Below are positions 1-62,570 of a stretch of DNA of 62,570 nt, piece after piece. Every line of letters starts with the position of its first letter. The stretch's first letter is position 1. Position numbers and translations under genes: made by a program. This DNA comes from Melioribacteraceae bacterium (GTDB lineage Bacteria; Bacteroidota; Ignavibacteria; Ignavibacteriales; Melioribacteraceae): contig JAEINS010000026.1 of assembly GCA_016342755.1 (NCBI GenBank), forward strand, positions 1 to 62,570. The letters are read 5' to 3'. A model generated the notes under the pieces. That model made no database searches. It worked only from the letters and a program-made list of their open reading frames with translations, and was not told the origin of the DNA.

Positions 1-13
1 TTAGGATGGCTAA

Positions 14-2185
14 AATTCCACTTTTTTCGGGAATTTTAATTGTCGTTTAAAAGGAATTATAAATGTCGTTAATCAATCAGCACATGGTAAATGGACTTGG
101 ACAAATAATGATTTATCTGCGCCACCTCCAGCTGACAGAAAACCAATTAATTCAAAAATAAAAGATCCGTTAAATGGTAGAGATAGTTTAGAAGCATATT
201 TTTCATATTACTATGAGCAATTTACTGGTAACTATGATTCAAGTGGGGGTCCTATATATGTTGGAGTACCGACATATACTGATTGGAGAGTTGGCGATGA
301 GAGTTGTTTTTTTAATCCATTTAATTCAAAGGAATATGCATTTTATACAAATCCGAATTCAAATGGACAATTATTAGGAGGGAATAATTCACGTAGTGTA
401 CTATCTGGATTCAAAATTGATAATGTTTATATGAGCGGAGGAAAATTAAATATAGATGTAAAAGTTGGTGCAGATGCAAACGTTGTATCTCAAGATACAA
501 CTTTAGTTGAAGGTAATTGGTTTGTTTATGATGATATAACGATCTCAGAAGGAAAAACATTAACCATAGAAGCTGGTACTCAAATCACACTTGCAAATGG
601 TGCTTCCATTAATGTTGATGGAACCCTAATTGCTGAAGGTACTCCAACAGATCAAGTTTCAATGGATTTTGTATCATCAGACGCAACAAATAGAAACGGA
701 ATATGGATCTCAGAAACCGGAACAGTAGATATGAAGAGTACAGAAGTGCAAAATGCCTGGATAGCATTTTTAAATTATGATGGTACTTTAATTTTAGATA
801 GCTGCGATGTGCATGATAATCTACGAGGAGTCTATATAAGTAATGCAGTTAGTGCTTCAAATAACTGTAGTATTACGGATACATATTTAAGAAATAATAA
901 TGCTGAAGGTGCTTTCATAAGAAGATCATCCCCTTCAATTATTAATACTACTATTTCTGGAAATAGCACTACTGGATTAACTGCTCAAAGATATTCTCAT
1001 TTTGAAATGAAAAATAGCTCAATTATTAATAATGGTGGTGATGGGATTAATACTACTTTATATTCAGCACCTGATATGGGAGAGGGACAAGGAAATCATG
1101 GTTATAACCTAATTTCGGGTAATACTAGTTATGGTTTTAATATCCAAATTGGAGTAAATATTAGAGCTGAAGGTTCAAACACAATACATGCTAATGGAAA
1201 TAATTTGCTGACCTATGGTAATTGTATAATGTGGGCAGATCAAAACTACTGGGGAGGAAGTGCACCAGATACAAGTGCATTTGATTTAGAACCAACATCT
1301 ACATTTAATTATCAATCTTTTTTAACAACTGCACCTTCAGCCGGGTCATCACTACTTAAATCAATCAAAAATGAGAGTTTACTCAATTTAGCTTATAAGT
1401 CAATGTATGATAAAGAATATGATAAAGCTATTAAGCAGTTTGAGAAAATTATTGAAGAGAGTGATAATGAAAAAACTATAATTTTAGGGCTTAACGGATT
1501 AACAATTTGTTATGACAAGGCAAAGAAAAAAGGACTAGATAAATTTTTAAAAGATATAATAAAACCTCAAATTAAAAATCCTAAAGGAGAACTAAATAAA
1601 ATATATCTAGAAGTTTTTTCATCCGCATTAGAAAATGAAGGTAAATACAATGAAGCTTTATCTTATTATCTAGAAAAGAAAAATAATTTTGAAGAATCTG
1701 ATGAATTGAAAAAATCTTCACTATTAGATGAAATGGAATTATATCTGAAGAGTAATAATCGTGAAGCAGCGGAAAAAATCTCAAAAGAATTATCTAAACT
1801 AGATCTTTCAAGTCAGTTAAATGCACAAGCCACATTAGCAATTTATGATCGTAAATTGAAAAAAAATGGTTCTTATCAAAACTTTGATGCTGAATTATTA
1901 AAAGATGAAGTTGAAGAAAATATTGAAGATTATTCGGTAGGAAACCATCCAAATCCTTTTAATCCAACAACCAAAATAAATTATTATTTACCAAAAGCGG
2001 GACATGTTACATTAAAGGTCTATAATGTTTTGGGTAAAGAAGTAGTTAAATTAGTTGATGAAATCAAAACTGTGGGCAAATATACTGCAACATTTAACGC
2101 ATCAAATCTAGCTAGTGGAGTATATTTCTACACTATTCAAGTTAACGATTTTATTCAGACTAATAAAATGTTGTTGCTGAAGTAG
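14..2185 (+). CDS. Secreted beta-helix/TPR protein with T9SS sorting domain, 5' end missing or broken
   Basis: The reading frame is open from just after a stop at 11-13 to the stop at 2183-2185. The first ATG is at 431, where no ribosome binding site is visible. The 139 codons before it read like real protein (aromatic and Gly/Asn rich), so the true gene probably starts further upstream and is cut or frameshifted near the window edge. From about 540 to 1330 the product has N/G/S-rich right-handed beta-helix repeats. Helical TPR-like repeats follow (about 1370-1800, for example YDKAIKQFEKI). The last ~80 residues are a type IX secretion C-terminal sorting domain (HPNPFNPTTKINYYLP ... GVYFYTIQ ... 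KMLLLK). This predicts export across the outer membrane and surface attachment or release. The substrate is unknown. A hairpin follows the stop. Confidence 0.7.
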   Translation, partial: NSTFFGNFNCRLKGIINVVNQSAHGKWTWTNNDLSAPPPADRKPINSKIKDPLNGRDSLEAYFSYYYEQFTGNYDSSGGPIYVGVPTYTDWRVGDESCFFNPFNSKEYAFYTNPNSNGQLLGGNNSRSVLSGFKIDNVYMSGGKLNIDVKVGADANVVSQDTTLVEGNWFVYDDITISEGKTLTIEAGTQITLANGASINVDGTLIAEGTPTDQVSMDFVSSDATNRNGIWISETGTVDMKSTEVQNAWIAFLNYDGTLILDSCDVHDNLRGVYISNAVSASNNCSITDTYLRNNNAEGAFIRRSSPSIINTTISGNSTTGLTAQRYSHFEMKNSSIINNGGDGINTTLYSAPDMGEGQGNHGYNLISGNTSYGFNIQIGVNIRAEGSNTIHANGNNLLTYGNCIMWADQNYWGGSAPDTSAFDLEPTSTFNYQSFLTTAPSAGSSLLKSIKNESLLNLAYKSMYDKEYDKAIKQFEKIIEESDNEKTIILGLNGLTICYDKAKKKGLDKFLKDIIKPQIKNPKGELNKIYLEVFSSALENEGKYNEALSYYLEKKNNFEESDELKKSSLLDEMELYLKSNNREAAEKISKELSKLDLSSQLNAQATLAIYDRKLKKNGSYQNFDAELLKDEVEENIEDYSVGNHPNPFNPTTKINYYLPKAGHVTLKVYNVLGKEVVKLVDEIKTVGKYTATFNASNLASGVYFYTIQVNDFIQTNKMLLLK

Positions 2186-2199
2186 CTTATATATTTAAA

Positions 2200-2230
2200 G
2201 AATCCCACGATTTTTAAAATCGCGGGATTC
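2200..2230 (+). terminator. Hairpin after the sorting-domain gene
   Basis: The arms GAATCCCACGATTT (2200-2213) and AAATCGCGGGATTC (2217-2230) pair with one mismatch around a 3-nt loop, 15 bases after the stop codon. There is no T-run afterwards, so it is a probable rather than a clear intrinsic terminator. Confidence 0.45.
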
Positions 2231-2314
2231 TGGTATTAGAATTTTGGGCAATACACTCTAATATGGGGACATACAGATAGAGGGTAAAACAAAAACTAAT
2301 AAAAGGGAAGCAGC

Positions 2315-2785
2315 ATGCCGGAACAAAACAAAGTATCAATAGAAATACCGCCAGAAATATTAGATGAACTGGAAGAATCGGTAAAAAATATTAGTGAAAA
2401 ACTTAAGCCGTATCTAATAGCACTAACGCCCGAAGAGAGAAGGGCAATTCCCAAAATGAGTGATAAATCAGTTCCCTTTGTAGAAAAGGCTTTAAGCTAT
2501 GCAGAAGATTCTTCAGAGTTTACACCAGTTTATCTTAAAGTAGATGAAATGAAAATTGATGTTAAGGCAGTTAACGACCTTAACAGAATCTTTAAACCTA
2601 TAACACAAATTTATTCTAATCTTGACGACACAATTATGTATTCCGGCAGCGAAGCATTTCAATCGGCATTATCATATTATAAATCAGTTAAAATGGCAGC
2701 TGATATGGATATTCCAAATGCTAAGACTGTTTACGAAGATTTAAGTAAACGTTTTGCAAACAGGAGTAAAAAGGATAAATCTTAG
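2315..2785 (+). CDS. Conserved-looking hypothetical protein, 156 aa
   Basis: The gene has an ATG start behind an AAGGGAAG ribosome binding site. It encodes a soluble, acidic, mostly helical protein with no signal peptide or membrane segment. The early part (SIEIPPEILDELEESVKN, LTPEERRAIPKMSDKS) looks like a small alpha-helical bundle, and the end is a basic tail (RFANRSKKDKS). I do not recognise a family with a known role. Codon use resembles the neighbours, so it is likely a real gene. It stands alone between a hairpin and a long gene-free stretch. Confidence 0.7.
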   Translation: MPEQNKVSIEIPPEILDELEESVKNISEKLKPYLIALTPEERRAIPKMSDKSVPFVEKALSYAEDSSEFTPVYLKVDEMKIDVKAVNDLNRIFKPITQIYSNLDDTIMYSGSEAFQSALSYYKSVKMAADMDIPNAKTVYEDLSKRFANRSKKDKS

Positions 2786-2844
2786 AAGTTCATATTATCG
2801 AGAAATGATTTTTGTCTGATTTGAGCTAACTAAGGTGGTTTAGT

Positions 2845-3029
2845 GTTTCATGAAATGAAACATATCGAGACCCAGAAAGAATTGATCCCAAATTATTCAA
2901 TAAAAAAAATTGCACGGTGCTTCAGCGCCGTGATTAATAGAGCAAATAATATATTGGGTTTTAACCCAAATGATTTGGACTAAAGTCCAGTTATATTTTG
3001 TGTTTATCTACACCGCCATAAATGACAGT
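2845..3029. repeat. Cluster of short palindromes (REP-like)
   Basis: Five small inverted repeats lie within 185 bp. They are GTTTCA/TGAAAC (2845-2861), CACGGTGC-TTCA-GCGCCGTG (2913-2932), TTGGGTT-TT-AACCCAA (2954-2969), TGGACT-AA-AGTCCA (2976-2989) and a decayed CACCGCCA/TGACAGTG pair (3010-3029). Such runs resemble repetitive extragenic palindromes mobilised by REP-associated tyrosine transposases. No such transposase gene is in this window. Confidence 0.5.
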
Positions 3030-3107
3030 GTAATTGATAAGCTAATGATAATTCAGTTAATTTCTAACGCATAATCTGGGATAAATGAACTATGTTGGTT
3101 GTTGAAT

Positions 3108-3150
3108 GATTTTTCATCTCGATTCCGACAAGTTGGAACTATCGATGACC
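3108..3150. repeat. Dispersed repeat copy, CATCTCG...CGATGACC type (copy 1)
   Basis: GATTTTTCATCTCGATTC leads into an imperfect palindrome and ends ATCGATGACC. A second, diverged copy with the same ends lies at 3542-3587. Neither overlaps a gene. The layout looks like a short non-coding dispersed element. Confidence 0.4.
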
Positions 3151-3231
3151 TTTATAAACCAAATTCAAATTAATAAAAGTCCAAATTGAATCTATTTTAT
3201 TCAATCTCAAACCTATTTGTATCAATTTTGC

Positions 3232-3438
3232 AGAAAATAACATCAAAGTTCAAGAAAAGTTCTTAAGGCCTCGAGAAAATAACTATAATTTCAAGAAAAT
3301 TTCTACAAATATGAAGAAAATAACTTCGAAACTTGAGAAAACTTCATAAATCATGGAGAAAGTTTCTTAAACTTTTGAGAATTTTTCTATAAATTGGAGA
3401 AAATAGCTCCAACATTGGAGAACTTTTCTCCAATGTTG
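3232..3438. repeat. Ten degenerate tandem repeats of 20-21 bp ending in a perfect hairpin
   Basis: Ten contiguous units start with AGAAA or AGAA at 3232, 3253, 3274, 3294, 3315, 3336, 3357, 3378, 3398 and 3419. The loose consensus is AGAAAATTTCTNCAAATNTTGG. Units are 20 or 21 bp, so they do not keep one reading frame, and stops occur in each frame. The last two units form a perfect 13-bp inverted repeat, CAACATTGGAGAA (3410-3422) and TTCTCCAATGTTG (3426-3438), with a 3-nt loop. There are no spacers, so this is not a CRISPR array. Confidence 0.75.
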
Positions 3439-3541
3439 AATAGATTTGTAACTAATTTTATTGGTTCGCTATATTTTATGGGTCAATGACTGAGGTCCTG
3501 ATCCGACTAGAAACTAAAAAATTTATGTGCTGCTGTGCAGT

Positions 3542-3587
3542 GATTTTGCATCTCGGTACGTTCGGTAAAGCTGAACACTCGATGACC
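3542..3587. repeat. Dispersed repeat copy, CATCTCG...CGATGACC type (copy 2)
   Basis: GATTTTGCATCTCGGTACG, then GTTCGGTAAAGCTGAAC (an imperfect inverted repeat), then ACTCGATGACC. It shares its ends and overall plan with 3108-3150, but the middle differs. The rest of 3439-3617 shows nothing else I can name. Confidence 0.4.
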
Positions 3588-3617
3588 GAAGTCGTATCTG
3601 GATAGTAAAAGAAATTA

Positions 3618-4160
3618 TTATAACTCTTTAAACATCTCGTGTAGACTTAAATATTGAATTGCACAGATAGTTTTTGCATCAACTATTTCACCATTCTTAA
3701 TTTTTTCTTGAACTTCTTTAAGCGTAAACTCATGTACTTCCATTCCATGTTCGCCTTCTTCACGTGCATGTTCGCCAGGTGTTAAGTCTTCGGCTAAGTA
3801 TATGTATAATATTTCAGAACAGAATCCTGGGGTAGTATAAATTTCTCCAAGTTTACTTATCTTTTCAGTTGTATAACCAGTTTCTTCTGTTAATTCTCTG
3901 CCAGCACAAAGCTGCGGATCTTCATTTATTTCAAGTTTACCAGCAGGAAGTTCCAGTAGAAATTTTTGAAACGGATATCTAAATTGATTTACAAAAACAA
4001 TTTTATTTCCATTTGTAACAGGAAGTACTACCGCACCGCCATTGTGTAATGCTACTTCTCTAACACCTTTATTCCCACTATCATATTCAAGTTGATCTAC
4101 TTGAATGTCAAATACATAACCCTTAAAAACTATATCACTTTTTGTTACTTTGTAATTCAT
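3618..4160 (-). CDS. Nudix hydrolase, ADP-ribose pyrophosphatase-like
   Basis: A 180-aa cytosolic Nudix hydrolase, predicted to split ADP-ribose (or a related nucleoside diphosphate) into AMP and a phosphosugar. The full Nudix box is present at about residues 74-96: G74, E80, then RELTEETGY at 88-96, matching Gx5Ex7REUxEExGU. The flanking layout (N-terminal strand domain, AVVLPV, then FRYP before the box, and the TTPGF segment after it) fits the NudF/ADP-ribose type rather than MutT. The ATG at 4160 has a GAGGAC ribosome binding site. A terminator-like hairpin lies just upstream, so it is probably transcribed separately from the DUF1232 gene behind it. The exact substrate is inferred from the family. 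Confidence 0.88.
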   Translation of the reverse strand: MNYKVTKSDIVFKGYVFDIQVDQLEYDSGNKGVREVALHNGGAVVLPVTNGNKIVFVNQFRYPFQKFLLELPAGKLEINEDPQLCAGRELTEETGYTTEKISKLGEIYTTPGFCSEILYIYLAEDLTPGEHAREEGEHGMEVHEFTLKEVQEKIKNGEIVDAKTICAIQYLSLHEMFKEL

Positions 4161-4177
4161 GCTGTCCTCGTATAAAA

Positions 4178-4200
4178 TAAAAGAGGCAGAGCCTCTTTTA
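4178..4200 (-). terminator. Intrinsic terminator for the minus-strand genes upstream
   Basis: TAAAAGAGGC and GCCTCTTTTA form a perfect 10-bp stem with a 3-nt loop. Read on the minus strand, a T-rich tail (TTTTATTTTA) follows. It lies between the DUF1232 gene and the Nudix gene. Confidence 0.7.
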
Positions 4201-4220
4201 TAAACTTATAAAAATGTTGT

Positions 4221-4283
4221 CACACTGAGCCTGTCGAAGTGTGGAAATGAACCAATGCTTTTAGTTCTCGACAAGCTCGAACT
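4221..4283. repeat. Dispersed repeat pair with GTCGA cores
   Basis: Two short hairpins lie side by side: CACACT...AGTGTG around GAGCCTGTCGA (4221-4243) and AGTTC...GAACT around TCGACAAGCTC (4263-4283). On the minus strand they read GAGCTTGTCGAGAAC and ACTTCGACAGGCTCAGTG. From memory, these word types are scattered between genes in many Bacteroidota genomes. They are non-coding here. Confidence 0.5.
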
Positions 4284-4295
4284 GACTAAAAATTT

Positions 4296-4655
4296 TTACT
4301 TTTCCTCGTAATAAGGAATAATCTCGCTTCCTAAATATTTAAGCAATGCGGTTATTACACCAAGATCATCTAAATAACCAACAAGCGGAGCCAAGTCAGT
4401 TATAGCATCAACGGGAGAGATAAAGTAGATTAAAGCCGCCACTACAATTGACTTTCTATACCAGACAATATTACTATCCATTAAATATCTAACTAAAGCT
4501 TTAATGTCTTTCATGAAAGAAATTTTCTTGCCGGCCTTTTCAAGCTTAACCCAAATATTCTCTTCTATATATTTAGTTTTTTCTTCTACCTTTTCCGGCG
4601 TACTATATAATTGAGCTAAATATTCCGGATCAGTTTTAGGATCATGTTCTTGCAT
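4296..4655 (-). CDS. DUF1232 (YkvA-like) membrane protein
   Basis: A 119-aa protein with a helical, charged N-terminal half and a C-terminal DUF1232 core. The core holds the family signature around IYFISPVDAITDLAPLVGYLDDLG, a hydrophobic stretch followed by the conserved P-x-D and D-D residues. The family is small and membrane associated, and its function is not established. The gene starts 15 bases after the stop of the S9 peptidase gene, so the two are probably co-transcribed and end at the 4178-4200 hairpin. Confidence 0.8.
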   Translation of the reverse strand: MQEHDPKTDPEYLAQLYSTPEKVEEKTKYIEENIWVKLEKAGKKISFMKDIKALVRYLMDSNIVWYRKSIVVAALIYFISPVDAITDLAPLVGYLDDLGVITALLKYLGSEIIPYYEEK

Positions 4656-4670
4656 ACTTAAAATCTCCAG

Positions 4671-6695
4671 TTAAAATTTCTTGAACCAATTATAAATAGA
4701 ATTCCACCACAATTTAGCATTTTGCGGTTTTGTAACAAAGTGGTATTCGTCCGGGAAATACAGCAGTTTACTTTCAACTTTCATTTTTTGCAGTGCTGTA
4801 AAAAGTTCAAAAGCCTGTCCCTCGGGAACTCTAAAATCATAAGCCCCGTGAATAACTAACATTGGTGTTTTAAAATTTTCAACATAATTATGAGGAGACC
4901 ACTTTTTATATAGCTCAGGATTTTCCCAGGGTGTTCCGCCCATTTCCCATTCAGGAAACCATAATTCTTCAGTTACACCATACATACTTTCCATGTTATA
5001 AACACCGGCATGACAAACTAATGCTGTAAACCGATCTGTGTGACCTTCGATCCAGTTAATCATATAACCGCCATACGAGGCTCCGGCTGCAAATGTTTTG
5101 TTCTTATCGATGTATTTGTAGTTATTAACTGCATAGTCGTAAGAGTTCATTAAATCGGTGTAAACTTTGCCGCCCCAGTCTTGCGAAATTTCGTCAGTAA
5201 ATTTTTGTCCGTAGCCAACGCTGCCTCTCGGATTTGTTGCCACTACAACATAACCGGGCGCGGCAAACATTTGTAAATTCCAGCGAAAATGGAAATCATC
5301 CTGCCAGTGCCCCTGTGGTCCGCCGTGAATTAGGAAAACCATCGGATATTTTTTATTCTCGTCAAAGAAAGGAGGTTTTACTATTATTGACTGAACTCTT
5401 GCGCCATTGGCTCCTTCTGTCCAGAAATATTCAACTTCATTCATATCAATGTCTGCAAGAATATTTTTGTTAGTTGCAGTAATCTGCTTTAATTCAGTTC
5501 CATCAAGATTCATTGAAAAAATTTCATATGGAAAAGTTGATCTTTGATGTTTGAAGAATAATTTTTTACCGTCTTCGGATAAAATAAGATTTGATGAAAC
5601 TACTTTTTCTTTAAGTAGTTCATTCTTACCAGATTCAATGTTGAATCTGTAAATAGAATTATAAATTTCATTTGCGGAATTATAATAAATATCTTTTGAA
5701 TCGGGCGACCAAACCATTTCGCCAAATGAAATATCTAAATCATCAGTTAAGTTTTTTAGCTCTCCGGTATTTCGATTGTATAATACTAATGTTTGTTTGT
5801 CGGCTTCAAAACCTGCTCTGGCCATCGATCTGAAAGCTATATACTTTCCGTCTGGCGAATAAACCGGCTGATTATCATTACCTTCGCTCACAGATATTTT
5901 TTTTATTGGAGTTTTTTTACCGTTTTTTACATCTGCCAGATTAAGTAAAAATATTTCATTGTTGGTGCTTGTTGCAAGAACTTCAGAATCATTCATTGTA
6001 AAAGCAATTTCATCACTGTTGGGCGAAAATGAATAGTCATTGCTGCTCCCGAGAGCAATTGTAGGAACATCAAATTTACTGTTCAGATTAAGATCTGTAT
6101 AATCTTTTTTGTTTAGATCGAATAAAAATAAGTGACTTCTTTTTGGTCCCCGCCAATCGTTCCAGTGTTTATACATTAATTCTGTAAAAACTTTTGCTTT
6201 TACTTTTGAGGTTTCTTTTTCTTCATCTCTTTTTTTATTTTCCGACTGGGTAACAAGATCAGGATAAACCATGCTGCTGAAAACAATTTTATCATTTTCT
6301 TTTGAAAATTCAACACCGGAAACACCTGAGTATAAACCAGTTATTGCAATTTGATTTGTTCCATCAAGATTGCAGTTCCAAAGTTGTCCTTTTTTTATAA
6401 ACGATATTTTGCTGTTGCTCATAAACAGAGGAGAAGATTCACTCTCTTTGCTTTTAAGAATACATTTAGGATTTGTGCCATCTGCCGAAACTACCCATAT
6501 ATCTGAGTTCCCTTTGTTCTCTTCCATAGAATATGTTGTTACTGAGTAAGCTATTGTTTTTCCGTCAGGAGAAAGATCTATAGAACCAATTCTATTCATT
6601 GTCCACAAATCATCAATAGAAAGTGCGTGTTTTTCTTGTGCTGTAGCCAGATTTGAAAATAAAAATAATAATACCAACAAGATGAAATTTTTCAT
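4671..6695 (-). CDS. S9 family serine peptidase (acylaminoacyl-peptidase / dipeptidyl-peptidase type), exported
   Basis: A 674-aa prolyl-oligopeptidase-fold enzyme that should cleave short peptides outside the cytoplasm. I place the start at 6695, where GAGGGAAGA precedes the ATG and the product opens with a signal peptide (MKNFILLVLLFLFSNLATAQ). An upstream in-frame ATG at 6782 would bury that signal. Next comes a WD40/TolB-like beta-propeller with repeated SPDGK, SPNSD and SPDSK blades. The C-terminal alpha/beta-hydrolase domain has the nucleophile elbow GASYGGYM, the Asp in HGAYDFRVP and the His in PDEYHF, so the triad looks intact. It leads the small operon with the DUF1232 gene. Exact specificity (acylaminoacyl versus dipeptidyl) cannot be read from sequence. 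Confidence 0.88.
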   Translation of the reverse strand: MKNFILLVLLFLFSNLATAQEKHALSIDDLWTMNRIGSIDLSPDGKTIAYSVTTYSMEENKGNSDIWVVSADGTNPKCILKSKESESSPLFMSNSKISFIKKGQLWNCNLDGTNQIAITGLYSGVSGVEFSKENDKIVFSSMVYPDLVTQSENKKRDEEKETSKVKAKVFTELMYKHWNDWRGPKRSHLFLFDLNKKDYTDLNLNSKFDVPTIALGSSNDYSFSPNSDEIAFTMNDSEVLATSTNNEIFLLNLADVKNGKKTPIKKISVSEGNDNQPVYSPDGKYIAFRSMARAGFEADKQTLVLYNRNTGELKNLTDDLDISFGEMVWSPDSKDIYYNSANEIYNSIYRFNIESGKNELLKEKVVSSNLILSEDGKKLFFKHQRSTFPYEIFSMNLDGTELKQITATNKNILADIDMNEVEYFWTEGANGARVQSIIVKPPFFDENKKYPMVFLIHGGPQGHWQDDFHFRWNLQMFAAPGYVVVATNPRGSVGYGQKFTDEISQDWGGKVYTDLMNSYDYAVNNYKYIDKNKTFAAGASYGGYMINWIEGHTDRFTALVCHAGVYNMESMYGVTEELWFPEWEMGGTPWENPELYKKWSPHNYVENFKTPMLVIHGAYDFRVPEGQAFELFTALQKMKVESKLLYFPDEYHFVTKPQNAKLWWNSIYNWFKKF

Positions 6696-6793
6696 TCTTC
6701 CCTCATAAATAGTAAATAATTTAATCCCTAAAAATACGCTATGAAATAGTGAAAGGCAATTTTGAAAGATTGGGGTTAGCACGACTTTAAATG

Positions 6794-7006
6794 TTATTTT
6801 CCTGAAATCTTTTTTAAAACTTTTTGAAGAATTTCATTTTCATCTTTTTCATCTAACAGAGCATTTTCAATTTGTTTCGATTCTCTTAAAAATTCAATTT
6901 TTCCTTCAAATAGTTTAATATTCTTTTTTATAAACAGATATTCTTTTTCATAAAGGGAACCTGGATAATAGACATAATTAAAAAGATGTTTTTGTGTTAT
7001 TTTCAC
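6794..7006 (-). CDS. Small hypothetical protein, 70 aa
   Basis: A short charged ORF (MKITQKHLFNYVYYPGSL ... EILQKVLKKISGK) predicted to be helical, with no signal or membrane segment. The opening, a helix that could recruit or count termini, loosely recalls the N-terminus of small anti-sigma or zf-HC2-type proteins, but no Cys/His pair is present. The ribosome binding site is weak (GAAGTGAAA). It is kept because its composition is protein-like and nothing overlaps it, but it could be spurious. Confidence 0.45.
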   Translation of the reverse strand: MKITQKHLFNYVYYPGSLYEKEYLFIKKNIKLFEGKIEFLRESKQIENALLDEKDENEILQKVLKKISGK

Positions 7007-7151
7007 TTCTATCTAAGCAGTTATTTATGAAAAAGTAATAATCTAATATAATTGAATATTTTTTTTTAACAAAAAAGTTCTTGAATCAAATTCTATAATT
7101 TTCAGAATTTTATCCGATAGTGTATCTAAAGTATTAAAGGAAATTATTTTA

Positions 7152-7499
7152 ATGAAGTTTATACCGGTTTTAATATTAACACTAGTTTTATTATCTGCAA
7201 GCCAATTGTCCGCGCAAACCAAACAACAGCTTGCGGGTAAACAGAAAAACTATATTATAGCGACAAAATATATAAACAAAGGGAACTATCATTTAAAAAA
7301 GAAAAAGTATTTATGGGCACTGCAGGCATACAGCAAATCGTTAAAACAGTATCCTTTGGCGGCTGCATATACTAATATGGCAATTGTTTATAGAAAGTTT
7401 GGCGATACAAAAAAAATGCTTAAGTGTTTGAAAAGTGCCGGTCATTTAGGCGATGGAAAAGCCAAACGTATATGGGAACTTCATAAAAGAGGGTTTTAA
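7152..7499 (+). CDS. Small exported TPR-like protein, 115 aa
   Basis: An N-terminal signal peptide (MKFIPVLILTLVLLSASQLSAQ) is followed by about two TPR-like helical hairpins (YLWALQAYSKSLKQYP, AAAYTNMAIVYRKFGD). A very basic middle (HLKKKKY) stands out. It is likely a periplasmic or envelope-attached scaffold; partners are unknown. Its TAA overlaps the stop codon of the convergent cheB-like gene by 3 bp, so there is no room for a separate terminator between them. Confidence 0.72.
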   Translation: MKFIPVLILTLVLLSASQLSAQTKQQLAGKQKNYIIATKYINKGNYHLKKKKYLWALQAYSKSLKQYPLAAAYTNMAIVYRKFGDTKKMLKCLKSAGHLGDGKAKRIWELHKRGF

Positions 7500-8482
7500 T
7501 ATTTTAGATTAACTACCTTTAATACATTAGAAGCAATCTTATCTAATGGCGAAATTATATTAGCCAGATTAAGGTTAATAACCGACTGAGGCATTGAAGG
7601 CAATACGGCTGTTGTAGGATTCTGCACAACTACAGTTCCGCCAACGGTTGAAATATATCCAGCCCCTAGTGTTCCGTCTTTTCCCATTCCCGTTAAAACA
7701 ACACCAATACATTTATTTTGAAATACGTGTGCCGCTGATTGAAATAGCGGATCGGCCGCGGGCTTTACAAAATTAATTGGCGGTGTATCCAGTAATTCAA
7801 TTATTAAAGGTTTTTCTTTTATTACCATATGTCTTTCGCCCGGACAGACATATACATTACCAGGCTCTATTGGCATACCATTTTCGGCAACCTTAAATGA
7901 AAGAGTTTGTATTTTTTGTAAGCGTTCTGTAAAAGATTCTAACATCCAAACCGGACCGTGTAATACAATAAAAAAAGCTGCTTTGTCTGTAGCTTCGAAT
8001 TTAGAAAAAACTTCAAATAGAGCCGGAGGTCCTCCTGTACTGGCAGCAAAACAGACACCAACAAAATTTGGTGGTTTTACATTGGGTGAAACCTCAATGC
8101 TTTCAATAGTTTTATCAATCTTAGAAAGTTTAATTGCATTCTCCAGCCTTTCTAAAATATCATCCTTGTCAAATGGTTTGGCTATGTAATCATCAGCACC
8201 CGAATTAAGTGCTTTATTTCTTGCTTCGGGTGAAACTAATGCGGTAACAACAAGTAATACAGGAACTGGTTTTATTTTTCTGCGGATATGATAGACTAAT
8301 TCTAAGCCATCGAGCTGCGGCATTAGCCAATCAGTTAAGACAGCATCAAATCTATGTTTTCCTAATTGTTTTAGCGCTTCAACACCATCTTCGGCTTCTA
8401 CAATATCATATTCAGCTTTTCTTAATATTTTTCTTAATACTATTCTGTTCGATACGTTATCATCAACAATTAAGATTTTCAC
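7496..8482 (-). CDS. cheB: CheB-type protein-glutamate methylesterase with receiver domain
   Basis: A 328-aa two-domain protein. Residues 1-120 are a response-regulator receiver with acidic D7/D8, the phospho-acceptor D51 in LTDWLMPQLDG, T80 and K102 (AKPFD). Residues ~140-325 are the CheB methylesterase with catalytic S148 (ASTGGP), H175 (HGP) and D269 (GMGKDG). It should remove methyl groups from, or deamidate, chemoreceptor glutamates when phosphorylated. No cheA, cheR or receptor gene is in the window, so it is an orphan and may serve another methyl-accepting system. It lies 12 bases behind a 55-aa ORF, with which it probably shares a message. Confidence 0.9.
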   Translation of the reverse strand: MKILIVDDNVSNRIVLRKILRKAEYDIVEAEDGVEALKQLGKHRFDAVLTDWLMPQLDGLELVYHIRRKIKPVPVLLVVTALVSPEARNKALNSGADDYIAKPFDKDDILERLENAIKLSKIDKTIESIEVSPNVKPPNFVGVCFAASTGGPPALFEVFSKFEATDKAAFFIVLHGPVWMLESFTERLQKIQTLSFKVAENGMPIEPGNVYVCPGERHMVIKEKPLIIELLDTPPINFVKPAADPLFQSAAHVFQNKCIGVVLTGMGKDGTLGAGYISTVGGTVVVQNPTTAVLPSMPQSVINLNLANIISPLDKIASNVLKVVNLKY

Positions 8483-8494
8483 CTAAAATAGTCT

Positions 8495-8662
8495 CTAGTT
8501 TTCTTCTTTTTTATAAGGCTTTAACCAAGATGAATTTTCAGGACAGTATATAAAAAGAGTTTCATCTCTAAGAGATTGTAATTTTAAATTGCCGTTTGTA
8601 TTTTCTAAAATTTTGTAAAGAGAAGCTGCATAATATACTTTTTTGTTTTTTGAACTGCTCAT
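8495..8662 (-). CDS. Small protein upstream of cheB, 55 aa
   Basis: The ATG at 8662 is preceded by a strong CGGAGATAATA ribosome binding site, and the frame runs to a TAG at 8495-8497, 12 bases before cheB. The product (MSSSKNKKVYYAASLYKILE ... ENSSWLKPYKKEEN) is soluble, basic at the start, and has a tyrosine-rich helix and a WLKP near the end. It matches no family I know. The good ribosome binding site and tight spacing argue that it is translated and co-transcribed with cheB. A role in that signalling step is inference only. Confidence 0.6.
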   Translation of the reverse strand: MSSSKNKKVYYAASLYKILENTNGNLKLQSLRDETLFIYCPENSSWLKPYKKEEN

Positions 8663-8721
8663 TATTATCTCCGGGTATTACTAACAATACAATAAAAATT
8701 TCAATAATAAATATAATAAAA

Positions 8722-9894
8722 TTACTTCACTTTTTTCTTTATTAAAAACACAAATGGTATTGAACCTAGTGCTAATAAAGCAGCAAGCAGGTATGTAGTT
8801 TCAAGTCCAATAATATCACCGCCAATTCCTATTGCCGTAATTGAAAAAGCACTTATTAAAAAATTCATAGCCATAAAAAGTCCATTAATAAATGCGGGTC
8901 TTTCTGACTCTATATCCTGCACAAAAGCTAATAAAACGGGTCCTGTAGCAAAAATGGCAAATCCAATAAGTATAAGTAGAATTAATGATAAAACTCCTTC
9001 CGAAACTAAAAATATGAACATGAATACAGGAGCTGATATTGTAGCAATATATAACGTGTTTTTTCTTCCAATTTTATCTGAAATACTGCCCATAAAAAAA
9101 GTTCCTACCGCTCCGGCTAATTGCAATATGGAAAGTGATATTCCTCCAAGCCATAAGCTATTGCCTTTGGATGTAATATATATGGGAAGAAACGCAGTAA
9201 GTGAACTTTTCATGAATGCTCTAAAAGCCATAACTCCAAAACAAATTGTTAGCGTAGGTAAAGCATGTTTAATTGACATTTTTATAGAATCTTTTGATTC
9301 CAAATGTTTATGATTGCTGGAAACTTTAACATTACGTAATCTTAAAAAAAGTAAAAGGGAAGCTAAAAATCCGAACGGGATTAACCTGTAAGTACCTTCT
9401 AAACCCCAGATGGAAACGGCTCCCAGAATTGAAATTGGTCCCAGCGTTCTGGCAAGTTCACCTCCCAGCATATAGAAACTCATTCCTCTGCCGACTTTAT
9501 TAGCGGAAAATTCTTTAATCATTACGGGAGACGGGACATGAAAAATTGTGGAGCTTATTCCGGAAACCAACAGCAGCACGGCTAAAAAAGTATACGACGG
9601 AGCAATTCCAATTAAACTCATTGCCAAAGTTGTAATTGCCGGAGCTATTATTACAAAATATTTTACATTTACTTTATCTGCCAATAAACCTATAAAAGGG
9701 TTAAGCAGCGAAGGCAGTCTTTGGAATACTGATAAGAGTCCGGCTAAAGAATATGATATACTAAGTTTCTCAATAAGCAGCGGAAGAAGCGGTGCTAAAA
9801 ATGATGAATATATATCATGTAACATGTGAGTTAATGAAACCAGTATTACATTTGAATAGTGAAATTTTTTTTCTGAATTATTTTGCGTTGTCAA
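8722..9894 (-). CDS. MFS transporter, fosmidomycin-resistance (Fsr) type
   Basis: A 390-aa inner-membrane protein with about 12 transmembrane helices. The order of motifs fits the Fsr branch of the major facilitator superfamily: HMLHDIYSSFLAPLLP in helix 1, GLLADK after helix 2, HVPSPVMIKEFSANKVGRGM in the first half, and DKIGRKN in the central loop. It should be a proton-driven exporter of small compounds. The natural substrate is unknown, and fosmidomycin is only the name-giving drug. It is divergent from the thioredoxin gene, with 142 bp between the two starts. Confidence 0.83.
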   Translation of the reverse strand: MTTQNNSEKKFHYSNVILVSLTHMLHDIYSSFLAPLLPLLIEKLSISYSLAGLLSVFQRLPSLLNPFIGLLADKVNVKYFVIIAPAITTLAMSLIGIAPSYTFLAVLLLVSGISSTIFHVPSPVMIKEFSANKVGRGMSFYMLGGELARTLGPISILGAVSIWGLEGTYRLIPFGFLASLLLFLRLRNVKVSSNHKHLESKDSIKMSIKHALPTLTICFGVMAFRAFMKSSLTAFLPIYITSKGNSLWLGGISLSILQLAGAVGTFFMGSISDKIGRKNTLYIATISAPVFMFIFLVSEGVLSLILLILIGFAIFATGPVLLAFVQDIESERPAFINGLFMAMNFLISAFSITAIGIGGDIIGLETTYLLAALLALGSIPFVFLIKKKVK

Positions 9895-10036
9895 GAAAAT
9901 CCTCTGTAGAAAACATATAAATCCGTTATTTAAACTTATTCTAAATATGTATGAATATCAATTTCAGAGAACCTGAATCCAATTTAAAAATGGAACATCT
10001 TACTGTACAGAAATAATTAAAAATAAGAGGATTAAA

Positions 10037-10405
10037 ATGGCACAAAATATTAGTAAATCAGAATTTTTGGAAAAAGTTTTTAACTATGAAGAAAATAAAG
10101 AATGGAAGTTTGAAGGGGATTTACCTTGTATAATTGACTTTTACGCTGACTGGTGTGGTCCATGTAAAATGGTTGCTCCAATATTAAATGAACTTTCGAA
10201 AGAATATGAAGGTAAAATTAATATTTATAAAGTTGATACTGAAAAAGAACAAGAACTTGCGGCAGCATTTGGTATTAGAAGTATTCCTTCAATTTTATTC
10301 TGCCCCAAAGATGATAAACCTCAAATGGCTCAGGGCGCATTACCCAAAGACGCATTGGTTGAGGCTATAGATAAAGTATTGTTAAAAAGTACTCCGGTTG
10401 AATAG
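10037..10405 (+). CDS. trxA: Thioredoxin
   Basis: A 122-aa thioredoxin fold with the redox motif WCGPC (W39-C43 in FYADWCGPCKMVAPIL) and the cis-proline loop RSIPSI (P84). There is no signal peptide, so it is a cytosolic disulfide reductase, presumably reduced by a thioredoxin reductase encoded elsewhere. The N-terminus is about 12 residues longer than classical TrxA. An AGAGGA ribosome binding site precedes the ATG. The gene stands alone and ends at a terminator shared with ppk. Confidence 0.9.
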   Translation: MAQNISKSEFLEKVFNYEENKEWKFEGDLPCIIDFYADWCGPCKMVAPILNELSKEYEGKINIYKVDTEKEQELAAAFGIRSIPSILFCPKDDKPQMAQGALPKDALVEAIDKVLLKSTPVE

Positions 10406-10418
10406 TTAGATTTGTGTT

Positions 10419-10440
10419 AAGGCTAGTTTATACTAGCCTT
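10419..10440. terminator. Bidirectional terminator between trxA and ppk
   Basis: AAGGCTAGT and ACTAGCCTT form a perfect 9-bp stem with a 4-nt loop. T-rich sequence follows on the plus strand. On the minus strand the stem ends in AA and the T signal is weaker. The TAG stop codon of ppk (10433-10435) lies inside the right arm. Confidence 0.75.
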
Positions 10441-12550
10441 TTTTATTACTTTTTTCATTGTTTCTCATCAGCCATTCTTGAGAAGAAATTTCGTTTTTAC
10501 CAGAACTTTTTTCCGTAATATATTGACCATCGGACAACAGAGTTCTTGAATTAACACTATCCTTTAGCCCAATATTAATAGTTTCATCCAATACTTTTTG
10601 TTTCAATTTTTGATCTTCAATAGGGAACAAAATCTCAACTCTGCGTTCCAGATTACGTGGCATCATATCAGCACTTCCGGAATACATGCTTTCTTTTCCA
10701 TTATTATAGAAGTAGTAAACACGGGAATGTTCCAGGAACCTTCCAACTATACTTTTTACACTAATATTTTTACTTAGCCCTTCTTTACCTGGTACTAAAC
10801 AGCATATTCCGCGAACAATTAAATCAATTTTAACTCCATTTGCAGAAGCTTCATAAAGTGCAGCAATAATAAGCGGATCAACCAACGAATTTAATTTCAT
10901 GGCTATATAACCTTTGTTGCCGGCTTTAACATTTTTAATCTCGTTTTCTATAAGGGAAATAACTTTATCTTTCATATTAACCGGTGCAACCAGCAGTTTA
11001 TTGTAATTTTTTTGCAAAGAATAACCGGTTAAGAAATTAAATAAATCAGATACATCAGAACATATATATTCATCGGCTGTAAATAAACCAAGATCTGTAT
11101 AGACTTTAGCTGTTGTAGCGTTATAATTTCCTGTTCCCAAATGTATGTATCGTTTTACACCTTCACTTTCTTTGCGCACAACAAGAGTCATTTTACAATG
11201 CGTTTTAAGACCAACCAGTCCATAAACAACGTGTACACCGGCTTTTTCTAATTCTTTTGCCCAGAAGATATTATTTTCCTCATCAAATCTGGCTTTAAGT
11301 TCAACAAGAACCGCAATCTGTTTTCCTCTTTCGGCAGCTTCAATTAATGCCTTTACTATTGGCGAATTTGAACCAACACGGTATAAAGTCTGTTTTATAG
11401 CAAGTACATCAGGATCTTTAGTCGCGGTTTTTATAAAATCAATCACCGGAGAAAAAGTATCGTACGGATGATGGAGAATTATATCTTTTTGTTTTATCTG
11501 GGAAAATATATTTTCATCTTCTTCAATTGTAATAGGGTTAACAGGATGATACGGTTTCTCTTTTAAATTTGGCAACGGAAGATCGTACAGTTTCATAACA
11601 GTGCTTAAACCAAGCGGAGTTTCAAGAATATGAATATCACTGCTTTTTATCTGAAGATTTTCTGTAAGAGTTTCAATCATAAATTCGGGCATGTTTTTTT
11701 CAATTTCTAATCTAACAACCGAACCGAATTTTCTTTGTTTTATATTCTCTTCAATTAATTCCAGAAGATCATCCGCCTCATCTTCCTGTATTTCTAAATC
11801 TGTATTTCTGGTAATTCTAAATCTATGCGATTCAAGTACTTTCATCCCGGGAAATAGGAAATGCATATTATGTTCAATTATATCACCAAGCCAGACAAAC
11901 CGGGCAGAAAATTTACTGTTTCCCTTTTTCTTATTAGTACCTATAATATCATCAATCTTCAATAAGCGCGACAAGATGCTGGGAATTTTAACTCTGGCAA
12001 AATGTTTTTCTCCACTAGGTTTTTGCACAAGAGTTGCAAAACTTAAACTTAGATTTGATATGTATGGAAAAGGTCTTCCCGGATCAAAAGCCAGCGGAGT
12101 AAGTACAGGATAGATCTCACGCTTAAAGTAATTTGTAAGTTTTTCCTGTTCAGTTTTTGGCAATGAATTTAATTTTAATAAATGAACATTGTTTTCTTTT
12201 AATTCCGGAATAATAGTTTCCTGCCAGTAACTGTAAATCTTTTTGAGCATAGGCTGAACTTCTTTTTCAATTTTCTGAAGTTCCTGAATAGGGTTAAGAC
12301 CATCAATTTTAGTCTCAATTACTTTTGCCCTAATCTGCTCTTTTAAACCAGAAATACGAATCATGTAGAATTCATCAAGGTTTGATGAAAATATTGAAAT
12401 GAATTTAATTCTGTCTAATAAAGGTAATTCCGGGTTCAAAGCTTCATCAAGAACTCTTCTATTAAACTCCACCCAGCTTATATCTCTATTAAAAAAGTTT
12501 TCGGGTTTAAAATATTTTTTAAGATTTTCTTTTTTTAACATAATGCTCAT
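10433..12550 (-). CDS. ppk: Polyphosphate kinase 1
   Basis: A PPK1 of about 705 aa that makes inorganic polyphosphate from ATP by reversible transfer of the terminal phosphate. The N-terminal domain opens with NRDISWVEFNRRVLDEA. Conserved catalytic blocks include KTHCKMTLVVR with the candidate phospho-histidine, IHLGTGNYN, and LEHSRVYYF with the second histidine. I place the start at 12550 (MSIMLKKEN), 10 bases after the dCMP deaminase gene. An ATG at 12598 would overlap that gene by 38 bp, and an ATG at 12541 is also possible. None has a strong ribosome binding site, so translation may be coupled to the gene upstream. Confidence 0.93.
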   Translation of the reverse strand: MSIMLKKENLKKYFKPENFFNRDISWVEFNRRVLDEALNPELPLLDRIKFISIFSSNLDEFYMIRISGLKEQIRAKVIETKIDGLNPIQELQKIEKEVQPMLKKIYSYWQETIIPELKENNVHLLKLNSLPKTEQEKLTNYFKREIYPVLTPLAFDPGRPFPYISNLSLSFATLVQKPSGEKHFARVKIPSILSRLLKIDDIIGTNKKKGNSKFSARFVWLGDIIEHNMHFLFPGMKVLESHRFRITRNTDLEIQEDEADDLLELIEENIKQRKFGSVVRLEIEKNMPEFMIETLTENLQIKSSDIHILETPLGLSTVMKLYDLPLPNLKEKPYHPVNPITIEEDENIFSQIKQKDIILHHPYDTFSPVIDFIKTATKDPDVLAIKQTLYRVGSNSPIVKALIEAAERGKQIAVLVELKARFDEENNIFWAKELEKAGVHVVYGLVGLKTHCKMTLVVRKESEGVKRYIHLGTGNYNATTAKVYTDLGLFTADEYICSDVSDLFNFLTGYSLQKNYNKLLVAPVNMKDKVISLIENEIKNVKAGNKGYIAMKLNSLVDPLIIAALYEASANGVKIDLIVRGICCLVPGKEGLSKNISVKSIVGRFLEHSRVYYFYNNGKESMYSGSADMMPRNLERRVEILFPIEDQKLKQKVLDETINIGLKDSVNSRTLLSDGQYITEKSSGKNEISSQEWLMRNNEKSNKKG

Positions 12551-12560
12551 ATAAAATTGT

Positions 12561-13034
12561 TTAACATTTTTTTGCTGAAGTATAACTGCCCAAATCATAG
12601 TTTATGCTTGTAGAAGGCATCGAAATTCTTCTTAGTTTAACACCGGCTTTATTAAAAAACTCTTCTGCAAGTGTATCATGATAGTCGGAAAAAATAACAA
12701 CCTCTTTAACCCGTGCAGCTATAAGTGCCTTAGCGCAATTTGTACAAGGCATATTTGTTACATACGCAGTTGCACCATGCGAACTAATACCGTGATATGA
12801 ACATTGTATTATAGCATTCATTTCCGCATGAATAGTTCTAACACAGTGATTATCAACAACCATGCAGCCGGCATCTTCGCAATGTTCGTCACCAGGAATA
12901 GAACCGTTATAACCAGTTGCTAAAATTTGTTTTTCTTTTACCAGCACACATCCGCAGTGCATTCTCGGGCAAGTGGATCTTTCAGAAACTAACATTGCAA
13001 GTTTCAGAAAATATTCATCCCAGGTTGGCCTCAT
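12561..13034 (-). CDS. dCMP deaminase (ComEB-like)
   Basis: A 157-aa zinc-dependent cytidine/deoxycytidylate deaminase. The zinc and proton-shuttle motif HAE is at 69-71 and PCTNC at 96-100. Other dCMP-type features are CPRMHCGCV, GYNGSIPGDEHC and the long insert with extra cysteines. It should convert dCMP to dUMP and so feed thymidylate synthesis. It heads a two-gene unit with ppk and is divergent from the amidohydrolase gene. An extra metal site from the added Cys/His residues is plausible, as in phage T4 enzymes, but not proven. Confidence 0.9.
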   Translation of the reverse strand: MRPTWDEYFLKLAMLVSERSTCPRMHCGCVLVKEKQILATGYNGSIPGDEHCEDAGCMVVDNHCVRTIHAEMNAIIQCSYHGISSHGATAYVTNMPCTNCAKALIAARVKEVVIFSDYHDTLAEEFFNKAGVKLRRISMPSTSINYDLGSYTSAKKC

Positions 13035-13134
13035 TGCATCTCCTACGTTAACTTATGAAAAATAGATTTCAAACTTGATAAAATAGTTAAATTTTTTTAT
13101 TTCTAAAACCTATTTTAATAAAATTGAGAACAAA

Positions 13135-14709
13135 ATGATTTTGTACGATAAGGTTTTTATTAATGGTAAAGTTTTTACTTGCGATAATAAAGATTCCCGG
13201 GCAGAAGCAGTTGGTGTAATAGATGGCAGGATTAGCTTTGTTGGAAACAATACTGATATAAATAAATTTATTGGAGAAAATACAGAAGTTATTGATTTAG
13301 AAAATAAACTTATGCTCCCGGGATTTATCGATTGTCATGTCCATTTTTTGGAAGGCGGATTACAATTAGGGAAAATTGATTTTACTGAGATTTATACTAA
13401 AAATGAATTTAGCCTTAAAGTTGAAAAATATATTGCGGAGAATAAAGCCGACTGGATACTTGGCGGGAATTGGGATCATCAAAAAATCAGTGAAAAAAAA
13501 TTACCGTGTAAAGAGTGGATTGATGAAATTACAGGTGATAAACCATTTTGGGCAACCAGAACAGATCTTCATATGGGGCTGGCAAACTCGGCTGCTCTAA
13601 AGTTAGCCGGTATTAACAATTCAACTTCAGATCCGGAAGGAGGATTAATTGTTCGTGATGAATTAGGAAATCCGACCGGAATGTTAAAAGATGAGGCGAT
13701 GAAACTGATTCAAAAGTTAATTCCACAACCTGAAAAACATGATTTAAAAATAGCAATGAGAAATGCGTTTTCTGAAGCAGCAAAAAACGGAGTTACAACA
13801 ATAACAGATATTTGCGATGCAAAATCAATTGAGATTTACAAAGAGTTATTGCGGGAAGAGAAATTAACATGCAGAATAAATGGTGTTTTGCCAATAGATC
13901 AGATTGAAAAAGTAGAGAAACTTAAAATCAATTCGGAAATGATTAAAGTAAATGCAGTTAAGGCATTTATAGACGGATCGATTGGATCGGAAACTGCGTG
14001 GTTTTATGAACCGTATATAAACAATCCAAATTTTTCCGGTTTACCTATGATACAATTTTCGAATGGGAAATTAAAAAAACTAGCTCTGGAAGCAGATAGA
14101 AAAGGAATGCAACTAATTATTCATGCAATTGGAGATAAAGCAATTGAAGCTCTTTTAGAAATGTATGACGAAATTATTTCTGTTAACGGAAAACGAGATA
14201 GAAGATCCAGGGTTGAACATGTTCAGCATATACAAAATAAAGAAATTGAAAAAATGCGTGAGTTGGATATAATTGCATCTGTGCAGCCGTCTCATTTAAT
14301 AGATGATGCGCCCTGGATAAAAAATGTGATATCTGAATCTGTTGTGAATTCAAGCTATAGATTTAGATCTCTAATTGATGCAGAAGTTAGAACCTGCTTT
14401 GGAAGTGACTGGACTGTTTCTTCTTTAAACCCAATTAAAGCAATTTATGCGGCAGTAAATAGAACCTATGCAAATAATGAAGTGTTTTTGGAAGATGAAA
14501 AAATAAGTGTTTTGGAGGCTGTTAGATGCAGCACAATAAATGGTGCGTATGGAAATTTCATGGAAAAATCTGCCGGATCAATTGAAATTGGCAAATTTGC
14601 TGATATGGTGGTTCTCGATCAGAACATTTTTGAAATTGAGCATGAGAAAATCATTAATACAAAAGTTATTAAAACTGTTTGCAATGGTAAAATAGTTTTC
14701 GGGAAATAA
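13135..14709 (+). CDS. Amidohydrolase family protein (YtcJ type)
   Basis: A 524-aa metal-dependent amidohydrolase. The signature DCHVHF at the end of strand 1 supplies two metal ligands. Other blocks are LQLIIHAIGDKA, RVEHVQHI and the late FGSDWTVSSLNP with the catalytic Asp. The N- and C-terminal beta sections (VFINGKVFTCD ... KFADMVVLDQN) form the usual flanking sandwich. There is no signal peptide, so it is cytosolic. The family hydrolyses N-acyl, formamide or cyclic amide bonds; the substrate cannot be named here. It has its own promoter region, divergent from the deaminase gene. No T-tailed terminator follows on this strand. Confidence 0.82.
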   Translation: MILYDKVFINGKVFTCDNKDSRAEAVGVIDGRISFVGNNTDINKFIGENTEVIDLENKLMLPGFIDCHVHFLEGGLQLGKIDFTEIYTKNEFSLKVEKYIAENKADWILGGNWDHQKISEKKLPCKEWIDEITGDKPFWATRTDLHMGLANSAALKLAGINNSTSDPEGGLIVRDELGNPTGMLKDEAMKLIQKLIPQPEKHDLKIAMRNAFSEAAKNGVTTITDICDAKSIEIYKELLREEKLTCRINGVLPIDQIEKVEKLKINSEMIKVNAVKAFIDGSIGSETAWFYEPYINNPNFSGLPMIQFSNGKLKKLALEADRKGMQLIIHAIGDKAIEALLEMYDEIISVNGKRDRRSRVEHVQHIQNKEIEKMRELDIIASVQPSHLIDDAPWIKNVISESVVNSSYRFRSLIDAEVRTCFGSDWTVSSLNPIKAIYAAVNRTYANNEVFLEDEKISVLEAVRCSTINGAYGNFMEKSAGSIEIGKFADMVVLDQNIFEIEHEKIINTKVIKTVCNGKIVFGK

Positions 14710-14719
14710 CACTGAAGAT

Positions 14720-14830
14720 AAAAAAAATGCTGCTAAGGCAGAGGGCACATCCCTAGCAGCTGGAATGATATAGAAAGGAGGGTCGAAATTTCTATATTTC
14801 GCTTAATACGTTGCGAAATCTATGCCAGAT
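14720..14830 (-). ncRNA. Candidate small regulatory RNA with anti-Shine-Dalgarno loop
   Basis: On the minus strand three hairpins follow one another. The first is ATTTCGC/GCGAAAT with a 10-nt loop (14819-14796). The second is ATATAGAAA/TTTCTATAT with a 12-nt loop TTTCGACCCTCC (14797-14768). The third is a terminator stem GCTGCTAGGG/CCTTAGCAGC (14760-14729) followed by a run of seven or more Ts. The terminator stem is fully paired only on this strand, where one step is a G-U wobble; on the plus strand it is an A-C mismatch. The CCCTCC loop is complementary to purine-rich ribosome binding sites and equals part of the 16S 3' tail. No protein frame fits. The target is unknown. Confidence 0.6.
14721..14760 (-). 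terminator. Intrinsic terminator of the candidate small RNA
   Basis: On the minus strand GCTGCTAGGG and CCTTAGCAGC pair over 10 bp with one G-U step and a 12-nt loop. A single A and then seven Ts (complement of 14721-14727) follow. No T-run lies on the plus-strand side, which fixes the orientation. Confidence 0.75.
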
Positions 14831-14836
14831 AAAAAT

Positions 14837-14866
14837 ATAATATTTAGTAATTATTAGGAATGTAAA
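14837..14866 (-). promoter_or_regulatory. Possible promoter of the candidate small RNA
   Basis: Read on the minus strand: TTTACA (complement of 14861-14866), an 18-bp spacer, and TATTAT (complement of 14837-14842). This would start transcription near 14830, just ahead of the first hairpin. The surroundings are very AT-rich, so chance matches are likely. Confidence 0.35.
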
Positions 14867-15108
14867 TTTTTGTTTAAAATTCTAAAAAATAGCGGACAAT
14901 TGTAAAATATTTTTCCTTTAACCTTAGCTGATTTACGTAAATATATATAAATCAATATTTTAAGTCGTTATATGTAAACTAAGATTTACAGAGTATTCTT
15001 TGATTTAAACGATTAAGTCATCTACTCAAAATAAATTATCAAAAAAAGACACACAATGTTGGCTAAAATTGGCCCGGATGAGGAATACGAGCATGTGGCT
15101 AAAAATGA
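14867..15108. other. Gene-free AT-rich stretch between the small RNA and the histidine kinase
   Basis: I see no convincing gene here. The part nearest the kinase (15059-15105) is locally richer in G+C, carries GGCTAAAA twice (15061 and 15097) and could be the kinase 3' untranslated end. A plus-strand 18-codon frame at 15056-15112 lacks a ribosome binding site. Confidence 0.4.
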
Positions 15109-16323
15109 TTAAGAAATGTTTTTCAATAAAATTTGAAATGTTGTACCTTCGCCAGGAACAGAATTTTTTACTACAATCTTACCTTTATGATAATCTTTAA
15201 TAATTCTTTTTGATAAACTAAGACCCAAACCCCAACCTCTTCGTTTAGTACTGTAGCCTGGTCTAAATACATCTTTTCTTCTTTTAATGTCAATTCCTTT
15301 GCCTGTATCCGAAACATCAATTTCAACGTATTTATCGTTTTGAGAAATTACGATGTCAATTTTTCCACTTTTCGATCCCATTGCATCAAGAGCGTTTTTT
15401 ATTAAATTCTCAATCACCCACTCAAACAACTCGGCGTTTAGATCGACTTCAATCTCCTTATTGCCAATAAGATTTATAGACACATTTTTACTACTTTGTG
15501 GAAGTCTTCTTTGAAAATAATTAACAACATTATCTAAAATAAAATAGAGATTTTTTTTCTTAAGTTCAGGAGTTGAACCAATTTTGGAAAATCTTTGCGC
15601 CACCTTATTTAAACGTGACAAATCACTATTAATTTCCTCAGAAATATCTAGGACTTTATCCGGATCGAGATAGCTTAATTTCAGATACTCATACCAGCCC
15701 ATTAAACTTGAAATTGGAGTTCCCAACTGATGGGCTGTTTCTTTTGCCATTCCTACCCAAATATTACTCTGCTCGGTTTTTTTTAAATAACTGAAGCTTA
15801 CATATGCAATCAAAATAAAAATTACGGCAAATATTATTTGAAAAAAAGGATAGGTTCTTAATTGCCGAACAAGATGTGACTCTCCGTAATAGATTTTGCT
15901 CAAAATTAATGTGTCCTGAAGTGTAATATCAATTGGTTCATTTAAAGATGCAAGATCATTAATTGTATTTAAAATAAACAGTTCCTGTTGTCCGGGTGTT
16001 AATGTTGAATCAATTTCAAGATTCTTAACATTGCGCTTAATAGAAGAAAATGGAACCTGACTATTTGCATTTGTCAGAATTAAGGGGAAATCGATTCTTT
16101 GAATTATATTATCTAGTAAAAATGTATAATCGCCGTCAGTGCTGGTTGAGTTTGCAACATATTTTAATCCGCGCGCATACAGCTCAACAATTTGTCTTTC
16201 TCTAACCTGAAGCTTTTCCACAAGCAGTTGTGTATATATTAAAGTTGAAACAGATATAAATATGGCAATTATAAGGAGAACTATTTTAAGGTTCATTGAT
16301 GCCGGGCCACCGGACAATTTCAT
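15109..16323 (-). CDS. Membrane sensor histidine kinase (orphan)
   Basis: A 404-aa inner-membrane histidine kinase. Two transmembrane segments (about 12-32 and 160-178) flank a ~125-residue extracytoplasmic sensor region. The dimerisation/phospho-acceptor helix has H198 in AKETAHQLGTPISSL. The ATPase domain shows an N box (ENLIKNALDAM), a G1 box (DTGKGID) and a G2 box (GWGLGLSLSKRI), all intact. The AHQLGTP form of the H box is typical of Bacteroidota-type kinases. No response regulator gene is adjacent, so its partner must lie elsewhere. The ATG at 16323 has an AAAAGGTG ribosome binding site. The sensed signal is unknown. Confidence 0.88.
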   Translation of the reverse strand: MKLSGGPASMNLKIVLLIIAIFISVSTLIYTQLLVEKLQVRERQIVELYARGLKYVANSTSTDGDYTFLLDNIIQRIDFPLILTNANSQVPFSSIKRNVKNLEIDSTLTPGQQELFILNTINDLASLNEPIDITLQDTLILSKIYYGESHLVRQLRTYPFFQIIFAVIFILIAYVSFSYLKKTEQSNIWVGMAKETAHQLGTPISSLMGWYEYLKLSYLDPDKVLDISEEINSDLSRLNKVAQRFSKIGSTPELKKKNLYFILDNVVNYFQRRLPQSSKNVSINLIGNKEIEVDLNAELFEWVIENLIKNALDAMGSKSGKIDIVISQNDKYVEIDVSDTGKGIDIKRRKDVFRPGYSTKRRGWGLGLSLSKRIIKDYHKGKIVVKNSVPGEGTTFQILLKNIS

Positions 16324-16399
16324 TTATACACCTTTTAAATAAAATTTAATGAAACAATTTAAGAAAGAATGGTATTTAACCAAAAATTAAGGCAGGGTA

Positions 16400-16424
16400 A
16401 AAAGCTGGAATAAATCCAGCTTTT
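16400..16424 (-). terminator. Intrinsic terminator after purA
   Basis: AAAAGCTGGA and TCCAGCTTTT form a perfect 10-bp stem with a 5-nt loop, directly after the purA stop on the minus strand. The arm itself supplies the T-run. Confidence 0.75.
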
Positions 16425-16427
16425 AAT

Positions 16428-17699
<1,272 letters not shown>

Positions 17700-17747
17700 C
17701 TACCCGACTCCTAAGATTAAAAATTTACCATGCAAATAAAATAAAAA

Positions 17748-17771
17748 ACTCCGAATAATGCTATTCGGAGT
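17748..17771 (-). terminator. Intrinsic terminator after the first STAS gene
   Basis: ACTCCGAATA and TATTCGGAGT make a perfect 10-bp stem with a 4-nt loop. On the minus strand it runs into TTTTTTATTTTATT. It separates the STAS gene from purA. Confidence 0.8.
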
Positions 17772-17802
17772 TGTAAGATTAAAGGGATACTAAAACTTAA
17801 AA

Positions 17803-18141
17803 TTATTTAAAACTTTCAATAGCTTTATCAACAGAATCAAAATGTTCAAATATTGTAATTAATTTTGTAATTACTAACAGACTATTAATTTTATCAGTTG
17901 CATTAGCAAGCTTTAATATACCGCCGCCGTTTTTCATAGAGGTAAAACCACTAATAAGCATTCCTAAACCAGAACTATTCATAAATTTAACAGAAGACAA
18001 ATCAACAACAATATTCTTTTTGTCCTGATCTAAAAGATCGTGTAATAACGAATTAAATTCCTGAGCTTCAGGCCCGCCCATTACATTACCTTTTAATTCG
18101 ATAACAACAGCGCTGTACTTTTCTGCAGTTTTGATTTTCAT
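17803..18141 (-). CDS. STAS-domain anti-sigma factor antagonist (first copy)
   Basis: A 112-aa single-domain STAS protein of the SpoIIAA/RsbV type. The phospho-site region is VDLSSVKFMNSSGLGMLIS, with S56/S57 as the likely phosphorylated serine. In partner switching the unphosphorylated form binds an RsbW-like kinase and frees its target. A TAGGAG ribosome binding site precedes the ATG. It is divergent from the sigma factor/phosphatase operon that starts at 18395, sharing a ~250-bp very AT-rich intergenic region, and is probably part of the same network. It ends at its own terminator. Confidence 0.88.
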   Translation of the reverse strand: MKIKTAEKYSAVVIELKGNVMGGPEAQEFNSLLHDLLDQDKKNIVVDLSSVKFMNSSGLGMLISGFTSMKNGGGILKLANATDKINSLLVITKLITIFEHFDSVDKAIESFK

Positions 18142-18394
18142 AATTTCTCCTAAATTTTATCTATCAATCTGTCAACTATATTTTCTATTATATAAAAGAG
18201 TTTTACGAAATTTCTAATAAGTAATAACACAAAAAGTAAGTTATTCATTATATAAATAAAATGAAAGTATTGAATAAATAAAAATTGCAAAAATAAAAAA
18301 AAATATATTTTTGCTTAATATTTTAACTAATCTTTTCTATTTTTATAAACGGAACAACAAGAAATAAAATTCGTCTAAGAAGGTGTTAAAAAAA

Positions 18395-18976
18395 ATGAGC
18401 GAAATTAATACTCCGAATCCTGGTTTGCAAGATGATGAAGATTTTGTTCTTATTCAGAATTTTAAGGACGGCGATAAAACTGCTTTTAACAAATTAGTTA
18501 CAAAGCATAAAGATAAAGTTCGAAATCTGGTGTTTTTAACACTTGGCGATTCTGATTATGTTGATGATATTTCACAAGATGTTTTCATCAGTATATTTCA
18601 TAAATTAGGCGAGTTTAGATTTGAATCGAAATTTACAACATGGCTTTATAGAATTACTGTTAATAAATGCCGTGATTATTTAAGGAAAAAACGTGTAAGA
18701 AGTATCTTTGTTCCTATGCTGGATTCAGATGAAGGTCCTTCTACAAGAATGCGTTCAGAAAGTATTGATGTTCCAGGTCTTGTTAGAAAAGCAATTGTAC
18801 GCCTGCCCGAGAAATTAAGAATTCCTCTTATTCTAAGGGATATTGACGGATTCAGTTATAAGGAAATTGCTGAAAAGTTAGATTGTGAGGTTGGAACTGT
18901 AAAATCAAGAATTTTTAGAGCGAGAGAAAGTCTAAAATTAATATTAGAACCGTATCAAAAAGAATTACAATCTTAG
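18395..18976 (+). CDS. ECF-type RNA polymerase sigma factor
   Basis: A 193-aa sigma-70 family protein with only regions 2 and 4. Region 2 holds the core-binding and -10 recognition helices (DDISQDVFISIFHKL, TTWLYRITVNKCRDYLRKK). Region 4 ends in a helix-turn-helix (SYKEIAEKLDCEVGTVKSRI). It is RpoE-like. I take the ATG at 18395; an in-frame GTG at 18383 lies inside the AAGGTG ribosome binding site. It is first in a seven-gene run that continues with a membrane protein and the partner-switching genes. No classical zinc-binding anti-sigma gene is next to it, so its control is unclear. Confidence 0.9.
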   Translation: MSEINTPNPGLQDDEDFVLIQNFKDGDKTAFNKLVTKHKDKVRNLVFLTLGDSDYVDDISQDVFISIFHKLGEFRFESKFTTWLYRITVNKCRDYLRKKRVRSIFVPMLDSDEGPSTRMRSESIDVPGLVRKAIVRLPEKLRIPLILRDIDGFSYKEIAEKLDCEVGTVKSRIFRARESLKLILEPYQKELQS

Positions 18977-18996
18977 CAATATCTAATTAAGTTGAT

Positions 18997-20253
18997 ATGA
19001 ATCAATCAAATTCTGATAAAAAGAAACTAGTTTATATTCTAGTTATCACATTTTGCACATTCGTTTTTATGATGTTTTTTAAGTTCTCTGATGATTTTAA
19101 TACTCATCAAATTATTCAGGAATTTAAAGATGGTTATAATACGGGGCGCAGAATAGTGCAGAATTTAAAACCCCTCGAAACTAAAACCGAAATCTCGGAT
19201 GAAGATGCGTTCAACTTTGCGATGTATAAAAATCTGCCTATTGATAAAGAGAATAACAAAATATTACAAGTCGGTAATGACAGATCTGGTGATGAATTTT
19301 TTGAGCTTAAAAAAGCTGATTATAAAGAAACAAATAATTATGAAAAGTTTTTAACTTCAATTAAAGCAAAAGATATTCACCGCAAAGAGATTGATTCCAT
19401 TATACAATTTTATAAACCTCAGTTATATTCCTCTATATTAGTTCAGGAAGGTAATAAAATTGCGGTTAGTCCTAAGCTTCTTCATATAAATGAAGCAATG
19501 CGTACCGATCTTCTTAAATATTCGGCACCAAGTTTTAGGGAAGATGACAGAATTGCAATTCTGGAGCGAACTAAGGTTCTGCCGAGAATAAAAGAAAGAA
19601 TTGAGAACCTGGAAAAGAACTTTATTTTTATAGATAAAGACACGTCATTTAATTTTGAAATTGAACCGGAACCTGATGTTTTATTAACTGAGAAAACAGA
19701 AACCGGGAGTCTAAAAAATACTTCGGTAAAAGCTGTTAGTGAATCCTATGCTGAGGATAATATTAGTGTAAATTTAGAATTGAATGATGCCGGTTTTAAA
19801 ATAAAAATTGATTCGCTGCAGAAAAATTTGTTCAAACTAAATATTAGCGACGAAGAATTTAAAGTTTATATTCCTGATGTGGATAAACAAATTATTGAAC
19901 TTGCTGAATTAGAAGATTCTATTGAAGATGTAAATGAAATTTTCGAAAATTTTATATTCAGGATGGAAAACAAAGATGATTCATCCGGCAATATGTTTTC
20001 AATTAAAATTGGAAAAGATAAAAATAGCGGTGTAAATTTTGAACTAAATGTTTCTAATATAAATAAGCTTGTTGGCAACAGTTTACAAATGATTTCAACT
20101 TATAGCGAAAAAGACTGGGAAAAGTTTGGGGTAAGAATGGATTCTCTTGCGCAGGCTTATGAAAAACATGCTCAGGATTCTGTGAGGTTTGATGTTGAGA
20201 AATTCAAAAAAAAATTGGCTAATAAAAAGAAGAGAAGAGAGAAGTTAGATTAA
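18997..20253 (+). CDS. Unknown single-pass membrane protein in the sigma factor operon
   Basis: A 418-aa protein with a short basic cytoplasmic start (MNQSNSDKKK), one transmembrane helix at about 11-28, and a long charged, largely helical extracytoplasmic part ending in a very basic tail (KKKLANKKKRREKLD). I do not recognise any domain. It begins 20 bases after the sigma factor and ends 1 base before the first phosphatase, so it is surely co-transcribed. The cytoplasmic part is too short for a classical anti-sigma domain. A role as an envelope sensor for the cluster is inference only. Confidence 0.75.
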   Translation: MNQSNSDKKKLVYILVITFCTFVFMMFFKFSDDFNTHQIIQEFKDGYNTGRRIVQNLKPLETKTEISDEDAFNFAMYKNLPIDKENNKILQVGNDRSGDEFFELKKADYKETNNYEKFLTSIKAKDIHRKEIDSIIQFYKPQLYSSILVQEGNKIAVSPKLLHINEAMRTDLLKYSAPSFREDDRIAILERTKVLPRIKERIENLEKNFIFIDKDTSFNFEIEPEPDVLLTEKTETGSLKNTSVKAVSESYAEDNISVNLELNDAGFKIKIDSLQKNLFKLNISDEEFKVYIPDVDKQIIELAELEDSIEDVNEIFENFIFRMENKDDSSGNMFSIKIGKDKNSGVNFELNVSNINKLVGNSLQMISTYSEKDWEKFGVRMDSLAQAYEKHAQDSVRFDVEKFKKKLANKKKRREKLD

Positions 20254-20254
20254 T

Positions 20255-22330
20255 ATGGGATTTTCACTTCTAAATATACCGAGCATAAAAAAACTTGAAA
20301 ACACTATTTTCCTTGCCGTTATATTACTGGTTTTTAAAATACTTTTCCCCGAAAGTGAATTATTTATAGTTTCATTTGTTACAGATTTACTTGTGATTGC
20401 GATTCTTTATTTTGGTTCATTATACGCAAAAGAATTGTTTCCTATAAAAATGACAGGTATAATTTCTGTAATTTTAAATAATGGAATTTTAAATGCGTTA
20501 CTATTTTTTATATTAGCAATTTCGTCTGTTGTAATGCCAAGTAAACCAAGCTTTTCTCAAACAAATTTAATTTATATTTTTATAACTACAATTTTAAACC
20601 TGGCATTTGCTGTTGCTGTCTTATTTATTTTTAATACAAAGCGCGAGTTATTTTTTCTTAAGCAGAAAAAAGATCCAAAATTCTTTTTTAACACAATGCT
20701 TGTTTTTGCATTATTAACGGCGCTTTCAACAAACCTTCATCACAATTTTGAAAGTTTAGAGTTTATGTCTAACGCATTTAGTGTTGTTACAATTATTCTA
20801 ATTATAATAAACTCACTAAAAGTATCATGGATAGCATTCCTTCTAAAAAGACAAAAAATTTCATTGCTCATAATTTCTATTGTTCTCTCTGCAATATTTA
20901 TAACCAATGCTTCATTTTTGATGATGGAATCTGAATTTGTATCGCATATGATAATAAACTTTTCTCCGGCTCTTCATACGTTTTCGTGGCTGCTTATGGT
21001 TTATGGAGCAATTTATTATGCTGTAATATTTTTTACAACTTTATTCCATTTGCCAACTGCTGAAGCATTCGATAGAAAGGCTGAAGAAGTTTCTTCTTTA
21101 ATGGATTTAAGTAAACTTATAACTCAGGTTTTTGATTTTAAAGAGTTGGCTGATACAGTTACTGACTTAACAATAAAAGTATCTAACTCGGACGCGGCAT
21201 GGTTAATAACCGAAAAAGACGGATCGTATGAACTAAGTTCGGTTAAAAATATTGGTTATGTTGAAGCAGAAAAAATATCGGAAGATTTTAGAACAAACAA
21301 TCCTAATGAATTATTAGATATATCGACAGTAAATCTTAACTCATTAAAATTTAGTCTTAAAAATGATGTTGTAACTTCTTCTTATAAAATTTTAGCGGTT
21401 GCTCCCTTAAAAGTCCATAAAAATACAAACGGATTTTTATACGTTGTCAGAACCAGTAATTTAAGATTTGATGAAGATGATAAAAAAGCTATTACGGCTT
21501 TTGCTGATTATGCTGCTGTAGCTTTAGAAAATGCTTTACTGCTCGAAAGATCAATAGAGAAAGAACGTCTTGAAAAAGAATTGGACGTAGCAAGGGAAAT
21601 TCAGAATAAAATATTACCAAGAACTACACCTGAAGTTAACAATCTGGAAATCTCATCTCTGTTTGTTCCGGCATTTGAAGTTGGCGGAGACTATTACGAT
21701 TTTTTCAAATTAAAGAATAACAAAATGGGTTTTGTAATTGCGGATGTTTCCGGTAAAGGAATTCAGGCCGCATTTATAATGGCCGAAGTTAAAGGTATTT
21801 TTGGATCTTTAGCCAGAATAATTGAAAGTCCTAAAGAATTACTGATAAAGGCTAATGAAATATTAATTGAAAGTCTGGCTAAAAATAGTTTTGTAACCGC
21901 TATTTACGGTATTATAGATTTCAATACAAATAAAATGAAGTTTGCAAGAGCAGGGCATATGCCGTTATTATTTTGCAGAGAAGAAACAATAAAACAATAT
22001 ATTCCCCAGGGTTTAGGTCTGGGATTAAACAATGGCTCAACATTTATTAACACTCTTGAAGAAAATGAAATAGATCTTGAAGATGAAGATGTAATAGTTC
22101 TGTATACAGACGGAATTACAGAAGCTAAAAATGCGAGCAACAGAGATTTTGGCGATTCAAGATTTGAAAAGCTGATTTGTGAAAACAGGCAAAACTCAGT
22201 AGATAAAATTACTTCAGAAATAATGAAGGCTGTAAGTTTATTCTCTAAAAATAATAATCAGCACGATGATATAACTTTGGTAGTATTTAAATTGAAAAAT
22301 AATCATAATAATAAATTCGGAGTAAATTAA
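20255..22330 (+). CDS. Membrane-bound PP2C (SpoIIE/RsbU-type) phosphatase with GAF domain
   Basis: A 691-aa protein. About residues 15-270 hold roughly eight hydrophobic helices. A GAF-like domain follows (about 280-430), then a coiled linker (LEKELDVAREIQNKILP), then a PP2C-type serine phosphatase domain. Metal-binding motifs VGGDYYD, ADVSGKG, YTDGITEA and HDDITLVV are all present. It should dephosphorylate a STAS antagonist in response to a membrane or small-molecule signal. Its TAA overlaps the ATG of the STAS gene (TAATG), so translation is coupled. The SpoIIE/RsbU group works in partner switching; the exact signal here is unknown. Confidence 0.88.
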   Translation: MGFSLLNIPSIKKLENTIFLAVILLVFKILFPESELFIVSFVTDLLVIAILYFGSLYAKELFPIKMTGIISVILNNGILNALLFFILAISSVVMPSKPSFSQTNLIYIFITTILNLAFAVAVLFIFNTKRELFFLKQKKDPKFFFNTMLVFALLTALSTNLHHNFESLEFMSNAFSVVTIILIIINSLKVSWIAFLLKRQKISLLIISIVLSAIFITNASFLMMESEFVSHMIINFSPALHTFSWLLMVYGAIYYAVIFFTTLFHLPTAEAFDRKAEEVSSLMDLSKLITQVFDFKELADTVTDLTIKVSNSDAAWLITEKDGSYELSSVKNIGYVEAEKISEDFRTNNPNELLDISTVNLNSLKFSLKNDVVTSSYKILAVAPLKVHKNTNGFLYVVRTSNLRFDEDDKKAITAFADYAAVALENALLLERSIEKERLEKELDVAREIQNKILPRTTPEVNNLEISSLFVPAFEVGGDYYDFFKLKNNKMGFVIADVSGKGIQAAFIMAEVKGIFGSLARIIESPKELLIKANEILIESLAKNSFVTAIYGIIDFNTNKMKFARAGHMPLLFCREETIKQYIPQGLGLGLNNGSTFINTLEENEIDLEDEDVIVLYTDGITEAKNASNRDFGDSRFEKLICENRQNSVDKITSEIMKAVSLFSKNNNQHDDITLVVFKLKNNHNNKFGVN

Positions 22331-22689
22331 TGACAGATTTCAATGTTTCGGTTCGTGAAATTGGATCTGTAAATGTTATCGATTTAAAAGGCTATCTGGA
22401 TGCGCATACAGCACCGGAACTTGAAAACGCTTTCGATAAATTGATAAAGGAAAATCGCTACAGTATTGTAGTTAATTTTACAGATTTGGCTTATATAAGC
22501 AGTGCGGGTCTTGGTGTTTTTATGGCGTTTGTTGAAACCATGAGGGAAAACGAAGGTGATATTAAGTTTTCGAATATGACAGAAAATGTTTTTAATATTT
22601 TCGATCTGCTTGGATTTCCAATGCTGTACGAATTTTTTAAAGAAGAAACTGAAGCTATCCAAAAGTATAATGAAAAGGTAAAATCTTGA
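22330..22689 (+). CDS. STAS-domain anti-sigma factor antagonist (second copy)
   Basis: A 119-aa RsbV/SpoIIAA-like protein. The phospho-site segment is LAYISSAGLGVFM, with S57/S58 as the likely acceptor. It is more acidic and slightly longer at the C-terminus than the copy at 17803-18141. Its start overlaps the phosphatase stop by one base and its stop overlaps the kinase start (TTGA), so phosphatase, STAS and kinase are translated as a unit. By family logic, phosphorylated STAS is inactive and the phosphatase reactivates it. Confidence 0.9.
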   Translation: MTDFNVSVREIGSVNVIDLKGYLDAHTAPELENAFDKLIKENRYSIVVNFTDLAYISSAGLGVFMAFVETMRENEGDIKFSNMTENVFNIFDLLGFPMLYEFFKEETEAIQKYNEKVKS

Positions 22690-23123
22690 ATGCGAAAAGT
22701 AAAAAACTAAGTAGAAAAATTGTTGTAAACAGTTCTACTGAAAACCTTTCGCATGTAAGAGATTTTATTAGAGATGCTGCGGAGGAATGCGGCTTTTCTA
22801 AAGAAACAAGTGGTAAAATAATTCTTGCTGTTGATGAAGCCTGTACAAACGTGATTAAACACGCCTACAAGTATTCTGATGAGGGTAATATTACTGTTGA
22901 AGTTAAGTTCTCAAATTCCAAATTTTCAATTAGTATTACCGATAGCGGCACCCATTTTGACCCGAATAAAATTCCTGAACCTAATCTTAAAAAATATTAT
23001 GACGAAAAAAAGGTTGGCGGATTAGGAATGTTTCTTATGAAAAAGCTGATGGACGAAGTTGTTTATAATAATTTAAGTAACGATAGAAACCAGGTGGTTT
23101 TATCAAAATATATGGAAGACTAA
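22686..23123 (+). CDS. RsbW-like serine kinase / anti-sigma factor
   Basis: A 145-aa GHKL-type ATPase domain standing alone, as in RsbW and SpoIIAB. N box: DEACTNVIKHAYKYS. G1 box: DSGTHFDP. G2 box: KVGGLGMFLMKKLMDE. The start is a TTG overlapping the previous stop as TTGA, with an AAAAGGT ribosome binding site; no in-frame ATG lies near the N-terminus. It should phosphorylate the STAS protein beside it and sequester a target when the STAS protein is phosphorylated. The target could be the ECF factor at 18395, another sigma factor or a non-sigma protein. I cannot tell which. Confidence 0.87.
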   Translation: MNAKSKKLSRKIVVNSSTENLSHVRDFIRDAAEECGFSKETSGKIILAVDEACTNVIKHAYKYSDEGNITVEVKFSNSKFSISITDSGTHFDPNKIPEPNLKKYYDEKKVGGLGMFLMKKLMDEVVYNNLSNDRNQVVLSKYMED

Positions 23124-23132
23124 ACTAGATAA

Positions 23133-24812
23133 ATGAAATTATCGGGAAATAATACTGCATTACGAAATTTTTCTGCTCTGGTTGATTTCAGTAATTTAAT
23201 AAACTCCAGTCTAGATCTGGATTTTGCACTGAACAATTTAATGCTTACCTGTTTTGGAAAATTTCATACAACCAAAGGTATTGTATGCCTTGTTGATGAA
23301 AACGGTTTGTTGCAGCATAAAATTTCCAAAGGTTATTTAGGCGAAATTGCTGAAAAAATCCCAGCTATTAATGCCTCCGAAATTGATACATGCGAAGTTC
23401 TAAAAAAATTCAAAGAAGAAAATAATATACCAATCTGTAAAAAACTTATTTCAACATCCGGTATTGTAGGAGTAATTTTCTTAGGCGAAAAAATAACAAA
23501 ACTGCCTTATGAAAAAGAAGATCATGAGTTTTTAACAACCATCATTAATATTGCTTCTTCAGCAATTGAAAATTCCCAGATTGTTGCAAAACTTAAAACA
23601 GCTAATAGAAATCTTGATGGAAAAGTAAATCAGTTAAGTTCTCTTTTTGATCTCAGTAAAGAGTTCAGCGGAATTCTTGAAGAGAATATGATTTCTAAAA
23701 TGGTTGTGTTTTCTGTTATAGGACAGATGATGGTATCGAAATATGCAGTTTTAACCTGCTATGATGATGAAATTAGTATCCTGGATTCTAAAATTAATAA
23801 TGATGATCTGACAAAGGCTTTAAGCGGCTGCGGATTAAAAAACATTAGCAGTACATTGACTAAAACGGAGATCGAAAAAAATAATAAAGAGATTTTTGAT
23901 TTAGGAATTGAGTTAATAATTCCGATGCAGATTAAAGGCGAGAACAAAGGATTAATACTTCTTGGAAAGAGAATAAGTGGTGCTGAATATTCTAACTCAG
24001 ATATAGAGTATATTTCATCAGTTGGAAGCCTGGCAATTATTTCAATTGAGAATGCAAAGCTATTTAAAGAGCGGCTGGAAAAAGAGAAGATTGAAAAAGA
24101 TCTTGAACTGGCAAAGAATATCCAGAAAAATTTACTTCCCAAAAAATTCCCCAAGTTAAATAGCTTTGAAATATCGGCGTTTAACGAAACTGCCCGTCAG
24201 GTTGGCGGTGATTATTATGATGTAGTAAAACTTGACAAAAACAGAACTCTTTTTGCGATTGGCGATGTTTCGGGCAAAGGTGTGCAGGCTGCTTTAATAA
24301 TGGCAAATGTACAGGCTTTCTTAAAATCAATTTGCAAACAGAATTTACCATTAGATAAATCTACAGATTTAATAAATGATCTTGTTTCTGAAAATACATC
24401 CGGCGGAGGATTTATAACATTCTTCTGGGGAATATTAAATGATGAAACTAAAGAATTAACCTATGTAAACGCGGGACATAATCCGCCATTGTTAATTAGA
24501 CATGGTGAGATTACCAAGTTAAAAAAAGGCGGAATGATTTTAGGTGTTATGGAAACTTTGGTTCCCTATGAGGCGGAAATTATTCAACTTGAAAAAGATG
24601 ATGTAATAGTTTTATTTACCGATGGAATTACGGAAGCTATGGATACCGAAATGGTTGAATTTAGCGATGAACGTTTGGAGGAAATTTCTCTAAAATATGC
24701 ATCACTCCCGGCATATGAACTAACATCTAAAATTATGGAAGATGTAAAAGTATTTACTTCCGGAGCGGAACAATCTGATGATATAACGAGTCTTATTGTC
24801 AAAGTTAAATAG
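23133..24812 (+). CDS. Cytosolic PP2C phosphatase with two GAF-like domains
   Basis: A 559-aa soluble protein with no membrane segment. Two GAF-like sensor domains (about 10-155 and 165-310) lead to a coiled linker (KIEKDLELAKNIQKNLLP) and a PP2C/SpoIIE phosphatase domain. The metal motifs VGGDYYD, GDVSGKG, FTDGITEA and SDDITSLIV are intact. It is the cytosolic counterpart of its two membrane-bound neighbours and probably acts on the same STAS protein. It starts 9 bases after the kinase gene. Confidence 0.88.
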   Translation: MKLSGNNTALRNFSALVDFSNLINSSLDLDFALNNLMLTCFGKFHTTKGIVCLVDENGLLQHKISKGYLGEIAEKIPAINASEIDTCEVLKKFKEENNIPICKKLISTSGIVGVIFLGEKITKLPYEKEDHEFLTTIINIASSAIENSQIVAKLKTANRNLDGKVNQLSSLFDLSKEFSGILEENMISKMVVFSVIGQMMVSKYAVLTCYDDEISILDSKINNDDLTKALSGCGLKNISSTLTKTEIEKNNKEIFDLGIELIIPMQIKGENKGLILLGKRISGAEYSNSDIEYISSVGSLAIISIENAKLFKERLEKEKIEKDLELAKNIQKNLLPKKFPKLNSFEISAFNETARQVGGDYYDVVKLDKNRTLFAIGDVSGKGVQAALIMANVQAFLKSICKQNLPLDKSTDLINDLVSENTSGGGFITFFWGILNDETKELTYVNAGHNPPLLIRHGEITKLKKGGMILGVMETLVPYEAEIIQLEKDDVIVLFTDGITEAMDTEMVEFSDERLEEISLKYASLPAYELTSKIMEDVKVFTSGAEQSDDITSLIVKVK

Positions 24813-24825
24813 AATAGTCGGGTTT

Positions 24826-27381
24826 ATGACATTATTAAAGAACATATTTTATAAAAATCATAAAAAAATAATTATTGCTGCTGCTGTTATTTTTTCAGTA
24901 ATAAGTTTTATAAATCTTCATTATATAATTAATGTTGTTCCAACCTCTAATGATGAATGTATTTGGACTCCAAAAAAAATAGGTCAGGATAGTGTTGCCT
25001 TATACTTTAATTTTGTAAAGTTTGAAGGTGTTTCCTGGGATGCGGGTATACGTGATGGCGACAGGCTTGTTTCTATAAACAATATTACCGCAACAGACCA
25101 ATATGTTGCAAGCCTTACATTAAATGCTATTGAAGAAGGGCATTATGCAAAATATGTTTATGAGCGTGACGGGGAAATATATAAAACAAAGGTTTATGTT
25201 AAAAAGTTAATTGATTTTAATTCTCTGGGATTTAGTTTAATGTCAATTATCTGGCTTTTTGTAGCTTTTTTTGTTTCAATGGCAAAAGTTGACGGTTATC
25301 CTCAGAGGTTGTTTTTTAGAGTGGCTTTATTTCTAACTGTCTTTTCTTTCTCCGGAGGATTTTTAGCCGGTACAATTGGGCAAAATCCTATAAAATCAGT
25401 TTTATTATTATCCAATATAATTGGTACAATCTGGATTATTGCCGTAAGTTATTTGCCATTTTTAATTGTGCATTTCTTTCTAATTTTCCCCGATGAATTA
25501 AAAATCATTAAGTATAAATGGACAAAATTCGGACTCTATTTATTTCCAATAATGTTAATTGTTGTTTCAGGAATAGTTGGATATTCAGCTGAGGATCAGT
25601 CCTCTGCAGTTAGCAAAATGATTGGAAGTAATTTTTTAATTGTGTTATGTTCTTTTATTATCGGACTTATTTCACTCTTTATTAATTACATGAAAATAAA
25701 GGATAAAAAACAGAGAGTTCCAATATTTATAATTTTAAATTCGTTGGCGTTTGGTATTCTGGCTGTTGTTTATAGTTTGTTTTTTGCAGAGCGTTTTGCC
25801 GGAGATGTTGTTTATAATTCCCCCGAATACTTTATGCCAATTGTGCTGATAATAATTATTCCGCTTTCATTTGGATATTCAATATTCAGATATTCATTGC
25901 TTGATGTAAGCGATGTTATTAAAAAAACAATTATCTACGGATTTGGAACCGTTGTCCTGGGAATTTTATACTTTTTGCTGGTTTATGTATTAGGGCAAAG
26001 TGCAAGCTCTGTTTTTGAAACTGATTATCAGGGATTTATTGCCGCTGTTTTCTTTATAATTTTCGCACTCGGATTTCAATCATCTAAAGATAAACTACAA
26101 GAGATATTAACAAGAAAATTTTATCCTGAACAATTTGCTTTTCAGGAAATTCTCTTAAAGTTCAGTAAAGATGTATCTAGTTTTATTGGGTTAGATAATA
26201 TTTTAAATTTTGTTTATACAACATTTGTAGAAGAGTTAAATCTTACAAAGTTTGGTATTATTACAGCTCAGAATGTTGATAATATATTTGTATTAAAAAA
26301 ATCGATTGGTATAGAAGATAAAAACCTGAGTTTAATTGTTGATGAAGAAAAAGTAATAGAACATATAAATGAAAAGAAAAAGTTAGGTTTATCAACCGCA
26401 ATTGAGAGAGAAGATTGCAAAAAACTTTTTGGCGTGCAGTGTAACTATTTTATTGATGAAGATATTTATATAATTATTCCAATGGTTACAAAGTCAAAAT
26501 TATTAGGTTTGTTAGTTTTCGGATTAAAATATTCCGGTACTCAATTTGCCGGTAAAGATCTGGAACTTTTAATTGCAGCTTCAAACCAGATAACCGTTTC
26601 TATAGAAAATGCCCGTTTGTATGAATCGGAAACCGAACAATTGAAATATAGACGTGATCTTGAAAATGCAAAACTGATACAGGAAAGTTTATTGCCGAGA
26701 GAAATTCCTAACCTGAAGGGACTTGATATCTCTGGTAAAATGATTCCGGCAATGCAGGTTGGTGGCGATTATTTTGATTTGATAAAAGTTTCTGAGTCAA
26801 AAATATTTGTAATAATTGGTGATGTTTCAGGCAAAGGTTTAGCCGCTTCTTTTTACATGACAAAACTTCAGACTATGATGAGATTGTTCTGTACAGCCGA
26901 TAGATCACCCAAAGATGTTCTAATTGATATTAACAGAGAAATTTACGGAAGCATAGAGCGTAACTGGTTTATCACTATATCTGTCGGACTTTTTGATCTT
27001 GAAACTAACTCTCTTAAATTCTGTCGTGCCGGTCATACTCCGTTATTGATCTCGAGAAACGGCAGTATAAGTTCTATCCAGAGTAAAGGTTTAGGAGTTG
27101 GTTTAGAGAGCGGAATTATTTTCGATTCTACTTTAGAAGAAATTACAATTCCTCTTACAGAAGGACAAAAATTTGTTTTTTTCTCAGATGGTATTAACGA
27201 GCAGATGGATGAAGGAAATCAGTTGTTCGGGATGAAACGTTTTGAAAAAGTACTTTCAGAAAATTCGAAAATGGATGCTGAAAATACACTTAAATCTGTT
27301 TTAAGTAATCTTAATGATTACAGAAATAAAACTATCCAAAATGATGATATAACTCTTGTATTAGTAAAGATTAAAGGCTGA
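24826..27381 (+). CDS. Membrane PP2C phosphatase with PDZ-like and GAF domains
   Basis: An 851-aa protein. One N-terminal transmembrane helix is followed by a PDZ-like extracytoplasmic segment (VSWDAGIRDGDRLVSINN), then about seven transmembrane helices, a GAF-like domain (about 440-610), a coiled linker (LENAKLIQESLLPREIP) and a PP2C phosphatase domain (VGGDYFD, GDVSGKG, FSDGINEQ, NDDITLVLV). I prefer the ATG at 24826. A TTG at 24796 would overlap the previous gene by 17 bp. It is last in the cluster. The PDZ-like part suggests sensing of peptide ends or envelope proteins, but this is inference. Confidence 0.85.
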   Translation: MTLLKNIFYKNHKKIIIAAAVIFSVISFINLHYIINVVPTSNDECIWTPKKIGQDSVALYFNFVKFEGVSWDAGIRDGDRLVSINNITATDQYVASLTLNAIEEGHYAKYVYERDGEIYKTKVYVKKLIDFNSLGFSLMSIIWLFVAFFVSMAKVDGYPQRLFFRVALFLTVFSFSGGFLAGTIGQNPIKSVLLLSNIIGTIWIIAVSYLPFLIVHFFLIFPDELKIIKYKWTKFGLYLFPIMLIVVSGIVGYSAEDQSSAVSKMIGSNFLIVLCSFIIGLISLFINYMKIKDKKQRVPIFIILNSLAFGILAVVYSLFFAERFAGDVVYNSPEYFMPIVLIIIIPLSFGYSIFRYSLLDVSDVIKKTIIYGFGTVVLGILYFLLVYVLGQSASSVFETDYQGFIAAVFFIIFALGFQSSKDKLQEILTRKFYPEQFAFQEILLKFSKDVSSFIGLDNILNFVYTTFVEELNLTKFGIITAQNVDNIFVLKKSIGIEDKNLSLIVDEEKVIEHINEKKKLGLSTAIEREDCKKLFGVQCNYFIDEDIYIIIPMVTKSKLLGLLVFGLKYSGTQFAGKDLELLIAASNQITVSIENARLYESETEQLKYRRDLENAKLIQESLLPREIPNLKGLDISGKMIPAMQVGGDYFDLIKVSESKIFVIIGDVSGKGLAASFYMTKLQTMMRLFCTADRSPKDVLIDINREIYGSIERNWFITISVGLFDLETNSLKFCRAGHTPLLISRNGSISSIQSKGLGVGLESGIIFDSTLEEITIPLTEGQKFVFFSDGINEQMDEGNQLFGMKRFEKVLSENSKMDAENTLKSVLSNLNDYRNKTIQNDDITLVLVKIKG

Positions 27382-27509
27382 ATCTATTCCAAATACGGCT
27401 TATCATCAATCAAAAAATCTAAGTAAATATTTATGTTTAATAAAAAATATTATTATTTTTGTCCTACAATTTACACCATCATTAAACAAATTAAACAGAT
27501 GGGGAAACA

Positions 27510-28577
27510 ATGAGTGAAATAAGTTTTCAAACAATTAAAAGAGAAACAGCAGTTTCAATTCCGGATGAATTAGTTTTTGGCAGGAATTTTACTGATCACG
27601 TATTTGAAATGGATTATAATCCGGCTAAAGGATGGCATAATCCTGTAATTAAAAAATATGATAGTCTTTCTATGGATCCGGCTGCAATGGTTCTGCATTA
27701 CGGTCAGGCAGTATTTGAAGGATTAAAAGCCTATAAGCAAGTTGATGGGAAAATTGCACTGTTTAGACCTGAAAAAAATATTGCGCGTTTAAATAATTCG
27801 AACAGAAGAATGTGTATTCCTGAGGTTGATGAAAAATTTGTTCTTAAAGCTTTGCTAGAATTAATAAAAGTTGAAAAAGACTGGATTCCTACAAAAGAAG
27901 GTCATTCTCTTTATATTCGTCCATTTATATTTGCTAACGATCCTTTTTTAGGTGTTAAAGCTTCGGATGTATATAAATTGATGATTATTTTAAGTCCGGT
28001 TGGTCCCTATTATCCAGAAGGTTTTAAACCGGTTCCTATTATGGTTACTGAAGATTATGTTAGAGCGGTTCGTAAAGGTATTGGTGAATGTAAAGCCGCG
28101 GCTAATTATGCCGCAAGTTTAATGGCTCAGGTTGAAGCTAAAAAATTAGGCTACTCCCAGGTTTTATGGCTCGATGGAGTTGAACAAAAATATATTGAAG
28201 AAGTTGGCACAATGAATATCTTTATTCAGCTAAATGATGAAGTTGTTACACCTATGCTAAACGGATCAATATTACCAGGTATAACCCGAATGTCAACTTT
28301 AGAAATTCTTCGTGACTGGGATTATAATATCAACGAAAGAATGATTTCTATTGATGAAGTTATGGACGCACATTATAATGGCCGACTTGTTGAAATTTTT
28401 GGAACAGGAACCGCGGCTGTTATTTCTGCTGTAAGTAAATTAAAGTATCGTGATCTTGAAATTAAATTTAATGAAAATGAAGCTGGCGAATTGAGCAAGA
28501 AGTTATATGCTGAGTTAACCGGTATTCAGTATGGAACTAAAGAAGATAAATTTGGCTGGATTACACATCTGGACTAG
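27510..28577 (+). CDS. ilvE: Branched-chain amino acid aminotransferase
   Basis: A 355-aa fold-IV PLP enzyme of the larger (group II) branched-chain aminotransferase type. It transfers amino groups between glutamate and the keto acids of Leu, Ile and Val. Seen: the YGQAVFEGLKAYK segment, the ECKAAANYAASL block with the PLP-lysine, the WLDGVEQKYIEEVGTMNIF stretch, and NGSILPGITR. Length fits the family. An ATGGGGAAAC leader precedes the ATG, and a clear terminator follows. It is monocistronic, and no other ilv or leu genes are in the window. Confidence 0.94.
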   Translation: MSEISFQTIKRETAVSIPDELVFGRNFTDHVFEMDYNPAKGWHNPVIKKYDSLSMDPAAMVLHYGQAVFEGLKAYKQVDGKIALFRPEKNIARLNNSNRRMCIPEVDEKFVLKALLELIKVEKDWIPTKEGHSLYIRPFIFANDPFLGVKASDVYKLMIILSPVGPYYPEGFKPVPIMVTEDYVRAVRKGIGECKAAANYAASLMAQVEAKKLGYSQVLWLDGVEQKYIEEVGTMNIFIQLNDEVVTPMLNGSILPGITRMSTLEILRDWDYNINERMISIDEVMDAHYNGRLVEIFGTGTAAVISAVSKLKYRDLEIKFNENEAGELSKKLYAELTGIQYGTKEDKFGWITHLD

Positions 28578-28597
28578 TTTTAGATAAATACGTTTTT

Positions 28598-28632
28598 AAA
28601 AGGCAGTTCCATTTTGGACTGCCTTTTTTTTT
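28598..28632 (+). terminator. Intrinsic terminator after ilvE
   Basis: AAAAGGCAGT and ACTGCCTTTT pair, with one bulged T and an inner CCA/TGG, around a small loop. A run of nine Ts follows. Confidence 0.85.
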
Positions 28633-28658
28633 ATAGAAAAAAATCCATCAAAAAAAAC

Positions 28659-28698
28659 TTGACAAGTGCACGGCTGTTCACTATATTTGTAGTGAACA
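28659..28698 (+). promoter_or_regulatory. lexA promoter overlapped by a palindromic operator
   Basis: TTGACA (28659-28664), a 17-bp spacer and TATATT (28682-28687) form a near-ideal vegetative promoter. A perfect inverted repeat, TGTTCACTA (28675-28683) N6 TAGTGAACA (28690-28698), covers the -10 element. This is the expected place for LexA to repress its own gene. A second, weaker pair TAGTG...CACTA (28690-28709) lies just downstream. The binding word differs from the E. coli (CTG-N10-CAG) and Bacillus (GAAC-N4-GTTC) types. Confidence 0.7.
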
Positions 28699-28711
28699 TT
28701 AGGACACTAGT

Positions 28712-29359
28712 ATGAAAACTGAATTAACCGAAAGACAAAACACAATTTTAGAATTTATTGGCGAATTTGTAGAAGCAAACGGATTCCCTCCAACTTATCG
28801 AGAGATAGGTAAAAACTTTAATATCACTTCTACAAACGGTGTTAAGAGGCATATTGACGCTCTTGTTAAAAAAGGTTTTATAACAATTGAAAGTAATTCG
28901 AGCAGGGCAATTGCAGTTACAAGTTCTTCGGATAGCATTTCTAAATCAGTAAACATTAGTGAACAGAAAGATACCTATTCAATTCCATTAGTTGGCAGAG
29001 TTGCTGCCGGCTTCCCAATTTTAGCACAAGAAAATATAGAAGATAATATTTCAATTGATCCAAACATGATTGGAACTAAGCAAAATTGTTTTGCGTTAAA
29101 AGTTCGTGGCGATAGTATGATGAACGCCGGGATTTTAGAGGATGATATTGTAGTTGTTGCTCCACAAAGTTCAGCTAAAAATGGTGATATAATTGTTGCT
29201 TTACTGGGTGATGAAGCTACCATGAAAAGACTAATTACTGTTCAGCAAAGATTGTGTTTAATGCCGGAGAACGATAATTACCCATTAATTGAAGTAAACA
29301 ATAGAGAAGATTTTTCGATTATAGGAAAAGTAATCGGAGTATTACGGTTTTATAACTAA
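28712..29359 (+). CDS. lexA: LexA repressor
   Basis: A 215-aa SOS regulator. The N-terminal winged helix spans about 1-70 (TERQNTILEFIGEFVEANGFPPTYREIG). The C-terminal S24 autoprotease has the cleavage site Ala99-Gly100 in RVAAGFP, nucleophile Ser135 (RGDSMM) and Lys172 (EATMKR). RecA-stimulated self-cleavage should inactivate it after DNA damage. The recognition helix region (STNGVKRHIDAL) differs from E. coli, in keeping with a different operator. A strong promoter with an overlapping palindrome lies upstream, and two small genes follow within 10-13 bases each. Confidence 0.95.
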   Translation: MKTELTERQNTILEFIGEFVEANGFPPTYREIGKNFNITSTNGVKRHIDALVKKGFITIESNSSRAIAVTSSSDSISKSVNISEQKDTYSIPLVGRVAAGFPILAQENIEDNISIDPNMIGTKQNCFALKVRGDSMMNAGILEDDIVVVAPQSSAKNGDIIVALLGDEATMKRLITVQQRLCLMPENDNYPLIEVNNREDFSIIGKVIGVLRFYN

Positions 29360-29369
29360 GGAGAGTAAA

Positions 29370-29618
29370 ATGAAAACAGATATTTTTATTTCGGCAATTG
29401 AAAATAGATTCCCGGTTAGATTTTTATACAGACTAAGTGAAATTGTACTTGAACCATATTTTGTAACTTTTAACGGAACCGGGAAAAAAGTTATTTATGG
29501 CAGAGTTAATAATACAAATGAAATTAAAGTTTTTGAATATGAAAAAATTACGAATATAAAAACATTACAATACAATAGGTTTTCACCAATTATTCCCTTA
29601 GTCCCGAATTACAATTAG
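29370..29618 (+). CDS. Small WYL-like protein in the lexA operon
   Basis: An 82-aa protein starting 10 bases after lexA with an AAGGAG ribosome binding site. Its pattern (AIENRFPVRFLYRLSE ... LEPYFV ... IKVFEYEKITNIKTL) resembles a single WYL domain, a small Sm-fold ligand- or nucleic-acid-binding module that often sits in regulators of DNA repair and defence. It lacks a helix-turn-helix and the exact W-Y-L triad, so the match is loose. Being in the lexA transcript it should be DNA-damage inducible. Function unknown. Confidence 0.7.
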   Translation: MKTDIFISAIENRFPVRFLYRLSEIVLEPYFVTFNGTGKKVIYGRVNNTNEIKVFEYEKITNIKTLQYNRFSPIIPLVPNYN

Positions 29619-29631
29619 TTTGGAGGATATT

Positions 29632-30024
29632 ATGAATAATCTGAGCCATTCAGAAAGAGTTGATGCTTTAATACAGCATTTTTGGAAAAGCGGTTATTTA
29701 ACCCTTAGAAGAAAATTTGGAACATATCTTCCCGAACCGGAAACAATGGGTAAATATGAAATTGATGCGCTGGGTAAATTTAAAAAGTCGAACTATGCCA
29801 TTGGTATTACTCTTACCGGGGAAGACCTGAATAATAAAGATATTATAAATAAACTTGAATACCTTGCAACACGCCATACTAAGTACACAAATAAAAATGT
29901 GAAACTATTTGTTGCTGTTCCCAGAGATGCAATAATTTCTGCTAAAATAATTTTGTTAAATCTTACAGAAGAAGCTAGAAAAAATATTAAATTAGCTCCA
30001 ATTAGCACTGAAACTGTTAATTAA
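29632..30024 (+). CDS. Hypothetical protein, possibly restriction-endonuclease-like fold
   Basis: A 130-aa protein with a GGAGG ribosome binding site before the ATG at 29632 (an in-frame TTG lies at 29620). The middle part (MGKYEIDALGKFKKSNYAIG) has the strand-turn-strand look of a PD-(D/E)XK core, with E-x-D followed by a strand. The expected catalytic Lys is replaced in ITLTGED, so an active nuclease is doubtful. A later helix-strand part (KLEYLATRHTKYTNKN, VKLFVAVP) fits the same fold. It is third in the lexA operon, 13 bases after the WYL-like gene. The fold assignment is by eye and weak. Confidence 0.65.
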   Translation: MNNLSHSERVDALIQHFWKSGYLTLRRKFGTYLPEPETMGKYEIDALGKFKKSNYAIGITLTGEDLNNKDIINKLEYLATRHTKYTNKNVKLFVAVPRDAIISAKIILLNLTEEARKNIKLAPISTETVN

Positions 30025-30192
30025 ACTATATAATGTTTTTATTCTAGTTGTACACAATAGCAGATAACGCTAACCCTAAAATTTCTCAGCTATTTCTAAA
30101 GAATATGCAGATTTATATTCTGCTCACAAACCTTGCTTTTAAAGATTTCGAACTTTATTTTAATAAGTCTATTTAAAATTTAAGAGACAGAC

Positions 30193-30990
30193 TTGGCAAA
30201 ACATATTTCAGACGCTGATATAAAGAAAGCTGAAGAACTTAAAACACTTGGTGAAATTCCAAATCACATAGCTATAATTATGGATGGCAATGGCAGGTGG
30301 GCTAAAAAAAGAGGTTTGCCGAGAGTTGCCGGTCATAAACAAGGTGTTGAGACTGTACGAGAAATTGTTGAAACCTGTACTCAGTTAGGAGTTAAGTTTT
30401 TAACAATTTACACTTTTTCTACAGAAAATTGGAAACGGCCTAAGAAAGAAGTTTCAACTTTAATGCGTTTAATTGTTAAAAGTCTAAAGAGTGAAACGAA
30501 TCAGCTACATAAAAACAATATTCGTTTAAATTCAATAGGTGATCACAGTTCATTACCTGAATTAGTACAGGAAGAATTAAGAGAAGCTGAACAAAAAACA
30601 AAAAATAATTCTGCAATGACTTTAAACCTGGCACTTTCGTATAGTGGAAGGTGGGAACTTTTAGAAGCCGTTCGTAGTATATCGCACGAAATTAAAAATA
30701 ATAAGTTAACTGAAGAAGATATTAATGAAGAACTGCTTTCAAATCATTTAACAACAAAAGGGATTCCTGATCCTGATTTAATGATTAGAAGTGGTGGTGA
30801 ATACAGAATTAGTAATTTTCTTTTATGGCAGATAGCTTATTCTGAAATATTTGTTACTAAAACATTATGGCCCGATTTTTCGGCAGAGGATTTATTTGAA
30901 GCAATTATCGATTATCAAAGAAGAGAGAGACGATTTGGACTTGTCAGTGAGCAAATTTCTAAAAACATCCAAAGTGAATATGAAGAATAA
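30193..30990 (+). CDS. uppS: Isoprenyl transferase (undecaprenyl diphosphate synthase)
   Basis: A 265-aa cis-prenyltransferase that extends farnesyl diphosphate with isopentenyl units to make the undecaprenyl carrier for peptidoglycan and O-antigen. The family signature HIAIIMDGNGRWAKKRG (catalytic D31), the TIYTFSTENWKRP block and the DLMIRSGGEYRISNFLLWQ block are all present. The start is a TTG at 30193, because the first in-frame ATG codes for the catalytic loop. It opens the long envelope cluster and overlaps bamA by 11 bp. Confidence 0.93.
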   Translation: MAKHISDADIKKAEELKTLGEIPNHIAIIMDGNGRWAKKRGLPRVAGHKQGVETVREIVETCTQLGVKFLTIYTFSTENWKRPKKEVSTLMRLIVKSLKSETNQLHKNNIRLNSIGDHSSLPELVQEELREAEQKTKNNSAMTLNLALSYSGRWELLEAVRSISHEIKNNKLTEEDINEELLSNHLTTKGIPDPDLMIRSGGEYRISNFLLWQIAYSEIFVTKTLWPDFSAEDLFEAIIDYQRRERRFGLVSEQISKNIQSEYEE

Positions 30991-33487
30991 CATTCCTAGT
31001 AATCTATTCAACCTAAGTTTAATACTATTAATCCTACTTTTTTCAACGACTACTTTTTCTCAAATTAAAAAAGTAAACTATAAGATCTTAGGAATTAATG
31101 TTGAAGGTAATAAATCAGCAGACGCCAATACAGTTATTGCAAATAGCGGTTTACGAGTTGGTGACGAAATTGAGATACCTGGTGATAATACAAGTAAAGC
31201 AATAAAAAGATTATATGGATTAAATGTTTTTGAAGATGTAAAAATATTAATTGATAAAAAAATTGATATGGGTGTTTTTCTACTTATAAAAGTAGAAGAG
31301 TACAGCAGAGTTGAAAAGATAGTTGTTGAAGGCAACGATGAGTTATCTGAAGAAGAAATAATTGAAAAAGCTAGTTTCTTTAAAGGACAAACTTTAAAAC
31401 AACAGGAACTTTACAGAGTAAAGGGCGAAATTAAAAAGCTTTATGACGAAGAAGGTTATCTAAATGCGAAGATTGAACCATTAAGATTTATTTATGCTGA
31501 AGCTGATACATCGGATGACGAAATTGTTGTTACCTGGAAAAATGAAAATGATTATTCCGATCAGGTAGAAACCTATTATGATTATGATCCGGATAATAAA
31601 TATGATGTTCTGCGTAAAGTTACAACAAGAATACTTGTAGTTTTTAGAATTGATGAAGGTGATGAAGTAACTATTCGCAAAATTGAATTTGTTGGTAATG
31701 AGCAATTTGATGATGATGAATTAAAAGGTGAATTAGCTGAGACAAAAGAAGATAGATGGTGGAGATTCTGGTCGGGTGCTAACCTTAATAAAGAAGAATT
31801 TAAAACTGACAAAGAATTATTGAATTCGTTTTATCAAAAGCAGGGTTATAGAGATTTTGAAATAATTGGTGATACACTTTTATATGATGAAGAAAATCAG
31901 GATGTAAGAATTATTTTAAGTGTTAACGAAGGGCTTCAATATAAGATTAGAAACATTAATTGGGAAGGTAACTCAATTTATCCCGATGAAATTTTAGATG
32001 AACGTCTGGGCTTGAAAGATGGTGATGTATACGATTTTGAAAAATTCAAACAAAATCTTTTTGGCAATGAAAAGCAAAATGATGTATCAGCTCTTTATAT
32101 GGATGCCGGTTATTTAGGATTTAGAGCAATGCCTGCTGAGGATAAAGTTTCAAAAGATTCAATAGATGTTAACATTAGAATATTAGAAAATAATAGATTC
32201 AAGATTGGTAAAGTTGAAATTGAAGGAAATGATAAAACTAAGGATAAAGTAATTAGACGTGAATTATACACTATTCCAAGTGATTATTTCAGTAGAAGTC
32301 TATTAATTAGAAGTATCCAGCAGTTAGCAAATCTTCAATACTTCAATGTAGAAAGACTTTATCAGGATGGTGCGGTTCCTAGTCCGGCAAATGATAGTAC
32401 TGTAAATGTGAAATTTACCGTTGAAGAAAAATCGAGTGATTACTTAAATGCTTCGGTTGGTTATAGCGGAAGCTGGGGTATGAGTGGATCGATTGGTATT
32501 ACTCTTACAAACTTTTCTATTTCAGAACCATTTTCTATGGGCGGCGGGCAGATTCTTAATTTTAACTGGCAGTTTGGTGTCGGTAACTATTATAGAACTT
32601 TCACACTTGGTTTTACTGAGCCATGGTTTATGGATACTCCTACAATGGTTGGTTTTGATATGTTTGATACCCGCCAAAGATATATTTATGATCTAAGACA
32701 AACTGGTATTACCGGAAGAGTCGGTAGAAGATTAAGATGGCCTGATAGCTATTTTTATCTGCAGGGAAGTTTGAAATATCAGCATAACGATGTTATTAAT
32801 GGTGGTTATTATTATCGCGAAGGAAAAACTGATCAGGTTACACTTGGAGTTTCACTTTCAAGAAATGATATTGATAATCCAATATTTCCATCAAGAGGAT
32901 CTAGAATAAGTCTGAATGCTGAACTTACCGGTGGACCGTTTTTACCGGGTAATGTTGATTATTTAAAAGTTCAATTTAAAACCGAAGTTTACAAAAGCTT
33001 ATTCAATTCACGAAAGTTAGCGTTTTTCGCAAGTACCGATCTTGGTTATATTGATGAACTTGTTAAGGATACATATATTCAGCCGTTTGAGTTTTTCTAC
33101 ATGGGCGGTAATGGTTTAGTAATAGCAACAACACCGCTGCGCGGATACGACGACAGATCGGTTGGACCAAGAGGAAATGATATAATAACAAATGATATAA
33201 TTGGCGGTCGTGTAATGGCTAAGTTTACTGCTGAATTTAGAGCTGCCCTTGCATTAGAACCAATGCCTATCTGGGTTTTAGCATTTGCGGAAGCTGGAAA
33301 TACCTGGCTGAATATGCAGTCGGCCGATATATTTAATCTTAGAAGATCGGCAGGATTTGGTGCCCGAATTATGATTAATCCTATTGGTGTAATTGGGTTT
33401 GATTATGGTTATGGATTTGATAGAAAAGCTGTTGACGGAATGGAACCTACTTGGGAATTCCATTTCCAATTTGGACGTGGACAATAG
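30980..33487 (+). CDS. bamA: Outer membrane protein assembly factor BamA
   Basis: An 835-aa Omp85 protein. After a signal peptide (NLSLILLILLFSTTTFSQ) come about five POTRA domains (about 25-430, each with a 'V.GN' strand such as INVEGNKSAD, IVVEGNDELS and VEIEGNDKTK) and a C-terminal 16-strand barrel. The conserved Omp85 loop motif LRGY is in TPLRGYDDRS. It inserts barrel proteins into the outer membrane. The start at 30980 puts the signal peptide at the N-terminus. The protein ends FQFGRGQ rather than in an aromatic residue, so its own beta-signal is shifted. The two following genes encode Skp-like chaperones that hand over substrates. Confidence 0.95.
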   Translation: MKNNIPSNLFNLSLILLILLFSTTTFSQIKKVNYKILGINVEGNKSADANTVIANSGLRVGDEIEIPGDNTSKAIKRLYGLNVFEDVKILIDKKIDMGVFLLIKVEEYSRVEKIVVEGNDELSEEEIIEKASFFKGQTLKQQELYRVKGEIKKLYDEEGYLNAKIEPLRFIYAEADTSDDEIVVTWKNENDYSDQVETYYDYDPDNKYDVLRKVTTRILVVFRIDEGDEVTIRKIEFVGNEQFDDDELKGELAETKEDRWWRFWSGANLNKEEFKTDKELLNSFYQKQGYRDFEIIGDTLLYDEENQDVRIILSVNEGLQYKIRNINWEGNSIYPDEILDERLGLKDGDVYDFEKFKQNLFGNEKQNDVSALYMDAGYLGFRAMPAEDKVSKDSIDVNIRILENNRFKIGKVEIEGNDKTKDKVIRRELYTIPSDYFSRSLLIRSIQQLANLQYFNVERLYQDGAVPSPANDSTVNVKFTVEEKSSDYLNASVGYSGSWGMSGSIGITLTNFSISEPFSMGGGQILNFNWQFGVGNYYRTFTLGFTEPWFMDTPTMVGFDMFDTRQRYIYDLRQTGITGRVGRRLRWPDSYFYLQGSLKYQHNDVINGGYYYREGKTDQVTLGVSLSRNDIDNPIFPSRGSRISLNAELTGGPFLPGNVDYLKVQFKTEVYKSLFNSRKLAFFASTDLGYIDELVKDTYIQPFEFFYMGGNGLVIATTPLRGYDDRSVGPRGNDIITNDIIGGRVMAKFTAEFRAALALEPMPIWVLAFAEAGNTWLNMQSADIFNLRRSAGFGARIMINPIGVIGFDYGYGFDRKAVDGMEPTWEFHFQFGRGQ

Positions 33488-33581
33488 TTCCACTATGAAT
33501 TTAAACTTGTGATTGTTACATTACAAGGTTTAATTTTTTTGAACAAAACAATATTTAATTTATATACTAATTGAGGTAAGC

Positions 33582-34103
33582 GTGAAAAAGGCATTTTTAC
33601 TAGTAATGATATTACTAACAACAATTTCTGTATTTGGACAAACACAAAAAACCGGGTATGTTGATTCTCAGGTTATTTTAGCGCAATATCCGGCTGCTAT
33701 AAAAGCTCAAGGCGATTTAGATGCATTAATAAAAGAATGGCAGACAACTTTAGAAACAATGCGCGGCGAAGTTCAAAAATTATATGCTGATTACCAAAAA
33801 CAAGCTGAAAGCATGACTCCTGAAGCTCAGCAAACTGCTCAGCAAACTGTTGTTGCTAAAGAAAGAGAAGTTCAGACTTATTACCAGCAAAAATTTGCGC
33901 AGCCTGGTGGCGAAGTAGTATCAAAACAAGAAGAATTATTAGCTCCTGTAAAGGCAAAAATTATGGAAGCAATTGAAGCAGTTGCTAAAGAAGAAAAAAT
34001 GACTTTTATGTTTGACAAAAGCGGTGACATTCTTTTATTATATGCTGATTCAGCTTTTGATATGACTTATAAAGTATTAGATAAACTTAAAAGAGGCAAA
34101 TAA
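33582..34103 (+). CDS. OmpH/Skp-like periplasmic chaperone (first copy)
   Basis: A 173-aa exported protein. It has a signal peptide (MKKAFLLVMILLTTISVFGQ), the strand TGYVDSQVIL, a long coiled coil rich in Gln, Lys and Glu, and a closing MTFMFDKSGDILLLYAD strand that completes the trimer body. It should hold unfolded outer membrane proteins on their way to BamA. The start is GTG at 33582 behind GAGGTAAG. It is separated from its paralogue by a strong hairpin. Confidence 0.9.
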   Translation: MKKAFLLVMILLTTISVFGQTQKTGYVDSQVILAQYPAAIKAQGDLDALIKEWQTTLETMRGEVQKLYADYQKQAESMTPEAQQTAQQTVVAKEREVQTYYQQKFAQPGGEVVSKQEELLAPVKAKIMEAIEAVAKEEKMTFMFDKSGDILLLYADSAFDMTYKVLDKLKRGK

Positions 34104-34118
34104 TCAGTACTCTTTGCG

Positions 34119-34181
34119 AATCAGTTGTCAGTTAAATCATTAAAAGTTAGTTTTAAAATTCAATTTAACAGACAACTGATT
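34119..34181 (+). repeat. Large inverted repeat between the two skp genes
   Basis: Two 19-bp arms, 34119-34137 and 34163-34181, pair with a single mismatch across a 25-nt loop. This is a far longer stem than the intrinsic terminators in this window. It could be a terminator/attenuator, an mRNA processing site or a small mobile palindrome. Confidence 0.7.
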
Positions 34182-34208
34182 TATTCATTTTAAAACAAAG
34201 GTATCAGC

Positions 34209-34721
34209 ATGAAAAACTATAAAATAATAATAACACTGCTAGTTTTATTAACTACTCAGATTAGTTTTGCTCAGTTAAAAATTGGCTATGTTGATTCCGA
34301 TGCAATAATGAAAGAACTTCCGGATGCACAAGATGCTCAAAAAAAATTAGATCAGATTGTTCAAGAATGGCAGGAAGAACTAAGTAAAATTGAAAAAGAA
34401 TGGAAAAATGCTTTTGATGATTATGAGAAAAGAAAATTAATAATGAGTAATCAGAAAAGAGCGGAAGTTGAAAAAGAATTAATTGCATTAGAAAAAGTGA
34501 TAACTGATTTTCGCCAGAAAAAATTTGGTGTTAACGGTGAACTTTTTAAGCAGCAGGATGAAGTTATGAAACCTATTCAGAATAAAATATTCTTAGCTAT
34601 TGAAGAAGTAGCCAAAGAAGAGGATTATGATTTTATTTTTGATAGAAGTGGCGATATTTTATTTTTATTTGCAAAAGAGGAATATGATGTTACGCCGTTT
34701 GTTTTAGAAAAATTAAAATGA
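34209..34721 (+). CDS. OmpH/Skp-like periplasmic chaperone (second copy)
   Basis: A 170-aa paralogue of the preceding gene with the same plan: signal peptide (NYKIIITLLVLLTTQISFAQ), LKIGYVDSDAIM strand, long charged coiled coil and YDFIFDRSGDILFLFAKE. The coiled coil is richer in Glu/Lys and Trp than in the first copy, which suggests a shifted substrate range. It ends 6 bases before lpxD. Tandem Skp genes behind bamA are a known arrangement in Bacteroidota. Confidence 0.9.
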   Translation: MKNYKIIITLLVLLTTQISFAQLKIGYVDSDAIMKELPDAQDAQKKLDQIVQEWQEELSKIEKEWKNAFDDYEKRKLIMSNQKRAEVEKELIALEKVITDFRQKKFGVNGELFKQQDEVMKPIQNKIFLAIEEVAKEEDYDFIFDRSGDILFLFAKEEYDVTPFVLEKLK

Positions 34722-34727
34722 CAAATT

Positions 34728-35774
34728 ATGAAAATAAAAGTTTCAGAAGTCGCACAGCTAGTTGGCGGCACAGTTTTTGGCAATGCCAGCGTTGAATTTT
34801 CTAATATCTCCAGAATTGGTGAAGCCAAAAAAGGAGATCTTACCTTTCTATATCTATCTTCATATCAAAAATATCTCGCTTCAACAAATGCTTCGGTTAT
34901 ATTAGTTAAATCGGGTATTGAAAAAACACGTGACGATCTTACTTACATTGAAGTTGAAAAACCAGATATTGCACTTCAAAAAATAATTGTAGAATATTTT
35001 TCGCCAAAATTTGAACTGGAAGGAATTGATGATACAGCTTCGGTTCATCCATCCGTATTATTTGGAAAAAATGTTAAAGTGGGTAAAAACGTAGTTATAG
35101 AAGCAAATTGCGAGATTGGAGATAATACAAAGATATTTCACAATACAGTGGTTTTAAAGAAAGTTAAAATTGGATCGGGTGTTATATTGCATCCCAATGT
35201 AACTGTTCGTGAAGAGTGTATTATTGGTAACAGTGTTATTATTCATTCAGGAACAGTTGTAGGCTCAGATGGATTTGGATACAATCCTGACGCATCCGGA
35301 AAATTTATTAAAGTTCCGCAAATTGGAAATGTTATAATTGAAGATGATGTTGAACTTGGCAGTAATGTAAGTATTGATAGAGCTGCAATTGGTTCTACAG
35401 TTATTAAGAGAGGAAGTAAACTTGATAACTTAATACAGGTAGCGCATAATTGTACAATTGGTGAAGATACTGTTATATCAGCGCAAACCGGGATTTCCGG
35501 CAGCACAAACATTGGCAGCAATTGTATGATTGGCGGACAGGTTGGGCTTACAGGCCACATAGATATTTGTGATAAAACAATGATCGGGGCGCAATCGGGT
35601 GTTTCAAAATCAATTACCAAACCTGGAACATACTTTGGGTCACCGGCAAAAGAAATTGGACTTACCTTAAGAACAGAAGGGCATATTAGAAATCTTTCGA
35701 ATTATGCTAGTAAAATTAAGGAGCTTGAAAAACGACTTGCTGAATTAGAGAAGGCAAATAAAGAAGAAATTTAA
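34728..35774 (+). CDS. lpxD: UDP-3-O-acylglucosamine N-acyltransferase
   Basis: A 348-aa lipid A enzyme. It has an N-terminal uridine-binding domain (about 1-100), a left-handed beta-helix of hexapeptide repeats (about 105-310) and a C-terminal helix (YASKIKELEKRLAELEKANK). The catalytic histidine is in IQVAHNCTIG. It adds the second 3-hydroxyacyl chain from acyl-ACP to UDP-3-O-acylglucosamine at the inner face of the inner membrane. It is followed 9 bases later by the lpxC/fabZ fusion and then lpxA, so all early lipid A acylation steps are together. Confidence 0.94.
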   Translation: MKIKVSEVAQLVGGTVFGNASVEFSNISRIGEAKKGDLTFLYLSSYQKYLASTNASVILVKSGIEKTRDDLTYIEVEKPDIALQKIIVEYFSPKFELEGIDDTASVHPSVLFGKNVKVGKNVVIEANCEIGDNTKIFHNTVVLKKVKIGSGVILHPNVTVREECIIGNSVIIHSGTVVGSDGFGYNPDASGKFIKVPQIGNVIIEDDVELGSNVSIDRAAIGSTVIKRGSKLDNLIQVAHNCTIGEDTVISAQTGISGSTNIGSNCMIGGQVGLTGHIDICDKTMIGAQSGVSKSITKPGTYFGSPAKEIGLTLRTEGHIRNLSNYASKIKELEKRLAELEKANKEEI

Positions 35775-35783
35775 GGATAAATA

Positions 35784-37193
35784 ATGCTAGAACAGCAAAG
35801 AACTATAAAAAAAGAAGTTTCGCTTTCGGGTGTGGGTTTACATACTGGTACTTCGTGTACAATGAAATTTAAACCGGCTGAAGAAAATTTTGGTATCAAG
35901 TTTATTAGAACAGATTTAGCTGAGCAGATTGAAATTCCCGCAATTGTTGATTATGTAGTTGATATTTCCCGCGGAACAACATTAGGAATCGGGGATGTAA
36001 AAGTTCACACAGTAGAGCATGTTTTAGCTGCCATAGTTGGTCTTCAAATAGATAACATAATAATTGAGTTAGACGGGATTGAACCGCCTATAGGTGACGG
36101 AAGTGCAATGCCTTATGTTGAAAAGCTTTTAGATGCGGGATTTGTACAGCAGGAAGCTCATAAAGATTATCTTATAATTGATAGAACTGTAATGCACCAC
36201 AACGAAGAAGAACAAGTTGATATTGTTGCACTTCCGCTGGATAATTACAGAATTACTGCTATGGTTGATTATCAAAATCCGGCACTTGGCAGCCAGCATT
36301 CGGGTATGTTCGATTTAGAGAAAGAATTTATAGATGAATTTGCATCTGCAAGAACATTCTGCTTTTTAAGTGAAGTTGAAGCTCTGGCTGACGCGAATCT
36401 TATTAAAGGCGGTAACTTAGATAACGCGGTTGTAATTGTTGACCACGAAATTGATGAAGAGCGTTTATCAGATCTCCAAAGCAAAATTGGTCTTAACGAA
36501 AAAATGACAGTCAGCGAAAATGGTTTCTTAAATGGGAAATCACTTAGATTCAAAAATGAGCCTGTGAGACACAAAGTTTTAGATATGATTGGCGATCTGG
36601 CACTTATTGGCGCACCAATTAAGGCGCAGATTTTAGCTGCCCGTCCGGGACATAAAGCAAATGTTGAGTTTGCAAAAAAAGTAAGAAAACTTTATCAGCA
36701 AAAACAGCTGGTTAAAAAATATCAGCATGTAAAAAAAGAAGGGATTGTATTTGATACTAACGCAATCAAAAAAATACTTCCTCATAGATATCCGTTTTTA
36801 TTGGTTGATAAAATAACTCATCTGGAACTTGATAAAAAAGTTGTTGGTGTAAAATCGGTAACTGTTAATGAGCCGTTTTTTCAAGGTCATTTTCCCGATC
36901 AGCCTGTGATGCCCGGGGTTTTAATTATTGAGGCAATGGCTCAGACTGGCGGGGTTTTAATGTTAAACTCAGTCCCGGATCCAGAAACAAAATTAGTAAT
37001 GTTCATGGGTATTGATAAAGCAAAATTCAGAAGACCTGTATTGCCCGGCGATCAATTAATTTTTGAAGTTGATCTTATCAGTAAAAAAAGTAAGGTTATT
37101 AAAATGAAAGGAAAAGCTTTTGTTGATAATAACTTAGTGGCAGAGGCTGAATTTATGGCAGCGGTAGTTGATAAAGAAAATAAAAAAGATTAA
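35784..37193 (+). CDS. lpxC/fabZ: Fused UDP-3-O-acyl-N-acetylglucosamine deacetylase / 3-hydroxyacyl-ACP dehydratase
   Basis: One 469-aa chain with two enzymes. Residues ~1-310 are LpxC, the zinc deacetylase of lipid A synthesis (KVHTVEHVLAAIVG and PIGDGSAMPY near the front, and RPGHKAN with a late zinc-site His). Residues ~325-469 are FabZ, the fatty acid dehydratase (HRYPFLLVDKI, FFQGHFPDQPVMPGVL, MAQTGG). The two compete for the same hydroxyacyl-ACP pool, so fusion may balance lipid A and phospholipid synthesis. The fusion is a hallmark of the Bacteroidota/Chlorobi group. Both active sites look intact. Confidence 0.95.
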   Translation: MLEQQRTIKKEVSLSGVGLHTGTSCTMKFKPAEENFGIKFIRTDLAEQIEIPAIVDYVVDISRGTTLGIGDVKVHTVEHVLAAIVGLQIDNIIIELDGIEPPIGDGSAMPYVEKLLDAGFVQQEAHKDYLIIDRTVMHHNEEEQVDIVALPLDNYRITAMVDYQNPALGSQHSGMFDLEKEFIDEFASARTFCFLSEVEALADANLIKGGNLDNAVVIVDHEIDEERLSDLQSKIGLNEKMTVSENGFLNGKSLRFKNEPVRHKVLDMIGDLALIGAPIKAQILAARPGHKANVEFAKKVRKLYQQKQLVKKYQHVKKEGIVFDTNAIKKILPHRYPFLLVDKITHLELDKKVVGVKSVTVNEPFFQGHFPDQPVMPGVLIIEAMAQTGGVLMLNSVPDPETKLVMFMGIDKAKFRRPVLPGDQLIFEVDLISKKSKVIKMKGKAFVDNNLVAEAEFMAAVVDKENKKD

Positions 37194-37212
37194 GAAAAAG
37201 ATTGGTGATATT

Positions 37213-37989
37213 ATGCAAATTCATCCTACAGCAATTGTAAGTCAAAAGGCAGAACTTGGCAGCAATATAGTGATTGGCCCTTTTTCTGTAATTGAAGATG
37301 ATGTAGTTATAGGTAACGATTGTAAGATTGGTCCTCATGTAATAATATATAATGGTGCAAGAATTGGAAACAGAGTAAATATTCTGCAAGGTGCTGCGGT
37401 TTCTAATGTCTCACAAGATTTAAAGTTTGACGCGAATATAATAACCCAATTTATAATTGATGATGATACAACAATCAGAGAATATGTTACATTACATCGT
37501 GGTACGGAAGATTTAGGATATTCAAAAGTTGGTAAAAACTGTTTGTTGATGGCATATACCCACGTTGCTCATGATTGTTTAATAGGTGATAATTGCATAT
37601 TAGCCAATCTGGTTCAGATAGGCGGGCACGCAACTATAGAGGATAATGTTATTATTGGCGGCGGAACACCTGTGCATCAGTTTTCAAAAATTGGACAGCA
37701 TGCAATGGTAGCCGGTGGATACAGAGTAATTGCTGACGTTCCGCCTTATGCATTAGTTGGCGGAGAGCCTCTTAAATATTCTGGTTTAAATGTGATTGGT
37801 TTAAGGCGCAGAGGATTCTCAAATAATGATATACAAACTCTTAAAGATGCTTATAAAATGTTATTCTTAAGCGGTGATAACCTGAGTGCAGCTAAAATTA
37901 AAGTCGCAGAAAAATATGCTGATCATCAGCTAGTTAAAAATATTCTCGAGTTTATGGAGAAAAGTAAAAGAGGACTTGTTAAAAGGTAA
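37213..37989 (+). CDS. lpxA: UDP-N-acetylglucosamine O-acyltransferase
   Basis: A 258-aa left-handed beta-helix enzyme, the first step of lipid A synthesis. Hexapeptide repeats run through about residues 1-190, with the catalytic histidine in [13 protein letters not shown] and the family block [24 protein letters not shown] helical C-terminal domain follows ([16 protein letters not shown]). I start at the ATG at 37213 (MQIHPTAIV), behind GGTGAT. An upstream in-frame start at 37168 would add a lysine-rich tail overlapping the fusion gene. Confidence 0.95.
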
Positions 37990-37994
37990 TTAAA

Positions 37995-38810
37995 ATGAGT
38001 GTACATTCAGAATTTAGAAGAATAACTACAAACTCTCTTTTACTTTCTAAGCAGAAGGGTGAAAAAATTGCCGCATTAACTGCTTATGATTTTATTACGG
38101 CAAAACTTCTTGATAAAGCGGGTGTTGATGTATTATTGGTTGGCGATTCTCTTGGAAATGTTTTTCAGGGAAATGACACAACCTTGCCGGTAACCATGGA
38201 TGAAATGATCTATCATACAAAAGCCGTTACAAAAGGTGTTGAAAGAGCAATGGTTGTTTGCGACATGCCTTTTATGTCGTATCAGACAAGTGCTAATGAA
38301 GCTTTTAGAAATGCGGGCAGAATAATGAAAGAAACCTCTGCCGGTGCTGTAAAACTTGAAGGTGGAATTCGTATTGCTGAAACTGTAGAAAAGATTACAG
38401 AAAACGGAATTCCTGTTATGGGACATATTGGATTAACACCTCAAAGTATTCATCTGTTTGGAAGTTATAAAGCGCGCGGTAAATCAGTTGATGAAGCAGA
38501 GCAAATAAAAAAAGACGCAAAAGCTCTAGAAGAAGCGGGAGCCTTTGCTATTGTTCTTGAGAAAATTCCAAAAGAACTTGCTAAAGAGATAACAGAAAGT
38601 TTAATGGTGCCCACAATTGGTATTGGCGCGGGTGCGCATTGTGACGGTCAAATTTTAGTAACGCCTGATATGCTTGGACTTAATGTTGATTTCAATCCCC
38701 GGTTTGTTCGTCATTATGCAGCTTTAGCTGATGTAATGGGTTTAGCAATTGGTAAATATGTTGATGATGTTAAAGGACAAAATTTCCCTAGTGATAAAGA
38801 AAGTTATTAA
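37995..38810 (+). CDS. panB: 3-methyl-2-oxobutanoate hydroxymethyltransferase
   Basis: A 271-aa TIM-barrel enzyme that makes ketopantoate from 2-oxoisovalerate and methylene-tetrahydrofolate, the first step to pantothenate. The motifs [51 protein letters not shown] and [13 protein letters not shown] are as expected for the family. It sits 5 bases after lpxA and so shares the lipid A message. The link is not obvious, although ketopantoate ends up in coenzyme A and ACP, which carry the acyl chains used by LpxA and LpxD. Confidence 0.95.
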
Positions 38811-38828
38811 TAACTTAATTCTACTATT

Positions 38829-39890
38829 ATGAAAACTGCACTATTTTTTCTATTCATATTTATAAGTATTATAAATGCTCAGGATAAAGATCAAATTATT
38901 CATTCCTTAGATGGAGCAATTATATATGATGTTTGCGGTGATAAAGATAATCTTTGGGCTGCAAGTTATGGCAACGGTGTTTATCAGTATTCAAAGAAAA
39001 AAAATAAATGGATAAATTATTCTACAAAGAATAATGCTCTTCCGCACGATTTCTTCTATTGTATTACTTCAAACGAAAAGTATGTCTGGGCTGGTTCTTC
39101 GGATGGACTTTTTATTTTTGATAAACGCACTAAGCGATGGAAGAAAAGAAAATTTGGTAAAGGCGGACAGTTAAGTAACTGGATCAGATCAATTGCGTAC
39201 GATAAACACTTAGATGCAGTTTGGATTGGCAGATTTAAGTATTTAACAAAACTTGATATTAAAAAACGCAGATTTACTGATTATGACTTAACCGTAGAAG
39301 GCGATGATAAAACTAACACTATTAAATCTATTAAAATTGATGCTGATAGTTTAGTCTGGTTTGGAACGGAAGCCGGACTTCACAAATACAAAAAAGCAAG
39401 AAGGTTCCATGATAAAGGCGCTGTAACCTTTTATGATAACAGCAGATCATATTTTAACGGTGAAGGTGAAACTGTTTCAATCTCTACTTTATTATTCGAG
39501 CAGGGTAATATCTGGATAGGTTTAGATGAATTTGTAACAAGACAAAAAACTGATTACAACGTTGGCGGATTGTATAGATTTGATAGAGGTAATGAGTGGT
39601 TACGGTTTGATATGGACGATGGTTTCTATGGAAACGGAATTGCTGATTTAGAACTAATTGGTAATCAAATCTGGGCTGCATTATATCAGTTTCATCCTGA
39701 TACAAAAGAACAGTTTGGGAGAGGCATTGCCCTTATTGATAGAAAAACTTTCGAGGTTACGATGATACCCGAAAGTGAAATGCCGAGTGCGGTGTTTTCA
39801 ATTTATTTTGATAAAAAATATGTCTGGCTTGGAACAAGTAAAGGCATATTTAAAATAGATCTGACTAATAAATTAGCAAATCTTAAATAG
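38829..39890 (+). CDS. Exported beta-propeller protein of unknown function
   Basis: A 353-aa protein with a signal peptide (KTALFFLFIFISIINAQ) and six or seven repeats of the two-component-regulator propeller kind, seen as 'nlWaas.gnGvyqY' or 'yVWaGSsdGLfifD' units. These repeats form the sensor part of hybrid kinases, but here no transmembrane or kinase part follows, so it is a free periplasmic or secreted propeller. It lies between panB and the heptose genes with gaps under 20 bases. A protein- or sugar-binding role is plausible but not shown. Confidence 0.78.
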   Translation: MKTALFFLFIFISIINAQDKDQIIHSLDGAIIYDVCGDKDNLWAASYGNGVYQYSKKKNKWINYSTKNNALPHDFFYCITSNEKYVWAGSSDGLFIFDKRTKRWKKRKFGKGGQLSNWIRSIAYDKHLDAVWIGRFKYLTKLDIKKRRFTDYDLTVEGDDKTNTIKSIKIDADSLVWFGTEAGLHKYKKARRFHDKGAVTFYDNSRSYFNGEGETVSISTLLFEQGNIWIGLDEFVTRQKTDYNVGGLYRFDRGNEWLRFDMDDGFYGNGIADLELIGNQIWAALYQFHPDTKEQFGRGIALIDRKTFEVTMIPESEMPSAVFSIYFDKKYVWLGTSKGIFKIDLTNKLANLK

Positions 39891-39898
39891 GATTTTTA

Positions 39899-40900
39899 AT
39901 GACAATTAAACTTTCAAAAAAGAAACTTGAACAGATAAAAAACAGTTTTGACGGGAAACGTATTGCGGTTATTGGCGATATGATGCTCGACTCATATTTT
40001 TGGGGCGAAGTAAAAAGGATTTCACCTGAAGCACCGGTTCCGGTGGTTGAAGTTACAAACGAGTTTGATAGATTTGGCGGTGCCGCGAATGTTGCTCTTA
40101 ATATAATTAAACTTGGCGGAATTCCTATTCCAATTGGCGTTATTGGCAATGACTCTGATGGTGAAAAGTTTATGAGACTAATGGAAGAAGCATGTATTCC
40201 GTCTTATACCATTATAAAGAGCGAAAAACGGCCTACAACTACAAAGACCCGTGTTATTGGGGGAAATCAGCAGATTGTTAGAATAGATAAAGAATCTAAA
40301 GAGAAAATTTCCAGAAGTGAAGAAAATCAGATACTGAAATTTGTTACAGATAATATTGATAATCTTGACGCAATAATTTTAGAAGACTACAATAAAGGTG
40401 TGTTAACTAAAAGGGTAATTAAAGAAACTATTGAAATTGCAAATTCTAAAAATGTAATTGTAACAGTAGATCCAAAGTTTCACAATTTTGATTTGTATAA
40501 AAATGTTACTGTTTTTAAGCCTAATAAAAAAGAAGCTGAAGATGCTCTGCAGATATCGATAAAAACTGATGATGATATTGAAAAAGCCGGAAACCTCCTT
40601 TTAGAAAGGATGGGAGCAAAATATATTCTTTTAACATTAGGTAAAGAAGGAATTGGTCTTTTTGAAAAAGGTAAAAAATCGAGAAGGCTGCCTACACATG
40701 CCAGAAATGTTGCTGATGTTTCCGGTGCAGGCGATACAGTTATTTCAACTTTAACAATGGCTCTTTCATCTAAAGTTAATGCTTATAATTCCGCTTATCT
40801 GGCAAATTATGCTGGCGGATTGGTTTGTGAAGTTGCCGGAATTATTCCAATTGAAAAAGAAAAATTATTTGAGACAATTGAAAATGGAATGGAAGAATGA
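39899..40900 (+). CDS. rfaE1: D-glycero-beta-D-manno-heptose 7-phosphate kinase (RfaE1/HldE N-terminal type)
   Basis: A 333-aa PfkB-family sugar kinase. Seen: the N-terminal GDMMLDSYFWGEVKRISPEAPVPV stretch typical of HldE, FGGAANVALN, the GGNQQIVRID strand, and the C-terminal DVSGAGDTVIS anion hole with catalytic Asp. It should phosphorylate heptose 7-phosphate at C1 for ADP-heptose synthesis. In E. coli this is the first half of bifunctional HldE; here it is a separate gene whose ATGA overlap with the next gene keeps the two halves coupled. Confidence 0.9.
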   Translation: MTIKLSKKKLEQIKNSFDGKRIAVIGDMMLDSYFWGEVKRISPEAPVPVVEVTNEFDRFGGAANVALNIIKLGGIPIPIGVIGNDSDGEKFMRLMEEACIPSYTIIKSEKRPTTTKTRVIGGNQQIVRIDKESKEKISRSEENQILKFVTDNIDNLDAIILEDYNKGVLTKRVIKETIEIANSKNVIVTVDPKFHNFDLYKNVTVFKPNKKEAEDALQISIKTDDDIEKAGNLLLERMGAKYILLTLGKEGIGLFEKGKKSRRLPTHARNVADVSGAGDTVISTLTMALSSKVNAYNSAYLANYAGGLVCEVAGIIPIEKEKLFETIENGMEE

Positions 40901-41376
40901 GTTTAGTTGTCAAAAGAAACGAGCTAAAAGAAATACGAAGTAAATTAAAAGCTGAAAATAAAAAAGTGGTTTTTACAAATGGCTGTTTTGATATTTTACA
41001 TGCCGGACATGTTGATTATTTGAACAAGGCTAAAGAGTTTGGCGATATTCTTATTGTAGCATTGAACTCTGATAAATCGGTTGCCAGAATTAAAGGTGAG
41101 AAACGCCCTATTGTAAATCAAACTGAACGCTCTTTTATTATTGAGAATTTGAAGTCGGTTGATTATGTAACTTTTTTTGAGGAAGATACTCCTAAAGAAA
41201 TAATTGACGATCTTATTCCTGATATATTAGTGAAAGGTGCTGACTGGGCAATTGAAAACATTGTCGGGCGTGATACGGTTGAAAAAAACGGAGGCTCGGT
41301 TGAAACTATTAAATTTATTAATTTTCAATCGACAACTAACATTATTGATTTAATAAGAGATAAATATAAAGATTGA
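40897..41376 (+). CDS. rfaE2: D-glycero-beta-D-manno-heptose 1-phosphate adenylyltransferase (RfaE2 type)
   Basis: A 159-aa cytidylyltransferase-like nucleotidyltransferase. The nucleotide-binding motif is FTNGCFDILHAGHVDYL (HxGH), with LNSDKSVARIKG and RPIVNQTER further on. It should join heptose 1-phosphate to AMP to give ADP-heptose, the donor for the lipopolysaccharide core. Start and stop codons overlap with both neighbours (ATGA before, TTGA after). It corresponds to the second half of E. coli HldE. Confidence 0.92.
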   Translation: MSLVVKRNELKEIRSKLKAENKKVVFTNGCFDILHAGHVDYLNKAKEFGDILIVALNSDKSVARIKGEKRPIVNQTERSFIIENLKSVDYVTFFEEDTPKEIIDDLIPDILVKGADWAIENIVGRDTVEKNGGSVETIKFINFQSTTNIIDLIRDKYKD

Positions 41377-44300
41377 CAGACAAAACAGAAAAAAAACGGA
41401 ACCGGGCACTCTATAGAAAAATAATAAACGGGATATTATTATTTTTTGCCGCTATTGTTATGTTCTTTGTTTTGTTTTTTGGAGTATCCCAGACCTCGAC
41501 ATTCCGCAATTACCTTCGCGAAGAAATAATATCAACTGTAAATAATTCAATTAATGGTAAACTGAATATTAAAGGATTAGATGGTACAATCCTTACTTCT
41601 ATATTTTTACGGGACGTTTCGCTTGCCCAGGAAACTGATACAATTTTAACGGCAAAAAAAATTGAAATATCCGCTAGTCCGCATAAGCTATTATTTAAAA
41701 TAATTTATCTTAGAAAGATTGAACTTTCCGATGTTTATTTTGCTAATAAAGAAGATGAAAATGGAATCCCGATTCTATCGAAGCTTACTATGGAAGACTC
41801 AGTTAAGACTGAAGTTATTTCAGAAGCAGAGCAGACGGATAGTACATCCGTGCCTTTCCCGTTCATGATCCAGATTGATAATCTCGATTTTAATAATGTT
41901 AATTTTGTTAATCAAAAGTATGAGTTTAGAAATTCTACCGCAAAGTATGAAACAATTAATAGCGATGATCTGCGGGTAAGTAATCTTAATCTGCGTGCAC
42001 GCGCAATTGCTAACCTGCCTAAATCTACCGTGAATTTAATTATAGAAGAATTCCAGGTCGAACCGAATTTTCAGAACTTTAATCTTCAACATTTGTCAGG
42101 ACGATTTACTTTAACAGAAAATTTTGCCGAAGTTTCTAACCTTCATATTATTACCGGCAGCACTGATCTTTTAGTAACAGCTAAACTGGACAGCCTAAAT
42201 TTACTAAGCGGAGTTGAGCTTAAAGATTTTAATGAATATCCCATTTCTCTAAACCTTAATGCAAAAAGTTTTAACTTTGATGATCTTTCTTCTTTTCTAG
42301 AATCGACTGATTTGCTGAATGGAACTTTATCATTGGGATTAGAAGCAAAAGGGCAATTTGGAAGTTTCGATATTCAAAGACTGAATCTGGAATTTCAAAA
42401 ATCAAAATTTAATCTTTCCGGGAAATTGTTAAACCTTCATACTCCTGAAAAATTATTTATTGATTGTAAGGTTGAGAACTCATCAGTTTATTTAGACGAT
42501 ATTCATACACTTTTACCAAAAGTTAATTTACCTGATTATAAGTATATTGATCTGAAAAATTTTAATGCCGTTTTTAAAGGTGAACCAATAGATTTTTATG
42601 CTAAGGTAAAGGCTGATCTGACTGAAGGTTATATTGGGCTTGAAGGTAAAATGAATTTGAAGCCGGACGCAATGGAATACGATTTGAAGTTCAATACAAA
42701 AAATGTAAATCTGTTTTCTATAATTGGAATGCCGACAAGACTTAATTCAAAAGGTATAATAAAAGGAGCCGGAACTTCACCGGATGACTTAAATACAAAC
42801 CTTTTATTAGATGTTTTCAATTCAAAATTAAGCGGATTTGATGTTGAATATTTAAATGTAAAAACAGAGGCGAAAAATAAACTTATCAGTTACGATATTA
42901 AAACCAAGATAGAAGAGTGCCAATCAACACTTTCTGGAATGTTCGATTTTGGAAAAGGTGATGAGGAAGTATTCGATATCTCGGCAAATATAGATAGCCT
43001 TAACCTGGCAACTTTTACAAAGGATTCATCAAATATTTCAAATCTAAATTTTAACTTTGAACTTGCCGGACAGAATCTTGATCCTGATAATACCAAAAGC
43101 AGATTAACGCTGGCATTAGAAGATTCTTATTTCAATAAAAAGCCTATTGATTATACTGATATAGATATACTTGTATGGAAAGGAAGTGACGGAATAAACA
43201 GAATTAATATGGTTTCAGATTTCTTGGACTTTAATATTTATGGTGATTTTTCTATTAAAGACGCGTCTAAAATAATGTCTTATCAATCTACAACCATCAT
43301 AGATATCATAAATAACAAAGTTGAAGAATTGAATCCTGTTGCTATTATAGTTGATTCTACTGTGATAAAAGCTCCGGTTATTACTGAAGATTTCCCCGAA
43401 TATGTTAAAACCAACACAAACTTTAATTTCGATTTCACGTTCAAAAATTTTGAGCTGATATCGATATTGATTAATAGCGATGATATTAATGTTGAAGGAT
43501 CGGGTTACGGCAGCGTAAAAAATGATTCGGCAAACTTTTCCATAAACACAACGGTTAATGTTAATTCATTTTCCATGTTAAGCAAAACGCCGGTATATCT
43601 ATCCGAAACAGAAACAAAATTGCATTTTAGCAGAAACCACGGAACACTTTTGTTTGATGATCTTTTTGGAACTGCTTCTATAAGCGGCAGAAGATTTTAT
43701 AGCGGAAGCTCCATTAATAATTTTGCCGGCGATATTATTTTTAATCAGAGTAAGATTTTCTTTAACGTATACAGCGAAATTGATACACTGCTGGAAGCTG
43801 AACTGCAGGGAGATATTTCTCTCTTCCCAAACAAAAATATAATTGATCTGGAAACGATCTGGATTAATTATGGCGATATAGAATGGGAAAATTCACATAG
43901 TGTACAACTTGTTGCGATGCCTAATAGTTACATGGTTTCAGAACTTGAACTGCTAAATAATGACGCAAAAATAAAATTAGACGGAACGGTTTTTCAAACT
44001 GGCGAGATTGAAGCTTATGTTGATCTTAAGAATTTTGACGAAGCTATTCTTAAAAAATATATTCCGGTATTTTCTGAAAGTGACATTACTACCAGCGCAA
44101 ATTTAGTCTCAATTGTTTCGGGTACACTGGATGAGCCCAAAATTGATTTCAGCTTAAATGTAAATGATATTACTTTTGAAAATGTAAATCTTGGTTCTCT
44201 AATTTGCGATTTGAAATATTCTGATAAAATACTTTCTTCAGATATAAAGTTTATCGATTCAACCTTTACCGGTAATAATCCGAACCTTGCATTAAAAGGA

Positions 44301-45896
44301 TATTTTCCCATTGATCTTAAACTTGGATCAGTTGAAGAAAGGATAAATTTAGATGCTCCGGTATTGTTAGAATTAAAATCGGAGGATTTTAATCTTGAAA
44401 CTTTTGGAAATACACTGCCAGTAATAAAAAATCAAAAAGGATTATTGAAAGCCGATGTACTGATGACAGGTTCTCTGGATTATATAAATTATTCGGGTGA
44501 ATTAGAATTACCAAATTTTAAGTTTACTGCGCGCGCAAATAATTTAGATTATAGTGTTAACTCAAAACTATTTTTTGTTGATGATAAAGCTGAAATAGAA
44601 AAGTTTGAAGTTAGAAATGTTAATAAGAAGAATTTTAATACTTTGATGACCGGTTCAGGCTATGTGCAATTTGATGGAATTACAGTAGATGAAATTGAGT
44701 TTAGGCTAAATGGCGAAATCCCTTTGCTTGAAGAAAAATCCAGAATTACTAGTCCGGTTATTTATGGCGAACTTCTTGTTGCCTCAGAAGACGATCTTGT
44801 TTATACTTATAAATCGGGTAAGTCTGGCATGAGCGGTTCTGTTCTGGTAAAAGATGCCAGTATTATTTATTCAAACGAAAAAGCAAATTTTCAGAATACT
44901 AGTAGTGACTTCAACTATGTTTTTTATGTCGATTCATCTAAAATTGATTATGAACAGATAAAATTCCAGAAGCTTCTTGAAGCCGCCAGAAAAGAGGAAG
45001 CAGCTAAGCAAAAGGCTAAAATTAAAGTTCCGGCGTTTGATTATCAGTTTAACGTGAAAATTGAAAATCAGGCTAACATGCGATTTATAATTTCGCAGGC
45101 TGTAAATCAGAAACTGGATGTTGATGTTGCCGGTGAGTTTTTATATTCAAGCAAAAACGGAATTATTAGATCGCAAGGGGAGTTTACAATACTGCCGGGT
45201 TCAACATTAGATTTAATAAAGGTTTTTGATGCTGAAGGCTCGCTGAGATTTGAAAGTGATATTGCTGATCCTTATCTTGATATTATTGCGGTTTATAGAA
45301 GTGAATATATAGCTAATGATCAAACGGTGCCGGAGGATGTTGCAGTAAAACTAAATATAGCCGGACCATTATCGGAACTGGGAAAAACACTTTCTGAAAA
45401 TCCTAACAATATTGTGGTTTATAAAGGTGCAAGTAATATTGAAAATAATATTCCGGATCCTAAATATGATGCGGCTGATGCATTCACATTTATATTAACC
45501 GGAAGGCTCGATCAGTCGGAAGCTTTAGTTGGTTTAGATAGTGATATTAAAAACCTGGCAGTAAATTCAACTTTAGGAACAGTTTTTACAACCGTGGCAA
45601 ATTCTATGGTTGGAAATTTAGTAAGTAATATTCAGGTTAAAGATAGCGGATATAATCAGAAAAAGTATAGTGTTTCGGGTAAGTACAAAAATGTTAAATA
45701 TACATTTGGCGGAAGGACAGAGGAATTTAATCAAATTTTAAATGATATTGGGTTAAACAATACAGAGATTAAGGTCGAATATTTTGTTAGTCCGCAATTT
45801 ATTATTCGTCTTGAGAATAAACTTCCTATAATCACTAATTGGGGAAGTCAGGAATTTGTTAAAGAATTAGGTGTTAAATATAAATTTGAGTTCTAA
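41373..45896 (+). CDS. tamB: TamB-like translocation and assembly module protein
   Basis: A 1507-aa envelope protein with one N-terminal transmembrane helix (IINGILLFFAAIVMFFVLFF) and a very long beta-rich body. The C-terminal ~350 residues are the TamB (DUF490) domain, with the closing pattern QFIIRLENKLPI and the terminal KYKFEF. TamB-type proteins span the periplasm as a hydrophobic groove and are linked to outer membrane protein assembly and lipid transfer. The start is TTG at 41373, overlapping the previous TGA; the next in-frame ATG is inside the membrane helix. No tamA-like partner is adjacent, but bamA and another Omp85-barrel gene are in the same cluster. Confidence 0.87.
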   Translation: MTDKTEKKRNRALYRKIINGILLFFAAIVMFFVLFFGVSQTSTFRNYLREEIISTVNNSINGKLNIKGLDGTILTSIFLRDVSLAQETDTILTAKKIEISASPHKLLFKIIYLRKIELSDVYFANKEDENGIPILSKLTMEDSVKTEVISEAEQTDSTSVPFPFMIQIDNLDFNNVNFVNQKYEFRNSTAKYETINSDDLRVSNLNLRARAIANLPKSTVNLIIEEFQVEPNFQNFNLQHLSGRFTLTENFAEVSNLHIITGSTDLLVTAKLDSLNLLSGVELKDFNEYPISLNLNAKSFNFDDLSSFLESTDLLNGTLSLGLEAKGQFGSFDIQRLNLEFQKSKFNLSGKLLNLHTPEKLFIDCKVENSSVYLDDIHTLLPKVNLPDYKYIDLKNFNAVFKGEPIDFYAKVKADLTEGYIGLEGKMNLKPDAMEYDLKFNTKNVNLFSIIGMPTRLNSKGIIKGAGTSPDDLNTNLLLDVFNSKLSGFDVEYLNVKTEAKNKLISYDIKTKIEECQSTLSGMFDFGKGDEEVFDISANIDSLNLATFTKDSSNISNLNFNFELAGQNLDPDNTKSRLTLALEDSYFNKKPIDYTDIDILVWKGSDGINRINMVSDFLDFNIYGDFSIKDASKIMSYQSTTIIDIINNKVEELNPVAIIVDSTVIKAPVITEDFPEYVKTNTNFNFDFTFKNFELISILINSDDINVEGSGYGSVKNDSANFSINTTVNVNSFSMLSKTPVYLSETETKLHFSRNHGTLLFDDLFGTASISGRRFYSGSSINNFAGDIIFNQSKIFFNVYSEIDTLLEAELQGDISLFPNKNIIDLETIWINYGDIEWENSHSVQLVAMPNSYMVSELELLNNDAKIKLDGTVFQTGEIEAYVDLKNFDEAILKKYIPVFSESDITTSANLVSIVSGTLDEPKIDFSLNVNDITFENVNLGSLICDLKYSDKILSSDIKFIDSTFTGNNPNLALKGYFPIDLKLGSVEERINLDAPVLLELKSEDFNLETFGNTLPVIKNQKGLLKADVLMTGSLDYINYSGELELPNFKFTARANNLDYSVNSKLFFVDDKAEIEKFEVRNVNKKNFNTLMTGSGYVQFDGITVDEIEFRLNGEIPLLEEKSRITSPVIYGELLVASEDDLVYTYKSGKSGMSGSVLVKDASIIYSNEKANFQNTSSDFNYVFYVDSSKIDYEQIKFQKLLEAARKEEAAKQKAKIKVPAFDYQFNVKIENQANMRFIISQAVNQKLDVDVAGEFLYSSKNGIIRSQGEFTILPGSTLDLIKVFDAEGSLRFESDIADPYLDIIAVYRSEYIANDQTVPEDVAVKLNIAGPLSELGKTLSENPNNIVVYKGASNIENNIPDPKYDAADAFTFILTGRLDQSEALVGLDSDIKNLAVNSTLGTVFTTVANSMVGNLVSNIQVKDSGYNQKKYSVSGKYKNVKYTFGGRTEEFNQILNDIGLNNTEIKVEYFVSPQFIIRLENKLPIITNWGSQEFVKELGVKYKFEF

Positions 45897-47989
45897 TGAA
45901 AAATGAGATTATTGCATACTTTAGAAAACATCCCACAGCGGTGTTAAAATCGAGACAGCTTGCAGGTAAGCTGGGAATAAAAAAAGAACATGAAAAAGAA
46001 AAACTTAAGCATTTTTTGTTTGAGCTTTTTAAGGAAGGTGTTCTTGTTAAAGACAGAAAAAAATATTCGCTTAGCAGAAAAACTACCGGCGAGTTAACTG
46101 GTATTATAAATATAATTGACAATGGCAGCTACGGTTTTGTTGTTTTAGATGATTCGAAACTTCAGGATATATTTATTGCCGAGAGATATTTGGGAAGTGC
46201 TTTTAGTGGCGATAGAGTTGAAGTAGCTTTATTTGCTAAACAACGCGGTAAAAATATTGAAGGGCAAGTTGTAAAAGTTTTAGAAAGAAAAAGAACTGAA
46301 TTTAGCGGAACTCTTAAAAAATCGAAATCATTTTACTTTGTGAAACCTGATAACCGGGAAATTCATAGAGATATTTATATTGCTGAACAAAATCTGAATA
46401 AAGCTGAGAGCGGCGATAAAGTAGTTGTTAGTGAAATTGAATGGGATTCTTCCTTACTGAATCCAGAGGGAAAAATTACAGAAGTACTTGGCAAAGCCGG
46501 AAGTTATGATTCGGAAATTGCCAGTCTGGCAAAAGAATTTAATTTAACATATAAATTTCCTAATGAAGTATTAGCTGAAGCGGAAAAAATTCCTGTTGAA
46601 TTGGCTGAGGCGGAAATTAAAAGAAGAACTGATCTTCGGGAAGAAATTATTTTTACAATTGATCCGGATGACGCTAAAGATTTTGATGACGCTGTTTCAA
46701 TTTCAAAATTGGAAAACGGAAATTATTCAGTCGGAATCCACATTGCAGATGTAAGTCATTATGTAAGACCCGGTACTCAATTATATGATGAAGCTTATAA
46801 AAGGGGAACAAGTGTCTATTTTGTAGGACGTGTTGTTCCAATGCTGCCGGAAAGACTCTCAAATAAAATCTGCTCTTTAGTGCCAAATGAAGATCGGTTA
46901 ACATATTCAGTTTTAACAGAAATTACAGCAAGAGGAAAAGTTGTTTCCTACAAAATTGAAAAGACTGTTATTAATAGTAAAAAGCGATTTAGTTACGAGG
47001 AAGCGCAGAATATTTTAGAAGAAGGGAAAGGCGATTTTTTTGATCAGCTTTACCAATTAGATAAATTAGCAAAAACTTTACGAAACAAACGAACCAGAGC
47101 CGGTTCAATTAATTTCTCAACTAAAGAAGTTAAATTTTATCTGAATGAGAAAGGTGTTCCTGTAGATATTAAATTAAAAGTAATTCAAGATTCTAATGAA
47201 TTGATTGAAGAGTTTATGTTATTGGCAAATCAGATTGTTGCTACACATATTGATGGAAATGAAAATAATAAATCGCTGCCGTTTGTTTATAGAATACACG
47301 ATTTACCTGATACTGAAAAGTTAAAGGAATTTGCAACTTTTGTCCGTTCACTTGGTTATTCATTCGATCCGAACATGGCAAACAAATCGAAACAGTTCCA
47401 GTTTTTACTTGATAGTGTTGAAGGGAAAGAAGAAGAATCTTTAATAAATGAAGTTGCAATACGTTCTATGGCTAAAGCAGTTTATTCGCCTAATAATATT
47501 GGGCATTACGGATTAGCGTTTAAGTATTATTCTCATTTTACTTCACCTATTAGAAGATTTCCTGATCTTATTGTTCACACACTTTTGTTTAATTATAACA
47601 AAAATTTAGGAACACAAAAATTCAGTCTTAAAAAGCTTGAGGCAATGTGCGAACATTGTTCTGCCCAGGAAAGGAACGCGGTTAGTGCTGAGCGCGAATC
47701 TGTGAAAATTAAACAAATTGAATTTTTATCGGAAAAACTTGGCGAAGATTTTAGTGGCGTAATTTCAGGAGTTACAAATTTTGGAATTTTTGTTAAATTG
47801 AATGGTAATTTAGCAGAAGGTTTAATCCGCTTAGGCGATATGGATGATGATTTTTATGTTTATGATGAAAAAACATATACAATAACTGGTAGATCCAGCG
47901 GAAAAAAATTCCGTCTTGGTGATAAACTTGAAGTTAAAGTTGTACGGGTTGACGTTGAAAGAAGAATGATCAATTTTATGTTTTCTTAA
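45896..47989 (+). CDS. rnr: Ribonuclease R
   Basis: A 697-aa 3'-5' exoribonuclease of the RNB family that degrades structured RNA. It has an N-terminal winged-helix and cold-shock-like domains (about 1-200), then the RNB catalytic core with the aspartate cluster DPDDAKDFDDAVS (about residues 255-267), the HYGLAFKYYSHFTSPIRRFPDLIVH block and a C-terminal S1 domain (FSGVISGVTNFGIFVKL). It lacks the long basic tail seen in the E. coli enzyme. Its ATG overlaps the tamB stop by one base, so an RNA decay enzyme is coupled to an envelope gene. Confidence 0.93.
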   Translation: MKNEIIAYFRKHPTAVLKSRQLAGKLGIKKEHEKEKLKHFLFELFKEGVLVKDRKKYSLSRKTTGELTGIINIIDNGSYGFVVLDDSKLQDIFIAERYLGSAFSGDRVEVALFAKQRGKNIEGQVVKVLERKRTEFSGTLKKSKSFYFVKPDNREIHRDIYIAEQNLNKAESGDKVVVSEIEWDSSLLNPEGKITEVLGKAGSYDSEIASLAKEFNLTYKFPNEVLAEAEKIPVELAEAEIKRRTDLREEIIFTIDPDDAKDFDDAVSISKLENGNYSVGIHIADVSHYVRPGTQLYDEAYKRGTSVYFVGRVVPMLPERLSNKICSLVPNEDRLTYSVLTEITARGKVVSYKIEKTVINSKKRFSYEEAQNILEEGKGDFFDQLYQLDKLAKTLRNKRTRAGSINFSTKEVKFYLNEKGVPVDIKLKVIQDSNELIEEFMLLANQIVATHIDGNENNKSLPFVYRIHDLPDTEKLKEFATFVRSLGYSFDPNMANKSKQFQFLLDSVEGKEEESLINEVAIRSMAKAVYSPNNIGHYGLAFKYYSHFTSPIRRFPDLIVHTLLFNYNKNLGTQKFSLKKLEAMCEHCSAQERNAVSAERESVKIKQIEFLSEKLGEDFSGVISGVTNFGIFVKLNGNLAEGLIRLGDMDDDFYVYDEKTYTITGRSSGKKFRLGDKLEVKVVRVDVERRMINFMFS

Positions 47990-48015
47990 AAAGTTAAAAA
48001 TTATTTGGAATATAT

Positions 48016-51000
48016 ATGAAAAAAATGAAATTAATAATTCTATTATTGACGGTTTTGGGTACTCAGGTATTTGCTCAATTCGGTCAGAATAGAGTTCAAT
48101 ATAAAGAACAGGACTGGCACTATATACAGACAAATCATTTTGATATTTACTTTACTTTTCCCGGAAAAATCCCAACTGAGTTTGCGGCACATGCTGCTGA
48201 AGAAGCTTTAGCCGATCTTGAGGGAAAATTAGATTACAAGATAAATAACAGATTTTCACTGGTAATCTATAATTCGCATAATGATTTTCAGGAAACAAAT
48301 ACATCCGATTCGTATGTAAGTCAGGGAATTGGCGGATTTACCGAGCCGTTTAAAAACCGGGTTGTTATACCATTCGAAGGAGATTATGCAAAATTTCGTC
48401 ATGTAATACACCATGAACTTGTGCATGCTGTTATGCGCGATATGCTTTATGGCGGAACAGTTCAGAATATAATATCCAGAGGAATTTCGCTCCAATTGCC
48501 GCTTTGGTATCATGAAGGTATGGCTGAATATTTGTCATCGGACTGGGAAACAAATTCTGATATGTTTATTAGGGACGCAATAATAAATGAATATTTACCG
48601 GATATTCCGTATTTAAGCGGATATTTTGCCTATCGCGGCGGACAGGCTTTAATGAAATACATTGCGGAAAAATATGGTGTTGAAAAAATTGCGGAGATAC
48701 TAAATAAGACTCAGGGTTTAGGAAAACTTGAAGCGGGAATTAAAGCTTCAATTGGTTTAACTATTGAAGAGTTAAATGACAGATGGAAAAAAGATCTTAA
48801 AAGAAAATATTGGCCGGATATTGCTGACAGGCAGGATCCGGATGAATTTGCGAAGAAACTTACTGATAATAAAAAGGATGGCGGATTTTATAATACAAGT
48901 CCGGCTATTTCTCCGCAAGGAGATAAAATTGTATTTATCTCGGATCGTGATATTTATTTCGATATTTATGTAATAAACGCGTTCGACGGAAAAGTTATTG
49001 ATAAAATTGCGGAGAGTGGCAGAGCAAATGATTTTGAAGAATTAAATGTTTTAACCCCGGCTTTAACATGGGCGCCTGATAATAAGCGTGTGGCAATTTC
49101 TGTAAAGAGTTCCGGTTATGACAGAATAAGAATAATAGATGTTGAAGAAGGTGACAGTTATGAACTCCCATTTAAAATGCCGGGCGTATCGTCTGTAAGC
49201 TGGTCTCCAAAGGGAAATTTAATTGCGTTTGTAGGACACAACGAAACTCAATCGGATATTTACACTTATAATTTTGAAACTGAAGAAGTAAAAAATATTA
49301 CAAATGATATTTTTACAGATTCAGAACCATCATGGTCCATCGATGAGAATAAAATATTCTACGTTTCCGATAGATCTGATTATTCCAACGATGAAGTTTC
49401 CTCAGAAACTTTTGATATGATAATTCATAATTATAATCAGTTCGATATTTATTCAATTGAAATGGATTCGGGAAATATTGTTAGATATACTGATTGGGAT
49501 TTGAGCAGCGAGAAATCGCCTATTGTATCAAATGACGGAAAAACTTTATTATTTATTTCAGACTATAACGGTATTAACAACATTTATAAAATAAAGATTG
49601 ATGAAGTTAATCTCGATCAGCATCCGGTTCCTATTACAAATAGTCTTAATCAGATTGACCAAATGTCGCTTTCTGAAGATGGAAAGAAGCTGGTTTTTAG
49701 TTCGTTATATAACTCAGGTTATAATATTTATTTAATGAATAATCCTTTTGAACTTGAATCTGATTTAGAGGAATTAGAACCAACTAAATTTATGGCAAGT
49801 CTTTTATATATAGAAGATGAAGTAGCTGATACTCTGTCTAAAACAGTCCTCCCGTATAAAGATAAATCGGAATATAGCAATTATGTTTTTGGCGAAATAG
49901 AAAAAGAAGATACAAGTGGAAGTGATGGTTCGCCAATGAAAATATTTACAGGCGAATATGTGAAAGAGAATTCAAAGGATGAAGATTCATCGGCAGTAGA
50001 TTATTCAAACTACAGATTTGTTATGAATTCTGATGAAGATACTGTTGATCTTGCGGTAAAACGGGAACAGCTTTTTAAAGAAAAACTTGATCCGCAAGGT
50101 GATTATCTGGTAAATAAATATAAGGTTACTTTTACGCCGGATATTATTTATGCTAATGCCGGTTTTAGCACATTTTACGGATTACTTGGTACAACAGTAT
50201 TATCGTTTAGCGATATACTGGGAAACCACAGACTTATTGGCCATACAAGTATGCAGGTCGATCTAAAAAATAGTGATTATGGATTATCGTACTATTATCT
50301 GGCAAAAAAAATAAATTATGGAGTAGATGCATTTCACACAGCCAGATTTGTATACCTGGATAAAACATATTCAAATGGCGTTTACCGCGAGTTATACAGA
50401 TTTAGAAATTTTGGATTTGTTTTATCGGCCAGTTATCCTTTAAGCCGATTCTATAGACTAGATGCAAGTTTAAGCTATCTAAATGTTACATCAGAAAATT
50501 TAGACAATTTTAATTTGCCTTCGGAAGAAGTTCATTATGCAATTCCAAGACTGAGCTTTATTCATGATAATACAATGTGGGGTTATTATTCTCCAATTGA
50601 AGGAACCAGATATAATTTAACGGCTTTTGGTAATCCGGCAATAACAACGGGAACAAGGAGTTTTTATTCTTTAACCTGGGATTATAGAAAATATATGAGA
50701 TTCTGGTTCGATAATTCATTTGTATTCAGAGTATCCGGCGGATATTCCGGTGGCGCAAATCCGCAGGCATTTATGATGGGTGGAACATCGAACTGGATAA
50801 ACAGAGATTTTGCGCGTGGATATCTTCCAATTGAAGATGCTACTGATTTTGCGTTTTTAACTCCTGCTCTGCCAATGAGGGGATTTAATTATGCGGAGAG
50901 AATAGGTTCAAAATATTCTCTTATTAACTTAGAATTAAGAATGCCGGTAATAAGATATTTGCTTACAGGTCCGTTACCGCTGTTATTCCGTAATATTTTA

Positions 51001-51231
51001 GGAACAGCCTTTATTGATGTTGGAACAGCCTGGAATAAAAATGAAAAATTACAGTTATTCCATAAAAATGAAAAAAATGAAACAGTTGCCAAAGATCTTT
51101 TAATGGGAACCGGATATGGTTTAAGAACATTTTTCTTGTTTGCGCTAGTTAGAATGGATGTTGCATGGGCTTTTGACGGGAAAGAATTTTCTGAACCGAG
51201 ATATTACTTTAGTTTAGGTGTAGATTTTTAG
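48016..51231 (+). CDS. Exported metalloprotease / TolB-like propeller / Omp85-type barrel fusion
   Basis: A 1071-aa protein with three parts. A signal peptide (LIILLLTVLGTQVFAQ) leads to a gluzincin-type metallopeptidase (MA-like) with zinc motif HELVH (133-137) and the helix WYHEGMAEYL (third ligand Glu167 or Glu171). About 290-600 is a TolB/WD40-like beta-propeller (SPQGDKIVFIS, WSPKGNLIAF). About 700-1071 is an outer membrane barrel with an Omp85-like MRGF loop motif, FIDVGTAW, and a terminal GVDF. The protein is thus likely anchored in the outer membrane with protease and propeller in the periplasm. The substrate is unknown; clean-up of misfolded outer membrane proteins is a fair guess. 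A terminator follows. Confidence 0.82.
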   Translation: MKKMKLIILLLTVLGTQVFAQFGQNRVQYKEQDWHYIQTNHFDIYFTFPGKIPTEFAAHAAEEALADLEGKLDYKINNRFSLVIYNSHNDFQETNTSDSYVSQGIGGFTEPFKNRVVIPFEGDYAKFRHVIHHELVHAVMRDMLYGGTVQNIISRGISLQLPLWYHEGMAEYLSSDWETNSDMFIRDAIINEYLPDIPYLSGYFAYRGGQALMKYIAEKYGVEKIAEILNKTQGLGKLEAGIKASIGLTIEELNDRWKKDLKRKYWPDIADRQDPDEFAKKLTDNKKDGGFYNTSPAISPQGDKIVFISDRDIYFDIYVINAFDGKVIDKIAESGRANDFEELNVLTPALTWAPDNKRVAISVKSSGYDRIRIIDVEEGDSYELPFKMPGVSSVSWSPKGNLIAFVGHNETQSDIYTYNFETEEVKNITNDIFTDSEPSWSIDENKIFYVSDRSDYSNDEVSSETFDMIIHNYNQFDIYSIEMDSGNIVRYTDWDLSSEKSPIVSNDGKTLLFISDYNGINNIYKIKIDEVNLDQHPVPITNSLNQIDQMSLSEDGKKLVFSSLYNSGYNIYLMNNPFELESDLEELEPTKFMASLLYIEDEVADTLSKTVLPYKDKSEYSNYVFGEIEKEDTSGSDGSPMKIFTGEYVKENSKDEDSSAVDYSNYRFVMNSDEDTVDLAVKREQLFKEKLDPQGDYLVNKYKVTFTPDIIYANAGFSTFYGLLGTTVLSFSDILGNHRLIGHTSMQVDLKNSDYGLSYYYLAKKINYGVDAFHTARFVYLDKTYSNGVYRELYRFRNFGFVLSASYPLSRFYRLDASLSYLNVTSENLDNFNLPSEEVHYAIPRLSFIHDNTMWGYYSPIEGTRYNLTAFGNPAITTGTRSFYSLTWDYRKYMRFWFDNSFVFRVSGGYSGGANPQAFMMGGTSNWINRDFARGYLPIEDATDFAFLTPALPMRGFNYAERIGSKYSLINLELRMPVIRYLLTGPLPLLFRNILGTAFIDVGTAWNKNEKLQLFHKNEKNETVAKDLLMGTGYGLRTFFLFALVRMDVAWAFDGKEFSEPRYYFSLGVDF

Positions 51232-51232
51232 T

Positions 51233-51259
51233 AAAAAGCCCCGTTAAACGGGGCTTTTT
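51233..51259. terminator. Bidirectional terminator closing the envelope cluster
   Basis: AAAAAGCCCCG and CGGGGCTTTTT form a perfect 11-bp GC-rich stem with a 5-nt loop and T-runs on both strands. It serves the plus-strand fusion gene and the convergent zinc-ribbon gene. Confidence 0.92.
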
Positions 51260-51472
51260 TTATGCCGATTTTTTTTGAGAATCAGATTTAGATTTTTTAT
51301 AATCAGTTTCATAAAATCCGGTTCCTTTAAAGATTGGATCAGAACCGCTTCCAATTAATCTTTTAAAATTGCCGCTGCATTTTGGGCATTCCGATAAGTG
51401 ATCATCAGTCATTTTTTGAAAAACTTCCGCTGTATGTCCACAATCTTTACATCTATAATCATAAGTAGGCAT
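51260..51472 (-). CDS. FmdB-family zinc-ribbon protein
   Basis: A 70-aa protein with a zinc ribbon at the N-terminus: MPTYDYRCKDCG (C8, C11) and ECPKC (C29, C32). A glycine-serine stretch (LIGSGSDPIFKGTGFYETDY) and a Lys/Ser-rich tail follow. This is the FmdB/CxxC_CxxC_SSSS family, named after a putative regulator of formamidase but of uncertain function. It is monocistronic and convergent with the envelope cluster. Confidence 0.9.
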   Translation of the reverse strand: MPTYDYRCKDCGHTAEVFQKMTDDHLSECPKCSGNFKRLIGSGSDPIFKGTGFYETDYKKSKSDSQKKSA

Positions 51473-51626
51473 TTAAATCTCCATACACATATCAAAATAA
51501 TTTAATCGTTAAATTTAATTACAATAAACAAAAAAATAAACAATAATTTTTTACTTATATAATATGATGAATTAAACATAATTCAGATTCTCAGAATTAG
51601 CTAAATTATTCATTAATAATAATTTA

Positions 51627-51655
51627 TTGACAACCCTTTTACTTTTCCGTATATT
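51627..51655 (+). promoter_or_regulatory. Promoter of prs
   Basis: TTGACA (51627-51632), a 17-bp spacer and TATATT (51650-51655), about 50 bp before the prs ATG. It has the same boxes and spacing as the lexA promoter in this window. Confidence 0.65.
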
Positions 51656-51704
51656 TCGATTCTGTCTTAAAAAGTAAAGTTGTTTTTTATATATAGTTGG
51701 ATTC

Positions 51705-52652
51705 ATGAATTTAAAACCTATAATTTTTTCCGGGAGTTCTAACCCACAGTTATCCCGAAAGATAAATGAATATTTAAACTTAATTCCCGGCGAAGTATCA
51801 TTAAAAAGGTTTAGTGACGGCGAGATTTGGGTTAAGTTTAGAGAGAATATTCGTGGAAGAGATGTATTTATTGTTCAATCAACTCAGCAGCCATCAGATT
51901 TTTTGATGGAATTATTGATTATGATTGATGCAGCAAAACGTTCTTCGGCAAAAAGGATAACCGCCGTTCTTCCTTATTTTGGTTATGCAAGACAAGATAG
52001 AAAAGATCAGCCAAGGGTTTCTATTACAGCAAAACTTATTGCCAATCTTATAACAACAGCCGGAGCAGATAGAGTTTTAACAATGGATCTTCATGCTGCG
52101 CAGATTCAGGGATTTTTTGATATTCCTTTGGATCATCTTTATGCATCGCCTATATTTACAAATATTTTTAAAGAGCGTAAGGATGATATTGTTGTTGTTT
52201 CGCCGGATGTTGGTGGAATTAAGTTGGCAAGATCATATGCCCAGAAAATTGGCGGTGCTCCATTAGTATTAATTGATAAAAGACGTCCTGAGCCAAATAT
52301 AGCAGAAGTAATGAATATTATTGGTGAAGTAAAGGGTAAAAATGTTCTTTTAGTTGATGATTTAATTGATACCGGTGGTACTTTTGTTGGTGCCATAGAA
52401 GCCTTAAAAGAGCGTGGCGCAAAAGAAATTTATGGAGCAGTTACTCATCCTTTACTATCTGGTGAAGCAATTGAACGTTTAGAAAAATCGGCTTTAACTA
52501 AACTATATGTAACTGACAGTATTCCGTTACCGGAAGGGAAAAATATCACAAAGATTGTTCCTAAAACATCTTCGGCAATTTTGGCTGAAGCAATAATAAG
52601 AATTCATAGAAACGAATCTATTAGTTCGTTGTTTGAAGTAAATAAAGATTAA
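51705..52652 (+). CDS. prs: Ribose-phosphate pyrophosphokinase
   Basis: A 315-aa PRPP synthetase that makes the activated ribose used for nucleotide, His and Trp synthesis. Seen: FSDGEIWVKFRENIRGRDVFIVQS, the catalytic RQDRKDQPR stretch, MDLHAAQIQGFF, and the PRPP-binding loop VLLVDDLIDTGGT. Length fits the class I enzyme. A good promoter lies upstream. rplY follows 37 bp later and pth after that, a common gene order. Confidence 0.96.
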   Translation: MNLKPIIFSGSSNPQLSRKINEYLNLIPGEVSLKRFSDGEIWVKFRENIRGRDVFIVQSTQQPSDFLMELLIMIDAAKRSSAKRITAVLPYFGYARQDRKDQPRVSITAKLIANLITTAGADRVLTMDLHAAQIQGFFDIPLDHLYASPIFTNIFKERKDDIVVVSPDVGGIKLARSYAQKIGGAPLVLIDKRRPEPNIAEVMNIIGEVKGKNVLLVDDLIDTGGTFVGAIEALKERGAKEIYGAVTHPLLSGEAIERLEKSALTKLYVTDSIPLPEGKNITKIVPKTSSAILAEAIIRIHRNESISSLFEVNKD

Positions 52653-52689
52653 GAGAATTTTAAGAAAATATATTTGGAGAAAGTGAGCA

Positions 52690-53271
52690 ATGGCAAACTT
52701 AACATTAGAAGCTAAGAAAAGAGAACTTACTACAAAGGGTGCTGTAAATCAGCTAAGAAGAGATGGTTATGTTCCAGGTGTATATTATGTAAAAGGTGAT
52801 GAACCAATATCTTTTTCTGTTTTTGAAACAGATCTAAAACCATTAGTTTACACAAGAGAAAGTCATTTAATAACTCTAAAGTTAGATGGTGTTAAAGAAG
52901 ATCTTCGTTGTGTTTTAAAGGATATTCAATTTGATCCGGTATCAGATAGAATTGTACATGTGGATTTTAGAGGTATTAAAGATGATCAGGTAATTGATCT
53001 TGAAGTTCCAGTAAGATTACGTGGTACTGCCGAAGGTGTAAAACAGGGTGGAAAACTTCAAGTTGGTGTTCATAAAATTAAAGTTGAATGCTTTCCTAAA
53101 GATTTGCTTGACCATATTGAATTAGATATCACTAATCTAAAAATTGGTGAATCTATACACGTAAGAGATCTTAAATATGATAATATAAAAATGTTGACTA
53201 ATGATTCAGTTGTTCTTGTTGCGGTTTCTTCTTCAAGAAACGTTGTAGCAGCAACAGAAGAAGAGGAATAA
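52690..53271 (+). CDS. rplY: Ribosomal protein L25 (CTC/TL5 long form)
   Basis: A 193-aa long-form L25 with the 5S-rRNA-binding N-terminal domain (about 1-90, KKRELTTKGAVNQLRRDGYVPGV) and the C-terminal TL5/CTC beta domain (about 95-185, VPVRLRGTAEGVKQGGKLQ). It ends in an acidic tail (ATEEEE). It binds 5S rRNA in the central protuberance. A TTGGAGAAAG ribosome binding site precedes the ATG. Confidence 0.95.
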   Translation: MANLTLEAKKRELTTKGAVNQLRRDGYVPGVYYVKGDEPISFSVFETDLKPLVYTRESHLITLKLDGVKEDLRCVLKDIQFDPVSDRIVHVDFRGIKDDQVIDLEVPVRLRGTAEGVKQGGKLQVGVHKIKVECFPKDLLDHIELDITNLKIGESIHVRDLKYDNIKMLTNDSVVLVAVSSSRNVVAATEEEE

Positions 53272-53289
53272 TATAGGATCTGATATAAT

Positions 53290-53898
53290 TTGCGAATAGT
53301 ATTTGGAATTGGAAATCCAGGCAGTAAGTATAACAATACTAAACATAATATTGGATTTCAGATATTAGATAAATTTGCGGAAAAACATGAGCTCAGGTTT
53401 AGAGCAGCAAATAAAGATTATTATATAACGGGAAGTGAATTTCATGCTTCCCGTTTTTTATTGGTAAAACCGGTTACCTATGTCAATTTATCCGGTTTAG
53501 CCGCAAAAGATGTTTTGGAAAAAAATGACGTACCTGTTGGGGAATTCTTAGTTATAACTGATGACCTAAATCTGGAGCCGGGCAAGATCAGATTGAGAAA
53601 ATCTGGTGGTGATGGAGGTCATAATGGAATAAACTCAATTATTTATCATTTAGAAGATGATAAATTTCCCAGATTAAGATTTGGGATAGGTAACGAATTT
53701 GAAAAAGGTGATATGGCTGACTTTGTGTTGAGTAAGTTTAATAAGGAAGAACTTAATTCAATTCAAGATGATATTGATTTTGCTGTAAATTTAATTGAAG
53801 AATTCATTTGTGGCGGAATTCAAAAAACATTAGATTATTTTAGTAAAGAATCATCAAAACGTGCAAATAATAAACTAACTGAGGGAGCAAAAGAGTAG
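53290..53898 (+). CDS. pth: Peptidyl-tRNA hydrolase
   Basis: A 202-aa enzyme that frees tRNA from stalled peptidyl-tRNA. The opening [22 protein letters not shown] carries the catalytic His19 and substrate-binding Asn9. [11 protein letters not shown] and [20 protein letters not shown] complete the active site. The start is a TTG at 53290, 18 bases after rplY, behind AGGATC; no ATG lies near. It ends one base before hppA. Confidence 0.94.
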
Positions 53899-53899
53899 T

Positions 53900-55969
53900 A
53901 TGGAATCTATTATTTACGTTATTCCCCTATTTGGCCTTATGGCATTACTCTATTCTTATCTTAAAAACAAATGGATAACCAGGCAAAGTACCGGCACTGA
54001 TAAAATGACCGAAATATCAGAGAATATAAAAGACGGTGCTATGGCTTTCTTAAAAACAGAATACAAAGTTTTATTTGTATTTGTTTTGGCTGTTGCAATT
54101 TTATTAGGCTTTTCTAACAGCGGAAGAGATGATTCTTCCTGGTTAATAGCCGTATCTTTTATTGTTGGCGCATTTTGCTCAGCACTTGCCGGATTTTTAG
54201 GAATGATGGCTGCAACTAAAGCAAATGTAAGGACAACGCAAGCCGCCAGAGAAGGTCTTGGTCCCGCATTAAATATAGCATTCTCAGGCGGATCAATTAT
54301 GGGAATGAACGTTGTTGGTTTAGGTGTAATTGGTTTAAGCGGACTATTTATTATATACTCAGGTTTGGATTGGGAATTAATTAAAGTAATAAATGTTTTA
54401 TCAGGATTTTCATTAGGTGCTTCATCAATAGCGCTTTTTGCAAGAGTTGGCGGAGGAATATATACAAAAGCCGCTGATGTTGGTGCCGATCTTGCCGGAA
54501 AAGTTTATGAAGGAATTCCTGAAGATGATCCGAGAAACCCGGCTACTATTGCCGATAATGTTGGTGATAATGTTGGTGATGTTGCAGGTATGGGAGCCGA
54601 TCTTTTTGAATCATTTGTTGGTGCAATAATTGGCACAATGGTTCTTGGTGCTATTTTTATTGATGTGCCGCAGTTTAGCGAATTTTCATTAGGTGCGGTT
54701 ATTCTTCCTTTAACAATTGCTGGTGTCGGAATTGTGTTCTCTATATTGGGAACTTTCTTTGTAAAAGTAAAAGAAGGCGGAAATCCGCAAAGAGCCTTAA
54801 ATACTGGCGAGTTTGGAACTGCCGCACTTATGCTGGTTGCATCTTACTTTATTATAAAGAATATGCTGCCTGAAAGTTGGTCGTATGCAGGGTTCGATTA
54901 CACAAGTAACGGTGTTTTTACAGCTACAATAATAGGTCTGTTTGCTGGATCTTTGATTGGTTTGATTACCGAATATTATACCGGAACTGATAAAAAACCC
55001 GTTAAATCTATTGCAAATCAATCTGTAACTGGTGCCGCTACAAATATTATTGCCGGACTTGGTGTTGGAATGATGTCTACTGCACTTCCTATTATTATAA
55101 TTGCATTAAGCATTATTTTAGCACACCATTTTGCAAGTTTATATGGTATTGCAATAGCTGCTTTAGGAATGCTTTCAACAACTGGAATTCAATTGGCAGT
55201 TGATGCTTATGGACCAATTTCGGACAATGCAGGCGGTATTGCTGAAATGGCTGAACTTCCTAAAGAAGTTCGCAGAAGAACTGATAAACTGGATGCCGTT
55301 GGAAATACTACTGCGGCAATAGGAAAAGGATTTGCAATAGGATCTGCTGCTTTAACGGCATTAGCACTGTTCTCGGCTTATATGCTTCAGGCAGAAATTG
55401 AAGTAATTGATTTAGCAAAACCAATTATTATGGGTGGATTATTTATTGGAGCAATGCTACCTTTTTTGTTTTCAGCAATGTCGATGAATGCTGTTGGCAG
55501 AGCCGCAAAAGAAATGATTATTGAAGTTGGCAGGCAGTTTAAAGAAATTCCCGGATTAAGAGAAGGTACGGCAAAAGCAGAATATTCAAAATGTGTGGAA
55601 ATTTCTACAAAAGCGGCTATTAGAGAAATGATTTTGCCTGGTTTATTAGCTGTAACGGTTCCGGTGATAATTGGTTTTATTAGTAAAGAAATGCTTGCCG
55701 GGTTATTGGCCGGTGTTACCTCATCCGGAGTTTTGATGGCAATTTTTATGTCGAATGCCGGGGGTGCCTGGGATAACGCAAAAAAATTAATTGAAAGCGG
55801 ATTTGTTGTAGATGGCTTCAAATATAGTAAAGGATCCGAGGCTCACAAAGCATCTGTTGTGGGTGATACTGTTGGAGATCCATTTAAAGATACTTCTGGT
55901 CCGTCATTAAATATATTAATAAAACTTATGGCAGTGGTATCATTAGTTATTGCACCATTAATAAAATAA
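53900..55969 (+). CDS. hppA: Membrane-bound ion-pumping pyrophosphatase (K+-dependent type)
   Basis: A 689-aa integral membrane protein with about 16 helices that couples pyrophosphate hydrolysis to ion export. The catalytic loop [28 protein letters not shown] and the late acidic loop around [21 protein letters not shown] are intact. In the helix-12 motif [15 protein letters not shown], alanine stands where K+-independent enzymes carry lysine, so this should be the K+-dependent branch. Many members of that branch pump Na+, some Na+ and H+. The pumped ion cannot be fixed from these motifs alone. It sits 1 base after pth. Confidence 0.93.
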
Positions 55970-56014
55970 GTGTAAATTTAAAGTTTAAATTCAAAATATC
56001 AATTTATTAACCCT

Positions 56015-56057
56015 GCTTTCTCCAGTTGAGGGAAAGCCTAACGTCCATAGGGAGGTT
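56015..56057 (+). promoter_or_regulatory. Possible structured leader of the rpsF operon
   Basis: GCTTTCTC (56015-56022) pairs with GAGGGAAAGC (56028-56037, one G-U step). TAAC...GTTA and CCT...AGG pairings then enclose the AGGGAGG ribosome binding site. Such a leader could bind S6:S18, as the known rpsF leader does, but I cannot confirm the conserved CCG element. Confidence 0.3.
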
Positions 56058-56059
56058 AC

Positions 56060-56503
56060 ATGACTACAAATCAGTACGAAAGCGTTGTGATTGTGAACGC
56101 TACTTTAGATGATGAGCAAATAGATGCGATTCTTACTAAAGTTGAAGATACAATTAAAGTTAACGGTGGCGAAATAGCTAACGTTGACAAATGGGGAAGA
56201 AAAAGATTAGCTTACCCAATACAAAAATCGAAAAGCGGTTATTATGTTGTTTATAGATTCTCCGCTCCAACCGACTTAATTAAAAAGTTAGAAAGAATGT
56301 ACCGTCTTGATGAAAACATCATCAGATATTTAACAATCGTCTTAGACAAAAAGGCTCTTGAATATTATGCAGGTGTTGTAGCTGCAGAAATTGAAGAAGC
56401 TACAGTTGAAGCTGCAAAAATTGAAGCTGACAAAATTGAAGCTGCAAAAATTGAAGAAGTAAAAGAAGAGACTGGTGAAGAAGTAAAAGAAACTAAAGAG
56501 TAA
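56060..56503 (+). CDS. rpsF: Ribosomal protein S6
   Basis: A 147-aa S6. The core (about 1-105) has YESVVIVNATLDDEQID, KWGRKRLAYPIQKSKSGYYVV and a final MYRLDENIIRYLTIVLD. The C-terminal ~40 residues are an extension of near-repeats (VEAAKIEADKIEAAKIEE) ending in Glu/Lys. The DNA behind it is a small tandem repeat (about 56403-56460). It heads rpsF-ssb-rpsR-rplI, a classical operon, with an AGGGAGG ribosome binding site. Confidence 0.95.
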   Translation: MTTNQYESVVIVNATLDDEQIDAILTKVEDTIKVNGGEIANVDKWGRKRLAYPIQKSKSGYYVVYRFSAPTDLIKKLERMYRLDENIIRYLTIVLDKKALEYYAGVVAAEIEEATVEAAKIEADKIEAAKIEEVKEETGEEVKETKE

Positions 56504-56551
56504 TCAACTGAAAGCTAAGATGACTAAAATATTTGAGAAGATGGAGGAACG

Positions 56552-57022
56552 ATGGCCGATTTAAAGATGCCCGAAATAAATAGTGTAGTTGTGGCCGGCA
56601 ATTTGACGAAAAATCCTGTGTTTAGAGAGACCTCTAACAAAACTCCAGTTGTAAATTTTTCTATTGCTGCAAATAGACGTTACAAAGATAGTAACGGTCA
56701 GTGGCAGGAAGATGTTTGTTATGTAGGAGTAGTTGCATGGAATAAGTTGGCCGATAGCTGCAGACAACGATTGATAAAAGGAAGTGCTGTTTTAGTTGAT
56801 GGTGAGTTACAAAGCAGAAGTTGGAAGACTGAAGACGGTCATAATAGAACTATCGTTGAAATAAAGGCGAAAAGAATACAATTTTTAAATAAGTTTGCAA
56901 AAGCAGAAAATGGAGAAATTGTAGAAGATGCCTCTGGTTTTGAATCAGAAGATTCCGAGTTCGAAGAAAATTCTTTCGATAAATTTTTAACTGATGAAGA
57001 ATCAGATCTATTAAAAGATTAA
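56552..57022 (+). CDS. ssb: Single-stranded DNA-binding protein
   Basis: A 156-aa protein with an N-terminal OB fold (about 10-115: NSVVVAGNLTKNPVFRETSN, VNFSIAANRRYKD, WNKLADSCRQRLIKGSAVLVDGELQ). An acidic tail (SEFEENSFDKFLTDEESDLL) replaces the usual Gly/Pro-rich linker and lacks the classical DDDIPF tip. It lies between rpsF and rpsR as in many bacteria. The unusual tail may change partner binding. Confidence 0.94.
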   Translation: MADLKMPEINSVVVAGNLTKNPVFRETSNKTPVVNFSIAANRRYKDSNGQWQEDVCYVGVVAWNKLADSCRQRLIKGSAVLVDGELQSRSWKTEDGHNRTIVEIKAKRIQFLNKFAKAENGEIVEDASGFESEDSEFEENSFDKFLTDEESDLLKD

Positions 57023-57043
57023 GAAAATTGGAGATAAAAAAGG

Positions 57044-57253
57044 ATGAAATCTAAAAAAGTAAGAAGAGTAATCGATGAGTTTATCGATTATAAAGATGTT
57101 AAGAAGCTCCAGAAATTTGTTACTGATCAAGGAAAAATTATTCCTAGAAGAATTACTGGTCTAAGCGCTAAGCAGCACAGAGAATTAATTAGAGCAATAA
57201 AACGTGCAAGACAAATAGCAGTAATGCCATTTGTTTCTGAAGCACTTAAGTAA
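57044..57253 (+). CDS. rpsR: Ribosomal protein S18
   Basis: A 69-aa basic protein that pairs with S6 on the small-subunit platform. Motifs [20 protein letters not shown] and [23 protein letters not shown] are typical. It is short at the N-terminus and lacks the CxxC zinc site found in some S18 copies. It starts 21 bases after ssb. Confidence 0.96.
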
Positions 57254-57264
57254 GGAGATTGGAA

Positions 57265-57708
57265 ATGAAGGTAATATTAAGAAAAGATTTTGACCAGTTA
57301 GGAAAAATTGGTGAAATTGTTGAAGTTAAAGATGGATATGCTTTAAATTTTCTTCTTCCAAGAAATATTGCTTATGCTGCTCTGAAAGGAAACATAAGAG
57401 CTCTTGAAGAAGAGAAAAAACAAATGTCTAAAAAACAAGCCAAAGAATTAGACGATGCAAAAGTATTTTCATCTGAATTAGAAAAAGTATCTGTTACTAT
57501 TCCTGTTAAAGTTGGTGAAGAGGATAAAATCTTTGGTACAGTTACTTCGCAGATGATATCTGATGCGTTAAAAGAAAAAGGTTATGATGTTGATAAGCGT
57601 AAAATTGAAATTCCAGAAGCTATAAAAGCTCTTGGTATTTACAGTGTAAACGTAAAATTACATTCAGATGTTATTTCTGTTGTTAAAACATGGGTTGTAC
57701 GAGACTAA
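57265..57708 (+). CDS. rplI: Ribosomal protein L9
   Basis: A 147-aa L9 with the N-terminal RNA-binding domain (MKVILRKDFDQLGKIGEIVEV, GYALNFLLPRNIAYAA), the long connecting helix and the C-terminal domain ending HSDVISVVKTWVV. The start at 57265 follows AAGGAGATTGGAA. An in-frame TTG at 57259 is less likely. Last gene of the rpsF operon, followed by a terminator. Confidence 0.95.
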   Translation: MKVILRKDFDQLGKIGEIVEVKDGYALNFLLPRNIAYAALKGNIRALEEEKKQMSKKQAKELDDAKVFSSELEKVSVTIPVKVGEEDKIFGTVTSQMISDALKEKGYDVDKRKIEIPEAIKALGIYSVNVKLHSDVISVVKTWVVRD

Positions 57709-57711
57709 TTA

Positions 57712-57735
57712 AATAACTGGTTTATACCAGTTATT
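57712..57735 (+). terminator. Intrinsic terminator of the rpsF operon
   Basis: AATAACTGGT and ACCAGTTATT form a perfect 10-bp stem with a 4-nt loop, followed by TTTGTTTT, a few bases after the rplI stop. Confidence 0.85.
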
Positions 57736-57821
57736 TTTGTTTTATACAGAAATATCTGATTTGGAACATTAAATAAAATAACTAGTAAAAGATTTCCACA
57801 ACTAAAATTAAGAATTGTTTT

Positions 57822-59699
57822 ATGAAAGAATTTAGATTTAGAATTATTGTGATATTAGCTGCTTTGGGATTAGGTGTTTACCTTCTTTTCCCTACATATG
57901 CTGATTATCAAAATTCAAAGGAAATCACTCAAACTCTTTCTGTTTTTTCTGATAGTGTTAAAAAGGTGACACCAACTATTTCTGAAGCTGATTTAGATAA
58001 TATGGTTGAATTGAAAGAAGAAACAATCAGGGTAAGCGATCCTTCGATTAAAGAAGCAAGAGAAAAAAGAATTAAACTTGGTCTTGATTTACAAGGCGGT
58101 ATGTACCTTGTAATGGAAGTTAACACTTCAGAATTATTAATGCATTTGGCAAAAGATGCCGATAAAACTTTTGAAGATCTTTTAGCTTTATCAGAACAAG
58201 AAGCAATTGAAACAAGTGCCGATATTGTTACAATACTAGCACAAAAATTGCAAGAAAATAATATTAGATTAAGCAGATATTTTGGTTCAATTAGAGAAGA
58301 TGATGCTGAAATTATCGACAGGCTTAAAGATCAAGAATTAGATGCTGTTACCAGAGCTGTTGAAGTTATTGGTAATCGTGTAAATCAGTATGGTGTTTCT
58401 GAACCTAGTATTCAAAAACAAGGTGCTAGAAGAATTATAGTTGAACTTCCTGGCGTTGCCAAAGAAGAAGAAGCTAAAAAACTTCTTGAAGGCAGTGCGC
58501 TGTTACAATTTACAATGGTTAAAGATGCTAACTTCTCTGTACCGTTAATGAATTCGATTGATGGAATATTAGCAAAAAGCTTAACTGCTGATACTACTGC
58601 GGCATCTGATGATTCAGTTGATGTTGCTGATATGACTGAAGCAGAATTTAACGCTGCGCATCCATTTTTTGCAATCGCAAGAATAAGTGCACAGAGCCCG
58701 GAACCATTTGTTAAGGAAGATGATAAAGCTAAAGTTCTTAACTATCTGGAAAGACCTGAAGTTAAAAATGTGATCCCGGATAATGTTGAATTTAAGTTTT
58801 CAGCAAAACCGGCATTCACTCAGGATGGAATTAATTATTTCACATTATTCTTGTTAAACAAAACACCGGAATTAACCGGCGGTGTTGTTGATGCACAGGC
58901 TAACATTTCTCCGGAAACTACTGAGCCTATTGTTAATATGCAGATGAACCCTGAAGCTTCGAGAGAATGGGCAAGAATAACCGGCGCAAATATTAATAAA
59001 CGCTGCGCTATTGTTCTGGATGGATTTGTTTATCAGGCTCCCAATATTATTGGTAAAATTCCTGGCGGCAGATCTCAGATTTCCGGTATGGATGATATGG
59101 ATGAAGCTAAGCTTATGGAAATAGTTCTTAAAGCCGGAGCTCTTCCTGCTTCTGTAACCATTATTGAAGAAAGAACAGTTGGGCCGTCATTAGGTCAGGA
59201 TTCAATTAATCAAGGATTAAATTCCACACTGATCGGGTTCTTCTTTGTCGCTGTATTCATGCTTATCTATTATAAAAAAGCTGGAAGTATTGCTGATGTT
59301 GCATTAGGTTTTACAATTATTTTTATAATGGGTATTTTAGCGGCTTTCCATGCAACTTTAACATTGCCAGGTATTGCCGGTATAATTCTTACTATTGGTA
59401 TGGCGGTTGATGCCAACGTACTAATTTTTGAAAGAATTAGAGAAGAAATGGGTACAGGCAAAACTGTAAAAGCATCAATTGAAAGTGGATACTTGAATTC
59501 ATATTCCGCAATTTTCGATTCAAATATAACTACATTTTTTATTGGAATTATTTTATACCAATTTGGTAGCGGTCCTATACAAGGATTTGCCTTAACACTT
59601 ATGATTGGTATTGTATGTAGTTTATTTAGTGCTTTAGTAGTTACAAGAGTAATTTTCGATTTAATGGTTTTTAAAGGAACCAAAGTTAATATAGGTTAA
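57822..59699 (+). CDS. secD: Protein translocase subunit SecD
   Basis: A 625-aa inner-membrane protein. One N-terminal helix is followed by a large periplasmic domain starting at the D1 motif IKLGLDLQGGMYLVMEV, then five C-terminal helices with DSINQGLNSTLIGFF, GMAVDANVLIFERIREE and SAIFDSNITTFFIG. With SecF it uses the proton gradient to pull preproteins out of the Sec channel. The periplasmic domain is somewhat longer than in E. coli. It lies 26 bp before secF. Confidence 0.95.
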   Translation: MKEFRFRIIVILAALGLGVYLLFPTYADYQNSKEITQTLSVFSDSVKKVTPTISEADLDNMVELKEETIRVSDPSIKEAREKRIKLGLDLQGGMYLVMEVNTSELLMHLAKDADKTFEDLLALSEQEAIETSADIVTILAQKLQENNIRLSRYFGSIREDDAEIIDRLKDQELDAVTRAVEVIGNRVNQYGVSEPSIQKQGARRIIVELPGVAKEEEAKKLLEGSALLQFTMVKDANFSVPLMNSIDGILAKSLTADTTAASDDSVDVADMTEAEFNAAHPFFAIARISAQSPEPFVKEDDKAKVLNYLERPEVKNVIPDNVEFKFSAKPAFTQDGINYFTLFLLNKTPELTGGVVDAQANISPETTEPIVNMQMNPEASREWARITGANINKRCAIVLDGFVYQAPNIIGKIPGGRSQISGMDDMDEAKLMEIVLKAGALPASVTIIEERTVGPSLGQDSINQGLNSTLIGFFFVAVFMLIYYKKAGSIADVALGFTIIFIMGILAAFHATLTLPGIAGIILTIGMAVDANVLIFERIREEMGTGKTVKASIESGYLNSYSAIFDSNITTFFIGIILYQFGSGPIQGFALTLMIGIVCSLFSALVVTRVIFDLMVFKGTKVNIG

Positions 59700-59725
59700 A
59701 AAGTATATTAGGAGAAACTAGAAAC

Positions 59726-60664
59726 ATGAGAATATTTGAAAACACAAATATTGATTTTCTTGGAAAAAGGAAATTATTCTATGGTTTTTCGACTGTGTTA
59801 ATAGTTCTTGGTCTGCTTAGTATACTTGTAAGAGGCCTTGAATTAGGTATCGACTTTAAAGGCGGTACAGAAATAGCATTACAGTTTGAAAAGCCAATTG
59901 AAATATCAGAAGTTAGAGATGTTCTTTCCAAAATAGAATTGGGCGGAGTTGAAGTTAAAACTTTTGGTGAAAATAATGGTGTTCTTATTAGAACAGAATT
60001 ACAGAAAGTACCTGAAAGTGCTGAATTTGAAGGATCAGTAGCCGGTTGGATAGAAAATTATTTGGTGAAAAGTTTTTCAGATAATTCATTTAAGATACTT
60101 AAAGAAGATATAGTTGGTCCTAAAGTTGGTAACGAGCTTAAACGAGATGCAGTGTTAGCAATTTTATTTTCATTAGTTGTTATACTTCTTTATTTAGGAT
60201 TCAGATTTAAATTTGTATTTGCAATTGGTGCGGTAATTACACTTTTTCATGATGTATTAATTACTTTAGGAATGTTCTCTTTATTATACGGAGTGATTCC
60301 CGGTCTTAATACCGAGCTTTCTATTAGTGTTGTTGCAGCGTTCTTATCATTAGTTGGTTATTCTGTTAATGATACAGTGGTTGTGTTTGATAGAATTAGG
60401 GAAAATGTAAAAATTCATAAAACTGCTCCATTGGAAGAAAACATAAATTCAGCTATAAATAAAACAATAAGCCGTACAGTTATTACTTCTGTTACTACAT
60501 TATTTACATTACTTGTACTAGTAATTTTTGGTGGTGAAGTTTTAAGAGGTTTTGCGTTTGCATTAAGCTTTGGTATCATCATTGGTACTTATTCTTCAAT
60601 CTTCGTTTCAAGTACATTTGTTCTTGAGTATGCTAAGAAAAAGGGAATGAAAATTCAGTTTTAA
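59726..60664 (+). CDS. secF: Protein translocase subunit SecF
   Basis: A 312-aa partner of SecD with six membrane helices. It has the D1-like motif ELGIDFKGGTEIALQFE, VGPKVGNELKRDAV, VVAAFLSLVGYSVNDTVVVFDRIREN and NKTISRTVITSVTTL. A TTAGGAGAAAC ribosome binding site precedes the ATG. A terminator follows, so secDF is a two-gene operon. Confidence 0.96.
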   Translation: MRIFENTNIDFLGKRKLFYGFSTVLIVLGLLSILVRGLELGIDFKGGTEIALQFEKPIEISEVRDVLSKIELGGVEVKTFGENNGVLIRTELQKVPESAEFEGSVAGWIENYLVKSFSDNSFKILKEDIVGPKVGNELKRDAVLAILFSLVVILLYLGFRFKFVFAIGAVITLFHDVLITLGMFSLLYGVIPGLNTELSISVVAAFLSLVGYSVNDTVVVFDRIRENVKIHKTAPLEENINSAINKTISRTVITSVTTLFTLLVLVIFGGEVLRGFAFALSFGIIIGTYSSIFVSSTFVLEYAKKKGMKIQF

Positions 60665-60689
60665 TTGAATTTAATAGATTAGATTTAAG

Positions 60690-60717
60690 AAAGCCGATTA
60701 CATTTGTGATCGGCTTT
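60690..60717 (+). terminator. Intrinsic terminator after secF
   Basis: AAAGCCGATTAC and GTGATCGGCTTT pair over 12 bp with one G-U step and a 4-nt loop, followed by TTGTTTT. Confidence 0.88.
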
Positions 60718-60722
60718 TTGTT

Positions 60723-60944
60723 TTAAAAAACTATCGCCTTAAATATCAGTATTCCTACTGCACTCATCATTAATACAAATGTGTTTTATCTGTTAAATGG
60801 GCACCTTTCTTTTTTGCACTTTTTCCCGGCATAATCAATTAAGCATTCATTTAAAATTACAATAGCTGCAGCAGTAATTAAGAAAAGAGTATTAGGGATT
60901 TCTATACGTCTTTCTCTACAAGTGTTTAACTTTAAAGCTGATGG
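60723..60944 (-). pseudogene. Decayed remnant of a small membrane protein gene
   Basis: On the minus strand three frames must be joined to read a plausible protein. From 60944: ALKLNT ... IPNTLFLITAAAIVILNECLIDYAGKK. Then, in the next frame, KKGAHLTDKTHL. Then, in a third frame, FVLMMSAVGILIFKAIVF followed by a stop at 60723-60725. There is no start codon, and a stop stands just before 60944. The pieces look like the last two helices and loop of a membrane protein with at least two frameshifts. The family is not recognised. Confidence 0.4.
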
Positions 60945-60963
60945 TTATATTATCATAAAAATC

Positions 60964-62313
60964 TTATTTATTAAAATACTTTTTTGTTTCACTAATAATA
61001 ATAGGTGATAAAGCTAGAAGTCCTATTAAGTTTGGAAAAGCCATAAGTCCGTTAAAAATATCCGCAATTCCCCAAACAAGATCTAACTCCGAAATAGCAC
61101 CAATTCCAACAAAAATAGTAAAGATAATCCTGTAAGGTTTTATTGCTCTATTGCCAAATAAAAATGATAACGATTTTTCACCATAATAAGACCAGCCTAA
61201 TAAAGTTGAATAGGCAAATAAAACTAAACCAATTGAAACAATATATCCGCCAACTGATGAACTCATTCCATCTGTAAATGCTACTGTAGTTAACTCGGCA
61301 CCTGTTATTCCTGATGACCAGTCTCCGCTAATAATAATAACTAATCCTGTTAAAGTACAAACCACTAAAGTATCGATGAATGTTTGAGTCATTGAAACCA
61401 AAGCCTGGGTTACAGGATCTTTTGTTCGAGCTGCTGCGGCTGCAATAGGAGAACTTCCCAGCCCGGATTCATTAGAAAAAACTCCGCGTGCCACTCCCAT
61501 CCGTATTGTTAACAAAACAGTTGATCCTGCAAATCCGCCTAACTGAGCTGTTGGTGTAAAAGCCTCTTCAAAAATTAACACAAAAGCATCAACTACAGCA
61601 GGAATATTCATTAATAAAATTAGTAAAGCACCACCCATGTAAAAAACAATCATTATAGGAACTAATAAGCCTGTCACTTTACCTATAGATTTAATTCCGC
61701 CCAAAATTACAGCACCGGTAGCAATCATTAATATAATGGCTGTTACAAATGGAGGGATTCCAAAAGTTGAATTAAGTGCGTGAGCTACTGAATTTGATTG
61801 AACTGTGTTACCTATACCAAAAGTTGCTATCGTTGCAAAGAAGGCAAAAATAATACCCAGCCATTTCCAGCCTAGACCCTTACTTATATAATACATTGGT
61901 CCGCCGCTCATATCACCATTGCTATCTTTCACTCTATATTTAACAGCTAATAAGGCTTCTGAATATTTGGTTGCCATTCCTACAAGCCCGGTAATCCACA
62001 TCCAAAATAGGGCGCCGGGTCCACCGGTAGCAATAGCTGTTGCGACACCGGCAATGTTACCTGTACCTACAGTTGCCGAAAGGGCAGTCATTAAGGCTTG
62101 AAAATGTGTAATATCTCCAGGCTCATCCGAATCTTCTTTTCGCTTAATTAGTGCTAGAAATAGAGAATACCACAATTTAGTGAATTGTATACCGCGAAGT
62201 GAAATTGTTAAATATAATCCTGTTCCCACTAATAATATAATAGTTGGTATACCCCAAACTAGTTCGCTAGCAGAGGAAATAAGACTTTGAAGAAACTCTA
62301 AAAACTGCTCCAT
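60964..62313 (-). CDS. Alanine/glycine:cation symporter (AGCS family)
   Basis: A 449-aa inner-membrane transporter with about ten helices. Family motifs: [24 protein letters not shown], the [20 protein letters not shown] segment, [17 protein letters not shown] and [10 protein letters not shown]. It should import alanine or glycine with Na+ (or H+). It stands alone on the minus strand at the window end. Confidence 0.92.
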
Positions 62314-62570
62314 ATTTTACCCTTCATTTATTCGGTTTAATTTATATAAGTACAAACAGAAAACCTTATTGAAAAGAACATACTACAAGGAAAATGAAAG
62401 ATAATAAAAAGTGTGGTAAAATGAACATTGTGATTATGGAAGCCAACTTAAATTGCAGGTAAGAAAAAAACTAAAAAAAAATTTGCAATTAAGGGATGAG
62501 AGTGGTAATTTACTTGTCTGTGATTTTTTCACATACGTGTTCTTAAGATATTGATTCTGACTAGCAAAGC
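62314..62570. other. Terminal stretch without a recognisable gene
   Basis: AT-rich upstream region of the symporter gene. A 22-codon frame starting MKDNKKCGKMN lies at about 62395-62463 without supporting signals. I see no RNA gene or clear repeat. Confidence 0.4.

Follow-up and report, generated by a model that had tools for sequence, protein, structure and literature searches.

A predicted sigma-54-dependent small RNA gene family with conserved anti-Shine-Dalgarno motifs in the order Ignavibacteriales

A minus-strand element of a Melioribacteraceae bacterium, situated between a histidine kinase gene and a convergent amidohydrolase gene, belongs to what is, judging from comparison of related genomes, a conserved small RNA (sRNA) gene family of the order Ignavibacteriales. 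It is very likely in our assessment that the family represents a transcribed sRNA gene. It is probable that the product is a sigma-54-activated, Hfq-independent, trans-acting sRNA that represses mRNAs by anti-Shine-Dalgarno (anti-SD) pairing. The family is carried by most of the searched genomes of the order, and its promoter class, enhancer sites and seed sequences are amenable to testing. It thereby opens a way into post-transcriptional control in a group of bacteria that is widespread and little studied.

Structure and conservation of the element

The features of the element and its neighbours are given below. Coordinates are those of the window, i.e. the whole stretch of 62,570 nt of DNA that was analysed.

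13135..14709, plus strand: amidohydrolase gene (Amidohydro_3, E 8.8e-102), convergent and not part of the unit
14720..14727, minus strand: run of eight T, the terminator tail
14720..14801, minus strand: predicted small RNA of about 80 nt with +1 near 14801, from promoter spacing and terminator
14729..14760, minus strand: covarying terminator-like hairpin, with one G-U pair present on the minus strand only
14741..14746, minus strand: GCCCTC motif in the terminator-hairpin loop, better conserved than any other short sequence in the family
14768..14797, minus strand: stem 2, 9 bp (14789-14797 with 14768-14776) and a 12-nt loop, TTTCGACCCTCC; local to this lineage
14777..14783, minus strand: ACCCTCC anti-SD tract, here within the loop of the local stem 2
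14813-14819 with 14796-14802, minus strand: stem 1, 7 bp, its 5' arm in the promoter
14812..14827, minus strand: predicted sigma-54 (-24/-12) promoter TGGCATAGATTTCGCA (GG-N10-GC), score 16.7
15109..16323, minus strand: histidine kinase gene (HATPase_c, E 5e-21), upstream on the same strand

An earlier note on this DNA described three minus-strand hairpins between the two genes, the first two with perfect stems of 7 and 9 bp, the second with CCCTCC in its 12-nt loop, and the third followed by a T-run and having a single G-U pair on the minus strand only. All of these are present in the sequence and the ending is a terminator-like hairpin, though stems 1 and 2 have two bases in common and stem 1 is only 5 bp long in the predicted fold. 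The proposed length of ∼110 nt is to be corrected. The start is predicted near 14801, 12 nt past the -12 C, and the RNA would therefore be about 80 nt long; the 5' arm of stem 1 would therefore fall between the -24 and -12 elements. The terminator hairpin stands as a conserved structure, whereas stem 1 overlaps the -12 promoter element and stem 2 is mostly unconserved. Two features had been overlooked, the sigma-54 promoter upstream and the terminator loop GCCCUC, which is more constant than CCUCC.

The three-stem fold has an energy of -26.9 kcal/mol compared with -20.3 +/- 3.4 kcal/mol for shuffled sequences (z -1.92; 8 of 200 shuffles as good), and the stems taken together are mildly better than chance. 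The element is above chance because it is conserved, the GCCCTC-loop hairpin and the CCTCC tract recurring in relatives. A terminator pattern scanner run on the window lists no terminator at the element; the loop is probably too long for the scanner, which accepts loops of at most 8. The window copy contains CGACCCTCC once and GCCCTC once. There is one full copy in the bacterium's own genome. The earlier note equated the loop sequence with part of the 16S 3' tail; 16S rRNA was sought in the same assembly and not found.

The earlier note proposed an sRNA gene on the minus strand, suggested a covariance search of relatives, and named lack of conservation as the outcome that would count against it. 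Conservation is what the search reveals: the model matches 128 of 164 Ignavibacteriales genomes at E <= 0.01 (94 of 109 good-quality genomes, 55 of 68 genera), which supports the proposal. The match in the window covers 14712-14797 (E 1.3e-9, 67.5 bits). In a phylum sample of 395 genomes, 38 have a match and every one is inside the order; the order and phylum searches used stricter filters, with which weak or distant copies can be missed. The absence from 36 of the 164 genomes may partly reflect incompleteness. The model has 85 positions, of which only those of the hairpin are paired, and it excludes the promoter. It was used because the motif is variable, the strict pattern CGACCCTCC...GTGCCCTC being found in only two of the 164 genomes.

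Plain DNA similarity searches of 58 genomes yield mostly short AT-rich matches, largely noise. The best match beyond the own genome (genome G002, E 5.8e-8) is just downstream of the orthologous kinase gene, and further copies were collected with the kinase protein as bait and by reading the adjoining sequence. The layout that recurs beside the kinase is a CCTCC tract, then a GC-rich hairpin with a GCCCTC loop, then a T-rich tail. Among 80 named loci around kinase relatives, ten have a model match at E <= 1e-5; these are from Ignavibacterium sp. (two), Melioribacter sp., M. roseus (a member of the Ignavibacteriales), Ignavibacteriaceae (two), Ignavibacteriales, Ignavibacteria (two) and one metagenome-assembled genome labelled Bacteroidetes. 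The other 70, which include many short loci and come largely from other Bacteroidota, KSB1 and similar groups, though also from further Ignavibacteria, show no match at this threshold; two (L199, L225) are at chance level, with E 0.1-0.6.

The hairpin displays compensatory base changes. RNAalifold finds ten hairpin pairs in 17 aligned copies (set A1), nine of them compensatory. In 53 model-aligned copies (set A3; 50 distinct), standard pairs make up 98.4% of the pair cells and there are 117 two-sided changes compared with 44 in shuffles, a covariation that is destroyed when the partner is slid by one to three columns; the A3 alignment was fitted to the structure, and the MAFFT alignment of A1 was not. 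The C-rich seeds are retained in the aligned copies while the stem sequence changes. Within the hairpin region CCCTC is present in 114 of 126 copies; CCTCC, upstream of the hairpin, is present in 88 of 126. In 79 copies, the distance from the predicted +1 to the start of CCTCC ranges from 13 to 43 nt, and in 20 of them it is 24 nt.

Two other candidate features are not general. When stem 2 was considered as a conserved CCTCC hairpin, 8 of 77 members, the window copy among them, had such a hairpin at p<=0.05 against shuffled flanks, which is about twice chance. An anti-start-codon CAT upstream of CCCTCC was seen in one subgroup and is absent from the window copy.

The 3' tail of the copies is often TTTCCTCTTTTAAA-like (for example in loci L071, L072 and L083) and not a pure U run. 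Termination may therefore be weak in these relatives. The CCUC of the interrupted tails may add a further anti-SD tract, the third, or may make termination less efficient.

At the level of coding potential, it is highly improbable that the locus is a small peptide gene and not an RNA gene. Some members do have short frames of up to 29 aa, but no consistent small open reading frame (ORF) is found in 98 copies: the longest frame varies between 0 and 29 aa from copy to copy, and in just 48 of the 98 does it close inside the transcript. In addition, loop lengths vary and substitutions are pair-compensating.

Predicted sigma-54 promoter, upstream motifs and paralogous copies

Upstream of the family copies, the 17 aligned sequences display TGGCAC-N5-TTG, which we take to be the sigma-54 -24/-12 element. 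This element (-24/-12, GG-N10-G(C)), as expected for a sigma-54-dependent sRNA, is found at 98 of 126 distinct copies compared with 25 of 2520 shuffles; in two further controls, a single reverse strand out of 126 and a single downstream stretch out of 123 carry it. The promoter is absent from the covariance model, and its presence at these copies counts in favour of a free-standing sRNA gene. The scoring weights were chosen after the first 17 cases had been seen. In a first set, from which three of 50 loci were left out for want of CCTCC at the centre, all but one of the 47 unique upstream regions reach a score of at least 15; among the controls, so do 16 of 940 shuffles, none of 47 reverse strands and 2 of 46 downstream stretches. 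By set, the element is found in 52 of 53 A3 copies (shuffles 10 of 1060), which hold most of the first 17 cases, and in 46 of 73 copies (shuffles 15 of 1460) of a set fetched later (A4), which apparently holds one of the 17 (G026), along with named loci that possibly repeat others. With its cut-off of E <= 0.1, A4 also contains some weak matches, among them L155:5003-5072, which is probably a false one; the promoter pass of L298 looks spurious.

Of the 28 copies that lack the element, genus g18 accounts for 16 (out of its 17); genera g7, g21, g29 and g54 contribute two apiece, genomes G013, G027 and G101 one apiece, and the doubtful L155 match completes the list. A search of the 164 order genomes for the RpoN DNA-binding domain is positive in 158, and the own genome has 25 matches to the sigma-54 activator domain PF00158, 21 of them strong. 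Sigma-70 promoter-like sites also occur at the window copy, six on both strands together compared with 3.5 expected, and a sigma-70 promoter is possible there.

One activator domain match, at locus L134 (G000:C40:163738-164214), is interrupted by internal TGA and TAA codons and is possibly a decayed activator gene.

A scan for dyads in the 47 upstream regions ranked GTAA-N3-TTAC first, with 11 regions compared with 0.3 expected. The dyad GTAANNNTTAC is found upstream of 25 of the 98 copies having a sigma-54 element (these mostly include the first 47) compared with 0.1 expected. Of its 26 matches, 21 begin between -97 and -100, as in L071, L078, L088 and L261. With its fixed distance, the dyad looks like a candidate site for a sigma-54 enhancer-binding protein. 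A second motif, TTCYCA, which was picked by eye from the remaining regions after part of the data had been seen, is present in 31 of 98 upstream regions compared with 6.9 expected, 19 of them near -90. Upstream of the window copy there is neither GTAANNNTTAC nor TTCYCA.

Nine loci have two copies 199-293 nt apart, each with its own sigma-54 element. In six of these tandem loci (L274, L277, L284, L301, L302, L306) exactly one of the two copies carries GTAANNNTTAC. By eye, the other copy carries TGTCTCAAA or TGTCTTAAA in L284, L301, L302 and L306, as does one copy in L087, and these five copies are weak model matches of 24 to 40 bits. The paralogues seem to be wired to different inputs.

Copies in genus g18 form pairs or triplets spaced by about 100-115 nt (L289, L290, L292, L293, L300) or stand alone (L294-L299). 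They keep the GTGCCCTC loop, lack CCTCC, and are in several cases preceded by TTGACA. RpoN was not found in one g18 genome (G017); its relatives G119-G122 have RpoN, yet the sigma-54 element is absent except for the doubtful L298. The g18 set is a putative derived multicopy subfamily, in which the sigma-54 element would have been lost from 16 of 17 copies.

These properties raise the question of whether paralogous sRNAs across the order turn different sigma-54 activators into translation-repression signals. The copies would share promoter class and hairpin and differ in enhancers (GTAANNNTTAC on one copy, TGTCTCAAA on its neighbour), so that several stress or nutrient inputs would be brought together on, or distributed among, anti-SD repressors in hosts without detectable Hfq, and g18 would have moved to other promoters and multiplied. 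We put this forward tentatively, as a possibility we would not yet favour.

Genomic setting, target searches and proposed mode of action

Of 58 genomes searched for both kinase and sRNA, 48 have the two. In 35 of the 48, by hand count, the sRNA is 0.06-1.44 kb downstream of the kinase orthologue on the same strand, which is what would be expected if the element were no more than the end of the histidine kinase transcript, as its terminator or 3' untranslated region. This is very improbable, given that a sigma-54 element is directly upstream of 98 of the 126 copies and that 13 of the 48 copies are away from the kinase, some of which may have been split from it by contig ends. A CCTCC tract ahead of the hairpin is also unexpected for a plain terminator. 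In 50 sufficiently long loci, the nearest upstream ORF is a kinase orthologue in 29 (52-100% identical) and a member of a NadA cluster in 18, this cluster and the downstream families having been assigned by testing representatives; the upstream ORF has the same orientation as the sRNA in 31 and the opposite one in 19, which also argues against a kinase 3' end.

Downstream of the element the neighbours vary: 3-dehydroquinate synthase (18 loci), oxidoreductase (nine), deaminase (seven), glycosyl hydrolase-like protein (six) and others. A role as cis-acting leader or attenuator of the downstream gene would fit the 20 of 50 loci in which the nearest downstream ORF has the same orientation. Such a role is very improbable, as the ORF faces against the sRNA in the other 30, its families differ, and the neighbour in the window is convergent. 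Judging by its surroundings, the sRNA gene is a free-standing unit.

Pattern searches for targets of a CCCTCC-type seed, in line with the target prediction suggested in the earlier note, gave nothing above background and support no specific target set. In the own genome, GGAGGG-N3-10-ATG is found 28 times compared with 34 in a reversed control, and in the 164 genomes AGGAGGGT-N2-9-ATG is found 566 times compared with 724; neither is enriched. No recurring gene lies behind such sites among 13 frames in 30 other loci that were read, the frames being of mixed kinds. SD-like sites precede naive starts in 15 of 92 cases in named members of the order compared with 1 of 92 far upstream, and in 20 of 59 compared with 3 of 59 at own-genome loci, 28 of which were preselected for GGAGGG-ATG. 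In the window the numbers are 4 of 33 near starts and 3 of 33 far upstream, and SD use therefore appears limited.

Individual frames can still be listed. Seven frames of the own genome, each 195 aa or longer and situated directly behind GGAGGG-N-ATG (L227, L231, L233, L235, L237, L246, L251), are mixed in kind by eye and are target candidates; presumably they encode secreted nuclease-like and caspase-like proteins, Nqr/Rnf subunits, a response regulator and an ABC permease. AGGAGGGTCCATG is found in four genomes of genus g48 (G048 at L343, G085, G087 and G088). The frame that follows it in G048, which we take to be FtsZ-like, is a possible lineage-specific target.

The target searches, in which no class is enriched, bear on a different reading of the same conserved loop, namely that the GCCCUC hairpin loop is a decoy that titrates an RNA-binding protein and pairs with no mRNA. 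The loop motif is more strictly kept than CCUCC (114 compared with 88 of 126 copies), and genus g18 retains the loop in multicopy hairpins that lack CCUCC. Nevertheless, two separate anti-SD tracts, one of them mostly outside the hairpin, constitute a layout found among pairing sRNAs (PMC4132741, PMC10746234), and we regard the decoy as unlikely. The summed target control counts against an enriched target class; for this reason confidence in the sigma-54-activated anti-SD sRNA and in the divergent wiring of paralogues was lowered slightly, and that in the decoy raised slightly.

That the sRNA acts as an anti-SD repressor is fairly probable, the pairing being suggested by motif conservation, with CCTCC and the hairpin-region CCCTC both kept and predicted to be unpaired, and by parallels in other bacteria. 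Hfq (PF17209) is over the cut-off in none of the 164 genomes, with one sub-threshold match that contains stops, in a search that was positive in five of 14 known genomes. The hosts are therefore ones without detectable Hfq.

Under the anti-SD model, sigma-54 holoenzyme would initiate transcription some 12 nt past the conserved -24/-12 element, and an enhancer-binding activator, docked about 97-100 bp upstream, may fire the promoter upon a signal. The transcript would end at the covarying terminator-like hairpin about 80 nt on. Two anti-SD seeds would be exposed on it: CCCUCC towards the 5' end, where the RNA is mostly single-stranded, and GCCCUC in the loop of the terminator. Without Hfq, these seeds would pair with the G-rich ribosome-binding sites of selected mRNAs and block their translation. 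In genomes with two or more copies, the copies are apparently wired to different enhancers.

Comparison with known systems

No Rfam 15 family matches the window over its gathering threshold, and at E <= 5 the sole match in 14600-15000 is a plus-strand snoRNA (E 3, below its gathering score). Among the open-access papers listed in literature searches, none was seen to describe an sRNA of the Ignavibacteriales; two of those listed, PMC7203096 and PMC6147125, name both the genus and 'small RNA'. This agrees with the earlier note, which knew of no described counterpart in this phylum.

Several known sRNA systems offer parallels. The alpha-r14 or 'cuckoo' sRNAs of Alphaproteobacteria (e.g. NfeR1) carry CCUCCUCCC in the unpaired regions of each of three hairpins (PMC10746234, PMC7143759). 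As with the family described here, and as far as those accounts go, they have a repeated C/U-rich anti-SD motif that stays unpaired, stems that are free to change, and several copies per genome. They differ from the Ignavibacteriales family in lineage, in the placing of the motifs, with CCCUCC here lying in a 5' portion that is mostly unpaired and GCCCUC in the loop of the terminator, and in the predicted sigma-54 promoter here. The window copy does not carry CCUCCUCCC in three hairpins, and a hairpin at the first tract is not general.

The LhrC family of Listeria, in part of its published description (PMC4132741), also consists of anti-SD sRNAs with repeated C-rich motifs; the likeness drawn here is one of description, and the promoter here is of the sigma-54 type. 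In the csRNAs of Streptococcus, members of the CiaRH regulon, passages of PMC3091779 place the anti-SD motif in an unpaired region, together with a terminator, and with CAU as a possible anti-start codon in 53 of 61. One Ignavibacteriales subgroup carries CATAGCATCCCTCC, which recalls this arrangement. However, csRNA promoters are CiaR-controlled, with TTTAAG repeats as the CiaR site, and those here are of sigma-54 type, and CAT at that place is absent from the window copy.

Qrr sRNAs use Hfq. The Ignavibacteriales family has the predicted sigma-54 class in common with them, a likeness drawn by description alone, but Hfq was not found here. Qrr1 of Vibrionaceae is sigma-54-dependent, with the enhancer-binding proteins LuxO and SypG acting like an OR gate according to PMC10162802, and V. 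harveyi has five Qrr copies, as stated in a passage of PMC8043402. In Campylobacter, the RpoN-dependent CJnc230 (FlmE) has a putative anti-SD motif in a 12-nt single-stranded stretch; in the portion of that account drawn on here (PMC11187230), it is cut from a flgE co-transcript and its motif is CCUU, whereas the Ignavibacteriales sRNA has its own predicted promoter. Set beside these systems, the family possibly represents a further independent origin of anti-SD repressors.
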